A stretch of DNA of 64,000 nt from Deltaproteobacteria bacterium (GTDB lineage: Bacteria > Desulfobacterota > Binatia > HRBIN30 > CADEER01): NCBI GenBank assembly GCA_029262455.1, contig JAJCZJ010000088.1:124001-188000 (forward strand). The letters are read 5' to 3'. The position numbers and the translations under genes are program-made. Shown one piece after another: positions 1 to 64,000 of this stretch. The notes beneath the pieces were generated by a model. That model was not told where the DNA came from, ran no database searches, and saw nothing but the letters and a program-made list of their open reading frames with translations. How positions within the stretch are numbered: the first letter of the stretch is position 1; the number at the start of each line of letters is the position of its first letter.

Positions 1-718
1 AATAAAGCTTCTCGATCGTCGACAGATAAATGCGAAACATCGGCTCGAAGAGTTCATCCGGGATCGCGTCGCCCTCTAGAATCTCGATCTCGACGCCCGA
101 ACCGGCGAGGTCGCGTCGTTCCCTGCGAATCTGATTGCGCCGTTTGCTTTTCAGACCTGCGAGGTAGTCCTCGAAGCACTCGTAGCCACGGTTCCGCCAA
201 TGGTACTGCACGCCCTTGCGGTGAAGAAAGCCGATCTCCGTCAACGCTTCGACCTCGTCCTCTTCGCAGAAATTGATATGTGCCGACGAAATCTCGTTCT
301 TGTCGCACACATCCCGCAGACTCGCGCCGATGGTTCGCACCAACGCCGGACGGTCGGACCCGGGGGCCGTCAAAATGCGTCGGCCGGCCGCCGGGGTGAA
401 TGGAACCCCGACCAACAGCTTTGGATAATAACGAATACCAGCCCGCTCGGCCGCATCCGCCCAGCCGTGGTCGAAAACGAACTCGCCCTGGCTGTGGCTC
501 TTGATATAAGCTGGCGCGGCCGCAACTAGACGGCCTTCGTGACGAACGGTCACATGGTGCGGCGCCCACCCGGTCTCCGGGGTGGCACATCCCGATTCTT
601 CGAGCGCCGAGAGCCAATCCCACTCGAGGAATGGAGAGTTCTCCTCTCCCACCAGATCATCCCACTCGTCCCGGTCGATCCCCGCCATTTGGCGCGCCAG
701 CGAAATCTCGTACGGCAC
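1..718 (-). CDS. GNAT-fold acyltransferase of the DUF482/COG3146 type (partial, C-terminus missing)
   Basis: The frame enters from the left edge and gives 239 residues. It starts at a GTG (718-716) directly preceded by an in-frame TAG, so no upstream start is possible; an ATG about 11 codons in is the alternative. The N-terminal segment has acidic DRDEWDDL, then NSPFLEWDWLSALEESG, a Pro-rich TGWAPHHVTV stretch and YIKSHSQGEFVFDHGWADA. A later block reads FEDYLAGLKSKRRNQIRRERR, the basic segment found in FemAB/DUF482 GNAT-fold proteins. The family is predicted to transfer an acyl or aminoacyl group; its physiological substrate is unknown. It lies downstream of and in the same direction as the molybdopterin gene but 266 bases away, so probably is a separate transcript. 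Confidence 0.82.
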   Translation of the reverse strand, partial: MPYEISLARQMAGIDRDEWDDLVGEENSPFLEWDWLSALEESGCATPETGWAPHHVTVRHEGRLVAAAPAYIKSHSQGEFVFDHGWADAAERAGIRYYPKLLVGVPFTPAAGRRILTAPGSDRPALVRTIGASLRDVCDKNEISSAHINFCEEDEVEALTEIGFLHRKGVQYHWRNRGYECFEDYLAGLKSKRRNQIRRERRDLAGSGVEIEILEGDAIPDELFEPMFRIYLSTIEKLY

Positions 719-984
719 CTAGCCCGGCCTATTCATGAGTTTGATCTACTTCCGTCCGAAGACCATTGCGCCACAACCTCTAGTGAGGTGTGTCCCAGGA
801 AGTGCAGAATCAACACTGTGTCCATATTGCGAGTCTGGCAAATGGCGCAATGGCACTCGAATGCTTGAATCTGCGGGCGCTTCGCTGAATCTTCTGAATT
901 CTTGAGATTTGGACCGTACAGGTCGATTGCTAAGGGCGACAGCCCCCACCGCCCGATCGCCACGCAGCCCTTCCCGCCCCATGG

Positions 985-3156
985 TCAGTGCATCGCGTTC
1001 AGACGAACAGGGACTCCGTTCAATATCGACTGTCCGACCACCAATTCTACGTCCTGATCGTCCGTCCAATCGTTCGCTGAAACCCCCGGACGAGCGCCGG
1101 CAATGCTCTGCCAAGGCGCCGCCGTCGCATGCCCCCAACCATGAGGTAGAGATACCACCCCCGGACGCATTTCGTCGGTCACGTGCACCCTCACGGCCCC
1201 GCTGTGCACCTTGCTCTCGAGTCGAGCCTCGGCGCCGTCGGCCACTCCCGCACGCTCGGCATCCTCCGGATGGACATACAGCAAGCAGCGCTCACGTCCG
1301 CTGACCATCGACGGAGCGTTGTGAATCCATGAATTGCATGTCCGCAACTCACGACGCCCGATCAACAAGACCTCGTCGGTGGGTGAGCTCGAGCGCAACT
1401 CGACCATGAGTTCGTCGAATGCCTTCATGATCGGCTCCGGCGCAAGCCGAACCCGGCCGTCGCGATGCTGTAGCCGCGCAAGCCCTGGGCGCAGCGGCCC
1501 GAGATCGATGCCGTGTGGAGCAGCCTTGAGCTTATCGAGGTTCAGCCCGTCGCTCCACGGCATGAAACGGTCGCCGTGCGGTCCCAAACGCAACAAATAG
1601 CCCGCAAGTTTGGTCGGGTTGAATTCGTAGCCAAATCGCTCGGCCACTCCGAGGATGCTGTCTACGACCGGACGGCCGCTCGGGCCGCCGCCCAGGCGCT
1701 TGATCAGGTCGAGTAGGATCTGCCAATCACTGCGCTCGCCGTCCTCGAGCTCGAGCACAGGTGGCGACCAACGCGCGAAGTCGCGAACCGCAAAGGCGGC
1801 GACGAGTAGATCCACATGATCATCTTTCAGCGTCCACGCCGACGGCAGGATGATATCGGCGTAGCGCGTCGTTTCGTTGACGTAAAGGTCAATTGAGACC
1901 ATGAACTCGAGCGACTCGAACGCCGCAGCGAGCCGCCGCCCGTTCGGCGTCGATAGGATCGGGTTGCCAGCAAATGTCAGCATTGCACGAATCTGCCCGG
2001 CGCCTTCCGTTTCGATCTCCTCCGCCAGGCACGCCGCCGGCAGATCCCCAAGGGTCTCCGGAAGACCGCGCACACGGCTGTGCCACCGCGCATGCCCGTC
2101 GGAGCCAGGCATTCGGGTGATCAGAGTGCTGTCGAAGGCAGGAGTTGGAAACATCCATCCGCCCACGCGTCCGAGGCGGCCGGCGACGATGTTCAGCAGA
2201 TCGGTCGCGTAAGATGCTAGCGTTCCATATCGATTGTTACACGTTCCAACGCGCGAGTAAGCGACCCCTGCATCCGCTTCCACTAGCTCCACCGCGAGCC
2301 GCTCGATCGTAGCGCTATCGACGCCGCAGAGTTCTGAGGCAGCCGCGACATCCAGGTCAGCGATCCGACGGGACACGTCGTCCCAACCCGTTGTCGATGC
2401 GGCAATGAAATCATCGTCGAGCAGACCTCGGTCGACGAGAACCCGGACCATCGCCAAGAGAAACGCCGCATCCCCACCAGGGCGAATCGCCACATGCTCG
2501 TCGGCAAAACGTGCCGTCTCCGTGCGCCGAGGATCGACCACGACAACCTTGCCACCACGTTCCTGAATCGCGCGCAGCCGGGCGCGCATGTTGGGTGCCG
2601 TCAGGGCGCTGCCATTCGACACCAGGGGATTGGCGCCGATGCAAAGAAAGTAGGTGGCGCGATCGAGGTCCGCCACTGGTGTCACCAGAGAACCACCGAA
2701 GAGATAGTAGGACGTCGCGAAGCGCGGGCTGGTATCCTGCGAGCCGGCACTAAAAACATTGTGTGTCTTCAGAACGTCGAGGAGAGCCTTGCGCAGCGAG
2801 AGAGCACCGTGGTTATGGATGATCGGGTTGCCGTAGTAGACGCCGACCGCATCGTGGCCGTACTTGCTCTGAACCGCCGCCAATCGTTCCGCCACGGTGG
2901 CCATCGCTTCGTCCCACGAGATCTCTTCGAAATCGCCCGATGGAGTTCGGCGCAAAGGCTTTCGCACCCGATCGGGGTCCTCCTGGATCTCGCCCATGGC
3001 AATGCCTTTCGGACAGACGTAGCCATGCGAGAATACGTCATCCTCGTCCGGCCGGACCTCAGTCACATGCCCAGACTCGACGCGAATCGCCAAGCCACAA
3101 CACGCCTCGCACAGGGAACATGTTCGATACACAACTTTCGAATCTGCAGACGACAC
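985..3156 (-). CDS. Molybdopterin-dependent oxidoreductase with N-terminal 4Fe-4S site (stand-alone)
   Basis: The 723-residue protein has the DMSO reductase-family layout. Residues 13-48 contain C-x2-C-x3-C and a fourth Cys in YVCPKG, the 4Fe-4S motif. The molybdopterin body follows (FSAGSQDTSPR near the metal site, GANPLVSNGS, VVVDPRRTETA), then a C-terminal dinucleotide-binding domain with SWIHNAPS and SLPHGWGH. The start is GTG at 3156, with GAGAGGTG about six bases upstream. No Cys or selenocysteine is evident at the usual metal-ligand position, so formate dehydrogenase or nitrate reductase activity cannot be assigned. No electron-transfer or membrane subunit is adjacent and no Tat signal is seen, so a cytoplasmic enzyme is likely. 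The substrate is unknown. Confidence 0.9.
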   Translation of the reverse strand: MSSADSKVVYRTCSLCEACCGLAIRVESGHVTEVRPDEDDVFSHGYVCPKGIAMGEIQEDPDRVRKPLRRTPSGDFEEISWDEAMATVAERLAAVQSKYGHDAVGVYYGNPIIHNHGALSLRKALLDVLKTHNVFSAGSQDTSPRFATSYYLFGGSLVTPVADLDRATYFLCIGANPLVSNGSALTAPNMRARLRAIQERGGKVVVVDPRRTETARFADEHVAIRPGGDAAFLLAMVRVLVDRGLLDDDFIAASTTGWDDVSRRIADLDVAAASELCGVDSATIERLAVELVEADAGVAYSRVGTCNNRYGTLASYATDLLNIVAGRLGRVGGWMFPTPAFDSTLITRMPGSDGHARWHSRVRGLPETLGDLPAACLAEEIETEGAGQIRAMLTFAGNPILSTPNGRRLAAAFESLEFMVSIDLYVNETTRYADIILPSAWTLKDDHVDLLVAAFAVRDFARWSPPVLELEDGERSDWQILLDLIKRLGGGPSGRPVVDSILGVAERFGYEFNPTKLAGYLLRLGPHGDRFMPWSDGLNLDKLKAAPHGIDLGPLRPGLARLQHRDGRVRLAPEPIMKAFDELMVELRSSSPTDEVLLIGRRELRTCNSWIHNAPSMVSGRERCLLYVHPEDAERAGVADGAEARLESKVHSGAVRVHVTDEMRPGVVSLPHGWGHATAAPWQSIAGARPGVSANDWTDDQDVELVVGQSILNGVPVRLNAMH

Positions 3157-3268
3157 GCTTCACCTCTCGGAAGACCCAGTTCCGTACTAGTAGCGCTTGC
3201 CAATCGCAGAGGATAGGCCCGGATCACATCGACCAGAAAGAACCAGTTGGCACAGTTCTCTCGCACTC

Positions 3269-3751
3269 TCACTCGGGCTCACCGACTTCGATAGCGGGCG
3301 GCTCGTTCAGCCTCTCCTGCGGAACGAAGCACACCCGCATGCCCCAGCCGGAGAACGTTGCCAGCATCTTGCCAAAATCATCGAGCGACAACTCGACGTC
3401 ATCCACATAGACCACCGCCTCGCCCCCGGGACCGCTATCATCCACCACACATCGCACGACGGCGCCGCGCGGCACCCACTGCTGCCCCGCGGCAAAGAAC
3501 TCGAGCTGCCGATGCCCCGGCGGGATCTCCAGCACAACGAAGTTCGAATCGTCCACGGCTCCCTGCTCGTCGCGCAACGATGCGTTGAAGCATTCCAGAA
3601 TCTCGAGATCCGTCATCGACCGGACACGCGGACCGATCTGCAGTTGGGTCGGCGCTATTCCAGACTCGAGGAACTCGATCACCGCGGCCCCTTGCCCGCG
3701 AGTGATCGTCACCTCGGCTAGCTCGGCAGGGTGAGGCTTACGTAGTCGCAT
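3269..3751 (-). CDS. Conserved hypothetical protein, about 160 residues
   Basis: I do not recognise a function. From the ATG at 3751 the protein begins MRLRKPHPAELAEVTITR and continues with TQLQIGPRVRSMTDLEILECFN. It ends with a compact beta-rich domain containing VYVDDVELSLDDFGKML and FSGWGMRVCFVP. The final half resembles small uncharacterised domains of the DUF7713 kind, but that is from memory and not secure. The frame stays open upstream to 3919; those 56 extra residues look non-protein-like, so the internal ATG was chosen. The protein has no membrane segment and no metal motif. It shares direction with the molybdopterin gene, 112 bases downstream of it. Confidence 0.65.
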   Translation of the reverse strand: MRLRKPHPAELAEVTITRGQGAAVIEFLESGIAPTQLQIGPRVRSMTDLEILECFNASLRDEQGAVDDSNFVVLEIPPGHRQLEFFAAGQQWVPRGAVVRCVVDDSGPGGEAVVYVDDVELSLDDFGKMLATFSGWGMRVCFVPQERLNEPPAIEVGEPE

Positions 3752-3966
3752 TGCAGAATCACTCGCGTTCCGAATCACAGGACGAGACGGTGCCAACTCG
3801 TTGGCGAACCCGAAACCGTCCATTCCTGTGAGGAGACGTTGCCAACCCGCCTTTTGTTGCTCAGGATGACAAATCATCGACAGAATCCCATGAATCGATT
3901 TGCCTGAGACAAGATCCACACCGATTCCAGCATCAAACTTCTTGAATGTTTACGAGGTGATCGCCC

Positions 3967-5502
3967 ATGAAAAGAGCAGCTATACTGCTCACAGCACTCA
4001 TCTTTGCCAGCGGCTGCGGCTCTGACGACGACGTCGCAACCGCCGGCGATCCATTTGAATTGCTGCCACTCCACAGCGAGCCAGACCTGGCGCAGGGCGG
4101 CCGCATCGTCGATTCCCTGTCTCGAGAAGTTCTTCTGCGCGGCGTCAACGTCAACTCGTTCGTCGAATACTGGTCGGGACGCGAATTTCCTACAACGTTT
4201 CCGCTCGCCGATTCGGACCCCGATCTGATGGCATCGATCGGTTGGAACAACGTCCGCCTGCTACTGTCGTGGTCACGCGTCGAGCCCGCGCCCGGCGACT
4301 ACGACGAGAACTACCTCGACGAGATCGAGGCAACCGTAAAAAAGCTCGCCGAGCGAGGCATCTACACCATCATCGACCTACACCAAGATGCGTGGAGCGC
4401 GACGCTTCCAGCCCGCGAGAACGAGGATTGTCCAGAGGGTACGGTCCCGGCCTTGGGTTGGGACGGAGCCCCCGCCTGGGCAACGTTCGACCAGGATCTC
4501 CCGCGCTGCACCGTCGCGGGGATACGAGAGACGAGCGGCGCAGTACGCCAGGCCTGGATTTCGTTTTGGCAGAACGCCACCGGTCCCGGTGGAATCGGGA
4601 TCAGGAGCCGCTTCGCAGCGATGCTCGGTCACATCGCCGAGCGATTTGCGTCAGAGCCGGCGATTGCTGGGTACGACATTATCAATGAGCCCAACGCCTT
4701 CGACTCCGCGGATCTACAGGGCATGGTCGAGCTCTACGCCGAGTCGATCGCAGAGATTCGCGCCGCCGAAGAGCGCGCCAACGGTTTCTCTCACCTCATC
4801 CTATTCGAGCCGTCGGCGATCTGGTCGGCGGTCGGACAAGGTCCGCCCCCTTCATTCATCCACGGCCCAAACGTCGTCTACGCACCCCACATCTACACCG
4901 GAGGAATCAACACCGGACCGATCACGGCACAAGCATTTCAAATCGCGAGAGACGAAGCGGCACTCTTCGGCGGTGCTCCGATTCTGTCCGGAGAGTGGGG
5001 CGCCGACCCGCGTCGCGCATCCGACCCCGAAGATCCTTATTTTCTCGATCACCAGCGCTTGCAGGACGAGTTCCGCGTCAGCGCAACACTTTGGACGTGG
5101 CGGGAGTCCTGTGGCGATCCCCACAAGATCGCTGACTTTCGGGCCGGCCGCGTTGCGCGCGTCTGGGGCGAGTTCGAGGTCGATTGCACGACCAATGACA
5201 TCGTCGGACAGCGCAGCGACCTGATCGGTCAGTTGCGTCGCCCGCTCGTACGGGCGGCGCCCGGTCAGATCCAACAATTGGTTCACAATCCAGCGACCGG
5301 TGTCTTCGAAGTACAAGCAACCGAGGCCGAGATCGGAGCAACAGCCGTGATCTTCTACCCGATCATCGACTATGGTCGGCCGATCGCATCGAGCGTCGGA
5401 CTGGCGCCGATCCAATGGCGGGAGGGTCCTGCCGGAGCCACCTACGCCGTCGCGAAAACGTCAGCAGCCACCTGGTCTATTCGGCTTTCTCCGCAAGATT
5501 GA
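3967..5502 (+). CDS. Lipoprotein glycoside hydrolase family 5-like (endoglycoceramidase-type)
   Basis: The 511-residue protein starts with a lipoprotein signal peptide, MKRAAILLTALIFASGC, with Cys17 as the lipidation site. A (beta/alpha)8 glycosidase follows: LLRGVNVNSFVEYW, WNNVRLLLSW, YTIIDLHQDAWS, GYDIINEPN with the predicted acid/base Glu241, and ILSGEWG with the predicted nucleophile Glu343. The long DLHQDAWS and the INEPN context resemble endoglycoceramidase/GH5_29-type enzymes, which cleave glycans from lipids. The substrate here is unproven. A small beta domain of about 80 residues sits at the C-terminus, as in endoglycoceramidases. AGGTGA about seven bases before the ATG supports the start. 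Likely located at the outer membrane or periplasmic face. Confidence 0.87.
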   Translation: MKRAAILLTALIFASGCGSDDDVATAGDPFELLPLHSEPDLAQGGRIVDSLSREVLLRGVNVNSFVEYWSGREFPTTFPLADSDPDLMASIGWNNVRLLLSWSRVEPAPGDYDENYLDEIEATVKKLAERGIYTIIDLHQDAWSATLPARENEDCPEGTVPALGWDGAPAWATFDQDLPRCTVAGIRETSGAVRQAWISFWQNATGPGGIGIRSRFAAMLGHIAERFASEPAIAGYDIINEPNAFDSADLQGMVELYAESIAEIRAAEERANGFSHLILFEPSAIWSAVGQGPPPSFIHGPNVVYAPHIYTGGINTGPITAQAFQIARDEAALFGGAPILSGEWGADPRRASDPEDPYFLDHQRLQDEFRVSATLWTWRESCGDPHKIADFRAGRVARVWGEFEVDCTTNDIVGQRSDLIGQLRRPLVRAAPGQIQQLVHNPATGVFEVQATEAEIGATAVIFYPIIDYGRPIASSVGLAPIQWREGPAGATYAVAKTSAATWSIRLSPQD

Positions 5503-5558
5503 GGGTCGCTGTGAGCGGTTTCTGCCGTCGAAGTTCGGAAAGTCATTTTTCGCGGGGC

Positions 5559-5586
5559 TTGACATGGAAATCCCGCGCTCTGTAAG
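5559..5586 (+). promoter_or_regulatory. Predicted sigma70 promoter for the GcvH-like gene
   Basis: TTGACA at 5559-5564 is followed after 16 bases by TGTAAG at 5581-5586. Initiation would fall around 5593, about three bases before the GTG start at 5596, so the transcript would be nearly leaderless. The -10 matches consensus at only four of six positions. Confidence 0.5.
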
Positions 5587-5595
5587 AACCGCGCC

Positions 5596-6018
5596 GTGGC
5601 AGCACGCAAGAAAAATCGCAAGGTCAAGGAAGCTCCGCCCGAGCTTGTGCTTCGCTTCACCGAAGATCACATGTGGGTCAGGGCCGAGGACGGTGCCGCC
5701 CAGTTCGGCATTTCCGAGATCGGCCAACTGAAGGCGGGTGAGATCCTAGCCGTCGAGTTGCCCGACGTCGGCGACAGAATCGAGCAGGGAGAGGTTTGCG
5801 GCGAGTTCGAAACCGAGAGAACGGTCCAGGAGATCAAGTCACCGGTTTCTGGAAGGGTCGACGCCGTCAATCCAGAGCTCGAAGAGCAACCCAGCCTTGC
5901 CAACGAAGACCCCTACCACGAGGGCTGGCTGGTGGAGGTCACCCTCGACGAGCCGTCGGAGCTGGACAACCTGCTCTCCACGGATGAGTACGAAGAGCTC
6001 GTCGCCGACGAGGACTAG
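5596..6018 (+). CDS. GcvH-like (glycine cleavage H protein) lipoyl-domain protein without the lipoyl lysine
   Basis: The 140-residue protein has the H-protein fold: HMWVRAEDGAAQFGISEIGQ, AGEILAVELPDVGDRIEQGE and KSPVSGRVDAVNPEL. In canonical H proteins the lipoylated Lys lies in an E-S-x-K motif eleven residues before the Gly of SPVSG. Here the aligned motif is E-T-E-R, so the position holds Arg (codon aga). The nearest Lys aligns with a Tyr or Asp position and is unlikely to be lipoylated. An extra basic N-terminus (ARKKNRKVKEAPP) and an acidic tail are present. The start is GTG; the next ATG would remove the first strand. No gcvT, gcvP, lipA or lplA lies nearby. A role in glycine cleavage is doubtful; a scaffold or moonlighting role is inference. 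Confidence 0.85.
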   Translation: MAARKKNRKVKEAPPELVLRFTEDHMWVRAEDGAAQFGISEIGQLKAGEILAVELPDVGDRIEQGEVCGEFETERTVQEIKSPVSGRVDAVNPELEEQPSLANEDPYHEGWLVEVTLDEPSELDNLLSTDEYEELVADED

Positions 6019-6088
6019 CTAGACGCGTTGGAAACGCAGAAAATGCGCGCGGCAAATGGTGCTCAATGGACCGCCGGACCGGCTAGCT

Positions 6089-6412
6089 CTACTGAGCGGG
6101 CACAGCCGAAGCGCGGGTTTGGACCCGATAGACGACCTCGCCTGGTTTGATCCACTTGAGCCTCTCACGCGCAAGTCGCTCAAGGTAGTGATCGTCGTTC
6201 TCCAGCCTACCTAGGTGGTCACGCAGCCGCTGGTTGCGCATCGCCAAGCTGTACGCCGCGCTTTCGAGCTCCGACTGCTGCTGATCGAGACGCCACAAGT
6301 GCAGCACTCCACTATGACCGAACACGGCGAAGAAAGCGCAAACTGCGAGAAGGGCGGCAGCTACCAGACCCAGACCTTTGAATTTTTTTGGCAGCGGCTG
6401 TAGATAGCGCAT
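6089..6412 (-). CDS. ftsB: FtsB/DivIC-type septum formation initiator
   Basis: A 107-residue bitopic membrane protein. A short cytoplasmic tail is followed by one transmembrane segment (about residues 14-34, GLVAAALLAVCAFFAVFG), then a coiled coil (DQQQSELESAAYSLAMRNQRLRDHL) and the conserved ending LERLARERLKWIKPGEVVY. This matches FtsB/DivIC, which bridges FtsL and FtsQ at the division septum. The ATG at 6412 has AAAGGA seven bases upstream; an in-frame GTG at 6439 is less likely. The gene lies head to head with enolase. The two genes are often neighbours, but usually codirectional (eno then ftsB), so the divergent orientation here is unusual. Confidence 0.87.
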   Translation of the reverse strand: MRYLQPLPKKFKGLGLVAAALLAVCAFFAVFGHSGVLHLWRLDQQQSELESAAYSLAMRNQRLRDHLGRLENDDHYLERLARERLKWIKPGEVVYRVQTRASAVPAQ

Positions 6413-6518
6413 CGTCGATTCCTTTGGTTCCTTCGACACGCAAGACGGTAGCCGTTAGCAACTCGTTCGTCCAACCCAGAGACCGCCCCCCTACGATCAC
6501 AAGGCGCCTATGCGCTGA

Positions 6519-7832
<1,314 letters not shown>

Positions 7833-7842
7833 CCGTCACCCC

Positions 7843-7870
7843 GCGGCAGCAACCCCGGGGTCGCTGCCGC
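7843..7870. terminator. GC-rich hairpin after enolase, possible terminator
   Basis: GCGGCAGC at 7843-7850 pairs perfectly with GCTGCCGC at 7863-7870. The intervening 12 bases contain CCCCGGGG, which can fold again. No T-run follows on either strand, so intrinsic termination is only possible. Confidence 0.4.
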
Positions 7871-8167
7871 CGAAGCAAAACCAAACCTCGCAACCCCTTG
7901 TGCGACAAGGCCTAGCGCCACACTGAGGCGCCGACAGTCGGATCCTGCAAGGGGCCCAGCTCCCGCGTCAATTCCGACTGTGGTGTTGTCAAGAATCTTT
8001 TGTGAGATGACCCAGCGCGGATAGAACCAGTTGGCACTTTCATGCGTTCTAAAACGATCTGCTATTGTTGATCGCCAACTTCTTGAATCGCTCCAAGTAC
8101 GTGCCAAAGATGCCCGAGATCATTGAAGATCCATTTTAAAAAAACATTTCCAAAATGGTATTTTTTC
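7871..8167. other. Intergenic stretch before the H1-like gene
   Basis: I see no convincing gene here. The stretch holds small hairpins (for example CCTTG-N5-CAAGG near 7895) and becomes strongly AT-rich from about 8130. The AT-rich part has runs of A and T directly before the promoter at 8168, which could act as an UP element. Confidence 0.5.
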
Positions 8168-8196
8168 TTGACCGGGTGGCAAGTGGACCCTATACT
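8168..8196 (+). promoter_or_regulatory. Strong sigma70 promoter of the H1-like gene
   Basis: TTGACC (8168-8173), a 17-base spacer and TATACT (8191-8196) form a near-consensus promoter. A roughly 35-base AT-rich tract lies immediately upstream. The predicted leader is about 85 bases. Confidence 0.8.
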
Positions 8197-8288
8197 CTGC
8201 CAAGTTCTGGTGGGGTGTGGCTGTTGAGGAAAGTGTCTGTGATGAGAGAGGTCACTAAGTCACAGAACGCTTCACTAAGGAGGCTGTT

Positions 8289-8471
8289 ATGCCAGTAGCA
8301 AAGAAGAAGAAAGCTCCGGCGCGCAAGAAGACCACGAAGAAGCGCACCACAAAGAAGGCCGCCAAGAAGACGGCTCGTAAGAAAACCACAAAGAAGAAGA
8401 CCGCTTCGCGCGCAAAGAAGAAAGCTCCCGCACGGAAGAAGACCCGCGCGGCAGCATCGAAGAAAAAGTAA
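8289..8471 (+). CDS. Lysine-rich histone H1-like DNA-binding protein
   Basis: A 60-residue protein with 25 Lys and 6 Arg plus Ala, Thr and Pro, and no aromatic residue. It is built of KK-x2 steps, and the segment KKKAPARKKT occurs near both ends (about residues 6-15 and 43-52). This is the composition of the eukaryotic H1 tail and of bacterial AlgP/Hc1-type nucleoid proteins, which bind DNA without sequence preference. AAGGAGG lies eight bases before the ATG. The gene is monocistronic, with a strong promoter at 8168 and an intrinsic terminator at 8547, so high expression is expected. The size and repeated codons would make it easy to miss. Confidence 0.85.
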   Translation: MPVAKKKKAPARKKTTKKRTTKKAAKKTARKKTTKKKTASRAKKKAPARKKTRAAASKKK

Positions 8472-8546
8472 CCAAGCACCACCAGTTGGACCAGTCACTC
8501 AGCCAGATATCTCTCTCTCGCACAGACACTGGGCCGTCAGGCTCAC

Positions 8547-8578
8547 GAAAAGGCTCTCCGAATGCGGAGAGCCTTTTC
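8547..8578 (+). terminator. Intrinsic terminator of the H1-like gene
   Basis: A perfect 14-bp inverted repeat (GAAAAGGCTCTCCG at 8547-8560, complement at 8565-8578) with loop AATG. The descending arm ends in TTTT. Confidence 0.92.
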
Positions 8579-8909
8579 GCATGGTGACCGGTTCGTGAAC
8601 TGAGGCGAGACCAGACCCTGCCGCCACCAAAGGTACCGGACGACAAAGCGTCGCCCGCTCGCCGGTCGCCCCCCATTTCTGACGCCACGCGGTCGGTTTG
8701 TTCAAAGGCACCGCGATCCACCCACCATCGAGGAAGCCTTACGAACATGCATCCAGCGGCTACTTTTCGGGAACCCTCATCCAGCGGCTACTTTTCGGGA
8801 ACCCTCCCGGTTCATCCACAGTCCCGAGGGCAACGATTCGGTCGACCGAATTGCACCCCAAATCGCACCCCACGTTGCGTTCAGCACCGAATTGGGTTGG
8901 TTTTGATCC
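8579..8909. other. Intergenic stretch with a tandem duplication
   Basis: I see no supported gene. The only structure is the 28-bp tandem repeat at 8750-8805. The rest has no clear promoter for the downstream hydrolase. Confidence 0.45.
8750..8805. repeat. 28-bp perfect tandem duplication
   Basis: The unit starts CATCCAGCGGCTAC and ends TTTTCGGGAACCCT. It occurs twice without mismatch (8750-8777 and 8778-8805), and CGGTTCATCCA follows shortly after. Confidence 0.95.
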
Positions 8910-9668
8910 ATGGCGCGAACCCTAGGTCCTTTGAGTGCCGAGACAAGTCAGGCCGAGAGTGCGAAGTTCACCTCGCCGCTGGTCTTCGTTCACGGATTGT
9001 GGGACGAGGCGGCCTCCTGGCGCAGGGTCACTTCTTTCATGAGCCATCGCGGCTGGCGCTGCATCGCTGTCGGCTGGTCGAGCGACAATCCGCACGGGCA
9101 ATCGCTCGAAGCTCGCGCGACTAGCTTGCGCTCCGCGATCTCCAACCTCGATGAGCAACCCATTCTCGTCGGCCACGATCTGGGCGCCCACCTAGCTCTC
9201 TCGCTATCGGACCTAGCGCGAGCAACCATCGCCATGGCCCCACTGATCCCGGCGTCGATAGCCACCTCCTCAGCCCTCGCAGCCAGCGGATCGTGGTTGC
9301 AACGGGTGCGCGGCGCCGACCGGATGCCCGGAAAACTTCGCGACCACTACCCGGTGGCAATCGACGCCGAACCGCAGGGGCTCATCGAAGAGTTGTCACG
9401 AGCCGGAGCAACCCTGCCGAGCCCCACCACCGATACTCCACGGTTGATTATCACCGGCGCCGAAGACAGCCTCATCAAGGTCGACGAAGCGCAAGGCTTG
9501 GCCCAGTCCTTCGGCGCCGAAATCCAAACCGTCCCGGGCCACCACTCCCTACACACCGGCGACGGCTGGGAGCACCTAGCCGGCACCTGCCACCGCTGGC
9601 TTATCAAGAATCTAGGCGAGGAGCTCCTTGCCCTCTACGACGAAGCCTGGGCCGACCGAGATAGCTAA
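8910..9668 (+). CDS. Alpha/beta hydrolase with Asp nucleophile elbow
   Basis: The 252-residue cytoplasmic protein has the alpha/beta hydrolase pattern. PLVFVHGLWD is the oxyanion HG motif (residues 23-32), and VGHDLGAH (about 87-94) is the nucleophile elbow with Asp90 instead of Ser. IITGAEDSLI carries the acid and VPGHHSLH the base His. An Asp nucleophile is known from haloalkane dehalogenases, fluoroacetate dehalogenases and epoxide hydrolases. However, the protein lacks the recognisable Trp-rich cap of those enzymes, so the substrate is open. It is probably monocistronic. The ATG at 8910 has no clear ribosome site. Confidence 0.85.
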   Translation: MARTLGPLSAETSQAESAKFTSPLVFVHGLWDEAASWRRVTSFMSHRGWRCIAVGWSSDNPHGQSLEARATSLRSAISNLDEQPILVGHDLGAHLALSLSDLARATIAMAPLIPASIATSSALAASGSWLQRVRGADRMPGKLRDHYPVAIDAEPQGLIEELSRAGATLPSPTTDTPRLIITGAEDSLIKVDEAQGLAQSFGAEIQTVPGHHSLHTGDGWEHLAGTCHRWLIKNLGEELLALYDEAWADRDS

Positions 9669-9696
9669 TTCCGCATCGCGACGAACCGACGGGACG

Positions 9697-11043
9697 TCAC
9701 GCAACGCGAAGGCGACGGCGAGGATACTCTCGAGTCAGGGCCTCGGCTGCGACCGGAGCATCGTCATCCATCTTGCGCATGTTCGCGTTCACGTTGCGAC
9801 GAGTCATCGTCAGCCCATAGCGCGCCAAGATCGATCGCATCAGGTCGTAGTTGCGCAGGATTGAGCCGGTAACCGACTGGTAACCCAGCTGCGCCGCTCG
9901 CATCCTCTCCCAATAGGCCAGCGCGTTGAGCTGAAAGAAGTGGGAATCGGATTCTCGCGGCTCGATCACGATGATGTCGCCCTTGAACTGCGGATCTTCA
10001 CGGTACTGCCGCAGCCCGTACTGAAGGCGCGAGTGGAGCAGGGTGCGGAAGACTTGGTTGAGGATGCTCAAGAGGCCGCCATCGGCCATCCTGGGACCAT
10101 CAAACTCATACTCGCCGGTCTTCCGGTTGAGGGTTCGCTTCGGCCGATTCGAGAACGGTCGGAAAGGGTTGTAACAAATGACGAGATCGGCGCCGTGCTC
10201 GACTGCCACATCGAGGTTCGCCGTCCGCCTCACTCCACCATCGACATAGTCGATGCCGCGCAGCCGGGCTGGCCGATAGAAGCCGGGCAGGGCAGTGGAC
10301 GCTTGAACAGCCTCGGAAATCGACAGACTCGAGTCTTCGTCATGGCCAAATACGGCCCGCTCCGCGGTATCGAGATTCATCGCGCTGATGTACAGCTCAC
10401 GATGGCGCGCCCGGTAAAAGCTACCGAAGTCATTGGGCAAACCCGCGCCTTCGAGGTTGCGCCGTATGTAGCGCTCGATACTGGAGTTATCGAACAAGCC
10501 GGTTGGGAAGTGCTCCATCACCGAGGGGAAGTTCGGGCGATTCCAAAACCACTCGGCAAGGGGCCCAGCAACCTTGGAGAGACCAACGCGAGACGGCGCG
10601 GCCAGATAGGCGCGTGCCGCCCGATCAGTCTCTGCAGCGATCGACGGCGAGGACTTCAACAATTCTGCGGCGGTGCTCGGCAAGTAGAGCGCCGCAGCAA
10701 GCGCAAAGGCGGCCGGACGACCGAGAAACTCTTTCAGGTTGGGGCTGTAAAAATCGAGGGCTTGGAAGCGATCCAAGAGGTCCGACTTGCCCTCGAGGCT
10801 CTTGAGCATCTCGGCCGGCGAGATTCCCGCCGCCAGTGGCGCCGCCAACACAGCTCCCGCAGAGAGCCCGATATACGTGTCAAAATCGACTGTTTTGCGG
10901 TTGACCAGAAAATCGTCGAGAGCCTTGATTCCACCGAGCTTGAAAGCGCCCCCAGAAACCGCTCCACCCGCCAAAACTAGCGCAATTTTCGGATTTTTCT
11001 TGCGACGCTTCAGATCGCTCTTCTGAACAATGCTTATCCCCAT
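9697..11043 (-). CDS. Patatin-like phospholipase
   Basis: A 448-residue protein of the bacterial patatin family (lipid acyl hydrolases with a Ser-Asp dyad). Residues 20-32 read IALVLAGGAVSGG, the oxyanion glycine motif. IGLSAGAVLAAP carries Ser61 in G-x-S-x-G, and IDYVDGGVRR carries the catalytic Asp. A basic N-terminus (KSDLKRRKKN) precedes the domain, and no signal peptide is evident. The C-terminal third (FQLNALAYWERMRAAQLGYQSV) resembles the helical tail of long bacterial patatins. It is in the same direction as the MurU/AmgK pair, 58 bases downstream. A TTGACA lies in that gap, so it may have its own promoter. Confidence 0.88.
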   Translation of the reverse strand: MGISIVQKSDLKRRKKNPKIALVLAGGAVSGGAFKLGGIKALDDFLVNRKTVDFDTYIGLSAGAVLAAPLAAGISPAEMLKSLEGKSDLLDRFQALDFYSPNLKEFLGRPAAFALAAALYLPSTAAELLKSSPSIAAETDRAARAYLAAPSRVGLSKVAGPLAEWFWNRPNFPSVMEHFPTGLFDNSSIERYIRRNLEGAGLPNDFGSFYRARHRELYISAMNLDTAERAVFGHDEDSSLSISEAVQASTALPGFYRPARLRGIDYVDGGVRRTANLDVAVEHGADLVICYNPFRPFSNRPKRTLNRKTGEYEFDGPRMADGGLLSILNQVFRTLLHSRLQYGLRQYREDPQFKGDIIVIEPRESDSHFFQLNALAYWERMRAAQLGYQSVTGSILRNYDLMRSILARYGLTMTRRNVNANMRKMDDDAPVAAEALTREYPRRRLRVA

Positions 11044-11101
11044 GACGCCCCCGTCCCGTTTGGGTTACATCTGATAAGCCTGTACGTAATGACGCACCTT
11101 G

Positions 11102-11848
11102 TCAAGATATAAAGCTTGGCCGTCTCGAGCCCGCCAATGCGGCTCCTTTCGACACCTCCAGCCGGCCCGCTTCAAGCAGTTCGTGGGTATCCAAAACCGC
11201 CCAATAGCCATCAAATCGGTAGCCGAAGAGAGGCTCTCCAGCTTCCATCATCGCCGGATACGTTTCAGCGTTGATGCCAAACTTGCCAGCCTCCATGTAA
11301 GAAAACACAGAAGGTTCGAAGACATGTACGCCGGTGAACATCATCGCCGCAAGGTCGGCCTCGGCTATCTCCGGCCGGCCCAAAAATCTCCGAATCCTAC
11401 CGTTTTCGTCGATTTCGATGACTCCGTAGCCGCGCCCGCTGTTGTCCGGTCGCAACACCATCGTGGCGGTGGCGCCCTTGGTCGCATGCCACTCAACGAC
11501 GGAACCGAGATCGAGGTCGATGATCATGTCGCCGTTGAGCACCACAAAACGGTCGCCCTCGAGGAACGCCTGTGCGTTCTTGATCGCACCTCCAGTGTCC
11601 AAAATCGGATCCTCTTCCGAGTACGTGATCGAAAGACCATAGGCGGCTCCGTCGCCCAACATCTCCCGCACCTTGTAACCGAGGTGATGAAGGTTGATCA
11701 GGACCTCCCGGATGCCCGCCTCGCGCAAGACCGCAAGAGGGTAGGCAATCAACGGGTAGCCGCTCACGTCAACCAGCGGCTTGGGAATCGTGTCCGTAAT
11801 CGGCCGCAACCGCGTGCCAAATCCGGCCGCCAAGATCATGGCTCTCAT
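11102..11848 (-). CDS. Sugar-1-phosphate nucleotidyltransferase, MurU-like
   Basis: The 248-residue enzyme has the nucleotidyltransferase signature MRAMILAAGFGTRLRPITDT and KPLVDVSGYPLIAYPL, then the metal-binding VVLNGDMIIDLDL and DTGGAIKNAQAFL. MurU, the nearest family I recognise, makes UDP-MurNAc from MurNAc-1-phosphate and UTP in peptidoglycan recycling. The upstream gene encodes an AmgK-type kinase and the two overlap by four bases (ATGA), which supports the pair making and using sugar-1-phosphate. A mannose- or glucose-1-phosphate nucleotidyltransferase is the alternative. Length and motifs are normal. Confidence 0.85.
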   Translation of the reverse strand: MRAMILAAGFGTRLRPITDTIPKPLVDVSGYPLIAYPLAVLREAGIREVLINLHHLGYKVREMLGDGAAYGLSITYSEEDPILDTGGAIKNAQAFLEGDRFVVLNGDMIIDLDLGSVVEWHATKGATATMVLRPDNSGRGYGVIEIDENGRIRRFLGRPEIAEADLAAMMFTGVHVFEPSVFSYMEAGKFGINAETYPAMMEAGEPLFGYRFDGYWAVLDTHELLEAGRLEVSKGAALAGSRRPSFIS

Positions 11849-12930
11849 GAACCCAGCTCGGGAAAGTATTGCTGCAGGATCTCACGAACTCGGTGTAGAT
11901 CTGGTCGGCCGGCCAGCAGGACTCCAATCCGCTTGAGCGTCGGTGGCAGGAAGCGCAAGTATCCGGGTTTCCCCTTGACCCGATCGAGGTAGTGGAATCG
12001 GCCGACCACTTTAAAAGCCTTCTGTAGGGCACACGAGGTGTAGACCTGCCACAACCCTTCTTCATCCCAGGTCCACGGAGCCGCCGGGTGGGCGGCCCAG
12101 GCGGCGGCGTAGTCCGCCACCAGCACCTTCTCGAGGTGTGGCGGAACCGCGTGCGGCGTCACTCGATCGCCCAAGAGAGTCGCCAAATCGTATGGCGCGG
12201 CGGCAAGCAATGCATCCTGAAAGTCGATCACGCGAACTTCTTCTCCCTGAACGAAGAGATTCCAGGCGTGATAGTCACGATGATTGAGAACCCGCGGCTG
12301 CTCGTCGAGAAAATTCGAGATCGCGCCAAAATGCCGTTGCAGCTCGTCGATTTCCGATTTCGGAAGGTCCCCCTCGAGCCGACCGGTAAAGCCCCACTCC
12401 AGAAAATGGTCGAACTCCCAATTGTAGAGCCGGCGATCGAATGACCTCTGAAAACCCACACAACCGTCGTCGCGCTTCGCCGTCCCGTCAATCTGGATTC
12501 GCAGCAACTGTTCGATCGCTCGACCAAAAAGCTCGCGCACGCGGACCTCAGGAGCGTTCTCCACCGCATCCCAAAGCGGCATAGCCCCAATATCCTCGAG
12601 CAGCAGAACCCCCTCTTGAGATGCATCGAGGTACAGCTCGGGAACCGCCACCCCGCAACGCACCAAGAAATGATGCACATTGACGTAGTCCAGTTCCTCG
12701 GATTCGACCTTGCCGCCGATCTCCTCCGAAGTCACCGCTCCCTCGCCGTCGGCCATGACCATCGCCACGAGCGTTTCCGGCGCCCCCGGTCCATCGAGCC
12801 AAACCCGCACATAGCGACGCGTCGATGCGTCGCCTTCCATCGTCTGGCAGCGCGCCACCCGGGCACCATTCCCGAAACGCTTCGCCACCCACTCGCCGAG
12901 ACGGGGTCCAACTTCTGCAGGATCTTCCAC
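11845..12930 (-). CDS. Aminoglycoside phosphotransferase-fold sugar kinase, AmgK-like
   Basis: A 361-residue protein-kinase-like sugar kinase. It has an N-lobe with ASTRRYVRVWL, the hinge VLLLEDIGAMPLWDA, the catalytic loop VLNHRDYHAWNLF and the metal-binding VIDFQDALLA. AmgK phosphorylates the anomeric position of MurNAc/GlcNAc for UDP-sugar salvage, bypassing de novo synthesis and fosfomycin inhibition. Identity is inferred from the fold plus coupling to the MurU-like gene. The start is GTG at 12930. The upstream 217 bases are shared with the divergent nuo operon. Confidence 0.83.
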   Translation of the reverse strand: MEDPAEVGPRLGEWVAKRFGNGARVARCQTMEGDASTRRYVRVWLDGPGAPETLVAMVMADGEGAVTSEEIGGKVESEELDYVNVHHFLVRCGVAVPELYLDASQEGVLLLEDIGAMPLWDAVENAPEVRVRELFGRAIEQLLRIQIDGTAKRDDGCVGFQRSFDRRLYNWEFDHFLEWGFTGRLEGDLPKSEIDELQRHFGAISNFLDEQPRVLNHRDYHAWNLFVQGEEVRVIDFQDALLAAAPYDLATLLGDRVTPHAVPPHLEKVLVADYAAAWAAHPAAPWTWDEEGLWQVYTSCALQKAFKVVGRFHYLDRVKGKPGYLRFLPPTLKRIGVLLAGRPDLHRVREILQQYFPELGS

Positions 12931-13147
12931 GCAGCCCGCCTAACAAAACCCCGCCCCTACGTCGAGCCGTCTTCTGGCAATCTTCCCCACCCGATCGGGT
13001 TGATTTCGAACTCTAGGTAGCCGCCAAGACCGTCCCCATCGACAGCTCCGTACCTTGACTTCGAAACACGCTTCGCATACCCGGAGGGGTCCACCCTTTG
13101 CATCAATACTGACCGTCATAGCGTAGAAAAAACACTGTAAAACCAAC

Positions 13148-13507
13148 ATGCTGGCAGACCAGTACCTACCTGTTTTGATCATGCTCCTGGTCGCTGGAGC
13201 GATCGTCACCATCATGGTCAACGCCGGGCGTCTTCTCGGCCCACGCAACAGGACCGAAACCAAGCTCGACACCTTCGAGTGCGGCAACGAATCGAGCGGC
13301 TCCGCATGGGGCAGGTTCTCCGTAAAGTTCTACCTGACTGCGATCCTATTTATCGTCTTCGATGTCGAAGTCGTGTTCATGTACCCATGGGCGCTGGTCT
13401 TTCGCGACCTCGGATGGTTCGCGATGTCGTCGATGTCGATTTTCATCGGCGTCCTGGCACTGGGCCTGGTCTACGAGTGGCGCAAGGGCGCGCTGGAGTG
13501 GGAATGA
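13148..13507 (+). CDS. nuoA: NADH-quinone oxidoreductase subunit A
   Basis: A 119-residue membrane subunit of complex I with three transmembrane helices. Signatures are KLDTFECGNE, with the Cys loop that senses the active/deactive state, RFSVKFYLTAILFIVFDVEVVF, and a C-terminal YEWRKGALEW. It is the first gene of the nuo operon. Its stop overlaps the nuoC start (ATGA at 13504-13507), so no nuoB lies between. Confidence 0.96.
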   Translation: MLADQYLPVLIMLLVAGAIVTIMVNAGRLLGPRNRTETKLDTFECGNESSGSAWGRFSVKFYLTAILFIVFDVEVVFMYPWALVFRDLGWFAMSSMSIFIGVLALGLVYEWRKGALEWE

Positions 13508-14010
13508 CCGCGGAAGAACTCGTTGACAAGGTTCGGTCTGTCGGCGGCAAGCTAGTCGTCGAAGCCACAACGCCACTCGGCGACGCAACCGTCGTCATCC
13601 AGCGCGAAGGCGCGCTAGGCTTCTTTCGCAGCCTTCGGTCGGACACAGACCTCGACTTCGACATGCTGGTCGACCTAACCGCCGTCGACTATCTCGGCCG
13701 CGAACCCCGTTTTGAAGTTGTCTACCACTTCATGTCGCTATCAAAAGGCCATCGTCTGCGGGTGAAACTACCGGTCCCGTCGAGCGATGCTCGCGTGCAC
13801 TCGCTGACCGAGATCTGGAAGTCAGCCAACTGGCTCGAGCGCGAGGCCTTCGACATGATGGGCATTCACTTCGACGGACACCCCGATCTGCGTCGAATCC
13901 TCATGTACGAAGAGTTCGTGGGCTACCCGCTGCGAAAAGACTACCCTGTCGATAAGCGCCAACCCCTGACGGAAGAGCGCGACCCCATTATCAAGGACTG
14001 GAAGTTCTGA
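13504..14010 (+). CDS. nuoC: NADH-quinone oxidoreductase subunit C
   Basis: A 168-residue peripheral-arm subunit near the quinone site. It shows the 30-kDa subunit signature: LVDLTAVDYLGREPRFEVVYH, ANWLEREAFDMMGIHFDGHPDLRRIL and EFVGYPLRKDYPV. The start ATG overlaps the nuoA stop by four bases. The frame is open further upstream inside nuoA, but that extension is out-of-frame nuoA sequence. It ends TGATG, overlapping nuoD by one base. Confidence 0.96.
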   Translation: MTAEELVDKVRSVGGKLVVEATTPLGDATVVIQREGALGFFRSLRSDTDLDFDMLVDLTAVDYLGREPRFEVVYHFMSLSKGHRLRVKLPVPSSDARVHSLTEIWKSANWLEREAFDMMGIHFDGHPDLRRILMYEEFVGYPLRKDYPVDKRQPLTEERDPIIKDWKF

Positions 14011-15281
14011 TGGCCGAAAAAGCTGCCGTCGATGAGAAAGTAATGAGCAGCACCGGCTCCGCCGGTGCTGCGAGCCCAGCGGAGCGCGACAGCGCGACGG
14101 AAGGCATGTCTCCAATTGACGAGATCATGGAGATCCAGATGGGACCCTCCCATCCAGCGACCCACGGAACGATCAAGTTCAATCTAAAGCTCGACGGCGA
14201 AGAAGTCATCGAGTGTGATACCGAGGTCGGTTACTTGCACCGCGGCTTCGAGAAGATGGTCGAGCAAGGGACCTGGACACAGGCAATCCCTTATACAGAT
14301 CGCCTCAACTACGTCTCGCCGCTGATCAACAACGTCGGCTTCTCCATCGCGGTCGAAAGGCTATGTGGCATCGAGGTGCCGCCGCGTTGCCAGTACATTC
14401 GCGTCATCATGAGCGAAGTATCGCGCATCACCGATCATCTCACCTGTCTCGGCATGGCGGCGAGCGAAATCGGCGCGCTGACAGTCGGGTTCTTAACCAA
14501 TGAAGCCCGCGAGCTGCTTTGGGACATCGTCGAGGCCGTCACCGGGGCGCGCGTCACGGTCTCCTACACTCGTCTCGGCGGCGTGACCCGGGACCTACCG
14601 CCAGATTTTCGCCAACGTATCGGCAAAGCCTTCGAGCACCTGCACGCTCTCATCGAAGACTGCGACAAGCTACTCACGCGCAACCGCATCTTCTTTGATC
14701 GAATGTCCGGCATCGGGATCATGTCACGCGAGGATGCGATCAGCTACGGACTCACCGGACCGCTCCTGCGCGCTACCGGCGTATCGTACGACGTCCGCAA
14801 ATCTGATCCCTACTCCGGCTACGAGAATTTCGACTTCGATATTCCGGTCGGGGAAAAGGGCGACAACTACGATCGCTTTCTCGTACGCTTCAACGAGATC
14901 GAGCAAAGCTTGCGCATCATCGACCAAGCCTTGGACACTCTACCCGATGGACCGGTTCGCATCGACGATCCGCGATTCGTCCTGCCGGAGAAACACGACG
15001 TCTACAACAGCATCGAAGGCCTCATGAACCACTTCAAGCTGATCATGGAAGGCGCTAAAGTTCCGGCCGGCGAAGTCTACCAAGCCGTCGAGGGAGCCAA
15101 TGGCGAGCTCGGCTTCTATATCGTCAGCGACGGCAGCGGTCGTCCCTACCGCTGCCGAGTGCGACCACCGTGCTTTCTCGGCATGGCCGCACTCGGAAAG
15201 ATGCTCGAAGGACACATGATCGCAGACATCATCCCCACCTTCGGCATGATCAACATGATCGGCGGCGAGTGCGACCGCTAG
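14010..15281 (+). CDS. nuoD: NADH-quinone oxidoreductase subunit D
   Basis: The 423-residue 49-kDa-type subunit that builds the quinone-reduction pocket with NuoB. Motifs are QMGPSHPATHGTIKF with the quinone-contacting His, EVGYLHRGFEKMVE, PYTDRLNYVSPL and the conserved ending MIADIIPTFGMINMIGGECDR. An N-terminal extension of about 38 residues rich in Ala and Ser precedes the family start near EIMEIQMGPSH. The gene is translationally coupled to nuoC. Confidence 0.97.
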   Translation: MAEKAAVDEKVMSSTGSAGAASPAERDSATEGMSPIDEIMEIQMGPSHPATHGTIKFNLKLDGEEVIECDTEVGYLHRGFEKMVEQGTWTQAIPYTDRLNYVSPLINNVGFSIAVERLCGIEVPPRCQYIRVIMSEVSRITDHLTCLGMAASEIGALTVGFLTNEARELLWDIVEAVTGARVTVSYTRLGGVTRDLPPDFRQRIGKAFEHLHALIEDCDKLLTRNRIFFDRMSGIGIMSREDAISYGLTGPLLRATGVSYDVRKSDPYSGYENFDFDIPVGEKGDNYDRFLVRFNEIEQSLRIIDQALDTLPDGPVRIDDPRFVLPEKHDVYNSIEGLMNHFKLIMEGAKVPAGEVYQAVEGANGELGFYIVSDGSGRPYRCRVRPPCFLGMAALGKMLEGHMIADIIPTFGMINMIGGECDR

Positions 15282-15305
15282 CGGTCGCCAGAAATCCAGG
15301 AACCC

Positions 15306-15785
15306 ATGGCTGTCGAGTTCTCCAAAGAGTCCAAGGCTCACTTCGAAGAGATTCTGACGCGCTACCCTAAGAAGCGCGCGGCCATCATGCCAACGTTGTG
15401 GTTGGCGCAGAAGGACTTCGGGTACCTCAGCCACGAGGTACTCGCGTATGTTGCAGAGCTCATCGAAGAGTCCCCGGCCTTCGTCGCCTCCGTCGCGTCG
15501 TTCTACACGATGTACTACAAGAAGCCGATGGGCCGGCATCACGTCCAGGTCTGCACGAACCTGTCATGTGCCCTTGTCGGATCCGACAACATCGTTAACT
15601 GCATCAAGGAGAAACTCGGCATTGGCCTCGGGGAAACCACTCCGGACGGCAAGTTCTCCCTGGACGAGGTCGAGTGCCTCGCGTCGTGCGGAACGGGCCC
15701 GATGATGCAGATCGACGACGACTACTGGGAAGGCCTGACCACCGAAAAGACTCTCGAGATCCTCGAGAAGCTAGCGGCCGGTTGA
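15306..15785 (+). CDS. nuoE: NADH-quinone oxidoreductase subunit E (2Fe-2S)
   Basis: A 159-residue thioredoxin-fold subunit that carries the N1a-type 2Fe-2S cluster. It has a helical N-terminus (MPTLWLAQKDFGYLS), VASFYTMYYKKP, then the ligand pairs CTNLSC and CLASCG. NuoE normally works with NuoF and NuoG in the NADH-dehydrogenase module; neither is present here. It lies 24 bases after nuoD. Partner subunits must be encoded elsewhere, or the protein serves another dehydrogenase. Confidence 0.94.
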   Translation: MAVEFSKESKAHFEEILTRYPKKRAAIMPTLWLAQKDFGYLSHEVLAYVAELIEESPAFVASVASFYTMYYKKPMGRHHVQVCTNLSCALVGSDNIVNCIKEKLGIGLGETTPDGKFSLDEVECLASCGTGPMMQIDDDYWEGLTTEKTLEILEKLAAG

Positions 15786-15798
15786 ACGCGTCGCGCCC

Positions 15799-16890
15799 AT
15801 GCTGATCGACGTCACCATCATCGTCATCAAGGTCCTCGCGGTCATCGGACTCGTGATGCCGTTGGCCGGAATCCTGGGATGGATCGAGCGCAAGGGTAGC
15901 GCGTTGATCCACGACCGGGTTGGCGCCAACCGAGCCAGCATCCTCGGCTTCAGCGGAGCGGGCTTGGTCAACACGATGGTCGCCGACCCGATCAAGTTCA
16001 TCACCAAGGAAGACATCATTCCGCGCGGCGCCGACCGTCTGCTTCACACGTTGGCTCCGTGTATCAACCTGCTACCGGTACTCATCGCTTTCGCAGTGTT
16101 GCCCTTCGGCGACGTGCTGATCGTAGGTGATCGCGAGATCAACCTGCAGGTCGCTCCGCTCGGAGTCGGCGTCATGTACCTGCTGGCCATGATGTCTCTC
16201 GGGGTCTACGGCGTCGTGCTCGGGGGCTGGGCGTCCAACAACCGCTGGGCACTCCTCGGCGGGATCCGTGGTTCGGCCCAAATGATCTCCTACGAGCTCC
16301 CGATGGGCCTCGCAATCGTGTCGATGATCCTCACGTACAACACGCTCGACCTGCAAGAGATGGCGCGCGCCCAGGGCGAGTTGCTTTGGGGGTGGCTCCC
16401 AGCTTGGGGAATTCTCTACCAGCCGGTGGCTTTCGTGATCTTCCTGATCGCTGGAATCGCGGAGAGCAAGCGCATTCCGTTCGACCTGCCAGAGAGCGAG
16501 TCGGAGCTGATCAGCGGTTACTTCACAGAGTACTCAGGTGTGAAGCACTTGATGTTTTTCATGACCGATTTCGTCGAAGTGATCATCGTCTCAGGCATGA
16601 TCACGACTCTATTTTTCGGCGGCTGGCAGGTCCCCTACCTCAGCGCGACCGGCTTCGAGTTCCCCGGGGATACCGCGATCGCACTCCCACACCTCCTGGT
16701 CGTCGTACTCCAGATCGCGGCCTTTACGATCAAGACGGTATTCTTCTGTTGGTTCCAGATCATGATCCGCTGGACCGTTCCCCGCTTTCGTTACGACCAA
16801 CTAATGCAACTCGGGTGGCTGGGGCTTTTGCCGCTCGGTTTCGTCAATATCATAGCGACCGCATTGATGATCCTGGCCACACAAGACTGA
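15799..16890 (+). CDS. nuoH: NADH-quinone oxidoreductase subunit H
   Basis: A 363-residue polytopic membrane subunit joining the quinone cavity to the proton channels. It has the family signatures GWIERKGSALIHDRVGANRA, KFITKEDIIP, GSAQMISYELPMGLA and ESKRIPFDLPESESELISGY (Glu-rich quinone-entry loop). It lies 13 bases after nuoE. The expected nuoI gene (two 4Fe-4S clusters) does not follow. Confidence 0.96.
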   Translation: MLIDVTIIVIKVLAVIGLVMPLAGILGWIERKGSALIHDRVGANRASILGFSGAGLVNTMVADPIKFITKEDIIPRGADRLLHTLAPCINLLPVLIAFAVLPFGDVLIVGDREINLQVAPLGVGVMYLLAMMSLGVYGVVLGGWASNNRWALLGGIRGSAQMISYELPMGLAIVSMILTYNTLDLQEMARAQGELLWGWLPAWGILYQPVAFVIFLIAGIAESKRIPFDLPESESELISGYFTEYSGVKHLMFFMTDFVEVIIVSGMITTLFFGGWQVPYLSATGFEFPGDTAIALPHLLVVVLQIAAFTIKTVFFCWFQIMIRWTVPRFRYDQLMQLGWLGLLPLGFVNIIATALMILATQD

Positions 16891-16892
16891 AC

Positions 16893-16964
16893 ATGAGCTC
16901 GACGAACCTATCCACAGATTCGCGACGCTGCGACCAAGCCTGTGCAGGCGGAAACATTTCCTGA
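16893..16964 (+). CDS. Possible 23-residue leader peptide before nuoJ
   Basis: A short frame starts two bases after the nuoH stop and ends at a TGA overlapping the nuoJ ATG (TGATG). The product [20 protein letters not shown] (plus NIS) has no known match and carries no nuoI-like CxxCxxC motif. It could couple translation from nuoH to nuoJ or be chance. Confidence 0.25.
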
Positions 16965-17473
16965 TGTCCCCCTACGTATTCTTTCCGTTGGCAGCCACGA
17001 TCATCGCGTTCGCCCTGGGCGTGGTCCTCAATCGCCATCCAATTCGCAGCGCGCTCTGTCTCGCCGTCACTCTGTTTCTGTTGGCAGTCGTGTTTGTCTT
17101 CCTCGACGCTCACCTCGTCGCCGCACTGCAAATCATCGTGTACGCGGGTGCGATTCTGGTCCTCTTCTTGTTCGTCATCATGCTGCTCAATCTAGAAGCC
17201 GACGTCCCCCTCAAACGAAGACGCAACATGACGCTCGCCGCATCCACCGTCGGAGTGATCTTTGCGGCGGCAACCTTGCGCCCGCTCTTCTTTGGCGCGG
17301 GCGAACTTCCGGGAATTGGCCTAGAGGCACCGGTCGATGCCGCGTTTGGCAGTGCCGAAGCAATCGGCCACCGATTGTTCACGCACTTCGTTCTTCCCTT
17401 CGAAATCACATCCGTCCTGCTCCTCGTAGCAGTCCTCGGCGCCGTCGTGTTGGCGAAGAAGAGGATGGGGTAG
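16964..17473 (+). CDS. nuoJ: NADH-quinone oxidoreductase subunit J
   Basis: A 169-residue membrane subunit with five predicted helices. The conserved third helix, [19 protein letters not shown], contains the pi-bulge region that couples the quinone site to proton pumping. Start is the ATG at 16964, in a TGATG overlap. The next gene begins after two bases. Confidence 0.94.
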
Positions 17474-17475
17474 GC

Positions 17476-17778
17476 ATGGTACCCGCTACCTACTTCATCG
17501 CCCTCAGTGTCATCCTCTTCGTAATCGGAGCTGTCGGCTTTTTAGTTCGTCGCAATCTGATCGTCATGTTCATGTCGATCGAATTGATGCTCAACGCCGC
17601 TAATCTGGCGTTCGTTACCTTCGCCCGCCAACAACTAAACCTCGACGGCCAAGTGATCGTCTTCTTCGTCATGACCGTCGCCGCCGCAGAGGTCGCGGTC
17701 GGCCTGGCGATCATCATCGCCTTGTTCCGCCACCGCGAGACACTGAACGCCGACGAAGTGCGGATGCTCCGCTGGTAG
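17476..17778 (+). CDS. nuoK: NADH-quinone oxidoreductase subunit K
   Basis: A 100-residue subunit with three membrane helices. [16 protein letters not shown] and [19 protein letters not shown] carry the two conserved Glu residues of the proton path. The ATG at 17476 was chosen because it gives the normal family length; the frame is open upstream only as nuoJ antiphase sequence. Confidence 0.95.
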
Positions 17779-17793
17779 AAGCCAACTGAACCT

Positions 17794-19239
17794 ATGATTC
17801 CCGAGATATCCTGGACAATCCTGCTGCCCACCCTATTGGTTACCGGCACCGGGTTCGCCGTACTGCTCGCCGACCTGGCCACGACCGGCCCCGAAAAGGA
17901 CGGGCTCGGCTGGATCGGCATCGTCGGTCTCGTTGTCACCGCAATCGCGTCGGCTGCACTTTGGAATACTCAGGCGTCCGGCTTTGACGGCACCATCGTA
18001 CTCGACCGCTATGCTCTCTTCTTCAACGTAGTGTTCTGCCTAGCCGCTGCCCTGACTCTCCTGATGTCGATGGACTACCTCGGCACAATCGGTCTGCGCA
18101 GTGGTGAGTACTACGCGATCGTGCTGTTTGCGACGGCGGGGATGTTCCTGATGGCCGCGGCGAACGATCTCATCGTGTTGTTTCTCGGACTCGAGACGAT
18201 GTCGATTGCCGCCTACGTTCTCGCCGGCATTTGGCGCCCGGACTTGCGATCCAGCGAGGCGGCGATGAAGTACTTCCTTCTCGGCGCCTTCGCGACCGGA
18301 TTTCTTCTCTTTGGGATCGCCATGCTGTACGGCGCCTTCGGCACGACCACCCTGACGACCATCACCGCCGAGATCGGACCCAGCGCAGACCTTCAGCGAA
18401 CCCTGGCATTTGGCGGGGTGGCGCTACTGATCGCCGGTTTCGGCTTCAAGATTGCCGCCGTTCCATTCCATGCCTGGGCTCCAGACGTCTACGAGGGTTC
18501 GCCGACATCGGTCACCGCATTCATGGCGGCCGGGGTCAAAGCCGCGGCATTCGCCGCGTTCGTGCGAATCTTCATGCACACGTTCGCAGAGCTGGCGGTA
18601 GACTGGAGACCGGTTCTCGCGCTTCTTGCCGTCGTGACCATGACCGTCGGCAACCTGGCTGCGCTGAAACAAACCAACATCAAACGAATGCTCGCCTATT
18701 CGAGCATCGCCCATGCCGGCTACCTGCTGGTCGGGATGGTCGCAGCGGACAGCTTGGGCGGGGCTGCGGTTCTCTACTACTTGCTCGCATACGGCCTCAT
18801 GAACACCGGCGCATTCGCCGTCGTCATTGCTCTCGGCAAGCGCGGAGAGCCAAACGAGTCACTCGATGACTACGACAGTGTCGGCCTGCGTCATCCTGCG
18901 CTCGGCCTCTGCATGACGGTCTTCATGCTGTCGCTCGCCGGAATCCCGGCGCTAGCGGGCTTCACCGGGAAGTTTTACCTGTTCAGCGCGGCGGTCGGTC
19001 AGGGGTACGCCTGGCTCGCAATCATCGGAGTGCTCAACAGTGTCGTGTCGATGTACTACTACGGCGGTGTCCTGATGCGGATGTTCATGGCCGAAGACGG
19101 CAAGGACGTCCAAGGAACAACCCACCGCCCTTACCTGACGGCGACGCTAATCGTAACTACAGTAGGGACTGTCGCTCTCGGGATTTTCCCGAGCTGGGCG
19201 TTCGAGCTAGCCCTCGGCGCGTTCCAATCGCTGGGATAG
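17794..19239 (+). CDS. nuoN: NADH-quinone oxidoreductase subunit N
   Basis: A 481-residue antiporter-like proton pump subunit with about 14 helices. Hallmarks are LVLFLGLETMSIAAYVLAG with the TM5 Glu, AMKYFLLGAFATGFLLFG with the TM7 Lys, FHAWAPDVYEGSPTSVTAFMA and KQTNIKRMLAYSSIAHAGYLL. It is the last gene of the operon. The related nuoL and nuoM, normally between nuoK and nuoN, are absent, so this is the only pump subunit in the cluster. Confidence 0.96.
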   Translation: MIPEISWTILLPTLLVTGTGFAVLLADLATTGPEKDGLGWIGIVGLVVTAIASAALWNTQASGFDGTIVLDRYALFFNVVFCLAAALTLLMSMDYLGTIGLRSGEYYAIVLFATAGMFLMAAANDLIVLFLGLETMSIAAYVLAGIWRPDLRSSEAAMKYFLLGAFATGFLLFGIAMLYGAFGTTTLTTITAEIGPSADLQRTLAFGGVALLIAGFGFKIAAVPFHAWAPDVYEGSPTSVTAFMAAGVKAAAFAAFVRIFMHTFAELAVDWRPVLALLAVVTMTVGNLAALKQTNIKRMLAYSSIAHAGYLLVGMVAADSLGGAAVLYYLLAYGLMNTGAFAVVIALGKRGEPNESLDDYDSVGLRHPALGLCMTVFMLSLAGIPALAGFTGKFYLFSAAVGQGYAWLAIIGVLNSVVSMYYYGGVLMRMFMAEDGKDVQGTTHRPYLTATLIVTTVGTVALGIFPSWAFELALGAFQSLG

Positions 19240-19245
19240 AAGAAC

Positions 19246-19266
19246 CTACGGCCGTAGCGGCCGTAG
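19246..19266. terminator. Hairpin between nuoN and pyrF
   Basis: CTACGGCC (19246-19253) pairs with GGCCGTAG (19259-19266) around a five-base loop. It lies between convergent genes. There is no T-run, so it is a possible bidirectional terminator only. Confidence 0.4.
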
Positions 19267-19335
19267 CGTCCGGACGAACCCGGAGTGGTGCTCTGGGGAA
19301 CGCGGCATCGAAGTGGTCGTGCGCGCACCTGGCCG

Positions 19336-20070
19336 TCAGGGCCTGGTCCTGCGAGCCCGTGCACCACGCTGCATCGCAGCGACGATATCGCGTGCGGCCT
19401 GGACAGGATCTGGGGCATTGCGAATCGGGCTGCCAATGACCAAGTACTTCGATCCGGCCTGAATGGCCTCTTCCGGCGTCATGACACGCTTCTGATCCTC
19501 AACGTCAGAGCTAGCCGGCCGAACTCCAGGCGTCACGATCAAGAAGCGTGATCCACATTCTTCGCGGATGCGCGCTACCTCAAGTGGCGAAGCAACGACA
19601 CCATCCATCCCGCAGAGCCGCGCCAACTTGGCAAGCCGTGCGACTTGATTCTCAACCGAGGTCTTGACGCCAACCTTGTCGAGATCGTCCCGATTGAGGC
19701 TCGTCAATACGGTAATCGCTAGCAGTCGTGGCCGCTTGATGCGTTCGGTTCGCGCCACTTTGGCTACTTCTCGAACCGTCTGCCGCATCATCTCGACGCT
19801 TCCGGCAGCGTGCACATCGAGCATTCCAACGCCCAGCTTCGTCGCTTCGGCAGCAGCTTTAGCCACAGTGCGAGGGATATCGTGAAACTTTAGATCGAGA
19901 AAAACAGCGGCACGCCGACGACGGATCGATTTGACGATGTCTGGACCGGAGTTGACGAAAAGCTGTTTACCGACCTTGAAGAGTCCAACCTCTCCCTTCA
20001 GGCAATCGACGAGTGCCAACGCTTCCTTCTGCGACGGAACGTCGAGCGCAAATATCAAGCGCCGCCGCAT
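19336..20070 (-). CDS. pyrF: Orotidine 5'-phosphate decarboxylase
   Basis: The 244-residue TIM-barrel enzyme makes UMP from OMP. It has RRLIFALDVPSQKEAL, FLDLKFHDIPRTVAKAA with the catalytic D-x-K-x2-D array, DVHAAGS, and the phosphate-binding ending VIGSPIRNAPDPVQAARDI. The ATG at 20070 gives the normal family start. An in-frame TTG at 20115 overlaps the proS stop and would add 15 residues. The gene is directly downstream of proS and probably cotranscribed. Confidence 0.95.
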   Translation of the reverse strand: MRRRLIFALDVPSQKEALALVDCLKGEVGLFKVGKQLFVNSGPDIVKSIRRRRAAVFLDLKFHDIPRTVAKAAAEATKLGVGMLDVHAAGSVEMMRQTVREVAKVARTERIKRPRLLAITVLTSLNRDDLDKVGVKTSVENQVARLAKLARLCGMDGVVASPLEVARIREECGSRFLIVTPGVRPASSDVEDQKRVMTPEEAIQAGSKYLVIGSPIRNAPDPVQAARDIVAAMQRGARARRTRP

Positions 20071-20111
20071 CGATTCCGCGGCGCGTGTGGACGCTGGCAA
20101 TGTCGCCCGAG

Positions 20112-21833
20112 TCAAAGAGACAACTCCGTGTTGATGCGCTCCGCCAACACACGAACGACGTCACCCAATGGAATCTCTTCGGCATCGGTTGCGTTGCGCC
20201 GCTTGACCTCCGCCACGCCCTTCTCGACGCCCTTCGGGCCCAACGTCACTCGATAGGGGATGCCGATCAGGTCGGCATCCTTGAACTTGACGCCAGCACG
20301 TTCGTTGCGATCATCGTATAAGATCTCAACCCCGGCGGCCAGGAACGCATCGTAGAGCTCATCACAAGAGGCACTCAACGCTTCGTCTTTCGACTTCACG
20401 TTCACCAGATGAACGTGCGCGGGTGCCAGAGCCAGCGGCCAGACGATTCCGCCTTCGTCGTGGTGTTGCTCGATCGCAGCTGCCGCGGTGCGGGTCACGC
20501 CGATCCCATAGCAGCCCATCTCCACCACCTGCTGTTTGCCGTTCTCGCCCAGTACATTCGCGCCCATCGCCTCGCTGTACTTGGTCCCGAGGTAAAACAC
20601 TTGCCCGACTTCAATGCCGCGGTGGCCATCGTACGCGCCCTCGCCACAGCGCGCGCAACCATCGCCCGGGGCCGCCGTACGCAGATCGGCAAACTCCAGT
20701 GACGACATGTCCCGCCGCTGATCGACCTCGACGAGATGACAGTCGTCTTCGTTCGCACCGACGACCGCACCCGTAACTCCATCGAGCGCGTGATCAGCTA
20801 CGATCCGTATCTTTAATCCGATCGGCCCAGCGTACCCGGCTGCAGCCCCCGTATGTTTGAGCACTTCGGCCGACTCTGCCATTGCGACCGATTGGCAGCC
20901 CAAGACCGATACCAGCTTGTCCTCGCTTAGCTCGTGATCGCCCCGCACCAGTGCCGCAATCGTATCGCCGCTATCGGTGGAAAAGAGTAGCGTCTTGATA
21001 AAGCTCTCCTGGCCCAACTTCAGAAAGGCACTCACTTCTTCGATCGTCCGCCGGCCCGGCGTTTCAACCTTCTGCGGAGCCCCCACCGCACTCTCAACCG
21101 CGGGGCTTTCGCCCTTACGAATCTCGGCCTTTTCCACATTCGCCGCATAACGGCAGCTCGGGCAGCTCACCAGCGCGTCTTCGCCAGATTCGGCTAGCAC
21201 GTGGAATTCGTGTGACATCGAACCGCCGATCGCACCCGTCGCCGCTTCGACCGGACGAAACGTCAGCCCACAGCGCTCGAATATCCGCGTGTACGTGTCG
21301 AACATGTGCTGGTACTCGCGCCGACAGTCTTCGTAGTCGGTGTGAAACGAGTAAGCGTCCTTCATGATGAACTCGCGACCACGCATCAGGCCGAAGCGCG
21401 GTCGGATCTCGTCGCGAAACTTCGATTGGATCTGGTAGAGATTGATCGGGAGGTCGCGGTATGAGCGGACCTCGCGGCGAACGAGATCCGTGACGACCTC
21501 TTCGTGCGTCGGTCCGAAACAAAACTCGCGATCGGCCCGGTCTTTGATCCGCAATAGTTCCTTGCCGTATTGGTCCCACCGCCCGGACTCCTGCCAAAGT
21601 CCGGCAGGGCAAACAGCTGGCATCAGGATCTCCTGCGCGCCAGCCCGATCCATCTCTTCGCGGACGATGTGTTCGACCTTGCGAACGACGCGCAGGCCAA
21701 GCGGCAGCAGATCATAGATCCCCCGCGCCACCTGCCGGATCATGCCGGCACGAACCATCAGCTTGTGGCTGACGACCTCAGCATCCGAGGGATCTTCCTT
21801 CAAGGTCGGTATCAGTAGTCGAGAGTATCGCAC
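20112..21833 (-). CDS. proS: Prolyl-tRNA synthetase (bacterial type with editing insertion)
   Basis: A 573-residue class II synthetase. It begins at a GTG (RYSRLLIPTLKEDPSDAEV), the standard N-terminus. An in-frame extension to 21911 would overlap the next gene and looks non-native. Motif 2 is FRDEIRPRFGLMRGREFIMKDAYSFH, split around residues 140-165. An INS editing domain (about 230-390) carries the GxxxP-type loop. Motif 3 is GCYGIGVTRTAAAAIEQ. The anticodon-binding domain ends the protein. It charges tRNA-Pro in the cytoplasm. Confidence 0.95.
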   Translation of the reverse strand: MRYSRLLIPTLKEDPSDAEVVSHKLMVRAGMIRQVARGIYDLLPLGLRVVRKVEHIVREEMDRAGAQEILMPAVCPAGLWQESGRWDQYGKELLRIKDRADREFCFGPTHEEVVTDLVRREVRSYRDLPINLYQIQSKFRDEIRPRFGLMRGREFIMKDAYSFHTDYEDCRREYQHMFDTYTRIFERCGLTFRPVEAATGAIGGSMSHEFHVLAESGEDALVSCPSCRYAANVEKAEIRKGESPAVESAVGAPQKVETPGRRTIEEVSAFLKLGQESFIKTLLFSTDSGDTIAALVRGDHELSEDKLVSVLGCQSVAMAESAEVLKHTGAAAGYAGPIGLKIRIVADHALDGVTGAVVGANEDDCHLVEVDQRRDMSSLEFADLRTAAPGDGCARCGEGAYDGHRGIEVGQVFYLGTKYSEAMGANVLGENGKQQVVEMGCYGIGVTRTAAAAIEQHHDEGGIVWPLALAPAHVHLVNVKSKDEALSASCDELYDAFLAAGVEILYDDRNERAGVKFKDADLIGIPYRVTLGPKGVEKGVAEVKRRNATDAEEIPLGDVVRVLAERINTELSL

Positions 21834-21891
21834 GGCGCCGTACACTATCCGGATCGCGGTGCGGGGACCAGAGGGGAATGCCGCCGCAATT

Positions 21892-23667
21892 TTACACCCG
21901 TGGACAGCCACTCAGCGCGCTGCGAACCGCTGCCACCAACTCGTTGATCGCAATCAGGCCGTCTCCACTCCGATCAGCGGCAAGGCAGGCGTCCGTCGGC
22001 CCTCGGGTGAGTGAGATCTGCACGGCAGTCACCAGTTCGTTAATTCCGACGACACAGTTTCCATCGCAGTCACCCGCACACCTACCCCCACAAACCGACA
22101 CCTGAGTCTCCGTCGGCGTCGCCGAGGGCGGAACCGGAGTGAGTGTCGCCGTCGCACTTGGCGGTACGTCAGTTGGCGAGAACGTTGCCGTCGAGGTGGC
22201 CGTCGTCGTCGGTGTCGACGTCGGAGTAGCCGTCGGCGTGACCGTCACCTGGCCCCCGCAGGGCACCAACTGAGGATCGACGATCAGCGTTAGATCCGGA
22301 TCGGCGGTACCCGCGATGATCGGGACAATTCCGTTCGGAACGACAACCTCGTTGGCCGCTTCGGCCTTCAGTGTTCCCGCAATCGAGACAGATCCGCGCG
22401 CAACCAGGCGATTCTTGGCACCCGCACCAGCCGACTCCAATCGAGCACTTCGCCCTAACGCCATCGAGCAGGCGCTGAGATCGATGTCCCCCAAGCTCCC
22501 GCCTCGCCCGCCGCCAACCGACGTTTCACCGGCAAGATAGGTCCCGTCGGATTGAATGGCTCCGCCCGCGACGACCTTAATCGAGCCCACCGGTCCGGTC
22601 GCGAGAAGATTACAAGCGCTCGTTACAAGTTGATCTCCGCCGCTTACAACCGTCAGATCGCCACCAAAATCGTCGGCGCTCACATCGATCACACCGCTGC
22701 ACACGAAGCGTCGGCTCACTTCGATCGAGATCGACCCCCCACAACCATCGCCACTGGTTCCACCGAAGTTGACCTCGCCACCAACAGATACGTCACCCGC
22801 AGCGATGCTGGCATCGCCGCCGCAGCAATCCCCCGCACGGGCCCGGAAGTCGATGTCGCCCGCGATCAAGAGGTTTCCCTCGATGTCGAGATCAAGGAGA
22901 CCGCCATCCCCGCAATCATCACCAGCCGTCGCCGAGCCCCGGCCGCGGATACGCCCTGTCAATTCCACATCCGCGCCGCTGGCAATTTCAACCGAACCGG
23001 CGTCGCTCAACTCGCCATTCCCATCGACCACGGCGGCACCAAGTACGACCCGGCCTTCGGTCAGCACGGACAGGCTGCCGCCACCAAACTCGCCGCCCGA
23101 GAGGTCAATCGAACCTCGCAACAAGACGTCGCCCACCGCCGAAACATCAAGCGACCCGCCCTCTCCGAGTGTTCCACTGGTCGCCTGGACTTCGCCAGTC
23201 ACTGAGACATCGCTCGCGCTCGAGATCACGATCACGCCGCCATCCGCGTCGGGGTCGGAACCGTTCAAGACCAGCGCACCTCGGACCGATACGAACTCGC
23301 CGATCAGAGTCAGGCTCGCCCCGTCCGCCACCATCCGGATCACACCAGACTCCCGCCGCCCATCGAGTACCAGGTCCCCCGTTGCATTGAGCACCATCGA
23401 CTCAAGCCCGCGCAACTGCCCGGATCCGCGAATCTCCAGGTTCTGCGCATCGAGCCGCAGGCTCGCATCACCGACGTCGACCACCGCCTCGATGACAACG
23501 TCGCGATCACCAAAGTCGAGACCAAGATCACCCTGACCCGCGAGATTAGCGTTTGCCGTGATGACGCAGGGGTCGCCCGCGCAAAGGTCGTCCGGAGTCA
23601 CCCCGCCCAGTACAGGAGCTGCCGTCAACAATACCGACAGCACACATCCCGGTCTCAGTGCACTCAT
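21892..23667 (-). CDS. Secreted beta-solenoid protein with Thr/Pro linker and dockerin-like EF-hand tail
   Basis: A 591-residue exported protein with an N-terminal signal peptide (about residues 1-22) and many short beta-strand repeats rich in Gly, Asp, Ser and Val over about 40-455 (for example GSLDVSAVGDVLLRGSIDLSGG). A low-complexity Thr/Pro/Ser linker spans about 460-520. The C-terminus has two EF-hand-like units, GDCDGNCVVGINELVTAV and AADRSGDGLIAINELVAAV, flanked by Cys. The tail is very common in Candidatus Binatia exoproteins (recalled) and resembles dockerin/type I EF-hand anchors. Function is unknown: adhesin, surface layer or enzyme scaffold. GAGGT lies nine bases before the ATG. 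Confidence 0.82.
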   Translation of the reverse strand: MSALRPGCVLSVLLTAAPVLGGVTPDDLCAGDPCVITANANLAGQGDLGLDFGDRDVVIEAVVDVGDASLRLDAQNLEIRGSGQLRGLESMVLNATGDLVLDGRRESGVIRMVADGASLTLIGEFVSVRGALVLNGSDPDADGGVIVISSASDVSVTGEVQATSGTLGEGGSLDVSAVGDVLLRGSIDLSGGEFGGGSLSVLTEGRVVLGAAVVDGNGELSDAGSVEIASGADVELTGRIRGRGSATAGDDCGDGGLLDLDIEGNLLIAGDIDFRARAGDCCGGDASIAAGDVSVGGEVNFGGTSGDGCGGSISIEVSRRFVCSGVIDVSADDFGGDLTVVSGGDQLVTSACNLLATGPVGSIKVVAGGAIQSDGTYLAGETSVGGGRGGSLGDIDLSACSMALGRSARLESAGAGAKNRLVARGSVSIAGTLKAEAANEVVVPNGIVPIIAGTADPDLTLIVDPQLVPCGGQVTVTPTATPTSTPTTTATSTATFSPTDVPPSATATLTPVPPSATPTETQVSVCGGRCAGDCDGNCVVGINELVTAVQISLTRGPTDACLAADRSGDGLIAINELVAAVRSALSGCPRV

Positions 23668-23778
23668 CGGAATTTACCTCGTAGGCTCGGGGTCGTGGGC
23701 ATGTTGGGCAAATGGATGGACACAGCATCCTACACGCAATCTCCTTGCTCCGCATCACTCAATCCCGCGTTGGGCAGC

Positions 23779-24243
23779 ATGGCGCCAGCGCACTCCGTCC
23801 TGGTATTCTTGCCCTATCCTCAACTATCAGCTCATCGGCTCTCCGGAATCGTCGTCCTTTTAGCGATTTGTGTCGGGCTTTCGGGTTGCGCCAGGGACGA
23901 CTTTGGGTGCGGCTTTCGCTTCGTAGAACTACGCGCTCCCAGGCTCCCGCATGGGACTGTCGGGGTTCCCTACGACGGTATTATCGAGTCGGAGATCGGA
24001 AACGAACCAAACGACGACGACTTCGAGTTCCGATTCTTCCTGGGCTTCGGCGAGCTTCCACCCGGGCTGACTTTACGACAGATCAACGATCAGCAAGCGG
24101 TCGTGGAAGGAACTCCGAATACGGCCGGCGTATTCACGTTCGAAGTCGTCGTAGAAACCTGGCTCGAGGATGATCACAATAGCCGCTGCGACCACATGCG
24201 ACGCGACCGCGACTTCACCATCGAAGTGTTGACGGACGTCTGA
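23779..24243 (+). CDS. Small lipoprotein with putative Ig-like domain
   Basis: A 154-residue predicted lipoprotein: signal peptide with LAICVGLSGC as lipobox (Cys about residue 37). It is followed by an Ig/cadherin-like segment with LPHGTVGVPYDGIIESEIG, LPPGLTL and VVEGTPNTAGVFTFEVVVE, the pattern of He_PIG-type domains. Start at the ATG 23779 gives a plausible signal; the frame is open to 23695. It is isolated between two large secreted-protein genes. Function unknown. Confidence 0.7.
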   Translation: MAPAHSVLVFLPYPQLSAHRLSGIVVLLAICVGLSGCARDDFGCGFRFVELRAPRLPHGTVGVPYDGIIESEIGNEPNDDDFEFRFFLGFGELPPGLTLRQINDQQAVVEGTPNTAGVFTFEVVVETWLEDDHNSRCDHMRRDRDFTIEVLTDV

Positions 24244-24283
24244 GCCGACCCACCCGGTTCGATCTCGAGCGCGTCAGCTGCCC

Positions 24284-26437
24284 TCAATCACTTTTCGCCT
24301 TGAACGTAGTCGCGTCGTTTTTCGTCGCCGTAGAAAACGTCGCACCCCAGCATGCCGCCGCGGTGTTGCGCAATTGGACGGTCACGGGTGTCGCCAGACT
24401 GAGGGCTGGCATGGATAGATTGCCACCCTTGGCTTTGAATTTGAACTTCGATTTCCCCTCGTCGCCAGACCGCACGAACCCGATTTGGGCTCCATCCGGA
24501 GTCCGGTCTTTGTCTTTGTAGCGATATCCCAAACCGACCGAGCTCCAGTCGCTACCGGCAGGTGCTCGGCTGCTGAGAAACAATCCCATCCCGCTCTCGT
24601 AAACGCAGACCTCATACCCGGTTGCCGCGATAGGATCGCCGAATTCCGGCAACGCGGTTGCCTCACCTCGACTCAATCGAAACAGCAGCAAGTCGCTTTT
24701 GTCGTTGTTCTTGTCCTTGAGCGTCAGGCGCGCCTTACCGCTGTCGGTGCTACCCTTGCACACGGGCGCGGGTGTGAATGACCCGATACAAGCACCAGCG
24801 CCATCACATTGATCGTTGTTCGAGCACAAAGCGCCGTCATCACAAGTGCTCCCGTTGGTCTCGAACGCGCAGAGACTCGAACAGCAGTCGCCGTTCGCCG
24901 TATTGCCGTCGTCACACTGCTCGCCCGCCGTCACGATCGTGTTGCCACAAGCGGTGTTTGTGCAATTCGAATCGCAACCGTCGCCGTCAATCAGGTTGTT
25001 GTCGTCACACTCCTCGCCGAAATCAATATTGCCGTCGCCGCACAGAGAAACTTCATCGGCGCCGATCTCGACTCGGGCACCGTTGAGGCGCGGGCCTCCG
25101 TCGATATCCAACTCGCCCGCGTCAGGAACAAACGCTGGATCTCCTTGATTGATCGCTGGCGAAATCTGCGCCAGGTGGAGATCTCCATTGGCCGCGTCAA
25201 TCAGCAATGGATCGGTGAAGAGACCATTGGTGTCGACGCCGGAGCCGGCCTGGTAGGCGGCGAAACCGCTGTAGTTCGAGTTACGCCAAAAGAAATCCGG
25301 AGTACTCGAGGCAATCGAGAACCACAAGTTGTAGTCGACGGAGTTGTTGACGTTGCCGTTCTCCGAATACGTCAGTGGAACTTGGCCGGTGCCGACGAAG
25401 ACGTTGTTTCGCACCTCGTTGTCGCTGGCCCACTGAATCCACAGCTCGCCAAAGCCCTCCTGCTGAGTATCGTTGCCGTACGTCGTGTTGTTGAGGAAGA
25501 AGCTGTCGCGCACCCTGCCTACGCCAGAGCTGAACCCGCCAAAGACAATCCCAACCTTTTCGTTGGCATAGACGAAATTGTTTCGCACGGTGACATTGGT
25601 CGTATTGGTACCGGAGTTCTCTGCACCGATCTCGATGCCCAGATCACTCTCGGTTACGATGTTTCGCTCGATGACGATGTCACGACCGCCGTCGACGTAG
25701 ATCCCGCCGGCGAACCCCCCACCCTGTTCGTTGGCGCGAATTACCGTATTGCCACGGCAGACTCCGTTCCGCGCCACCAGGCTCGAATCAGGATTGATGT
25801 CGGTCTCACCGCCGATGAAGTCGATGCCGATGTTGTTGACGTCGCGAACAATGTTGTTGGTCACCTCGAAGTCCGTGATATTTGCGTTGAGCACCAATGC
25901 TTCGCTGCGAAACGGGTCGCAGTCATAGATCTCGTTGGAATCGATGATCAGGTCAGAAATCGGCGTCGGTTCAGTACCATAGACAGTGATGCCCATCGCA
26001 TCCTGGCCGCGAACTTCGTGAATCTCGTTGTCGATGATCTCGATGTGCGAACCCGCTCCGAGAACACGAACACCCGATCCGTCGTCGACTCCCAAATTGT
26101 TACGGATCTCAAAACCCCGAATGCGTACGTAGCTGCGGTTCTGAATCAACACCATATCGCTGCCGGCGATCCCGGTGCCGTCCAGAACAGGCCTGTCGCC
26201 GGCACAAGCCTCGAGCGAGATAAATCCGCCGCCCGCGGTACCACTCGAAGGGAAGACGATCTTTTCGAAGTAGGGCCCGCCAGATTCACAGACCTCAATG
26301 GTGTCGCCGGCAACCGCAACGTTGAGCGCTGCCTGAATGGTCGAGTGGTCGCTCGGGACGTTGATTGTCGCCGCCAAAGCGACATTTGCGGAAACCAGAA
26401 GAGTAGCGACTACGAGCCGATAGAGGAGTCTCTGCAT
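24284..26437 (-). CDS. Secreted right-handed beta-helix protein with DUF4215 Cys repeats and a recurrent C-terminal beta domain
   Basis: A 717-residue exported protein. The signal peptide ends near VALA. A DUF1565-like start (TINVPSDHSTIQAALNVA) leads into a parallel beta-helix of about 350 residues with repeated N-x-I/V strands (VRIRGFEIRNNLG, IVIERNIVTESDLGIEIG). Two DUF4215-type motifs follow (CGDGNIDFGEECDDNN, AGEQCDDGNTANGDCC). The last 150 residues (KDKNNDKSDLLLFRLSRG to VTVQLRNTAAACWGATFST) form a beta domain I recall from other Binatia/myxobacterial surface proteins without a family name. Such proteins usually bind or cleave polysaccharides; no catalytic residues are assigned. The ATG at 26437 is preferred to a TTG at 26473. 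Confidence 0.8.
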   Translation of the reverse strand: MQRLLYRLVVATLLVSANVALAATINVPSDHSTIQAALNVAVAGDTIEVCESGGPYFEKIVFPSSGTAGGGFISLEACAGDRPVLDGTGIAGSDMVLIQNRSYVRIRGFEIRNNLGVDDGSGVRVLGAGSHIEIIDNEIHEVRGQDAMGITVYGTEPTPISDLIIDSNEIYDCDPFRSEALVLNANITDFEVTNNIVRDVNNIGIDFIGGETDINPDSSLVARNGVCRGNTVIRANEQGGGFAGGIYVDGGRDIVIERNIVTESDLGIEIGAENSGTNTTNVTVRNNFVYANEKVGIVFGGFSSGVGRVRDSFFLNNTTYGNDTQQEGFGELWIQWASDNEVRNNVFVGTGQVPLTYSENGNVNNSVDYNLWFSIASSTPDFFWRNSNYSGFAAYQAGSGVDTNGLFTDPLLIDAANGDLHLAQISPAINQGDPAFVPDAGELDIDGGPRLNGARVEIGADEVSLCGDGNIDFGEECDDNNLIDGDGCDSNCTNTACGNTIVTAGEQCDDGNTANGDCCSSLCAFETNGSTCDDGALCSNNDQCDGAGACIGSFTPAPVCKGSTDSGKARLTLKDKNNDKSDLLLFRLSRGEATALPEFGDPIAATGYEVCVYESGMGLFLSSRAPAGSDWSSVGLGYRYKDKDRTPDGAQIGFVRSGDEGKSKFKFKAKGGNLSMPALSLATPVTVQLRNTAAACWGATFSTATKNDATTFKAKSD

Positions 26438-26523
26438 CTCCGCATCTGACACTATCGGCAAGCAAAAAGTCAAACGATTTTAAATGGATAGAATCCCAGC
26501 GACAACATCTACCCATTCATCGC

Positions 26524-26553
26524 TTGACAATAACTGACCAGTTCGGTTATTTA
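26524..26553 (+). promoter_or_regulatory. Promoter of the methyltransferase-TetR-selenoprotein operon
   Basis: TTGACA at 26524-26529 with a TATTTA -10 at 26548-26553 (18-base spacer). A GGAGGT ribosome site follows at 26570-26575, five bases before the ATG at 26580. Confidence 0.6.
26531..26549. promoter_or_regulatory. Operator-like palindrome inside the promoter
   Basis: TAACTGA (26531-26537) and TCGGTTA (26543-26549) form an inverted repeat with one mismatch around a five-base centre. It lies entirely between the -35 and -10 boxes. The form TGACCAGT resembles operators of TetR/AcrR proteins, and a TetR gene is the second gene of this operon, so autoregulation is inferred. Confidence 0.55.
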
Positions 26554-26579
26554 AAATCTATTCTCCCTTGGAGGTCTTA

Positions 26580-27254
26580 ATGTCTCAAAGAATTCAACTC
26601 GCTTGCCTGTCGGTCCTTTGGGTCGTCGCGTTGGCCGGATGCGGCACGAGTTCCAAGATCGATATGTGGCGCACCCTCACCAGTGGGCGCGATGGCTACC
26701 AACAACCCGAGAGAGTGATCGAGGCGCTCAACCTCGCTCCCGGCAGCCGCGTTGCCGAGATCGGCGCCGGCGACGGGTACTGGATCGCTCACCTATCGGC
26801 CGCCGTCGGCCCAACCGGCCGTGTCTATGCGGTCGAAGTCGAGACGGACCTGATCGAGCAACTCCAGCACCTCGTCGACAAAGAAGGCCTCGAGAACGTC
26901 GACGTAATCTTGGGCAACTACGAAGACCCGCTCCTCCCCGATGGATCGGTAGACCTGGCGATGACATCCAAGACCTACCATCACATCGAAGAGCGCGTCG
27001 TGTATTTCCGCCGGCTCCACGCAGATCTTGCCCCAGGTGGCCGGGTGGCGCACTTGGACGATCGTCCCGATCTGCCGTTTCCGCTCAGCTGGATCACTTC
27101 AGGGCACACCTCGGATCCGACCCTGATCGAACGCGAAATGACCCGCGCTGGCTACCGCAAGACGGCGAGCTTCGATTTCGTCTACCCGCAGAACTTCCTG
27201 ATCTACCAACCATCCGTCGACGGTGACCCAACCGCCGCGGCTGTCGGAAACTGA
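26580..27254 (+). CDS. Lipoprotein class I SAM-dependent methyltransferase
   Basis: A 224-residue protein with a lipoprotein signal (VVALAGC lipobox), then a Rossmann methyltransferase fold. Motif I is SRVAEIGAGDGYW, followed by GRVYAVEVETDLI, VDVILGNYEDPLLPDGSVDLA and a C-terminal GYRKTASFDFVYPQNFLIYQP. Methyltransferases tethered outside the cytoplasm are unusual because SAM is cytoplasmic; lipidation may be wrongly predicted or the protein may face inward. Similar proteins are annotated only as methyltransferase-domain proteins. The ATG at 26580 with GGAGGT is well supported. It is the first gene of an operon with a TetR regulator and a thioredoxin-like selenoprotein. Confidence 0.85.
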   Translation: MSQRIQLACLSVLWVVALAGCGTSSKIDMWRTLTSGRDGYQQPERVIEALNLAPGSRVAEIGAGDGYWIAHLSAAVGPTGRVYAVEVETDLIEQLQHLVDKEGLENVDVILGNYEDPLLPDGSVDLAMTSKTYHHIEERVVYFRRLHADLAPGGRVAHLDDRPDLPFPLSWITSGHTSDPTLIEREMTRAGYRKTASFDFVYPQNFLIYQPSVDGDPTAAAVGN

Positions 27255-27257
27255 CGA

Positions 27258-27974
27258 ATGCCGCGCAAGATTCCAGCACATCGCTTCGACGATTTGATCA
27301 GGAGCGCGACCGAAGTCTTTACCGCCTTCGGCTACCAACGAACGCAGATGGCAGGAATCGCCGACGGTGTCGGTGTTTCCAAAGGCACTCTCTACCTTTA
27401 CGTCGAGAGCAAGGAATCACTGCTGCGGCTTTGCCTACTACACGCGGACAACTCGGCTCAGATCGAAACACCCGAAGTGCTGCCGGTTCCACGACCACCC
27501 GCGGGACTCATCGCCGAGGAGGTGGCCGAGCGTATCCGCGCCGTCGCGCAACGGCCCGTGCTGCACGCGGCCCTCGACAGACCTCGCGCCAGCAACATCC
27601 GCCAAGAGCTCCGAGAAGTACTCGACGAACTCTATACGCTCATCGAATCAAACTGCCGCGCCATCCGATTGATCGAGCGATGCTCGGACCATCCCGAGCT
27701 CGGACCGATCTGGCAATCGATGGGACGAGATCCAGGTCGACAGCAACTCGCACAATATGTCGAGGCACGAATCAGGGCAGGGCAGCTGCACGCAACCGAG
27801 CACCCCCAATTGGCATCGCGCATCGCGCTCGAGACAGTCGCCACGTGGGCAATGCACATCAAGTGGGACCCCGCCCCGGAGCCCTACGACCCCGAATCCG
27901 CAAAAGCGGGCGTAATCGAGCAGATCTGCCGCGGTCTGCTAACTCCAGAAACGCTGATCGGCGAGAAGCAATGA
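27258..27974 (+). CDS. TetR/AcrR family transcriptional regulator
   Basis: A 238-residue regulator. Residues 7-55 form the helix-turn-helix domain (FDDLIRSATEVFTAFGYQRTQMAGIADGVGVSKGTLYLYVESKE). The C-terminal domain (TetR_C type, about 70-235) is helical with an unknown ligand. The gene starts three bases after the methyltransferase stop, and its TGA overlaps the next gene's ATG (ATGA). It probably represses its own operon through the palindrome at 26531. Confidence 0.93.
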   Translation: MPRKIPAHRFDDLIRSATEVFTAFGYQRTQMAGIADGVGVSKGTLYLYVESKESLLRLCLLHADNSAQIETPEVLPVPRPPAGLIAEEVAERIRAVAQRPVLHAALDRPRASNIRQELREVLDELYTLIESNCRAIRLIERCSDHPELGPIWQSMGRDPGRQQLAQYVEARIRAGQLHATEHPQLASRIALETVATWAMHIKWDPAPEPYDPESAKAGVIEQICRGLLTPETLIGEKQ

Positions 27975-28426
27975 CCCAGCGCCGCTCCCGATCGCCGAAA
28001 AAAAAGGTGATGGCAATGATGTTTCTTCGTACGCTCACCCTAGTCCTCACACTGGCCCTGGCAGCAATCGCCCCAGCCTTCGGCGACGACTCCGCACTCG
28101 AGTCGCTCGCCCCGTCCTCGGCACTGTCCGACGTCAGGGCAAGCCGCGGAGTCGTATTCGTCGATCTCTACGCCGATTGGTGAATCAACTGTGTCCGGCA
28201 GTTGCCGATCATCGAAAAGCTAGCAAAAGAGTTCAGCGGCCGCGCCAGCTTCGTCAAAGTCAACACGACAAAAGACGACTCGAGCCTGGAAGCGTTCGAC
28301 TCCAGCAGCTACCCGACCTATCTCGTCTTTCGCGACGGTGTGGAAGTCGATCGGCTGACCCTCAACTTCGCGCCGTGGTTCATCGAGGAGAGATTGCGCA
28401 ACATGGTCGAGAACTCCATCCCTTAG
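27971..28426 (+). CDS. Predicted thioredoxin-fold selenoprotein with U-x-x-C active site (in-frame UGA at 28181-28183)
   Basis: Reading UGA as selenocysteine gives 151 residues. An N-terminal signal/anchor (FLRTLTLVLTLALAAIAPA) precedes a thioredoxin fold: VVFVDLYADW, then U71-I-N-C74, RQLPIIEKLAKEFSG, SFVKVNTTKDD, the cis-Pro loop SSSYPTYLVFRDG and a final helix IEERLRNMV. The UGA falls exactly where thioredoxin/DsbD-C domains have the first Cys after W. The 80 codons beyond it stay open and conserve the fold. A GC stem (CGGC 28196-28199, loop AGTT 28200-28203, GCCG 28204-28207) starts at the right distance for a bacterial SECIS. Alternative starts with a ribosome site are ATG 28010-28019. 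A nonsense mutation is the competing explanation. Confidence 0.8.
28191..28212 (+). promoter_or_regulatory. Candidate bacterial SECIS hairpin
   Basis: An upper stem CGGC/GCCG with loop AGTT (G in loop position 2) begins 16 bases after the UGA apical loop count. A lower stem GTGT/ACAT-like pairs 28191-28194 with 28208-28212 through single-base bulges. An alternative stem CAACTG (28186-28191)/CAGTTG (28199-28204) exists. Confidence 0.45.
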
Positions 28427-28602
28427 CTGTCCGTTGAAAAACAGGCGCGGAAGCGAAAACGAGGATTTCGGCGCGCCGGCATGGCGCGAAACCCGCCTCT
28501 CCCTCAAAGCCTTGGTGGAGGTGGGAGGCAAAGCCCAAGCCATTGTTGAGGATTTTGCAACGCAGCCAGGTCTCGAACGACCGTTTGCCGCCCGCGTCCT
28601 GG

Positions 28603-29310
28603 TTACCAGGCTCGAGCAACCGTCGTCTCGGGCACTAGATCGCGAGACAGTTGCTCGACTTCGACCCCTCGATTCTCCAAAGCCGACAACAAGCCGGCCC
28701 GTTCCGGCGAAGCTTCGCCAAACAAGACCACTCCCGGGTTCAGGGTTTTAGCCGTGGCAAACATGCATACGCAAAATTCAGAAACCAGCGCGTAGCGGAT
28801 GCCGCTCAGCGACCGGGAGTAACGTTCCTTAAGCCCTTCCCCGTCCACCGCGTGACAACGCAACTCATCGCCACTGATCGTGTAGCGCAGCCTTGTCGGA
28901 CAGGCGCCGCGCGCTGCGGCTAGGAGACCTGACGCGCGCTTCTCCAGCATTGTATCGAGCCTGCCGACGCCCCAATCGCGAAGCTGCTGGATTCCGAGAA
29001 ATACACCAAATAGCACGAGCATCGACACCAAGAGAGTCACTGGCAACGCCGGGATCTGACCGGTCCTCTGCCAAACCTGCCACACCAGCAGAAGAGATAA
29101 GCCGGCGCCAATTGCCGCCAGAACGAGTGCCACCCGACGTAAGCGACTCTCGATCGCACGCGTGCGCCAGCTGGACACAAGGTCGAAGCGCTGCACGAAG
29201 CGCGAGTTCTGTAGAATCAAGGCCCGGGTCAAGTCACGTTCGATCAGCCCGAGCCGATCGAGATCAACGCGTACTTCGATACAATGTTCATCGGCAGGTC
29301 GATCGGTCAC
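28603..29310 (-). CDS. Membrane protein of unknown function with two central helices
   Basis: The 235-residue protein has a soluble N-terminus (about 1-58), two transmembrane helices (about 60-80, VALVLAAIGAGLSLLLVWQVW, and 88-106, LPVTLLVSMLVLFGVFLGI), then a cytoplasmic C-terminal domain with LRYTISGDELRCHAVDGEG and LSGIRYALVSEFCVCMF. The helix pair plus beta domain resembles YcxB-like proteins, but I cannot confirm it. It runs convergently towards the selenoprotein operon. The start is the ATG at 29310. Confidence 0.65.
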   Translation of the reverse strand: MTDRPADEHCIEVRVDLDRLGLIERDLTRALILQNSRFVQRFDLVSSWRTRAIESRLRRVALVLAAIGAGLSLLLVWQVWQRTGQIPALPVTLLVSMLVLFGVFLGIQQLRDWGVGRLDTMLEKRASGLLAAARGACPTRLRYTISGDELRCHAVDGEGLKERYSRSLSGIRYALVSEFCVCMFATAKTLNPGVVLFGEASPERAGLLSALENRGVEVEQLSRDLVPETTVARAW

Positions 29311-29355
29311 AGCCCAACACTAACTGACAATGACCGGAGGTTCAGCCAAGAATCG

Positions 29356-30186
29356 TCATCCCGGCCTGGCCATCGGCCGGCAGAGTAGGGCACCGCTGCC
29401 AGAAGCCAGCAAGCGTCCGTCGTCGGACCAGACTGTTGCCTGCCCTCCGATCAGACCGTCGGTCGCCAACGGCGCAGCCGCATCACACAGAAGCCACTCG
29501 CTGGCCGAAACCGGCCGAAAAAATTGGGCTGTGACGTCCAGGCTCGGCGCGACGAAACCACAGTCCCTGTCGTGGGCCACATGGGCAGCAGGCCACAGCA
29601 GTGTGTCGATCAAGAGCAGGGCACGGGCCGCGTCGGCAAAGGTCTCTCCGCACACCGCACGCGGCCGAAATCGATACCACTCGCACCACTTCGGTTCGCC
29701 CAGCTGGCGCTGATCCCAGTGGACGAACTCAATCGGGCGCTGTTCGAGATTGTTCCAGAACGGAAATCGATTCGCCAGTTCGTCTTTCGACAGCAATTCC
29801 TCCATCGAACGCAGCTGATTCGGAAACGGAACGTCGGGTATTCGGCTGGTATCGTGTTCGAGCCCTGAGACCTCGCGCACGAGCCAGACCAAGGCCTCAA
29901 ACACGCCCCGGCCATCCTGAGACATCGAAACCCGCAGCGATAACGCACGCTTCGCCTCTCGCAGCCGGGTGACTTCGATGTCGACGACGTCAAAGTCAGC
30001 AACGCTCAGAAAGTGCCCAGAAAAGCTCGCTGGCCGCCAATCTGGAAAGTCGGTACCCGCCGCGCGCAATGCAATCGCGGCCAAGTAACCACCGTTAGGT
30101 CCCCAGATTTCCCAATCGCGCGAGAGACGCGCGCGAAAACGCCCCGATTCCCCCTCAACCGCAGTATCCGCCTTGAAGTCGCCCAT
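29356..30186 (-). CDS. Acyl-CoA thioesterase II-like double hotdog protein
   Basis: A 276-residue protein with TesB-type double hotdog features: WEIWGPNGGYLAAIALRAAG, PASFSGHFLSVADFDVVDIEV, then a C-terminal half with LDVTAQFFRPVSASEWLLCDA and GLIGGQATVWSDDGRLLASG. These enzymes cleave acyl-CoAs; the chain length is unknown. The ATG at 30186 has GGAG and AAGGG just upstream. An upstream frame to 30357 would overlap kdsB and is rejected. It is divergent from the kds operon. Confidence 0.85.
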   Translation of the reverse strand: MGDFKADTAVEGESGRFRARLSRDWEIWGPNGGYLAAIALRAAGTDFPDWRPASFSGHFLSVADFDVVDIEVTRLREAKRALSLRVSMSQDGRGVFEALVWLVREVSGLEHDTSRIPDVPFPNQLRSMEELLSKDELANRFPFWNNLEQRPIEFVHWDQRQLGEPKWCEWYRFRPRAVCGETFADAARALLLIDTLLWPAAHVAHDRDCGFVAPSLDVTAQFFRPVSASEWLLCDAAAPLATDGLIGGQATVWSDDGRLLASGSGALLCRPMARPG

Positions 30187-30329
30187 GGCACCCTTTTCTC
30201 CACATCCGACACCATTCTGGCAACCACTCCATTCCGACGATCGTCGACTTGTCCAAAACGGAACGAAGATCCCCGGGGAGGCACAAACCAGTTTCAATCG
30301 AGGCGCCGTCCTGATAGCCTTCACTTCCG

Positions 30330-32766
<2,437 letters not shown>

Positions 32767-32767
<1 letters not shown>

Positions 32768-33609
32768 TGACTCGAGAGGTCGCCGTCGGCGCGGTCCGCC
32801 TCGGCGGCCAGCGACCTTTCGTTTTTATCGGCGGCACGTGCACGATCGAAGGGCGAGACAGTGCCCTGCGCCATGCCGAAGCAATCCGCAAGATCACCGA
32901 GTCGCTATCGATCCCATTCGTCTACAAGTCATCTTTCGACAAGGCGAATCGAACCTCGGTTTCTTCTCCGCGCGGCCCCGGCATCGACGAAGGGCTCGCC
33001 ATCTTGGCCGAGGTCAAGCGTGAGATCGGAGTTCCGGTGGTCACCGATATCCACGAGATCGATCACGTGGCCCCGGCCGCAGCGGTTGTCGACCTATTGC
33101 AAATTCCAGCGTTTCTTTGCCGGCAAACCGACCTTCTCATCGCTGCCGGTAACAGCGGTAAGCCGGTGAACGTCAAGAAGGGTCAGTTCCTCGCACCTTG
33201 GGACGTCGGCCCCATCCTCGAGAAGGTCACCTCGACTGGCAACGACCAGGTTCTGGTCACCGAGCGCGGCGTAAGCTTCGGCTACAACAACCTGGTCACC
33301 GACATGCGCGGACTCGCCTTCATGGGGACTCTCGGATACCCTGTCGTCTTCGACGCTGGGCACAGCGCGCAGCTACCGGGCGGACAAGGTGGTTCATCTG
33401 GAGGCCAGCGCGAATACATAGCACCACTGGCACGCGCCGCCATCGCGGTTGGTGTCGACGCTGTTTTTCTCGAGACCCATGAGGATCCGGACAATGCGTT
33501 CAGCGACGGCCCCAACTCGTACAAACTTGCCGACCTTCCCGATCTTCTCAGAGAACTGAAACAGATAGATGACCTCCGGAAACAAGACGCGGAGCCAAGC
33601 AAAGGCTAA
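32767..33609 (+). CDS. kdsA: 3-deoxy-8-phosphooctulonate synthase
   Basis: The 280-residue TIM-barrel enzyme condenses arabinose-5-phosphate with phosphoenolpyruvate. It has [70 protein letters not shown] and [23 protein letters not shown] replaces the common CVIES, and the Cys in that position suggests a metal-dependent type. The start ATG is in a TAATG overlap with pyrG. Its 3' end overlaps kdsD by 41 bases. Confidence 0.95.
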
Positions 33610-34582
33610 CCACTCGAAGCGCTCCGCGCTCGAATCTGCGCGACGCGTGCTGGTCGTCGAGCGCGAGGCCATCGACGCCGTCATCAACGCACTCGACAGT
33701 GGAGTCGAGAAAGCCGTTGATCTGCTCGCTGCCTGTACGGCAAAAGTCGTCGTCGTCGGGATGGGCAAATCCGGCATCATCTGTCGCAAGATCGCCGCCA
33801 CCTTGGCCAGTACAGGGACGCCGGCTTCGTTTCTCCATGCCGCCGAAGCAGTTCACGGAGATTTCGGCGTGGTCGGCACCTCGGACGTCATCCTGGCACT
33901 TTCTCACAGCGGCGAAACCGAGGAAATGATCCGCCTGCTGCCGATGATCAAACGTTTCGGTCTGCCGCTGGTCGCAATCACCGGCAACATGACATCGACG
34001 CTCGCGAAGGCTGCCGACGTGGCTCTCGATAGCAGCGTACCCGCCGAAGCTTGCCCGATGGGACTCGCACCGACCGCCAGCACGACCGCGGCGCTTGCGC
34101 TCGGCGACGCGCTGGCGGTGGCTCTTCTCGAACGCAAAGGCTTCTCAGAAAAAGACTTCGCGCTTCTTCACCCAGCCGGAAGCCTTGGTCGCAAGCTTCT
34201 CAAAGTCGAAGAGGTCATGCACACCGGAGCGGACGTACCGATCGTGGACGCGACGACTGCCCTTGCCGATACCGTCGTCGAGATCACCAGCAAACGCCTG
34301 GGCGTGACCGGCGTGGTCGACGACAGCGGCGCTCTCATCGGCATCGTCACCGATGGTGACCTGCGACGCGGATTAGGACGCGACGTCGTCACGCGATCGA
34401 CGACAGCGGCCGACCTGATGTCGAAAAACCCGCGCACGATCGCGACCGACGCTCTCGCCGCAAGTGCGCTTGCAGCGATGCAGGCACACAGCATCACCTC
34501 GCTGTTCATCACGGATCCACAGTCCGGCAAACCCCTCGGCGTCCTACACCTCCACGACCTGCTCAAAGCCGGTATCACCTAG
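33569..34582 (+). CDS. kdsD: Arabinose-5-phosphate isomerase (SIS + two CBS domains)
   Basis: A 337-residue isomerase that makes the arabinose-5-phosphate used by KdsA. The SIS domain (about 40-200) has [24 protein letters not shown], split here as residues 59-82, then [23 protein letters not shown] and [18 protein letters not shown]. Two CBS domains follow ([27 protein letters not shown]). The start overlaps kdsA by 41 bases; later in-frame starts would cut the domain. It is part of one kds operon. Confidence 0.95.
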
Positions 34583-34593
34583 ACGACCCATGA

Positions 34594-35616
34594 ATGCCGC
34601 GGCAATTCACTCTTCAAGCGCTCCCCTCAATCAACACAACTTTCCGGGCTAAGGCAGTGCTGCGTCAGATCTACAAGCGCTCACCACGTTTACAGGGCCA
34701 AGCGCACCGGCTCAAAGATGCCGCGATCTACCAACTTGCCCGCGCCGCGCTGCGGATCGCCAAGAACTATCCCCTCGACCGGGCGCTAGCCACCGCGGAC
34801 ACCCTCGGCGATCTCGCCTACCGATGCCTCGGCAGAACACGGCGTCTCGCTCTCGAGAACCTCGAAATGGTCATGGGCGACAAGCTCTCGAAGACGGAGC
34901 GAGAAGACATCATTCGCCAGAGCCTCCGTGGCTTCACAAAATCCTTCATCGAGATGGCAAAGATCGAAGACATTCGACCGCAACTCGCCGAATACACTCA
35001 CATGACCTGCGAACCCGCCGCCGAGAAAGTTCTCCGCGCCGGCTGCATCGTCTGTTCTGCACACCTCGGAAACTGGGAACTCTTGGCGGCGCACCTGGTG
35101 CAAGTGCAAGGACTGCCCGTCGCAGCCGTCGCACGACGACTAGACGACCCCGGCCTGAACAAGCTTTTGGTCGATTTTCGGGCAAGCAACGGCGTCGACA
35201 CCATCTTGCGCGAGAGTCCCGCAGCCAGCCGCCAGCTGATCAGCGCTCTGAAGGGAGGCGGACTGCTGGCAATGCTGATCGATCAAGATACTCGCGTTCC
35301 GTCCATCACTGCGCCCTTCCTCGGGCGACCCGCACGGACCCCCGTCGCGCCGGCAAAGCTCGCCGTAAGGCGCAACCTTCCAATCCTTGTCGCCTACTCG
35401 ATTCGTCGACCCCAGGGTGGGATCGAGATCGTCGTCAAAGGGCCGCTCGTGCCGAACCCCAATGCCGAAAAACATGCCGCGATCCTGGAACTAACCACCG
35501 CCGCAAATGAGTTGATCGGTCAGGGAATCTTGGACAACCCAACGCAGTGGCCGTGGTGGCACCGACGCTGGCGACGTCCGCCACAGCCACGTCTTGATCC
35601 CGACGCGATGATTTAA
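34594..35616 (+). CDS. LpxL/HtrB-like lipid A acyltransferase
   Basis: The 340-residue protein belongs to the LpxL/LpxM family, which transfers acyl chains from acyl-ACP to Kdo-lipid A. The H-x4-E motif is SAHLGNWELLAAHL, followed by MLIDQDTRVPSITAPFLGRPA and the ending PTQWPWWHRRWRRPP. No strong N-terminal transmembrane helix is evident (LARAALRIAKNYP is amphipathic). It lies 11 bases after kdsD, consistent with lipid A assembly. Substrate and position specificity are unknown. Confidence 0.9.
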   Translation: MPRQFTLQALPSINTTFRAKAVLRQIYKRSPRLQGQAHRLKDAAIYQLARAALRIAKNYPLDRALATADTLGDLAYRCLGRTRRLALENLEMVMGDKLSKTEREDIIRQSLRGFTKSFIEMAKIEDIRPQLAEYTHMTCEPAAEKVLRAGCIVCSAHLGNWELLAAHLVQVQGLPVAAVARRLDDPGLNKLLVDFRASNGVDTILRESPAASRQLISALKGGGLLAMLIDQDTRVPSITAPFLGRPARTPVAPAKLAVRRNLPILVAYSIRRPQGGIEIVVKGPLVPNPNAEKHAAILELTTAANELIGQGILDNPTQWPWWHRRWRRPPQPRLDPDAMI

Positions 35617-35651
35617 TAGCGGTATCTTCGTTTCCTTTTCGGAGGTGATGC

Positions 35652-36203
35652 ATGGCACCGGATCCCAGACTCATCGAGCTCTTCAGCTACTACCGCGATG
35701 CCGAGCTGCACGGCGCGCGCCTCTTGTTGCGATTGACGAAACTGATGCAGGACGATCCCGACGCGCAAATCAAACTTTCACTACATGTCGCCGAGGAAAC
35801 GCAACACGCTTGGTTGTGGACCAAGCGGATCACCGAACTCGGAGGCAAGCCGGTAGCAATCGGGGACGGCTATCAAAGCAGGATCGGTCTGCGCACTGTG
35901 CCAAGAAAATTGGTCGACTTGCTGGCACTTACGGTCGTCGTGGAAGAACGTTCGCTTGCTCGATACCAGGAGCACGCAGCCCGCCCCGACGTCGATCCAG
36001 AGACCAAGAAAATTCTCAAAGAAGTCACCAAAGACGAGAAGTGGCACATCGCCTGGATCAAGGGAAAGCTGGACGAACTTGCGGCCCAGGGGAATCAAAC
36101 CGAACGCGCCGCCGAAATGATGGAACGCTACCGACAGATCGACCAAGAGGTCTACACCGAAATGCGCGCAAAAGAAGCCGAAGCCTTCGGCTACGCGAAC
36201 TGA
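35652..36203 (+). CDS. Ferritin-like diiron protein
   Basis: A 183-residue helical protein with diiron-type ligands: YRDAELHGARLLLRL, VAEETQHAWLW (E-x2-H), VVVEERSLARYQEHA and VTKDEKWHIAWIKGKL (E-x2-H). The four-helix pattern matches rubrerythrin/ferritin-like domains (DUF455/Ferritin_2 type); no rubredoxin tail is present. The role (iron binding, oxidase or hydroxylase acting on lipid A or lipids) is unknown. TCGGAGGTGATG just before the ATG is a strong ribosome site. It is sandwiched between two acyltransferase genes. Confidence 0.82.
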   Translation: MAPDPRLIELFSYYRDAELHGARLLLRLTKLMQDDPDAQIKLSLHVAEETQHAWLWTKRITELGGKPVAIGDGYQSRIGLRTVPRKLVDLLALTVVVEERSLARYQEHAARPDVDPETKKILKEVTKDEKWHIAWIKGKLDELAAQGNQTERAAEMMERYRQIDQEVYTEMRAKEAEAFGYAN

Positions 36204-36299
36204 TTCGGACGAGTCGGCGCAGTCCTAGAGATTCACCTGGAAAACCCCCGAAATCCAACGTTCCGCGACCGGCTGGAACACGCCGTCGTACGGTTCGCG

Positions 36300-37166
36300 A
36301 TGACCCTCCTCGGCGCGCTGCCAAGGAAAGTGGCGCTGCGCGTCGGTGCATCGATAGGGGTGGGGTTCTTCGTATTCGACAGCCGCAACCGCAACGTCGC
36401 CCTCGCCAATCTGAGGCGAGCATTTTCGGACAAATCCGACCAGGAGCTACGGGCGATCCTACGTACCTCCTGTCGCAATCTCGGGCGTCTACTCGCCGAG
36501 GTATGTCATTTCGGAGATCTGACAACCGAGAACGTAGAGCGCTACGTGACGATAGAAGATCCAGATGCGTGGAATAACGCCATGAAGATCGCCAACGCAC
36601 GTGGAGTCGTGATCCTGACCGCCCACTTCGGCAACTTCGAACTCCTGGCCTACTCGCAAGCACTGCGCGGCACACCGGTGACCTTGGCTCACAGGACGAT
36701 GCGAAATCCTCTCGTCGACCGAGAGATCATCAAGATGCGAGAGCGCCCCGGCACCCGTTCTCTACCGAAAAAGAACGCCGCCCGAGGACTGCTACGCGCG
36801 CTGCGAAACAAGGAGAAGATCGCGATCCTCGCCGACCAGAACCAAACATCAAACGCGGGAGTGTTCGCCAATTTCTTCGGAATCCCCGCCTGCACGACAC
36901 CTGGTCCGGCAAGGCTCGCCGCGCACACGAAGGCGCCGATCTACCCGATCTTTCTCGTTCGCCAGGGAGAGTCCGAGCATCATCATCTCGTTCTGTACCC
37001 CCCAATCGAAGTCGTCGACACCGGGGACGTCCTCCACGATACGATCGAGACGACCGAACGCTGCAACCGCGCAATCGAGCGGATCCTAACCGACTATCCA
37101 GAGCAGTGGATCTGGTTCCACAAACGCTGGCGAACGAGACCGGAAGGCGAACCTGGTCTCTACTGA
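36300..37166 (+). CDS. Second LpxL/HtrB-like acyltransferase
   Basis: A 288-residue family member with ILTAHFGNFELLAYSQAL (H-x4-E), IAILADQNQTSNAGVFANFFGIPA and YPEQWIWFHKRWRTRPEGE. The ATG at 36300 is used, but the frame is open for 32 codons upstream. It encodes DRLEHAVVRFAMTLLGALPR, which fits the family's amphipathic N-terminus. The real start may thus be a CTG near 36237 or another non-ATG codon. The gene follows the ferritin-like gene by 96 bases. Confidence 0.87.
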   Translation: MTLLGALPRKVALRVGASIGVGFFVFDSRNRNVALANLRRAFSDKSDQELRAILRTSCRNLGRLLAEVCHFGDLTTENVERYVTIEDPDAWNNAMKIANARGVVILTAHFGNFELLAYSQALRGTPVTLAHRTMRNPLVDREIIKMRERPGTRSLPKKNAARGLLRALRNKEKIAILADQNQTSNAGVFANFFGIPACTTPGPARLAAHTKAPIYPIFLVRQGESEHHHLVLYPPIEVVDTGDVLHDTIETTERCNRAIERILTDYPEQWIWFHKRWRTRPEGEPGLY

Positions 37167-37193
37167 CACGCCTGGCTGTCCGCTCGCTACGAT

Positions 37194-38417
37194 TCAGTAA
37201 TCGAATAGGACTTTCACAGCCCCGCTGCGGCCCTGGTCGTAGCAACTCATGAACGCGGTCTTGTAGTCGTCCAAGCTGTAGCGATGCGTAATGATCGGCG
37301 TGACGTCGATCGCCTTGGTCCGGATGAACTCAAAATACCACAACATCGCATGCTGCCTGCGACCGTCGTATTCTTCGATCGCGAAGGCGTTGGATCCGAT
37401 CAACGAGATTTCTTTGAAGTACAGCGGCGTCCACTCGAACCTACGTGGCGGCTCAACCCCAGTCACGACGATCGAACCGCGCGAGCGAACGATGCGCACA
37501 CCAACTTCCAGCGTCTCCGGAGCCGACACAGTGTCGTAGACGACGTCGACGCCACCATTGAGCATCGGCAGTCCACGCCAAGGGACTTGAAGCTCGGCAC
37601 CGAGCTCGTTGCCCACGCGCTCAATGATGGCTTCGACGGGCTGATGCTCCATTACGAACTCGGCGCCCATCTTCTTCGCCAGTTCGGCCTGGTGCGCGAA
37701 TCGCGCTACCGCCAGCACACGAACCTCGGGATAGATGGCGCGCAGGATCGCGATCGTCAAAAGCCCCAACGTGCCGCAGCCGTACACGCACACCGCACCG
37801 CTGTCCGGCGGCGGCCAGTGCAGAATCGAATGCAGTGCAACCGCAAACGGATCGGCAAGGACCGCCTCATCGTCGCTGATCTCGTCGGGGATCGGGATAC
37901 ACTGCGACTCGTGCGCCGGCATCAGAGGCGCAAAACCTCCGGTCGCATGGCGACTATTGCCCGTGTGAATCCCCGCATCGATCGTGCCGTGGCAAAAGTT
38001 CCTACACTGCGCGAGCTCGCCCTTTTCACACCACTCGCAAAGTGGAAGCCCGCGCGTCAGACAAGACAGCCATGGGTTCAGGACCACACGCTCGCCGATC
38101 TTGCGCGACTTCACTTCGGAGCCAACACTTTCGATGGTCGCCACGACTTCATGTCCCAGAACCTGCGGGAACGAAATCATCGCGGTCATCGGGTTATCGT
38201 AGGAGCCGTTCATGAACACTTGCTTGTAGTCACTGCCGCACAGCCCACAAACGCGCGTCCGCAACACCACCCAATCGTCGGCAGGAAGCCGCGGCTCCGG
38301 AATCTCGCGCAACTGCATCGGAGCCAACGGCCCAACAAAAGCGCTCGGACTAAGAGTCGACAAGAGCTTCGTCAGCACCAAACGCGGCAAGCTGTTCTCG
38401 TAAAGCAAAGCCTTCAT
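37194..38417 (-). CDS. Zinc-type medium-chain alcohol dehydrogenase
   Basis: The 407-residue MDR protein has catalytic zinc ligands in RVCGLCGSDYKQ and LGHEVV, structural-zinc Cys residues in CEWCEKGELAQC, and the NAD(P)-binding VYGCGTLGLLTIAIL. It oxidises or reduces alcohol/aldehyde substrates; the exact substrate is unknown. An insertion (NPWLSCLTRGLPLCEW) makes it longer than the usual 340-360. It is last in the minus-strand group with aminotransferase, LuxC-like and LuxE-like genes, but a large palindrome separates it from the aminotransferase. Confidence 0.88.
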   Translation of the reverse strand: MKALLYENSLPRLVLTKLLSTLSPSAFVGPLAPMQLREIPEPRLPADDWVVLRTRVCGLCGSDYKQVFMNGSYDNPMTAMISFPQVLGHEVVATIESVGSEVKSRKIGERVVLNPWLSCLTRGLPLCEWCEKGELAQCRNFCHGTIDAGIHTGNSRHATGGFAPLMPAHESQCIPIPDEISDDEAVLADPFAVALHSILHWPPPDSGAVCVYGCGTLGLLTIAILRAIYPEVRVLAVARFAHQAELAKKMGAEFVMEHQPVEAIIERVGNELGAELQVPWRGLPMLNGGVDVVYDTVSAPETLEVGVRIVRSRGSIVVTGVEPPRRFEWTPLYFKEISLIGSNAFAIEEYDGRRQHAMLWYFEFIRTKAIDVTPIITHRYSLDDYKTAFMSCYDQGRSGAVKVLFDY

Positions 38418-38462
38418 TGGCTACCGTCAATCGACTCCTGGTGCCGACCTTCCCGCAAGACA

Positions 38463-38531
38463 GGGCGGGCGAGGCTTCCGCCGAGCCGCGCACCATCACA
38501 GACTACGGCTCGGCAGGAGCCTCGCCCGCCC
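38463..38531. repeat. Large palindromic repeat (REP-like)
   Basis: Two 26-base arms (38463-38488 and 38506-38531) are inverted complements at 24 of 26 positions, with a 17-base loop. The arms begin GGGCGGGCGAGGCT and end AGCCTCGCCCGCCC. A related right arm occurs at 41328-41352. It can act as a terminator. Confidence 0.9.
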
Positions 38532-38574
38532 GGGAGATACAGTTGTCCGCGCCCTGGAGATTTGCACTGTCGCA

Positions 38575-39783
38575 TCACCCACTCAACCCGCGAAAAACAC
38601 CCTCCAGAATCCCAAACACCTCATCCGTCTCTGCGTCGGTCATGACCAACGGCGGCACCAAACGGACCACCGTATCCCGGTGTAGCGTCCAGTTGAGAAT
38701 CAGCCCGGCTTCAAACGCTCGGCGACAGAAATCGGCCGTGAGTTCAGGTGACGAGAACTCCATCCCGATCAACATCCCACAGCCCCGCACTTCGACCAGG
38801 TGTTCGCCGCCCATCGCCGTGAGCTGCTCAACCCAGACCTTGCCTTGCTGCTCCGCCCGCTCTGGGAGCCGTTCGCGTTCGGCAAACCTCAACGCAGCCA
38901 AACCCGCCGCGCAAGACAGCGGGTGCCCACCAAACGTCGTTACGTGACAAAGCGGCGGGTCGTCGGACAACTCTCGCATCAGCTCCGGAGTTCCGACAAA
39001 AGCACCAAGCGGCAACCCCCCGCCCAAAGCCTTGGCCAGGACGAGGATGTCCGGGACCACGCCCCAATGCTGCGAAGCAAACCAGCGCCCGGTGCGGCCG
39101 AGACCAGTCATCACCTCGTCGTGAATCAACAGCGCTCCAGTGTCGTCGCACGCGCGCCGAAGCGCCGGATGAAAATCATCGGGCGGAACCCGCACGCCAC
39201 CCTCGCCCTGCACCGGCTCAACCACAACACCGGCGACGCTTGTGTCGATGCGGTCCAACGCAGACACCTCGCCAAACGGCAGGAATTCCACCTCGAGCAA
39301 GGGCTCAAACGGCTCGCGAAACGCCGCGTTGTCGCAAAGCGCCAGCGACCCGGTGGTATCGCCGTGGTAGCCACCTTCGAAGGCAATGAATCGCGGCCGC
39401 CGCGTCCGCTTGCGCGCCAACTTCAGCGCTCCCTCGATCGCCTCCGTCCCCGAATTGGCAAAGAACACCGTCGACAGATCGCCAGGAGCAAGCTCAGCAA
39501 CCTTCGCCGCAAGCTCGACCTGTGGCTGCTCGACCGCCTCACCGTAAACCAACGAATGCAAATACCGCGGTGCCTGATCAGCAATCGCCTGCACTACGTC
39601 CGGATTGCAGTGACCCACACCGGCGACACCGATCCCCGACAGCAGATCGAAGTATTCCCGGCCATCCACATCCCAGATCTTCGACCCCTCAGCCCGATCG
39701 ATGACAATCTCCAACGGCGCCGGAGATGTCTGACAGACGTGACGCCGAAACAGCTCAACCAGCGACTTTCGGTCAGCGCTCAT
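38575..39783 (-). CDS. Class III (acetylornithine/aspartate type) aminotransferase
   Basis: A 402-residue PLP enzyme. It has VGHCNPDVVQAIADQAPRYLH, FFANSGTEAIEGALKLAR, FIAFEGGYHGDTTGSLAL, LIHDEVMTGLGRTGRWF and the Schiff-base Lys in LVLAKALGGGLPLGAFVG. It resembles the aspartate aminotransferase family proteins often beside acyl-CoA reductase genes, more than ArgD. The likely reaction is amination of an aldehyde or keto group; acyl-aldehyde amination is inference from its LuxC/LuxE neighbours. It follows the LuxC-like gene by 67 bases. Confidence 0.87.
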   Translation of the reverse strand: MSADRKSLVELFRRHVCQTSPAPLEIVIDRAEGSKIWDVDGREYFDLLSGIGVAGVGHCNPDVVQAIADQAPRYLHSLVYGEAVEQPQVELAAKVAELAPGDLSTVFFANSGTEAIEGALKLARKRTRRPRFIAFEGGYHGDTTGSLALCDNAAFREPFEPLLEVEFLPFGEVSALDRIDTSVAGVVVEPVQGEGGVRVPPDDFHPALRRACDDTGALLIHDEVMTGLGRTGRWFASQHWGVVPDILVLAKALGGGLPLGAFVGTPELMRELSDDPPLCHVTTFGGHPLSCAAGLAALRFAERERLPERAEQQGKVWVEQLTAMGGEHLVEVRGCGMLIGMEFSSPELTADFCRRAFEAGLILNWTLHRDTVVRLVPPLVMTDAETDEVFGILEGVFRGLSG

Positions 39784-39850
39784 GAAACCATCCTAGAGGA
39801 TCGTGCGGGTGTCGGCAGTAGGCCGGAAGGGATAAATCGGGGCTGGAGCC

Positions 39851-41077
39851 TCAACGTGCCGTGAACCAATCGCCGACTCTTGGTCTTCCACTCGGCCGCC
39901 ACTCCAGAGAAGGCAACTGGAGTTGGCCTAGCTCGACCACGCGTGCGACACCGACATCCCGCAACTGCTGCGCCAGCATCGGGAGGGTTTGGGACCCGGC
40001 AAGACCAACACCCTCGATCAATCCGCCCAACGGCTGCAGGAAGCGCACCACATCTTCCGCCCGCGGCACCGGGACAACGCGAACACAACGGTGCTGCGGC
40101 GTCGGCAAGAAGGCCGTCGCTTGTTCGACCACGACAGATCCCGATTCCAACGCCTTCGAGACCTCGAACACACTCTCGACTCCCCCACCGAAGTGCCGCC
40201 ATGCCGCCGCTTCGCGAAAGCGCCGGACCGCTACCGCCGCGCCCGCTGTCAGACCCGTTGCCGGCAGGGTTGCCGCCAGCGCCGCGAACTCATCCGTCAG
40301 CTCCCGCGCAAACGAAGTTGCCTCGTCGAGTCCACCTTCGACAAAGCATACATGCGGCGACAGACATCCCAGTTGATCCCAGATCGCAACATCAGCAGCG
40401 AGTAGCGCCGCAGCCGATCTTTGATCCGCGTCGCAACCCACAACCGCGCAACTCACGCGATGACCATGACCGACAAAACGACCGCGGCAGCGTCGTCCTA
40501 GATCCGCCATCGCCTCATCACTGCCAGAGGCCGTGACCAGATCCGCCTGTTTCAGCACCAAATCTTCCACAGCACCTTCGCCGCCCTGCCAATAAACGCT
40601 TTCGACACAGCCCCCGATCTCCGCGTCAACTTCGCGAAACGACTCGACCCACAGACGCGCGAAGACGCGGTCGTCGCGGCCGGACTTCAGCACACACGCG
40701 ACACCCAAGGCCAACGAAAGTGCCGCAGGGATCGCAGCGTGTCCCGGCAGGTTGCTCGGTAGAACATGCAAGGCAAGCTCCGGACCACCGCCCACAGGCC
40801 AGTCTCCCATCTCCCTGTCCACGAGCTCTTCGATGGCGGTACCGCGCAACGGCGCGATCATCGTCGGCAGTCCAGCTTCGAGCATCGGCCTCGAGAACCG
40901 CCCCACCTCGGCCAACTCATCGACCGCTCGCCGCATCCACACCGAGTCGGCAGCCAGCCAATTCTCGACCACCGCGCTGATCACCGACACCCTCTCGGAG
41001 GGTGTTCGCTTTACTAGGGCCCGGCGAGAAGCACGCAACCGTGCGGCTATCTCTGCGATGTCGGAGCGACTTACCAT
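39851..41077 (-). CDS. LuxC-like acyl-CoA/acyl-enzyme reductase
   Basis: A 408-residue protein of the LuxC (acyl-CoA reductase, PF05893) family, which reduces activated fatty acids to aldehydes with NADPH. Motifs are ELALHVLPSNLPGHAAIPA, ACVLKSGRDDRVFARL, DLVTASGSDEAMADL and the thioester Cys in IWDQLGCLSPHVCF (about residue 238 from this start). The ATG at 41077 follows GGAGGG at very short spacing; a TTG at 41104 is an alternative that overlaps a dispersed repeat. There is no luxAB or luxD in the window, so bioluminescence is not implied. Confidence 0.87.
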   Translation of the reverse strand: MVSRSDIAEIAARLRASRRALVKRTPSERVSVISAVVENWLAADSVWMRRAVDELAEVGRFSRPMLEAGLPTMIAPLRGTAIEELVDREMGDWPVGGGPELALHVLPSNLPGHAAIPAALSLALGVACVLKSGRDDRVFARLWVESFREVDAEIGGCVESVYWQGGEGAVEDLVLKQADLVTASGSDEAMADLGRRCRGRFVGHGHRVSCAVVGCDADQRSAAALLAADVAIWDQLGCLSPHVCFVEGGLDEATSFARELTDEFAALAATLPATGLTAGAAVAVRRFREAAAWRHFGGGVESVFEVSKALESGSVVVEQATAFLPTPQHRCVRVVPVPRAEDVVRFLQPLGGLIEGVGLAGSQTLPMLAQQLRDVGVARVVELGQLQLPSLEWRPSGRPRVGDWFTAR

Positions 41078-41092
41078 ACCCTCCGAAACACC

Positions 41093-41422
41093 GGATCCGT
41101 GCAACAGACATCTCTTTTCTGCGTGGCGCGCGAAGATTTCATCGGCAACCGTGTAGCAAGCATCTTGTTGCTGCGCAGTGCGCGAAGGTTTCCATGCGGC
41201 AACCAGATCGGGGAATTCTATTTGACGTCAGGCGATGGAGCACAGCGAGGTCAGCGGAGCGCATAGCGCGTACGGGAGCAATACCAAAACAGGGCAGAGA
41301 CGATCTGAGAAGACCAGATCCGCTACGCGGCTCGGACGGAGCCTCGCCCTCCAGATTTTTTTCGGATCCGTGAAGCAAGGATCTCGTTTCTGCGCCGCGC
41401 GCGAAGAGGTTCATCGGCAACA
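41093..41422. repeat. Three degenerate copies of a 54-59 bp repeat
   Basis: Copies at 41093-41150, 41151-41204 and 41364-41422 share GGATCCGTG-like starts, a T-rich TCTCTTTTCTGCG centre, GCGCGCGAAG and an ending TTCATCGGCAAC. The first two are in direct tandem. They lie in the gap between the LuxE-like and LuxC-like genes and touch the LuxC start. Confidence 0.75.
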
Positions 41423-41557
41423 AAGATCCGTGTTCATCACTGTTCATCCGTGGCCCTTTTCGAGCGCGGCATCAGCGTGCATCGGCGTTCATCAGCGGTT
41501 TGGTTTCGGCCAGCGGCCGGGCTGTGTTTATCCGTGTTCATCCGTGGCCTATGACCT
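41105..41557. other. Repeat-rich gap between LuxE-like and LuxC-like genes
   Basis: I see no gene here. The gap holds the three degenerate repeats, a half of the 38463 palindrome at 41328-41352 and a run of GTTCATC-type repeats (41425-41549). Confidence 0.7.
41425..41549. repeat. Dispersed GTTCATCCGTGG-type repeat
   Basis: GTTCATCACTGTTCATCCGT, GCATCGGCGTTCATCAGCGG and TTTATCCGTGTTCATCCGTG occur in series. The same family recurs at 53355-53413 before the adenosyltransferase gene. Confidence 0.7.
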
Positions 41558-42634
41558 CTACTCTCCAGACGGAACCCATTCCGCCACACTCATCGAACAA
41601 CCGCGCAACTCCGCACTCGGCGCCCGCCCAAGATGGCGCAGACCCTCCTCGCCAATCACCCCGAGGTCCTCACTGAGAATCGCCATCGCCGAGCCCGCAT
41701 TGGCGAGATCGTAATGACACAACAAACCGGGCTGCCCGTCCGGCAGGGGAGTGAGGTCGGCAGGATTGAGAACCAGGGTTCGCAACCAATGCGGCGCAGC
41801 GAGATACCTTCCGCGGTGAACACCGTCGAATCGATCGCGAATCACCGAGTCGAAGTACTGGCTCGACATCTCGGCCATGCCGTACTCGTTCACAGCGAAG
41901 TAGCCCGGAATCGCGAATGTATTCCAAATCGCGTGCAGGAGACCCTTGCGAGACATCCGGCGCGGCGCGCCTTTGTCGCCGCCGGTATCCATGAGGCGGC
42001 TTGCATGCGGTAGACGGAAGGACAGTGAGCGCTCACGCGCGTAGTCCAGAAAGTGAATCAGGGCACCGGTCGTCGTCAGGATGGCCAGTGGCTGACCGTT
42101 GCTCTCGCTCGCAGCCAGGGACTCGACAAACCGATCGAAGCGCGGCTCCCCGTCTTCCACGCAGCAGGCGATGCCATTCCGCCCGAAATGCTCGCCGGCC
42201 CACGCCACCATTTGAGCCAACGACGACTCCGGTGCGTCTTCGACCGATGGAATCAGGGACACCAGATCGATCTCCTCTACATCGGGAAGGAGAAACCGCC
42301 GCATCCCGGCCAGCGCCGACTGCCTATACAACCTGATATCCGGGACGACATGACGCGAGCGCCGCTCTGCCCCCTCCGTAGTCCCAGTCGAGCGAAAGAC
42401 CCGCTCAGCAGGCCCGCAGCACAATTCAGTTTCCTTGAACGCTTGGATAGGAACCGGCGGAACTTGGCGCCAGGAGCTCACCCCGTCGACCGCCAAATGC
42501 TGCGACGCCAGATAGGCCCGGTACGGCTCGCACGAAGTCGCCTGATGGCGAAACACCTCGAGCGCAACGTCCTCAAAGTCGTCGGCATGCGGGTCGCTAA
42601 TGAAGGCAAGAACCCTGTCGTAGACCTCGACCAC
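41558..42634 (-). CDS. LuxE-like acyl-protein synthetase
   Basis: A 358-residue adenylate-forming enzyme of the LuxE family (PF04443). It has VPPVPIQAFKETEL, the adenylation motif RSTGTTEGAERRSRHV, SLIPSVEDAPESSLAQMV, SRLMDTGGDKGAPRRMSRKGL, the core GYFAVNEYGMAEMSSQYFDS and LGRAPSAELRGCSMSVAEW. LuxE activates a fatty acid and passes it to LuxC. The GTG at 42634 fits the family N-terminus (VVEVYDRVLAFI); an ATG at 42748 would add a hydrophobic 38 residues. Frames further upstream are antisense to the neighbouring gene. Confidence 0.87.
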   Translation of the reverse strand: MVEVYDRVLAFISDPHADDFEDVALEVFRHQATSCEPYRAYLASQHLAVDGVSSWRQVPPVPIQAFKETELCCGPAERVFRSTGTTEGAERRSRHVVPDIRLYRQSALAGMRRFLLPDVEEIDLVSLIPSVEDAPESSLAQMVAWAGEHFGRNGIACCVEDGEPRFDRFVESLAASESNGQPLAILTTTGALIHFLDYARERSLSFRLPHASRLMDTGGDKGAPRRMSRKGLLHAIWNTFAIPGYFAVNEYGMAEMSSQYFDSVIRDRFDGVHRGRYLAAPHWLRTLVLNPADLTPLPDGQPGLLCHYDLANAGSAMAILSEDLGVIGEEGLRHLGRAPSAELRGCSMSVAEWVPSGE

Positions 42635-42772
42635 CCGGGCACCGTAGCACGCCCCCCCAAACGTCTGAACCAACCTCACCGACACCAGAAAAAGCGCCGC
42701 GGCAACAACAGATATACACTTGACATGCCCTGGGGGGAGGTCCAGCATTGTAGGATCATGGAGGTTCTCTAA

Positions 42773-43876
42773 GTGATGGATAAACCGCAGTATCTGGTCT
42801 TCGGAATCCTGGCGATTGCGGTCGGATTCTTCGCTCTGCGCTTCACTGCAGACGATCTTGACGACTACGACGATCCGTACGCCGCTGGCGGTGAATACGC
42901 GATGGCGGGCGGTGAAGACTACGGTGAAGATCGCTTCGGAAGCAGTGGCGGACGCATGGTCGCGCGCGAGCGCGGAGCAAGCGGCTCGCGATCGTCGCGG
43001 TTCGGCAGCGGCAGCGGCAGCGGCGGACGAGACGGATCGGGCAGCAGCCGCAATGGCCGCAATAGCGCGGAAACCGTTGCTGGGAAGCGCGGTGATCGGC
43101 GCAGTCACATCGGCGGACGCAGCGGAATCCGGAACGCGAAGGAAATCGCCCGCGCAACTTCGCTCTCCGGAAGTAGCAAGAACAGCGACGACCGATCCAA
43201 ATCAGCTTCCGGCAGCCGTAGTGAACGCTTGGAGCAACTCGTTGGTAAGGACGCAAAAGTCGACCCGTTCTACGACGGTGACGACATCGACGACAATCCA
43301 GATGACAACGTGCTGCTCGACGTGAAGAGTAAGGAAGACGTCGATCGCAAAGCCAATTCCCGCGAGGGCGTCGACGTGAGCGACGACGGCAGCGGTATCC
43401 AGGTCGGCGAAGACGGCCACATGACGTTCCCCAACGTAGCCAACGCTAACATCGGCTCGGTTTCCCTGGACATTACTCCGAATTGGAATGGCGCCGACAT
43501 TACAGACAACTCGTTCATGCAGATCAGACAGCCGCATCAGTGGGAAAACAGCATGCAGCTAGTGAAGAACGGTCAATTCCTGCGCTTCATCGTCCGCGAC
43601 GACGGCGGCCACGAATCGGACATCAGCTTCAAGATCACCGATTGGCCACAAGGGGACGCGAAAAGGATCACTGCGAGCTGGGAGGATGGCGTCATCAACC
43701 TCTACGTCGACAACCGGCGGGTCGGTACCAATACCTACCCAGGCACGATCGACTTCGGCGAGTCGCCAATCCTACTCGGCGGAGATCACGCGGGCGGCTC
43801 ATACAACGGCCTAGACGGCAATATTGACAACTTCCAAGTGTTCAAGGACGCCACCGGCGGAGGCCAGTTGGGTTAG
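42773..43876 (+). CDS. Membrane-anchored LamG-like protein with Ser/Gly/Arg low-complexity stalk
   Basis: A 367-residue protein. One transmembrane helix (LVFGILAIAVGFFALRF, about 8-24) is followed by an Asp-rich DDLDDYDDPY, a Gly-rich and Ser/Gly/Arg-rich stalk (about 35-150) and an acidic stretch. From about residue 205 a concanavalin-like LamG domain follows (GHMTFPNVANANIGSVSLDI, WEDGVINLYVDNRRVGTNTY, SPILLGGDHAGGSYNGLDGN, IDNFQVF). LamG domains bind carbohydrate or matrix. It may expose a ligand-binding head beyond the cell envelope. GGAGGT lies 7-10 bases before GTG 42773/ATG 42776. A bidirectional terminator follows. Confidence 0.82.
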   Translation: MMDKPQYLVFGILAIAVGFFALRFTADDLDDYDDPYAAGGEYAMAGGEDYGEDRFGSSGGRMVARERGASGSRSSRFGSGSGSGGRDGSGSSRNGRNSAETVAGKRGDRRSHIGGRSGIRNAKEIARATSLSGSSKNSDDRSKSASGSRSERLEQLVGKDAKVDPFYDGDDIDDNPDDNVLLDVKSKEDVDRKANSREGVDVSDDGSGIQVGEDGHMTFPNVANANIGSVSLDITPNWNGADITDNSFMQIRQPHQWENSMQLVKNGQFLRFIVRDDGGHESDISFKITDWPQGDAKRITASWEDGVINLYVDNRRVGTNTYPGTIDFGESPILLGGDHAGGSYNGLDGNIDNFQVFKDATGGGQLG

Positions 43877-43903
43877 AGTCCTGCGGCATCTAACAACATA
43901 AAG

Positions 43904-43935
43904 AAAAGGGCCGCCCGAATGGGCGGCCCTTTCTT
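43904..43935. terminator. Bidirectional intrinsic terminator (LamG-like gene / groEL)
   Basis: GGGCCGCCC (43908-43916), loop GAAT and GGGCGGCCC (43921-43929), followed by TTTCTT and preceded by AAGAAAA. It can end both convergent transcripts. Confidence 0.9.
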
Positions 43936-43994
43936 GTGGCAGCACTTTGAAACAGTTGACCCGCGACGGCATCAGCTGTTTCTGAGAGCGCAAT

Positions 43995-45674
<1,680 letters not shown>

Positions 45675-45968
45675 TTACTTGCCTTCCAACACGCCGAGGA
45701 TGTCGTCCTCGCGCATGATGATGTACTCGTCGCCATCAACCGTAACTTCTGTTCCCGAGTACTTTCCGAAGAGGATCTTGTTTCCGGCCTTGACGTCGAG
45801 CGGCGTTACCTTGCCGTCCTCACCGACCTTGCCTTTACCAACGGCGATAACTTTACCTTCTTGAGGCTTTTCCTTCGCCGAATCAGGGATAATGATACCC
45901 CCCTTGGTCGTCTCCTCTTCATCCATGCGCTGGACGATCACGCGGTCCTGCAATGGACGAATCTTCAT
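45675..45968 (-). CDS. groES: 10-kDa co-chaperonin
   Basis: A 97-residue GroES with [20 protein letters not shown], the mobile-loop [20 protein letters not shown] and [19 protein letters not shown]. The ATG at 45968 has AAAGGAG about ten bases upstream. It is first in the groES-groEL operon. Confidence 0.97.
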
Positions 45969-46091
45969 ACCCGTGCGCTCCTTTCTCCAACTACCTAATG
46001 TATATTGAGTTTTTTGTTGCCTGAGGCGCCGTTCACCGAAGCGAACGAGCCTCTAAGAGCCCGCAGGCGCGAGCGCGCCGGGGACCCGGGA

Positions 46092-46119
46092 CAGTTAAGC
46101 ATCCCTAACGCAGTGTCAA
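46092..46119 (-). promoter_or_regulatory. Predicted groES promoter
   Basis: On the minus strand TTGACA (46119-46114), a 16-base spacer and TAACTG (46097-46092). The leader would be about 117 bases with a foldable CGTTC/GAACG stem. No CIRCE element (TTAGCACTC-N9-GAGTGCTAA) is present. Confidence 0.4.
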
Positions 46120-46222
46120 CCCGCTACGCTCGAAAATTAATGGGAGGCTCCCCCTCTGTGGCTATCGCCAACGATACAGATTTCCCGGGGACAGCCTGTT
46201 GAGGACTTATCGGGGCCCCCGC

Positions 46223-46305
46223 GTCAACCTTGGGGGTCAACCTTTGGGGGGGTCAACCTTGGGGGTCAACCTTGGGGGGGTCAACCTTGGGGGGTCGACC
46301 TTGGG
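46223..46305. repeat. G-rich minisatellite, about six units
   Basis: Units of the form GTCAACCTTGGGGG, 14-16 bases each, repeat six times with variable G runs of 5-8. The last unit reads GTCGACCTTGGG. Confidence 0.92.
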
Positions 46306-46309
46306 CCGC

Positions 46310-46333
46310 ACTCGATCCGATGAACGATCGAGT
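46310..46333. terminator. Inverted repeat downstream of the DUF507 pair
   Basis: ACTCGATC (46310-46317) pairs with GATCGAGT (46326-46333). It lies just after the stop of the minus-strand DUF507 gene. No T-run follows, so termination is uncertain. Confidence 0.35.
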
Positions 46334-46351
46334 CTCACGGTACCAAGAAAT

Positions 46352-46630
46352 CTACCCCAAGCGCCGGTGCCGGCGCTCTTCTTCGTCGTAGTACCGCTTG
46401 TACAAAATGTCCCATTCCGGGCTGCCGGGAGGGACGTTGCGTGACAAGGAGGCAATCTTGGCTCGCACCAAGTCGTCGATGTGGTCGCCACGAGAATGCT
46501 CGGTCTCGAAGACGCGTTTGATCTCATGCAAGACGTGCTTATCGCGCTCAACGTCACCGATATTTTCGGTCCTGAGGATGCGAATGATCTCGTGCGCAAG
46601 GTGAGACTGTCGGCCTTCTGAAAACTTCAT
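46352..46630 (-). CDS. DUF507 family protein (second of a tandem pair)
   Basis: A 92-residue helical protein starting MKFSEGRQSHLAHEIIRIL, with VLHEIKRVFETEHSRGD and SPEWDILYKRYYDEEERRHR. This is the DUF507 pattern, whose function is unknown. It starts one base after the stop of the first DUF507 gene and is surely cotranscribed. The C-terminus is acidic-basic and likely coiled. Confidence 0.87.
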   Translation of the reverse strand: MKFSEGRQSHLAHEIIRILRTENIGDVERDKHVLHEIKRVFETEHSRGDHIDDLVRAKIASLSRNVPPGSPEWDILYKRYYDEEERRHRRLG

Positions 46631-46631
46631 C

Positions 46632-46910
46632 TCAAAGGGAGTAACCCCGCTCCTTGGCTATGTGTTCTTTGAAGCCGTTGATGAGCTTGCGTTGATCCAT
46701 GCCCTGCACCTGGCGACCGAGCTTCGCGAGCATCCGTTCGGCCTCTTCCTCGATTTGGTGCTCTTCCGCCAGGTTCTCCACGAACATCCGGGTCAGCCGC
46801 TCGACCACCTCGGACTCCGGCAGATGAAGTTTCACGTTGCCCTGGGTTACCAGCGCCCTAACAATAGCCCGCGACAGCTTCGAAAAGCGTTCTTCGTTGA
46901 TCGTTCGCAC
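46632..46910 (-). CDS. DUF507 family protein (first of a tandem pair)
   Basis: A 92-residue DUF507 paralogue (RTINEERFSKLSRAIVRAL, LHLPESEVVERLTRMFVENL, RKLINGFKEHIAKERGYSL). The GTG at 46910 gives the same length as its partner. A promoter lies seven bases upstream, so the message may be leaderless. An in-frame GTG at 46964 would add 18 basic residues, but would lie upstream of that promoter. The two paralogues share only the family pattern, which suggests a heteromeric pair. Confidence 0.82.
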   Translation of the reverse strand: MRTINEERFSKLSRAIVRALVTQGNVKLHLPESEVVERLTRMFVENLAEEHQIEEEAERMLAKLGRQVQGMDQRKLINGFKEHIAKERGYSL

Positions 46911-46916
46911 ACCCTT

Positions 46917-46946
46917 TGTATACGGTCTGCGCCCCGAGGCCCGCAA
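46917..46946 (-). promoter_or_regulatory. Predicted promoter of the DUF507 pair (leaderless)
   Basis: On the minus strand TTGCGG (46946-46941), an 18-base spacer and TATACA (46922-46917). Only six bases separate the -10 from the GTG at 46910, so initiation would occur at the start codon. Confidence 0.45.
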
Positions 46947-47009
46947 GGCCGAGCGTTTCGGCACTAGACCATTTTGACTTTGCGCCGCGGACCTTGGACT
47001 CTGACCGCG

Positions 47010-48422
47010 ATGTGGGAGTGGGGGGTGGAGTTTGGGCGTACGCTGGAAACGGTGTTGCGTTCCGCGGCTGCAAGTTTCCCTACCGAGCTGTGGTGGGTGG
47101 CCTTGGGCGTGTCGCTCGGCTGGGCCCTCGGCCGGCTGCGATCAGCACGCCAAATCGGCGACCTATCGGCTCGACTGCAGGAAAGGTCACGCCGACTGGC
47201 AGAGATTGAACACGACACCATCAGTCTGCGCGACGAGGCCGAGCGACTGCGTAGCTCAGCGGCACGACTGTCCGCCGAGCTCGAAGCCGAACAGACGATG
47301 GCTGACCAGCAACAGTCACTCGTCGAATCGAGCCAGCGCAATCTGCGCGAAGCGTTTCACTCGCTCTCCGCCGAGGCATTGCAGCGCAACAACCAATCTT
47401 TCCTCGAGCTCGCCCGCACAGCTTTCGGCGAGATCCAACGCGGTGCCGAGGGAGCCTTGAACGAGCGCCAGCAGGCCGTCGCCAACCTCGTATCTCCCAT
47501 GCGCGAAGCCCTGGCAAAGGTCGACACGACACTCCACGCCATCGAAAAAGAGCGCGTCGACACCTTTGCCCGTGTTGCTTCGCAGATGGACGCCCTCGCA
47601 CAGGGCCAGGTCGGCCTGCAGAGCGAGACCGCGAATCTGGTCAACGCCCTGCGAACCCCCGTCGTGCGCGGGCGCTGGGGAGAAATGCAACTGCGCCGAG
47701 TCGTCGAGCTCGCCGGAATGTCCTCACACTGCGACTTCGTCGAACAACCTTCCCGCAACACTGCGGAGGGTCGGCTGCGCCCCGACATGGTCGTCCACCT
47801 TCCAGGACAAGGGACCGTCATCGTCGACGCGAAAGCCCCCTTGTCCTCGTATCTCGAGTCGCTCGCAGCCCAAGACGCCGAGGTCACCAACAAGCTACGA
47901 GATCACGCACGTCAGGTGCGTCGCCATGTCGGCCAGCTGGCCAGCAAGGAATACTGGAACCAATTCAGCCAGTCACCCGAGTTCGTCGTCCTCTTTCTGC
48001 CCGGCGAGGTATTCTTCAGCGCCGCCCTGCAACACGACCCCCATCTCATCGAGGCTGCGGTTCGCAAGCGTGTCATCCTCGCCAGTCCGACGACCCTCAT
48101 CGCCCTACTGCAAGCCGTCGGACACGGCTGGCGACAACAAGATCTGAGTGACAACGCAGAAAAAATCTCATCCCTCGGAGCCGAGCTCTACGACCGGCTC
48201 AAGGTTTTCACCGATCACCTCGAGTCCCTCCGTCGCGGCCTCGAGCAGTCCATCGGCTCGTACAATAAAGCTGTCGCCTCGCTCGAGTCGCGCGTGCTGG
48301 TAACCGCGCGGCGGTTCAAGGATCTCGGCGTATCGACCAAGAAACCGCCGGAGGTTGCCCCGATTGAGCAGTCGACCGCGGCACCCAGCGGGAACGACTC
48401 AGAAGAGGGCGATGATGGCTAA
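47010..48422 (+). CDS. rmuC: DNA recombination protein RmuC
   Basis: A 470-residue protein with an N-terminal membrane helix (ELWWVALGVSLGWALG), a long coiled coil (about 50-200) and a C-terminal RmuC nuclease-like domain: NALRTPVVRGRWGEMQLRRV, GRLRPDMVVHLPGQGTVIVDAKAPL and VILASPTTLIALLQAV. RmuC limits inversions at short inverted repeats. The ATG at 47010 is preferred; a TTG at 46974 is in frame. Its 3' end overlaps the opposing CobS-like gene by 24 bases. Confidence 0.92.
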   Translation: MWEWGVEFGRTLETVLRSAAASFPTELWWVALGVSLGWALGRLRSARQIGDLSARLQERSRRLAEIEHDTISLRDEAERLRSSAARLSAELEAEQTMADQQQSLVESSQRNLREAFHSLSAEALQRNNQSFLELARTAFGEIQRGAEGALNERQQAVANLVSPMREALAKVDTTLHAIEKERVDTFARVASQMDALAQGQVGLQSETANLVNALRTPVVRGRWGEMQLRRVVELAGMSSHCDFVEQPSRNTAEGRLRPDMVVHLPGQGTVIVDAKAPLSSYLESLAAQDAEVTNKLRDHARQVRRHVGQLASKEYWNQFSQSPEFVVLFLPGEVFFSAALQHDPHLIEAAVRKRVILASPTTLIALLQAVGHGWRQQDLSDNAEKISSLGAELYDRLKVFTDHLESLRRGLEQSIGSYNKAVASLESRVLVTARRFKDLGVSTKKPPEVAPIEQSTAAPSGNDSEEGDDG

Positions 48423-49178
48423 CGTCGCCAGCTGGACGACCTCTCCGCAAGCGTGCAGACCGCTGCGGTCAACGCCACCGCGCGCGTAGTGCACCAGAAG
48501 CCGCAGCCCGATCGTCAGCAAGCCACTCGCCAGTACCAAGAGCATCCCCAGAAAATGCGTCGTCAGAAGGACGACCGCGAAGGTCGCAGTACTGGCGATC
48601 CCAAACTCACGGAAAGTGAGCTCGCGGGAGAACTTGACCTGCTTGTCGTCGTCTCTCGCCTCGCGCGATCCCGTCGCGATGACGACCATCGCACACCGCG
48701 CCAACATCGGAGCAAAGAGAAGCGCCACGACCCGCGCTGTATCGATCCAAGCCAACAATAGAACCGCAAGACCGAAGAACAGCACCCGCAGCGAGCCCAA
48801 GATGACCGGCGAGTTCCCCGCCGAAGTTCCACCCAGCCCAAGCGCCACACTTCGCGCCAGCCCATCTAGAGGCCGACCGCGCGTGACGACGACATGAAAA
48901 GCGACCACCGTAAGGCTCGCCGCCTGCACCGAAAACCGCATTGCCAAGAGCCAGTCGAGGCCGACCATCATCACCCCAACCAGCAAGCCGATGAGTGGAT
49001 AGTAGACCGCTGAAAGACCGACCGGTGAATCATCATCGCCGCCCAGCAGTTGCATCGCCGCCCGCCAGAAACCGGACAATCCCGGGATCGGCCGGGCGAT
49101 TTTCTCAGCTTCGCTCATGACCATTTCGAAACCTACCGATTCGGCCGCCACGGCGCGAGCCTCCGGGGACGTATTCAT
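48399..49178 (-). CDS. CobS-like (adenosylcobinamide-GDP ribazoletransferase) membrane protein, divergent
   Basis: A 259-residue polytopic protein of the CobS fold. It has GLSAVYYPLIGLLVGVMMVG, RPLDGLARSVALGLGG in place of the usual LHxDGLADxxDG, then several helices and an ending HYARGGVDRSGLHACGEVVQ like the GGxTGDxLGA motif of CobS. CobS joins ribazole to cobinamide in B12 synthesis. The altered acidic motif and the lack of cob genes beside it make activity uncertain. The ATG at 49178 is used; later Met starts exist at about residues 19 and 21. Confidence 0.75.
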   Translation of the reverse strand: MNTSPEARAVAAESVGFEMVMSEAEKIARPIPGLSGFWRAAMQLLGGDDDSPVGLSAVYYPLIGLLVGVMMVGLDWLLAMRFSVQAASLTVVAFHVVVTRGRPLDGLARSVALGLGGTSAGNSPVILGSLRVLFFGLAVLLLAWIDTARVVALLFAPMLARCAMVVIATGSREARDDDKQVKFSRELTFREFGIASTATFAVVLLTTHFLGMLLVLASGLLTIGLRLLVHYARGGVDRSGLHACGEVVQLATLAIIALF

Positions 49179-49231
49179 CGAACGACTTCTGTGTTTTGGT
49201 TGAGCCCGACACGACTACGCAGACCTGATCC

Positions 49232-51550
49232 ATGACAGCAGACAACGGATTTATCCTCACGCCGACGTATAGGACCCGCAACGGGGTCGCCGAGATCCAC
49301 CTCTATGGGATCCTGGAGAACGGCGAACCGTTCCTCGTCGTGGAAGACCGCTTTCGGCCCTACTTCTTCGTCCCGGCAACCGACGCCGAGCGAGTCGCCG
49401 CCATCGACCCTACCGTCACAGTAGCGCCGGAGAAACTTACGAACTTTTCCGGCGAACCCGTTGCCCGGATTACGGTTTCGGGGCCATCCGAAGTACCGGC
49501 GCTGAGGACGAAGCTCGACGGAGAGGGAATCGCCTACTACGAAGCCGACGTCCGTTTCGCCTATCGCTATCTCATTGACGAGGGGATCAGAGGCTCGCTC
49601 GCCATCGAGGGTTCGTTCGAGAGCAAGGCCAAGACCGGCAGAGTTTATCGCAACCCAAAGCTCGTACCGTCCCGATGGACCCCGAAGTTGAAGGTCCTGT
49701 CGATCGACATCGAGACCGACCCCAAGGCCCAGCGCATTTTCTCGATCTCACTGCACGGTCCGACGATCGCGAAGGTTCTGATCGTCGGCGACCACAAGCT
49801 CGAGCACGCCGAAGCCGTACCGAGCGAGAAAGCCCTGATCGAGCGCTTTCTCGCGCTGCTCGACGAGCTCAACCCCGACATCCTGACCGGCTGGAACGTC
49901 GTCGACTTCGACCTCAGTGTTCTCCTGCGGCGCGCCCGCGCCAACGGCGTTCGCTTCTGCATCGGCCGCAACAATGAAGAGTTTGACGCCCGGCGCGATG
50001 CAAACTTTACGCGCGACGTGCGAGCGATTTTGTCTGGAAGAGTGGTGCTCGACGGACTCGCCATGCTGCGCAGCGCATTCATCAAATTGCCAGACTACCG
50101 TCTCGAGACCGCCGCTCAAACCGTCCTCGGACGCGGCAAGCTGTTGGTTGGCGACAATCGCGGAGAAGAAATCGAACACAACTACAACAACAACCCGCAG
50201 CTGTTCGTCGACTACAATCTGGAAGATGCACGCCTGGTCAGCGACATTCTCGAGCGAACCGACCTCATCCGACTTACCGTCGAACGCAGCCTACTCACCG
50301 GCATGCCGCTCGACCGAGTTAACGCAGCAATCGCATCCATCGACTCTCTCTACCTGGCCGAAGCTCGCAAGCGCAGCATCGTTGCACCATCGGTAAGCTT
50401 CGCGAGTCGCGCCGAACGAATCACCGGCGGCTTCGTCATGGACTCGAAACCCGGACTCTACGAAAACATCCTGGTCTTTGACTTCAAGAGCCTGTACCCG
50501 AGCATCATTCGCACGTTCAATCTCGACCCGATTACTCTGGTAGGCAGCCGACCCACCCAGCGCGACGATATTCTGACTCCCAATCGCGCTCGATTCAGAC
50601 GGGAGCCGGCGGGAATTCTCCCTCAACTGGTGACCTCCTTGGCCGCTGAACGCGAAAAGGCCAAGCGCGATGGCGTCGACGTCCAGTCGCACGCGATCAA
50701 AATACTGATGAACTCGATGTACGGTATTCTCGGCGCCGGCGCGTCGCGGCTGTTCTCACCCGATACTGCCAACGCCATCACGACGCTCGGCCAGCTGCTC
50801 ATTCAGAAAGCGGCGGAGGCAGCGGAAGGCCTCGGGCACGAAGTGCTTTACGGCGACACCGATTCCCTGTTCGTCAACCCACACGAACCTGATCCAAAAC
50901 TCGCTCTCTCACTGGCTGAGAAAACCCGCGTAGCCGTCGGGAAGATCGTTGCTGAATTCATCGCCGCCGAGTTCGAAGTCGAGAGCCACCTCGAGCTCGA
51001 GTTCGAAAAGATGTACCGGCGATTCTTCCTACCCGAGGTGCGCGGCGGAAAGGTGGGTAGCAAGAAACGTTACGCCGGTATGATCGTCGACAAGAGCGGC
51101 GAGGAGCGCGTCGAGTTCATCGGCCTGGAAGCAGTGCGGCGCGACTGGAGCGAAGTGGCAAAGCACTTTCAACGCGACGTCATCGGCCGCGTCTTCCACG
51201 ACCAACCACTAGAGGAATATGTCCGCGGTTTCTTGGCCGACCTCGAGGCCGGCAAGCTCGACCACGAGCTAGTCTACCGCAAGGCACTGCGAAAGGGCCT
51301 CGACGGCTACACGAAAACCACACCGCCGCACGTGCAAGCAGCGCGCAAGATGAAGAAATCGAACGGCACCATCATCCTATACACCATCACCCGCAACGGC
51401 CCCGAACCGGCTGGCGAAGAGACCGCGGCACCCGACTACGAGCACTACATCAAACACCAGATCCAACCCCTGGGCGACGCAATCTTCCGCTTTCTAGAAA
51501 CCGACTTCGAAACCGTCGCAGACACCAAAAGACAGCTCAGCCTGTTCTGA
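49232..51550 (+). CDS. polB: Family B DNA polymerase (Pol II type)
   Basis: A 772-residue replicative-fold repair polymerase with 3'-5' exonuclease. The exonuclease motifs are VLSIDIETDP (Exo I), GWNVVDFDLSVLLRR (Exo II) and YNLEDARLVSDI (Exo III). Polymerase motifs are VFDFKSLYPSIIRTFNLDP (A), KILMNSMYGILGAGASRLFS (B) and VLYGDTDSLFVN (C). Pol II restarts stalled forks and bypasses lesions. It is complete and of standard length. No LexA box is evident in the 53 bases upstream. Confidence 0.96.
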   Translation: MTADNGFILTPTYRTRNGVAEIHLYGILENGEPFLVVEDRFRPYFFVPATDAERVAAIDPTVTVAPEKLTNFSGEPVARITVSGPSEVPALRTKLDGEGIAYYEADVRFAYRYLIDEGIRGSLAIEGSFESKAKTGRVYRNPKLVPSRWTPKLKVLSIDIETDPKAQRIFSISLHGPTIAKVLIVGDHKLEHAEAVPSEKALIERFLALLDELNPDILTGWNVVDFDLSVLLRRARANGVRFCIGRNNEEFDARRDANFTRDVRAILSGRVVLDGLAMLRSAFIKLPDYRLETAAQTVLGRGKLLVGDNRGEEIEHNYNNNPQLFVDYNLEDARLVSDILERTDLIRLTVERSLLTGMPLDRVNAAIASIDSLYLAEARKRSIVAPSVSFASRAERITGGFVMDSKPGLYENILVFDFKSLYPSIIRTFNLDPITLVGSRPTQRDDILTPNRARFRREPAGILPQLVTSLAAEREKAKRDGVDVQSHAIKILMNSMYGILGAGASRLFSPDTANAITTLGQLLIQKAAEAAEGLGHEVLYGDTDSLFVNPHEPDPKLALSLAEKTRVAVGKIVAEFIAAEFEVESHLELEFEKMYRRFFLPEVRGGKVGSKKRYAGMIVDKSGEERVEFIGLEAVRRDWSEVAKHFQRDVIGRVFHDQPLEEYVRGFLADLEAGKLDHELVYRKALRKGLDGYTKTTPPHVQAARKMKKSNGTIILYTITRNGPEPAGEETAAPDYEHYIKHQIQPLGDAIFRFLETDFETVADTKRQLSLF

Positions 51551-51629
51551 ATAGTTCCCACTTTTGAAGTGACGGAACCGATCTAGGACCGTCGTGCCGC
51601 GTGCGCCGACATCGTGCTATCCTGAGCGG

Positions 51630-52070
51630 ATGAAGCCCTACGCTATCGCGACACTGCTAATCCTCTCCAGCTGCAGCGCGCGACATCCGCAAAACGCCCC
51701 AGCCACAATCTTGACCGCCCCGGCCCGTCGCATCGAACTCGCAGACGAGGTGCGAGCGCTACCGATGGGCGGCCAGAATATCGTCAGAAAACACCTCGGA
51801 GATGGAACCCACAGCAGCACATTCTTGATCCGGATCGCAGGCCAGGAGCAGCCCCACATTCACACAAAGTACGATCTGAGCATTACCGTCGCACAAGGGC
51901 ACGGAACGCTCTGGATCGACAACCAACCCCTGCCGATGAAGACCGGAGACACTGCTCACATTCCGCGCGGAGTCTCCCATCACTTCGTCAACGAAAGCAA
52001 AGTACCCGCAACGGCCATCGCAGTCTTCAGCCCAAAGTTCACCGGCCCCGACTCGAAGCCGTTGGAGTAA
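51630..52070 (+). CDS. Cupin-domain lipoprotein
   Basis: A 146-residue lipoprotein (ATLLILSSC lipobox) with one cupin domain: HLGDGTHSSTFLIRI, QPHIHTKYDLSITVAQGHGT and GDTAHIPRGVSHHFVN. His residues in HIH and SHH are the likely metal ligands. The function is unknown; small exported cupins often bind sugars or act as dioxygenases. The ATG at 51630 gives the signal peptide; an upstream ATG at 51594 would add twelve residues. Confidence 0.85.
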   Translation: MKPYAIATLLILSSCSARHPQNAPATILTAPARRIELADEVRALPMGGQNIVRKHLGDGTHSSTFLIRIAGQEQPHIHTKYDLSITVAQGHGTLWIDNQPLPMKTGDTAHIPRGVSHHFVNESKVPATAIAVFSPKFTGPDSKPLE

Positions 52071-52092
52071 CGCCAAAGCCCCTGCATACAGA

Positions 52093-53316
52093 ATGAAGTT
52101 GCTCCTGATCCTTCTCTGGATCCTGCTGATCGGTGTTTGCATTCGCGTCGGTGGAGTTTCCCACACCCACTACTTCGACGGAATCGGCCCCGACGTCGAA
52201 GCACAGATCTCAAGCCTGCGATCGCGCCTACATCGAAACCACGAAGAGATCGCCAGGGTCATGTTGACCCACACCTTCTACGCATACTCACTCGCAAACA
52301 CGGTCCTCCTGGATCCCGACAACACGAGGAGACGAGAGGCTGCCATCGAGGAGATTCTCTTCATCATCGGGCGTGTAGAGTCCCCATGGATTCGCGACCG
52401 CTACCCAAACACTCAGATCCCGCACGGCATCTACTACCAAGGAGAGCGCGCACTTACTCTCGGCGCCTTGAGCATGCTGAACCGAAGCCATTCGGAAGAG
52501 GAACAAGCATTTCACGAGATCACATCGCAACTCTCTGCCGCTCTCGATGGTAGTCCGATGGGGATCCTCGAAACATACCCGGGCTACACCTGGCCCGTCG
52601 ACAATCTGCCCGCCATTTACGCGTTGGCGCTCCACGACCAGGTCTACGGCACCGACCACAGCACGACGATCGACCGTTTCCTCGAGTTCTTGCGCTCCAA
52701 CCTCGATCCGAGCACGGGCTTGATGCCGGCGCGCTTCGACTACGCAACCGGCGCGCAGAAGAACGTCCCAAGGGGTTGCGCACTCTCTCTAAGCTTTCCC
52801 TTCCTTGCTGAGCTCGACCCTGAGTTCGCGCGATCTCAATACTCCCTCTTCCGTCGTCAGTTCTTCAAACCAACTCTCGGGTTTGCCGGGGTTCGCGAGT
52901 ATCCCAGTGGAATCGTGCGCGCGTCCGACATCGATTCCGGTCCGATCATCAACGAGGTCGGCGCCGGCGCTTCTGGTCTCGGCCTGATCGCAATGCACGC
53001 TATGGGAGATTCCGAGGCCTGGGAGAGCCTCATTCAACTCTCCGAGATCATTGGGCTGCGTGTTTCTGGCTCAACAAGAACAACCTACCTACTCGGTCAG
53101 CTACCAGTTGCCGACGCCATCATCCTATGGGGCAAGACCCACACACCGTGGCTGGCACGCGACCCATCGGCCAATATTGACGACTGGCCTCGGCGCGGCT
53201 TCCACCCTTGGGCATTCAGAGCTGTCGCTGCCGTAATCGCGATTGGGCTCGTAGGGGCTACGCTTCGCTCGATCGATTCTTCGCGCGTGAGTCTGCTTCG
53301 TGGCGACAATCGGTAG
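52093..53316 (+). CDS. Unknown membrane-associated protein, alpha-toroid-like
   Basis: A 407-residue protein with hydrophobic helices at both ends (LLLILLWILLIGVCI at 3-17, FRAVAAVIAIGLVGATL at about 375-391). The body has helical hairpins rich in aromatic residues (TFYAYSLANTVLLD, PHGIYYQGERALTLGALS, TYPGYTWPVDNLPAIYALAL, EVGAGASGLGLIAMHAMG). The pattern suggests an (alpha/alpha)6 toroid like six-hairpin hydrolases or linalool dehydratase-type domains, with low certainty. It starts 22 bases after the cupin gene, so they may form an operon. Confidence 0.75.
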   Translation: MKLLLILLWILLIGVCIRVGGVSHTHYFDGIGPDVEAQISSLRSRLHRNHEEIARVMLTHTFYAYSLANTVLLDPDNTRRREAAIEEILFIIGRVESPWIRDRYPNTQIPHGIYYQGERALTLGALSMLNRSHSEEEQAFHEITSQLSAALDGSPMGILETYPGYTWPVDNLPAIYALALHDQVYGTDHSTTIDRFLEFLRSNLDPSTGLMPARFDYATGAQKNVPRGCALSLSFPFLAELDPEFARSQYSLFRRQFFKPTLGFAGVREYPSGIVRASDIDSGPIINEVGAGASGLGLIAMHAMGDSEAWESLIQLSEIIGLRVSGSTRTTYLLGQLPVADAIILWGKTHTPWLARDPSANIDDWPRRGFHPWAFRAVAAVIAIGLVGATLRSIDSSRVSLLRGDNR

Positions 53317-53354
53317 GCTGAAGCCTACCCTACGGTCAAGACGATCACCGTCGA

Positions 53355-53413
53355 GATCCGCGTTCATCCGTGGCCTTCTTGCATCCGCGTTCACCAGCGT
53401 TCATCTGCGGTTC
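53355..53413. repeat. Dispersed GTTCATCCGTGG-type repeat, second locus
   Basis: Series of ATCCGCGTTCATCCGTGGCC, GCATCCGCGTTCACCAGCG and TTCATCTGCGGTTC. It is related to the cluster at 41425-41549 and lies just before the adenosyltransferase gene. Confidence 0.75.
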
Positions 53414-53434
53414 AATTCCTGCTAGCGTCAACGA

Positions 53435-54058
53435 ATGGCAATCCGCATCAACCGCGTATACACCCGCAGCGGCGACGACGGTAAAACAGCACTGGTCGAT
53501 GGCTCCCGCGTGCCAAAGGACTCGGAACGGGTCGCCTGCTACGGCGCGATCGACGAGCTCAACTCGATCCTCGGACTCGCACGGAGTTTTAACACCAGCA
53601 CCACCGGCGCGGCACGAGAACAACTCGAAGAGATATTGAAGCGCCTGCAGAACGAGCTCTTCGATCTCGGCAGCGAGCTCGCAACACCGCCGCAGGGTGA
53701 GTACGAGGGGATGTTCAAGGTCAGCGCCGATGACGTCCAAGCATTGGAGCAGATCATCGACAGCTGCCAGGAAGATCTCGAACCGCTCAAGTCGTTCGTG
53801 CTGCCGGGCGGCGGCCAGGTCAGCTCGTTTCTACATCTCGCGCGGACGACTTGCCGACGCGCCGAACGCGACATCCTAGGCTTGTCCAGGCAGGAAGAGA
53901 TCGGGGAGTTCGTACTCCCGTACGTCAACCGACTGAGCGACCTGTTCTTCGTCTTGTCCCGCTGGGTCGCCGTGAAATCGGGGGAGGACGAGCTGCTCTG
54001 GGAACGCGGCTTGCGCAATCAGGCGCGAACCAAGAAAGACAACATGAAAGATCGCTAG
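53435..54058 (+). CDS. PduO-type cob(I)alamin adenosyltransferase
   Basis: A 207-residue five-helix protein that makes adenosylcobalamin from cob(I)alamin and ATP. The P-loop-like start is VYTRSGDDGKTALVDGSRV. The core carries FVLPGGGQVSSFLHLARTTCRRAERDILG and YVNRLSDLFFVLSRWVA, the ATP and cobalamin contacts. A CobS-like gene lies 4 kb away, but no mutase or diol dehydratase is in the window. It ends 11 bases before the next gene, likely one transcript. Confidence 0.94.
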   Translation: MAIRINRVYTRSGDDGKTALVDGSRVPKDSERVACYGAIDELNSILGLARSFNTSTTGAAREQLEEILKRLQNELFDLGSELATPPQGEYEGMFKVSADDVQALEQIIDSCQEDLEPLKSFVLPGGGQVSSFLHLARTTCRRAERDILGLSRQEEIGEFVLPYVNRLSDLFFVLSRWVAVKSGEDELLWERGLRNQARTKKDNMKDR

Positions 54059-54069
54059 GAGAAACGAAG

Positions 54070-54747
54070 ATGGGCCTGTACCTGAAGCAACTCCAAGTCG
54101 GACCGATGCAGAACTACGTCTACTTGATCGGCGATACCGAGACCCGACAAGCCGTCGCTGTCGATCCCGCGTGGGACGTGAACTCGATCGTCGACATCCT
54201 CGAGAAAGACGACATGAAACTCGAGTCGGTGCTGATCACCCACTTCCACCCCGACCACATAGGGGGTTCCCTGATGGGACACGACATCGAGGGGCCCGCC
54301 GAGCTGCTCGAACGCGGCCACAAGGTCAAGATCTACATCCACAAGAGCGAAGCAGACTACGTACCGCAGGTCTGCAGCCTCTCCAAGACCGACCTGACAT
54401 TGACCGAAGCCGGCGACGACCTGGTGATCGGCGAACAGCGTATCCACTTCATCCACACGCCCGGCCATACGCCTGGGTCGCAATGCTTCATGGTCGACAA
54501 CAAACTCGTATCCGGAGACACGCTCTTTATCGGCGGCTGCGGGCGCGTAGACCTACCGGGTAGTGACCCAGCGCAAATGTACGACAGTCTCAACAACAAG
54601 TTGAAGGCACTGCCCGACGACACTATCCTCTATCCGGGCCACAACTACTCCCCGACCACGACGTCGACCATCGGCGAGGAGAAGCAGACAAACCCCTACA
54701 TGCGCTTCGCTCGCCTCGAGGACTTCCTCGGAGTGATGGGACACTAG
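54070..54747 (+). CDS. Metallo-beta-lactamase-fold hydrolase (glyoxalase II/ETHE1-like)
   Basis: A 225-residue protein with the zinc motif ITHFHPDHIGG, a third His in HTPGHTPGSQ, the bridging Asp in LVSGDTLFIGGCGR and a last His in YPGHNYSPTTT. GlxII and persulfide dioxygenase (ETHE1) share this form; the GGCGRVDL loop fits GlxII-type enzymes. It hydrolyses an S-acyl or related thiol compound, with the substrate unproven. The ATG at 54070 has GGAGAAACGAAG before it. Confidence 0.9.
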   Translation: MGLYLKQLQVGPMQNYVYLIGDTETRQAVAVDPAWDVNSIVDILEKDDMKLESVLITHFHPDHIGGSLMGHDIEGPAELLERGHKVKIYIHKSEADYVPQVCSLSKTDLTLTEAGDDLVIGEQRIHFIHTPGHTPGSQCFMVDNKLVSGDTLFIGGCGRVDLPGSDPAQMYDSLNNKLKALPDDTILYPGHNYSPTTTSTIGEEKQTNPYMRFARLEDFLGVMGH

Positions 54748-54775
54748 TCTCCCAAACGCCCGCGGCAGAAGAGAC

Positions 54776-55132
54776 GTGGCACGATTCTTCTTCTACGGTA
54801 CCCTGGGCGACCCGGCCATCCTCCGAGATATCGTCGGGAACACTCGCACAAGAATCATCGGCCCGGCCGAGGTGAACGGCACCCTATACGACGCCGGCGC
54901 CTACCCGGCCCTCAAACTCTCAGGCAACGACGCGGTATCGGGAAGCATCGTAGACATCGACGACAACGCGATCCCGCAACTGGACGAGTACGAAGGAGTT
55001 GCCGAGCAACTCTTCCGCCGACGGTCTGTCAACGTCACCGACCCAGAAGGAGCCTACCACCGCGTTTGGGTCTACGAATATCAACAACCCACCAAACCCC
55101 TCCAAAAAATCCAAACCTGGCCCTCAACGTAG
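54776..55132 (+). CDS. Gamma-glutamylcyclotransferase-like protein
   Basis: A 118-residue GGCT-fold protein. FFFYGTLGDPAIL is the substrate loop, VNGTLYDAGAYPALKL the second strand and QLDEYEGV carries the catalytic Glu. Such proteins form 5-oxoproline from gamma-glutamyl amines, though many relatives are uncharacterised. The GTG at 54776 follows an AAGAGACG stretch. The C-terminus is Pro-rich and normal in length. Confidence 0.87.
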   Translation: MARFFFYGTLGDPAILRDIVGNTRTRIIGPAEVNGTLYDAGAYPALKLSGNDAVSGSIVDIDDNAIPQLDEYEGVAEQLFRRRSVNVTDPEGAYHRVWVYEYQQPTKPLQKIQTWPST

Positions 55133-55179
55133 GAACGACCCTCCTTCGTTGGGACCGGAGCAAAGCGCCGTTTTGGACG

Positions 55180-55261
55180 GCGACGAAGTCGCTTTGGACC
55201 TTCGACCAGGCGCGAAGCGCTTTGACCGGCGCGACAGCGCTATTGCTAGGCGCGACAGCGC
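55180..55261. repeat. Series of short hairpins with 19-21 bp period
   Basis: Small stems at 55180-55192 (GCGAC-gaa-GTCGC), 55210-55220 (GCGC-gaa-GCGC), 55229-55240 and 55250-55261 (both GCGC-gaca-GCGC). The last two lie in identical 14-base units GGCGCGACAGCGCT. The rest of the 55133-55356 gap has no gene. Confidence 0.8.
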
Positions 55262-55356
55262 TTCGACCCGCTGGCGCCACCACTACCTATCCCCAGACAG
55301 CGAGAGATGATCTCTTCCCCATAGCCAACCACACAACCAAAAGGAGCGCGCGCGCC

Positions 55357-55569
55357 ATGGTCGAAAAGAGTATTGAGCTAACCGGCATATCAACGAACAG
55401 TATCGAGGAGGCGGTCCGCCTGGCCGTCGCCCGGGCAGACGTTACGATCGACAGCATACGCCGGGCCGATCTCGTCGACATCAGCGCCAACATCGAGAAC
55501 GGCGAAGTCTCGGGGTGGCGCGTCCGCACGCGGATCACGTTCGCCGTTCAAGACCGCTTGCACGAGTAA
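55357..55569 (+). CDS. Dodecin family flavin-binding protein
   Basis: A 70-residue protein with the dodecin pattern SIELTGISTNSIEEAVRLAV, ADLVDISANIENGEVSGW and VRTRITFAVQ. Dodecins form hollow dodecamers that store FMN or riboflavin and buffer their photochemistry. AAGGAG lies ten bases before the ATG. The next gene starts eight bases after the stop. Confidence 0.93.
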   Translation: MVEKSIELTGISTNSIEEAVRLAVARADVTIDSIRRADLVDISANIENGEVSGWRVRTRITFAVQDRLHE

Positions 55570-55577
55570 GGATCTCG

Positions 55578-56591
55578 ATGTCTGACACCAAGCTGAGCGA
55601 GGTCTTCCCCGGCATCTTCCTCCTCTACCTGCCGTTGCCGATGAAGCCGAACATCGTCAACGTATATCTCGTTCGCGGCACCCACGAAGAAAACTCGGAA
55701 GCCGAATGGGCGCTGGTCGACACCGGCATCGGCAGCAAGGATAGCATCGCAGCGTTCAAAGATTGTCTGGAGATCGCAGGCTGCCGGCCCGAACAGATCA
55801 AGAAGATCGTCATCACACACCACCACCCGGATCACTTCGGCTGTGCAGGCCCTTACAAAAAGCTGACCGGAGCCGAGGTGTATATTCACCCGGCCGAGTG
55901 GGAGCGCTCGCAGAACTTCATGCCAGCCGATCGGCCTCGTTGGGTCACCGATTGGTTTCGCTCACACGGGCTTCCTCTCGAGAATTTCGGCCGTATCCCC
56001 AAGCAACGCGACTTTTGGCAAGGCATGTACCGAACTGCCGCGCCCGACGTCGAGCTCAGCGACGGGCTGCGCATCCCCGTCGGCGATCGGGTACTGCAGG
56101 CCGTCTGGACTCCGGGGCACGCGGCCGGGCACTGCGTCATCTATCTCCCCGAGGAGCTGGTTATGATCGCCGGCGATCACTTGCTGCCTCGCATCACACC
56201 GCACGTCGGTTTCGGACCGTCGACCGAGGGCAACCCCCTCGCCGACTTCATCGCATCGCACGAGAAGATCCAAAAGCTCGACGTCGACTTCGTCCTGCCC
56301 GCACACGGTGGCGTCTTTCAGGACCACATCAAGCGCTCCAACCAAATCATCAAACATCACCGCGTCCGGCTGCAACAGATCGTCGACATCTTGCGGCGCG
56401 GACCGCGCAACGGCTACCAGCTCGCGCGACGCGCCTTCGACTTCGACGACGACAGCCCCGTGACCTACCAATTCCCGGCGACCTTCGAGACGCTAGCCCA
56501 CGCCGAATACCTGCGGCATCAGGGCAAGGTCAACGTCGAAAAAGATCGCGACGGCACGATTCTCTACGAACTATCGAACGGGTCCTATTGA
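55578..56591 (+). CDS. Metallo-beta-lactamase-fold hydrolase with C-terminal winged region
   Basis: A 337-residue protein: [18 protein letters not shown], zinc motif [43 protein letters not shown] and [10 protein letters not shown]-terminal helical domain with [15 protein letters not shown] and [14 protein letters not shown] looks like the winged-helix ending of LACTB2/RNase-type and beta-lactamase-like thioesterases. The substrate is unknown. It is probably cotranscribed with dodecin. Its 3' end overlaps the opposite VOC gene by seven bases. Confidence 0.9.
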
Positions 56592-57004
56592 GGGTCGCCG
56601 ATATACTGGGCGAGAAACTCCTCGGAAGGCGGTATCGGTTTGATCACGTCGATCAGCACGCCGTTCGGATCGCGCGTGATGAAGTGGCGTTGCCCGAAGT
56701 CCTCGTCGCGCAGAGGTAAGAGGATGTCGAGTCCGGCCGCCTTCGCCCGCTCGAATTCTGTATCGGGATCTTCAACCTCGAAATTGAGGACCATCCGCGG
56801 CGGCTCGATGCCCGGGCCCGATGGAATCGTGTCGTGGCCTTCTTGCAGAATAGCCAAGTTGACACTCGGATCGTCCGCCGATTGCAGGTGGACGTACCAA
56901 TCCGACTCAAAGCCGGGACGAAATCGGAAATGTTCGACGTAGAACCTCGCCGTCGCCGTGACATCGGCGACGATCAAAACCGGGTAATAACTCGTGGTCT
57001 TCAT
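56585..57004 (-). CDS. VOC/glyoxalase-fold protein
   Basis: A 139-residue protein with the vicinal oxygen chelate fold: [55 protein letters not shown] and [16 protein letters not shown]. The conserved metal His/Glu positions are only partly kept, so resistance or binding roles are as likely as glyoxalase I activity. The ATG at 57004 is preferred over 57097, because the longer form overlaps the TetR start. It is divergent from a TetR gene, with a palindrome in between. Confidence 0.87.
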
Positions 57005-57038
57005 TCTCTTCAAATTTCCTTTCAAAAAACATACACTC

Positions 57039-57061
57039 TGTTTGTTCTCCCAATACAAACA
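57039..57061. promoter_or_regulatory. Operator-like palindrome between VOC and TetR genes
   Basis: TGTTTGT (57039-57045) and ACAAACA (57055-57061) are perfect inverted arms around nine bases. ACATACA also occurs as a direct repeat on both sides. It is positioned to control both divergent genes. Confidence 0.6.
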
Positions 57062-57075
57062 TACAGGCTGCATGC

Positions 57076-57672
57076 ATGCAAGAGAGAAGTCGCCCAAACA
57101 AGACTCGCAATGAGGTTCGGACCGCGCGCACGCGCGCTGCTCTGATCGATGCGGCCCGGCAGCTCTTCGCGGAGAAGGGCTTCGTCGCGACCGGAACGCC
57201 GGAAATCGTCAAACTCGCCGGCGTCACGCGCGGCGCCCTGTACCACCACTTCGCAGACAAGAACGCCTTGTTTCAGGCAGTTGTGGAGGCAGAGAGCCGG
57301 CAGGTAGCGACCGAAATCAGCCAGGCGACTGCCTCGCAGGACTCGGCGATTCAGGCTCTCCGAGACGGCTCGAAAGCTTACTTCAGAGCCATGCAGGGGC
57401 CTGGGCGGGTGCGGCTACTACTCCTCGACGGTCCGTCAGTTCTGGGCCCAGCCACCATGCAACGCATCGACGAAGAAGGGGCCGGCTCGACCCTGAAAGC
57501 GGGCCTCCAAGAAGCCATGGCAGCTGGGGAGCTAAGTAAAGTTCCGCTCGATGCCTTGGCGTCCGCACTCAACGCGGCGTTCGACCGAGCCGCCCTCGAC
57601 ATAGCCGGCGGCCAGAATGCCAGCAACTCTGAGGCAGCGATCGACGCCATCCTCGGCGGGCTTTTCAGATAA
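57076..57672 (+). CDS. TetR/AcrR family transcriptional regulator
   Basis: A 198-residue repressor. Residues about 17-65 are the helix-turn-helix domain ([43 protein letters not shown]). The C-terminal helical domain binds an unknown ligand. The ATG at 57076 lies 71 bases from the divergent VOC gene. It probably represses the VOC gene and itself through the palindrome at 57039. Confidence 0.93.
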
Positions 57673-57792
57673 TTCCTCCGAAATCCCCTGAATATCCACC
57701 AATTTCCCCCCAGTTTGACCCGCAGCTCTTTCGCTATTCTTCTACAAATTGCGGCGTGACAGCTGCCCCCAAAACGGAAGCGAGGGATTGCG

Positions 57793-60700
57793 ATGTTCGA
57801 CCGTATCCACCCCAGCACGGCAATCACATTCCTGGTGTTAGTTCTGGTCTCTACGTGCCTGCCTCACTACGCCATGGCGCAGTGCAACACAGACAACGAC
57901 TGCATCGCCAGCGAACAGTGCACCAATGGTCAGTGCATCCCGCGCGTCCAATGCCGGGAGAACCGGGACTGCACCAATGGACGCTTCTGTGAGGACGGCA
58001 ACTGCGTTTGTTCAGGCCGATGCTTTTGCCAATCTGACCGCGATTGCGCACAGGGCAACCGGTGTGGCGCTGACAGCCGGTGCTTCGAGGCCGAATGCTT
58101 TGTCGAAGGCGGGTCGAGTGAGTGCTCCCTCGGAAAGCTATGCCGACGAGGCTTCTGCGAGAACGATGTCGCTGCAGACCGCGACTTCGATGGTGTTCCC
58201 GACCGGCCCGACAACTGTCCAGAAACAGAAAACCCGGGCCAGGACGATCTCGACCGCGACGGAGTCGGCGATGCCTGCGACCCTGATGACGACGACGACT
58301 TCATCCTCGACGAAGACGACAACTGTCCGGGAACACCCAATCGCAACCAGAACGATCGAGATGACGACGGCCAAGGCGACGCTTGCGAACCCGACCTGGA
58401 CTACGATGGCGTGCCCGACGATATCGACAACTGCGATCCCGGCTTCGATGGTACTCTCCAGGGAACAGAAAACCCGGGCCAGGAAGATAGGGATGGCGAC
58501 GGTCGCGGAGATGCGTGCGACTCCGATTCCGATGGTGACAATTCGCCCGATGCAAGTGACAACTGTCCTACCGTAAAAAACTCGGGACAAAGCGACTGGG
58601 ACGGTGATGGAGTCGGCGACCGCTGCGACCCGGATTTCTTAGCTTTTGGTCCCGACGGACGCGACCACAACAATCACGGTGCGGGCTTCGAGGGAGACTA
58701 TGACACCGATAACCGCCATGATTCGATCGACAACTGTCCGCGTGTGCCCAATAGCGATCAAGACGACGAGGACGACGACGGCATCGGCGACGCCTGCGAA
58801 CCCGACACCGACGGTGACGGACTCATCGACGATATCGACAACTGTCCCAACGTTCCAAACCCGCGCCAGGTCGATCTGAACGGTAACGGCTTCGGAAACG
58901 CCTGCGACCGCGCCGACCCAGAGCCCACCGACTTCGACGGCGACCTGATTCCCGATCAGGTCGACAACTGTCCCGACATCCCGAACCCACGGCAGGTCGA
59001 TCTCGACCAAGATGGACGAGGCAATGCCTGCGACCCAAATGACGGCGAGGATCCGGACGGCGACCTCATCGAGAGTTCTATCGACAACTGTCCGACGACG
59101 TCCAATCCCGACCAGCGCGACTTCAACCGCAACGGTGTCGGAGACCGCTGTGAAGCCGGGGCGATCGCGGACCCGGATTTTGACGGTGTCCCGATCGGTG
59201 ACGACAATTGTCCTCTCGTCTACAACCCAACGCAAGCCGACGCCGACGAGAACCATGTCGGCGATGCGTGCGAGCTCGACCGCGACCTCGACGGCGTGCC
59301 CGATGTCGACGACAACTGCCCTGCCGCGCACAACCCGGCGCAAATGGACCTCGACGGCGACGGTGCTGGCGACAAGTGCGATCCGGATGTCGACAACGAT
59401 CTGATCCTGAACGCCGACGACACGTGCTCGCGCTTTTCTGACCCCAACGACGCCTGCAACTTCGACAGCGACAACGACAACCTATTCGATATCGAGGACA
59501 ACTGCGTCAACACCTGGAACCCCGCGCAGGTCAACAGTGACACCGACCAACACGGCGATGCCTGCGACAACTGCGTCGACATCACCAACCCAGACCAGCT
59601 CGACAACGACAGCGACGGAATCGGCGACTTGTGCGACAGCGACGACGACAATGACAACCGTCCCGACACACGCGACAACTGCCCATTTGACGCCAACAAC
59701 AATCAGAAAGACTGCGATCGCGACGGCATCGGAGACGTCTGTGACCCCTCCTTCAGCGACCTGGACGGCGACGGCCGCGGCGACGCCTGCGACGCCGATA
59801 TCGACGGCGATCGCATCCGAAATCGCAACGACAACTGTCCTTACGTGCCGAACCCAGACCGCAGCGACGTCGATGGCGACGGTGTCGGCGATGTCTGCGA
59901 CAACTGCAGCGAAATCGCCAATGGCGATCAACTCGATACCGACGGCGACGGCAAAGGCAACCTCTGCGACCCCGATGACGACGGCGACGGCCATCTTGAC
60001 GATCGCGACAACTGCCCGCTGGTGCCAAACCTTCTCCAGACAGACTGCGATCAAGACGGCCTGGGCGATGCTTGCGACCAGTCGTTCCGCGACAACGATC
60101 GCGACGGCGCCGGCAACTCCTGCGATAACTGCGTCGACGTGTACAACCCCGACCAGCACGACTGCGACGAAGACGGCATAGGCGATGTCTGCGATCCGTC
60201 CTATCGCGACTCCGACACCGATGGCGTCGGCGATGCTTGTGACAACTGCCCCGGCAACAAGAACGCCGATCAAGCAGACAGCGACAACGACGGAATCGGG
60301 GACGTTTGCGATGATCCCGCCACACCGACTCCGGGCATTCCTACCTGTGGTGCGTTTCCACGGCCACCCTGCAGCCCAACGCCCGGCGACTGCACCTTCT
60401 GCACAGCAACTCCTACGGTCTCAGTACCACCAACGTGCGGCGTCCTCGGCTGTACTCCGATTCCCGACCCCTGTGCGCGCGGAGGTTGTACGCCTACCCC
60501 GGAACCGACCAAACCACCGACCTCAACGGCCACCAACACTACGGAGCCGACCGCGACTAATCCACCGCCAACCGACACCTTCACCCCATTACCGACGGAC
60601 ACACCCTCGCCGCTACCCACCGACACACCGACGGCGCTGCCTACAAACACTCCAGACGACACGCCGACACCAGACACCTCATGCCCGCTCCCATCCGTGA

Positions 60701-61038
60701 CCTGCCCCGACGGGTCCTGTGCCCCGACGATTCTCGATTGCTTCGGAATCTGCTCACCGATCGAGTTCCAGTGCCCCGACGGAAGTTGCGTAAGCGATCC
60801 GTCCCTGTGCGGCACAACCTGCGACGTCGGCGAGTTCCAATGCCCCGACGGATCGTGCGCTAGCGACCCATCGCTCTGCACCAACTCCTGTGTGCCCAGT
60901 CAGTTTCAATGTCCAGATGGCACATGCGTCGACGATCCGACTCTATGCGGTGGCGCCCAGGACATCTGCCCGCCACCGGCAGTACTGTGCGCTGACGGAA
61001 CCTGCGTCAACCAAGCCTCGGAATGCCCGGGGCCCTAA
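57793..61038 (+). CDS. Large secreted calcium-binding thrombospondin type 3 repeat protein
   Basis: A 1081-residue exported protein. The signal peptide ends near YAMAQ. A Cys-rich region (about 22-125) has repeated CTNGQC and CEDGNC patterns. From about 130 to 850, roughly nineteen thrombospondin type 3 units of the form D-x-D-x-DG-x2-D-x2-DNCP bind many Ca ions. A Thr/Pro linker (about 905-965) leads to four to five CPDGSC-type units (EFQCPDGSCVSDPSLC). The domain plan suggests a cell-surface stalk or adhesin. GAGGGA lies before the ATG. It has no catalytic domain. Confidence 0.87.
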   Translation: MFDRIHPSTAITFLVLVLVSTCLPHYAMAQCNTDNDCIASEQCTNGQCIPRVQCRENRDCTNGRFCEDGNCVCSGRCFCQSDRDCAQGNRCGADSRCFEAECFVEGGSSECSLGKLCRRGFCENDVAADRDFDGVPDRPDNCPETENPGQDDLDRDGVGDACDPDDDDDFILDEDDNCPGTPNRNQNDRDDDGQGDACEPDLDYDGVPDDIDNCDPGFDGTLQGTENPGQEDRDGDGRGDACDSDSDGDNSPDASDNCPTVKNSGQSDWDGDGVGDRCDPDFLAFGPDGRDHNNHGAGFEGDYDTDNRHDSIDNCPRVPNSDQDDEDDDGIGDACEPDTDGDGLIDDIDNCPNVPNPRQVDLNGNGFGNACDRADPEPTDFDGDLIPDQVDNCPDIPNPRQVDLDQDGRGNACDPNDGEDPDGDLIESSIDNCPTTSNPDQRDFNRNGVGDRCEAGAIADPDFDGVPIGDDNCPLVYNPTQADADENHVGDACELDRDLDGVPDVDDNCPAAHNPAQMDLDGDGAGDKCDPDVDNDLILNADDTCSRFSDPNDACNFDSDNDNLFDIEDNCVNTWNPAQVNSDTDQHGDACDNCVDITNPDQLDNDSDGIGDLCDSDDDNDNRPDTRDNCPFDANNNQKDCDRDGIGDVCDPSFSDLDGDGRGDACDADIDGDRIRNRNDNCPYVPNPDRSDVDGDGVGDVCDNCSEIANGDQLDTDGDGKGNLCDPDDDGDGHLDDRDNCPLVPNLLQTDCDQDGLGDACDQSFRDNDRDGAGNSCDNCVDVYNPDQHDCDEDGIGDVCDPSYRDSDTDGVGDACDNCPGNKNADQADSDNDGIGDVCDDPATPTPGIPTCGAFPRPPCSPTPGDCTFCTATPTVSVPPTCGVLGCTPIPDPCARGGCTPTPEPTKPPTSTATNTTEPTATNPPPTDTFTPLPTDTPSPLPTDTPTALPTNTPDDTPTPDTSCPLPSVTCPDGSCAPTILDCFGICSPIEFQCPDGSCVSDPSLCGTTCDVGEFQCPDGSCASDPSLCTNSCVPSQFQCPDGTCVDDPTLCGGAQDICPPPAVLCADGTCVNQASECPGP

Positions 61039-61147
61039 TGGACAGTGCGCCGTCGCACGACGAGATGAAACCATATTGACGATATGCAACGACGGTACTT
61101 CGTGGTAGGCATCGACGGCTGGCTCGGAACGCCAACGGCCGACTATC

Positions 61148-64000
61148 ATGGTCCACTACTTCCCACCATTTGAACTCGATGACGATCTATTCGAGCTGCG
61201 CTGCGACGGACGTCCAGTCCAGGTGGAGCCGAAGGTCTTCAACTTCATCGCCTATCTCGTCACGCACCGAAATCGTGTCGTCGAGAAGCAAGAGCTCTAC
61301 GACTCGCTGTGGCCCGATGAAGTCGTGAGCGAAAGCGCTCTCGCTTACTGCGTCAAATCGGCGCGCCGCGCGCTGCGAACAGCAAACGGCGCCGATGCGC
61401 CCGTCATCAAGACGATTCACGGGCGGGGATTTCGCTTCCTCGGCCAGACAGTCGAGACCGCGACCGCGACACAATCGCCGTCAGAGCAAAAAAGCTCGTT
61501 GCTGCTCGGTCGCAGCGAGGAAGTACAGATCATCGACCAGGCCATCGCCGAAGCAGCCAATCACGACGCGGTCGTTGTTGCGATCTCCGGAGAACCGGGC
61601 ATCGGCAAGTCACGCTTGGTCCAGGAGGCCTGCGATCGCGCCCGCGGAATGGGCAGCGACATCGTCACTGGCCAGTGCTACGAGGGCGACGACCCACCGG
61701 CATTTCAACCCTGGACCCACGTCATCCGCGACTTCTCTGAATCGCACGACCCCCAGCTGACTCGCAGCACGTTGGGCGCTGGGGCGGCCGACATCGCTCA
61801 ACTGACGCCGTCCCTGCGAACGACACTAAACGGGATCGACCATCTTCCCGAACTCGACCCCGGTCAGGCGAGGGCGCGATTTTTCGACAGTGTCGTAACC
61901 TTCCTTCGAGCCGCAGCCACGCAGACTCCCTTGGTCGTGGTCTTCGAAGATCTGCATTGGGCCGATGAGCCCTCGCTGCAGCTGATCGAAACAGCCGTGC
62001 GAGAGCTTCCCAATATCCCCATCCTTTGGCTCTTCACCTATCGTGACCTCGAAGTGCAACGCAGCGACCGCCTCGGCCAGCTAATGACAACTCTCGAGCG
62101 CGAATCCCAGGTCCGCAAGATTCCGTTGCGCGGACTTGCAAGCGACGCAACCTACGAGCTGGTGCGCGCTCCGTTGGCGCAGCTCAATGACGATCGGGCC
62201 GCCGATGCCGTCGTTCAGCTGAGCGAGGGCAACCCGTTGTTCGCGCTCGAGCTGGCGCGCTACGTTCGCGACGAAGGATCGTCTCGAATCATCGCGGGTT
62301 GGGGTCCGAGGGGGTCCACGGTCCAAATTCCTGGCGGCATCGCGGGTGTCATTGCAAGACGCCTCGCCAGGCTCAGCACCAGCTGCCGTAAGATACTCGC
62401 CAATGCCTCCGTGATCGGGCGGACCTTCGACTTCGACACCCTAAAAGACATCAGCGACTGCAGTGAAGACGACCTGCTCGACGCCCTCGACTCAGCATCC
62501 GCCGCTTCCGTTGTGGAAGAAGCGCGCGATGGCGAGACCTATTCCTTCGCACACGGATTGATTCGGCAATCGATCTACCACGAGCTCGGAGCGGCCCGAC
62601 GTGCACGTATTCATCGTAAGGTCGCCGACGTTCTCGAACGCCGCACGGCAAGCGATCCGCACGCGCCGCTGGCAGAACTCGCACACCATTTTTTCCAGTC
62701 GCTCGCCGGTGGCGACGCTGAGAAGACGATCTACTACAGCACGCAAGCCGCCAACGATGCCCTAAAACGATACGCCCACGAGGACGCTGCGCGTCTCTAC
62801 CAGCAGGCGCTGCACGCGATGGAACTCGAGGGCGGTGACGACAGTCGCGCTCACGAGCTACACCGCTGCGACCTTCTGCTCAACCTCGGAGAGGCTCTGT
62901 CCTTCGCCGGGGACCCGAGCCGCTCGAGCGAGATCTACGACCAAGCTGCCGAGCTGGCCCGGCGCCTCGACACCCCAGACCGCCTCGCCCGGGCTGCTTT
63001 GCGGGGTTCGGGTAGTCTATTGCAGCGACTGATTGTAGATGAGTCCTCGCTAAACGCCCTCGAGGAGGCGCTGACCGTCCTCCGGCCCGGCGACTCAGAC
63101 CTGCGCGCACGCGTCATGTCGCGCCTCGCTCTGACCCTCTACTACCACCCTGCGGGCACGCGGAAGCGACGCATCGAGCTCAGCTCCGAAGCTGTGGAAA
63201 TCGCGCGCCAGATCAATAGTCCCGAGACCCTGTACTGGTCCCAAATCAGCAGACACTGGGCTTTGTGGGGGCCCGCGAGTTCCACCGAGCGACTCAACGT
63301 GATCGATGAAATCGTCTCGATCGCCCGCGGCTTGGACGATCCGGTGATGACAGCACGCGCACAGGTGTACAAGGTCGGTGCCTACATGGAGATCGGAGAT
63401 ATCGACCGAATGAAGGACGAGATCGCCGAAGCCCAGGCGACCGCCGACATGCTCAGAGTGCCGCTCTTTCAGTGGTCGGCGCGCTACTTCAAGTCGGCCA
63501 CGGCCCTCCTGCGCGGAGATTTTGAGGAAGCCGAAGCGCAGCGCCTCAGCGCATTTGCCATCGGCGCCCGCACCGATCTGGAGAACTCTTATCTCGTCAC
63601 GCTGCTGCAGATTGCGAACCGATGTTTCGTGCAGGGCCGGATGCAGGACTTCGGCGCGGAGATCGAACCTCTCATCGCACGTGGCCTCCACTTTCAAGTG
63701 TTGCCCTGCGCGCTAGCCGTGTCGCGAGCATCCGAAGGAAAAGAAGACGAAGCACATGCAACCTACACTTCGATCCTGGAACGAGGCCTCGACAAGCTCC
63801 CCGAAGACAACTTGTGGTTGACGACGATGGCAATGCTCTCGAGCGTTGCTGGACACCTCGGAGAGCGCAAAGGTTCGCGGGAAATCTACGACGCCATGAT
63901 GCCCTACCGCGGGACCATGGTCGTCGCCGGCAACGCAACGGCGTGCTTCGGCTCGGTCGAACACTATCTCGGCGTTTGCGCCGCACTCTTCGGCGACTTT
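61148..64000 (+). CDS. OmpR-type DNA-binding/AAA ATPase regulator with TPR-like tail (partial)
   Basis: 951 residues are present with no stop before the right edge. An N-terminal winged-helix (Trans_reg_C, about 4-95) has FELRCDGRPVQVEPKVFNFI and TIHGRGFRFLG. An AAA ATPase domain follows, with Walker A in ISGEPGIGKSRLVQEA, Walker B in LVVVFEDLHWADEPSLQ and LFTYRDLE. Then come LSEGNPLFALELARYV, SFAHGLIRQSIYHELG and a long helical repeat tail. Similar CyaB/LAL-type regulators sense ligands through the tail. The ATG at 61148 is the first in frame with a convincing domain start. The ligand and targets are unknown. Confidence 0.87.
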   Translation, partial: MVHYFPPFELDDDLFELRCDGRPVQVEPKVFNFIAYLVTHRNRVVEKQELYDSLWPDEVVSESALAYCVKSARRALRTANGADAPVIKTIHGRGFRFLGQTVETATATQSPSEQKSSLLLGRSEEVQIIDQAIAEAANHDAVVVAISGEPGIGKSRLVQEACDRARGMGSDIVTGQCYEGDDPPAFQPWTHVIRDFSESHDPQLTRSTLGAGAADIAQLTPSLRTTLNGIDHLPELDPGQARARFFDSVVTFLRAAATQTPLVVVFEDLHWADEPSLQLIETAVRELPNIPILWLFTYRDLEVQRSDRLGQLMTTLERESQVRKIPLRGLASDATYELVRAPLAQLNDDRAADAVVQLSEGNPLFALELARYVRDEGSSRIIAGWGPRGSTVQIPGGIAGVIARRLARLSTSCRKILANASVIGRTFDFDTLKDISDCSEDDLLDALDSASAASVVEEARDGETYSFAHGLIRQSIYHELGAARRARIHRKVADVLERRTASDPHAPLAELAHHFFQSLAGGDAEKTIYYSTQAANDALKRYAHEDAARLYQQALHAMELEGGDDSRAHELHRCDLLLNLGEALSFAGDPSRSSEIYDQAAELARRLDTPDRLARAALRGSGSLLQRLIVDESSLNALEEALTVLRPGDSDLRARVMSRLALTLYYHPAGTRKRRIELSSEAVEIARQINSPETLYWSQISRHWALWGPASSTERLNVIDEIVSIARGLDDPVMTARAQVYKVGAYMEIGDIDRMKDEIAEAQATADMLRVPLFQWSARYFKSATALLRGDFEEAEAQRLSAFAIGARTDLENSYLVTLLQIANRCFVQGRMQDFGAEIEPLIARGLHFQVLPCALAVSRASEGKEDEAHATYTSILERGLDKLPEDNLWLTTMAMLSSVAGHLGERKGSREIYDAMMPYRGTMVVAGNATACFGSVEHYLGVCAALFGDF

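Follow-up and report, generated by a model that had tools for sequence, protein, structure and literature searches.

The nuo gene cluster described here raises the question of how a complex I could be formed from eight genes when nuoB, nuoF, nuoG, nuoI, nuoL and nuoM are missing among them. The cluster (C88:137,148-143,239) lies in a 64 kb stretch of DNA, the window of this analysis, from a member of Ca. Binatia. As judged from sequence comparisons, it is probably (probability roughly 0.82) the core of a proton-pumping NADH:quinone oxidoreductase of 14 subunits, complete but with its genes divided among four loci, and the L-M pair of this enzyme would be xenologous. All eight gene products matched their own Nuo family along most of their length in a profile search, with the following features (window coordinates):

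13148..13507, + strand: nuoA; hmmscan NuoA 2.9e-35, 121 bits, below the curated cut-off of 155.
13504..14010, + strand: nuoC; TIGR01961 1.1e-42, above cut-off; immediately 3' of nuoA, with nuoB absent between them.
14010..15281, + strand: nuoD; TIGR01962 4.7e-148, above cut-off.
15306..15785, + strand: nuoE; TIGR01958 4.6e-51, above cut-off; cysteine pattern present; followed by nuoH, so that nuoF and nuoG are absent.
15799..16890, + strand: nuoH; NuoH models to 9.8e-89, 298 bits, below the cut-off of 305; followed by nuoJ, with nuoI absent.
16964..17473, + strand: nuoJ; NuoJ models to 1.5e-35, 123 bits, below the cut-off of 192.
17470..17778, + strand: nuoK; NF004320 8.3e-37, above cut-off.
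17779..17793, no strand: K-N junction of 15 bp; the site of nuoL-nuoM in 15 ACDEHJKLMN clusters of relatives.
17794..19239, + strand: nuoN; TIGR01770 4.4e-131, above cut-off.

Neighbouring genes either overlap (A/C by 4 bp, C/D by 1, J/K by 4) or are separated by gaps (D-E 24, E-H 13, H-J 73, K-N 15). The sequence-only reading had described eight intact genes in this order, with overlaps or gaps of 1 to 73 bases, and the profile matches, coordinates and measured junctions bear this out. It had also held that the six genes are truly missing at the locus. In agreement with this, no Nuo subunit beyond these eight was found in the 64 kb by tblastn with 25 reference subunits (14 split-type and 11 compact-type; matches covering >40% of the query). 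Assembly gaps at the overlaps, considered as a possible cause, were not found, as no N letters occur across the whole window. Nor do the missing genes lie nearby on the same contig, which is 623,648 bp long and ends far away from the cluster; all six are located on three other contigs.

Outside the window, B-F-G were found on contig C55, L-M on C24 and I on C80. All 14 core subunits of complex I are encoded in the genome, at four loci and not in one nuoA-N operon. The earlier suggestion that the others had been moved to a second locus holds in that all six are present elsewhere, but they are spread over three loci and not gathered at one. NuoB is present in two genomic copies (C55 and the compact operon on C86), NuoI gave two strong matches (C80 and C86) and NuoF, adjoined by NuoG, a single match at E <= 1e-40 on C55. 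This last count and those across the relatives given below depend on the E-value limits used (e.g. <= 1e-40 for NuoF, <= 1e-90 for M). The antiporter family PF00361 gave 11 matches, on C88 (N), C24 (L, M), C86 (L, M, N), C55 (three) and C99 (two). The three on C55 are Mrp-like and were rejected as hidden L or M, their best models being cation antiporter subunit D (one of three above cut-off).

Nine of the 14 proteins scored above the curated NCBIfam cut-offs (C, D, E, K and N of the window; B, F, L and M elsewhere), while A, H, J, G and I remained below. For the window A, H and J this applied to every NuoA, NuoH or NuoJ model, and no better match was found elsewhere; I reached 99.6 bits (cut-off 113.05) and G 465.6 bits (cut-off 470.05). 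We read these low scores as probable divergence, the best match still being the expected subunit in each case. Fe-S ligand patterns, which we take, together with the cluster names used, to be those of the respective subunits, were present in B, E, F, G and I, and L and M on C24 are full-length members of their families. The proposal of an unusual assembly is not supported by these proteins, as the Fe-S ligand patterns of B, F, G and I are the usual ones and neither L nor M is shortened. In alignments with the best-matching chains of known structure (8qby L and M), the charged residues of the motifs FFSKD (L) and FVGEFL (M) are conserved. Distal charged residues of E. coli are K399/D400 of L and E407 of M, according to the available text of PMC9271201; in our reading the motif residues are probably equivalent to these, as aligned via 8qby and not via the E. 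coli chains.

The peripheral-arm type of the window was found in 24 of the 39 relatives read around nuoD (gene orders with tblastn coverage >40%). In every one of these 24, B and I are encoded away from the cluster, as are F-G in 21. The order of the window cluster is identical in G001, G002 and G004, and in G003 up to H, where the contig stops. These four, the other genomes of the window's family f1, show the same four-way dispersal. The four sets of G004, an assembly of 10 contigs, are each located on a large contig of their own, with 59 kb or more to the nearest contig end, and in G031 (one contig) the peripheral genes are found at four separate places. Contig ends or assembly gaps were rejected as the cause of the dispersal, as there are no N letters, the loci lie inside contigs (I is 5.6 kb from the end of C80, which is only 19.2 kb long) and the pattern is repeated in relatives. 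Among the clusters read, L-M is absent only in f1 and in G012, a genome of another family, where A-H-J-K-N stand together and an L-M pair of f1 type lies detached from them.

Trees were calculated from relatives that are a subset of 78 genomes (tblastn coverage >60%), and families and orders are assigned group codes, not a species tree. Genomes without any of the joined subunits are omitted from the joined trees (G003, G012, G013, G015 and G029, among others, from the H-K-N tree), and f14 is left out of the single-gene trees and absent from the L-M and H-K-N trees. In the L-M tree, f1, G012 and f9 form one clade (100/100), and a grouping of L-M with its own order was rejected (p-AU 1e-70). Exactly the same clade was obtained with L alone and with M alone (SH-aLRT 100). 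The H-K-N tree follows the taxonomy, and an f1+f9 clade was rejected for these subunits (p-AU 1e-7); in the single-gene trees of N and J the order was not cleanly recovered. Because L-M groups with f9 and H-K-N with the taxonomy, L-M has probably not simply been moved, and the detached pair of f1 and G012 suggests a foreign replacement. For L and M, the earlier idea of relocation is therefore probably wrong, as the trees point to a foreign pair that replaced the native one, which was lost. The transfer may have gone in either direction, because f9 is nested among the detached pairs and those of f1, five in all, do not form one clade (p-AU 0.029 when forced together). In a donor survey of 80 loci found by NuoD (gene orders with coverage >35%), 17 with a NuoD at most 60% identical have a split-type M, 35-57% identical to that of the window genome; the sample was chosen by NuoD, many of its loci end before M, and donors outside Binatia are possible.

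With regard to the surroundings of the detached pair, the window genome (G000) shares neighbour genes with G001 and G002. No convincing L-M flanks shared by f1/g1 with G004 or G012 were found in the neighbour comparison. A small gene for a c-type cytochrome (CxxCH, in our reading) is located near L-M in G004 and G012, on different sides.

The discordance of L-M could also stem from two ancient L-M paralogs that were differentially lost, with no transfer between families. The nested position of f9 speaks for this, since a simple gift from f9 to f1 is not shown by the tree. However, 16 genomes with an f1/f9-like M have no other M at E <= 1e-90 save one of compact type (43-46% identical), the f9 pair lies within an A-H-J-K-L-M-N cluster in all five genomes read, and many reciprocal losses would be required. 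We consider an origin by paralogy unlikely and a xenologous L-M pair the better explanation.

The full duplicate operon that was considered possible does not exist as such: a second operon is present on C86, but it is of an 11-subunit type (A-B-C-D-H-I-J-K-L-M-N), without E, F and G. The window cluster is not of this type, as nuoE is inside it and NuoF and NuoG are encoded on C55. Since C86 carries B, I, L and M, the window cluster might use these four and not the dispersed copies, and in four f8 genomes a window-type nuoB is located near the compact operon, where B may be shared. This is very unlikely for the window genome. Identity between the C86 and the split-type subunits is only 35-50%, and in the tree of B, F and I from the dispersed loci the main split is that of the C-D-E tree, so that these genes track C, D and E. 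G004, moreover, possesses every dispersed gene, but a second copy of D, B, I or M of the compact type was not found there at the thresholds applied.

A reduced complex of the eight-gene cluster, working with none of the other six subunits, would fit the tight packing of the genes and the order kept within the family. It can hardly be credited, because all six genes were found elsewhere in the genome. Window-type B and I were found only in genomes with a window-type D: of the 45 (out of 78) with such a D, 43 have window-type B and 42 window-type I, compared to none of the 33 others, and Fisher p-values for this co-occurrence treat related genomes as independent. The misses (I in G041, G060 and G062; B in G069 and G074) concern genomes of 80-89% completeness in four of five cases (G041, 99%). 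The identity limits for window-type proteins (60% for D and I, 75% for B) were set after the lists were seen; the gaps at the limits are wide for I (61 versus 46%) and B (76 versus 68%) and narrow for D (60 versus 58%), where the limit agrees with the C-D-E tree for the rows in that tree. In addition, NuoD without NuoB lacks the N2 cluster, and nuoE is retained although we know of no use for NuoE without NuoF.

An artefact of binning, with foreign contigs or misassembly, is scarcely conceivable: the genome is in 127 contigs, probably a metagenome bin, and C80 is small, but completeness is 100% and contamination 1.63%, the dispersal recurs in the four other f1 genomes, and the dispersed genes have their closest matches within the genus (79-95% identity for B, F, I, L and M, 68-69% for G).

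In the complete enzyme favoured here, the four sets would be made together and assemble as one complex. Electrons would enter from NADH (F, E, G) and reach quinone (D/H) by way of I and B, and protons would be pumped through H, N, M and L. L-M would be a probably xenologous cassette related to the f9 pair, with a locus of its own, and the native in-operon pair would have been lost cleanly. The resulting hybrid would combine proximal pumps of native origin with foreign distal ones.

Canonical complex I (NDH-1, nuoA-N) has all 14 subunit types, the Fe-S patterns and the full-length antiporter subunits in common with this system, but is encoded at one locus, in contrast to the four loci and the distal pump pair of another lineage found here. 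Split complex I and gene dispersal alone are already known; the available text of a report on split gene sets (PMC12361115) mentions neither Binatia nor a foreign L-M pair, and no report of an L-M replacement in complex I was found in the literature searched. The second complex I of Chloroflexus aurantiacus lacks nuoG and has nuoM doubled, as far as the accessible part of PMC3150298 describes it, whereas each split-type subunit was found once here (for NuoG, as read at the C55 locus). A complex I-like enzyme of 11 subunits without NuoEFG is described in the available part of PMC11238625; the C86 operon has the make-up given there, while the window cluster differs in carrying nuoE and belonging with F and G.

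A second peripheral-arm type is encoded in a BGICDEF cluster, and its distribution also crosses families. From the discordance of L-M and from arm types cutting across families, complex I of Binatia therefore looks modular, with the L-M pair exchanged and perhaps the peripheral arm as well. On balance we lean towards plug-in modules, with a foreign L-M in f1 and G012, two arm types across families and a vertically inherited base, which would make the enzyme a natural hybrid. Annotation by operon would wrongly call complex I of this genome incomplete. If L-M and the arm have indeed been exchanged, these bacteria would serve as natural experiments that show where the enzyme's interfaces accept foreign partners and how proton pumping is coupled across the N-M boundary.

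The window (C88:124,001-188,000) contains eight complex I genes in the order nuoA-C-D-E-H-J-K-N (13,148-19,239); neighbouring genes overlap by at most 4 bp and are at most 73 bp apart. The sequence-only reading, a nuo cluster devoid of B, F, G, I, L and M, was correct, as no complex I gene beyond these eight was found in the 64 kb. Assembly gaps at the junctions were also considered, and no ambiguous base (N) occurs anywhere in the window; the genome (7.34 Mb, 127 contigs) has a completeness of 100 and a contamination of 1.63. NuoA, H and J matched their families, yet with scores below the curated cut-offs. A large, secreted-looking protein with a dockerin-like GDCDGN stretch at its end, as read from the sequence, is encoded on the minus strand (21892-23667); a similar GDCD motif is found at the start of proteins at two other loci (L014 1919-3190, on contig C86, and L016 8001-9089).

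The loci read elsewhere in the genome, listed here by contig, show that all six genes exist outside the compact operon:

C55, 69.5-72.9 kb of 86 kb: nuoB, nuoF, nuoG
C24, 122.8-126.3 kb of 161.6 kb: nuoL, nuoM
C80, 13.0-13.6 kb of 19.2 kb: nuoI
C86 (L014 6593-17083): compact 11-subunit operon nuoA-B-C-D-H-I-J-K-L-M-N

In a profile search of the genome, NuoB (PF01058) was matched on C86 and C55 only. NuoF has just one match at E <= 1e-40, on C55; NuoG was identified by its position adjoining nuoF, and its count covers that locus. The NuoI profile (TIGR01971) gave 32 matches up to E 10, two of them strong (C80 and C86) and the remainder weak 4Fe-4S matches. Of the 11 PF00361 matches, one is N on C88 (the window's contig), two are the L and M of C24 and three the L-M-N of the C86 operon; three Mrp-like proteins are on C55, and the remaining two matches on C99. 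The suggestion that the absent genes were moved to a second locus therefore holds in part: all six lie elsewhere, but at three loci instead of one. A duplicate full operon was also looked for, but the C86 operon found lacks E, F and G.

The genes on C55 encoding an Mrp-like multisubunit cation/proton antiporter (L015 9155-14426) are located about 9 kb from B-F-G. The detached nuoI (L138 9543-11926) is followed by a short ORF and by rhodanese/MoeB-like and ThiS-like genes, named by sequence reading. On C99 (L017 4213-9936), a 985-aa protein without an NCBIfam match at E <= 1e-20 is encoded beside the two PF00361 matches; we take this group to resemble the DabA/DabB inorganic carbon pumps.

Subunits of the compact operon are 35-50% identical to those of the split type. 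Of 78 relatives, 55 have a second NuoD, with an identity of about 40-46%; the compact operon was read over its full length in two genomes only, G000 (the genome under study) and the one-contig relative G031. In the latter, nuoB of the split complex (L223 15326-15814) is located directly upstream of the compact operon, apart from F-G and I. Hit positions place nuoB likewise in G024, G038 and G058, hence in four of nine genomes of family f8.

The dispersed B, F and I go with the C, D and E of the window cluster. Among 78 genomes, a window-type NuoD (at least 60% identity) was found in 45; window-type I is present in 42 and window-type B in 43 of these, and neither in any of the 33 others (p-values 6.5e-19 and 5.5e-20, relatedness of the genomes being ignored). 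The B+F+I tree (27 rows, with G000 and G004 representing f1) has the same main split as the C+D+E tree (39 rows), separating families f1, f2 and f3 from the group with the gene order BGICDEF (100/100 in both). B, F, L and M each passed at least one NuoB, NuoF, NuoL or NuoM model cut-off, while NuoI (99.6 bits, cut-off 113.05) and NuoG (465.6 bits, cut-off 470.05) fell short of theirs with NuoI and NuoG still as best matches. NuoB, E, F, G and I carry the cysteine patterns known for their Fe-S clusters. Charged residues in FFSKD of L and FVGEFL of M align with the solved L and M chains of 8qby, and we read them as probable counterparts of the E. coli distal residues treated in the part of PMC9271201 consulted. 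The predicted product should be an ordinary proton-pumping NADH:quinone oxidoreductase.

Gene orders were compared in 39 relatives with a fetched NuoD neighbourhood. ACDEHJKN was found in four (G001, G002, G004 and, up to a contig end after H, G003), ACDEHJKLMN in 15, ACDEFGHJKLMN in three (two visible up to M only), ACD alone in two (G028 and G061, with E-H-J-K-L-M-N at another place), BGICDEF in 12 and the canonical A-B-C-D-E-F-G-H-I-J-K-L(-M) in three, where the stretch ends after L or M. B and I lie outside the cluster in 24 of 39, F-G as well in 21 of these 24. The BGICDEF cluster was inferred from hit positions in G013, G014, G032 and G048. Genomes of this type have A-H-J-K-L-M-N as a cluster of its own, complete in ten of those read (G007, G010, G014, G019, G025, G026, G032, G033, G039, G059), split into two contig pieces in G013 and lacking A in G020 (contig end), G048 and G055. 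G012 has A-H-J-K-N with a K-N spacing of 22 bp and L-M detached. I was read 5-7 kb from B-F-G in G017, G021, G030, G063 and G068, and is far from it or on a different contig in others. Dispersal is also seen on the single contig of G031, with the cluster at 2.30 Mb, I at 4.52 Mb, F-G at 0.98 Mb and B at 0.88 Mb. Each of the five f1 genomes has its four gene sets on four different contigs, and in G004 no set comes closer than 59 kb to a contig end. In 17 of 80 named loci (L058-L073 and L136) A is followed by C without B; their NuoD shares 68-86% identity with that of the window, and four bear the label Binatia or Binataceae. The nearest with a lineage name is Candidatus Binatia (L059, 86%). B is present in every named locus with both A and C and a NuoD of at most 60% identity.

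AU tests, here and below weakened by groups named only after viewing the trees, rejected single C-D-E clades for f1-f4, the window's taxonomic order (p-AU 7e-82), and for family f12 (4e-5), because f4 and part of f12 have the BGICDEF type. Either an exchange of the peripheral arm or differential loss from two ancient types would explain this pattern.

The L-M pair is discordant with H, K and N. In the H+K+N tree (36 rows) f1-f4 are joined (96/99), whereas f1, G012 and f9 are joined in the L+M tree (40 rows, 100/100); constraining f1-f4 together for L-M (p-AU 1e-70) or f1 with f9 for H-K-N (1e-7) was rejected. Single-gene trees of L and M each contain an identical 11-row clade (SH-aLRT 100), while f1 is not joined with f9 in those of N, J and D. 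The order was recovered by H alone (SH-aLRT 96) and by N only as a clade that also takes in the compact outgroup (77), not by J alone; D alone cannot recover it because f4 has the other arm. Among 140 genomes of the class, each at least 80% complete, NuoM was matched at E <= 1e-199 in only 17 (five of f1, G012, G008 and ten of f9), and L-M of G008 (f3) groups with f3. Trees and distribution thus indicate that the window operon lost its own L-M and that the only non-compact pair is f9-like, so that for L-M the reading as moved genes is probably wrong. The pairs of f1 do not group as a single clade (held together, p-AU 0.029), and these sequences would allow more than one transfer. Since f9 is nested inside the detached pairs, the tree does not fix the direction of transfer.

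E. coli complex I reportedly does not depend on the order of its genes for assembly (Oppermann and colleagues, 2022, in the reference list of PMC12361115). A survey of Binatota found complex I encoded in all genomes, with nothing on its gene order in the parts consulted (PMC8262859). Most complex I clades are described as mixing split and single-cluster sets (PMC12361115, seen in part), and the consulted parts of further reports describe a loosely arranged second set in Chloroflexus (PMC3150298) and two isozymes in R. sphaeroides, one termed horizontally acquired (PMC4859585). A Yarrowia complex without NuoL/NuoM homologs is formed and still pumps, with the stoichiometry lowered to 1 (cited in the part of PMC9271201 consulted); L-M is on that ground a plausible unit of exchange. 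No title or abstract opening among the matches listed described replacement of L-M alone, in a literature search outside which most subscription journals fall. The missing genes are a dispersal of a known enzyme, an already known phenomenon; specialist interest centres on the discordant L-M pair.
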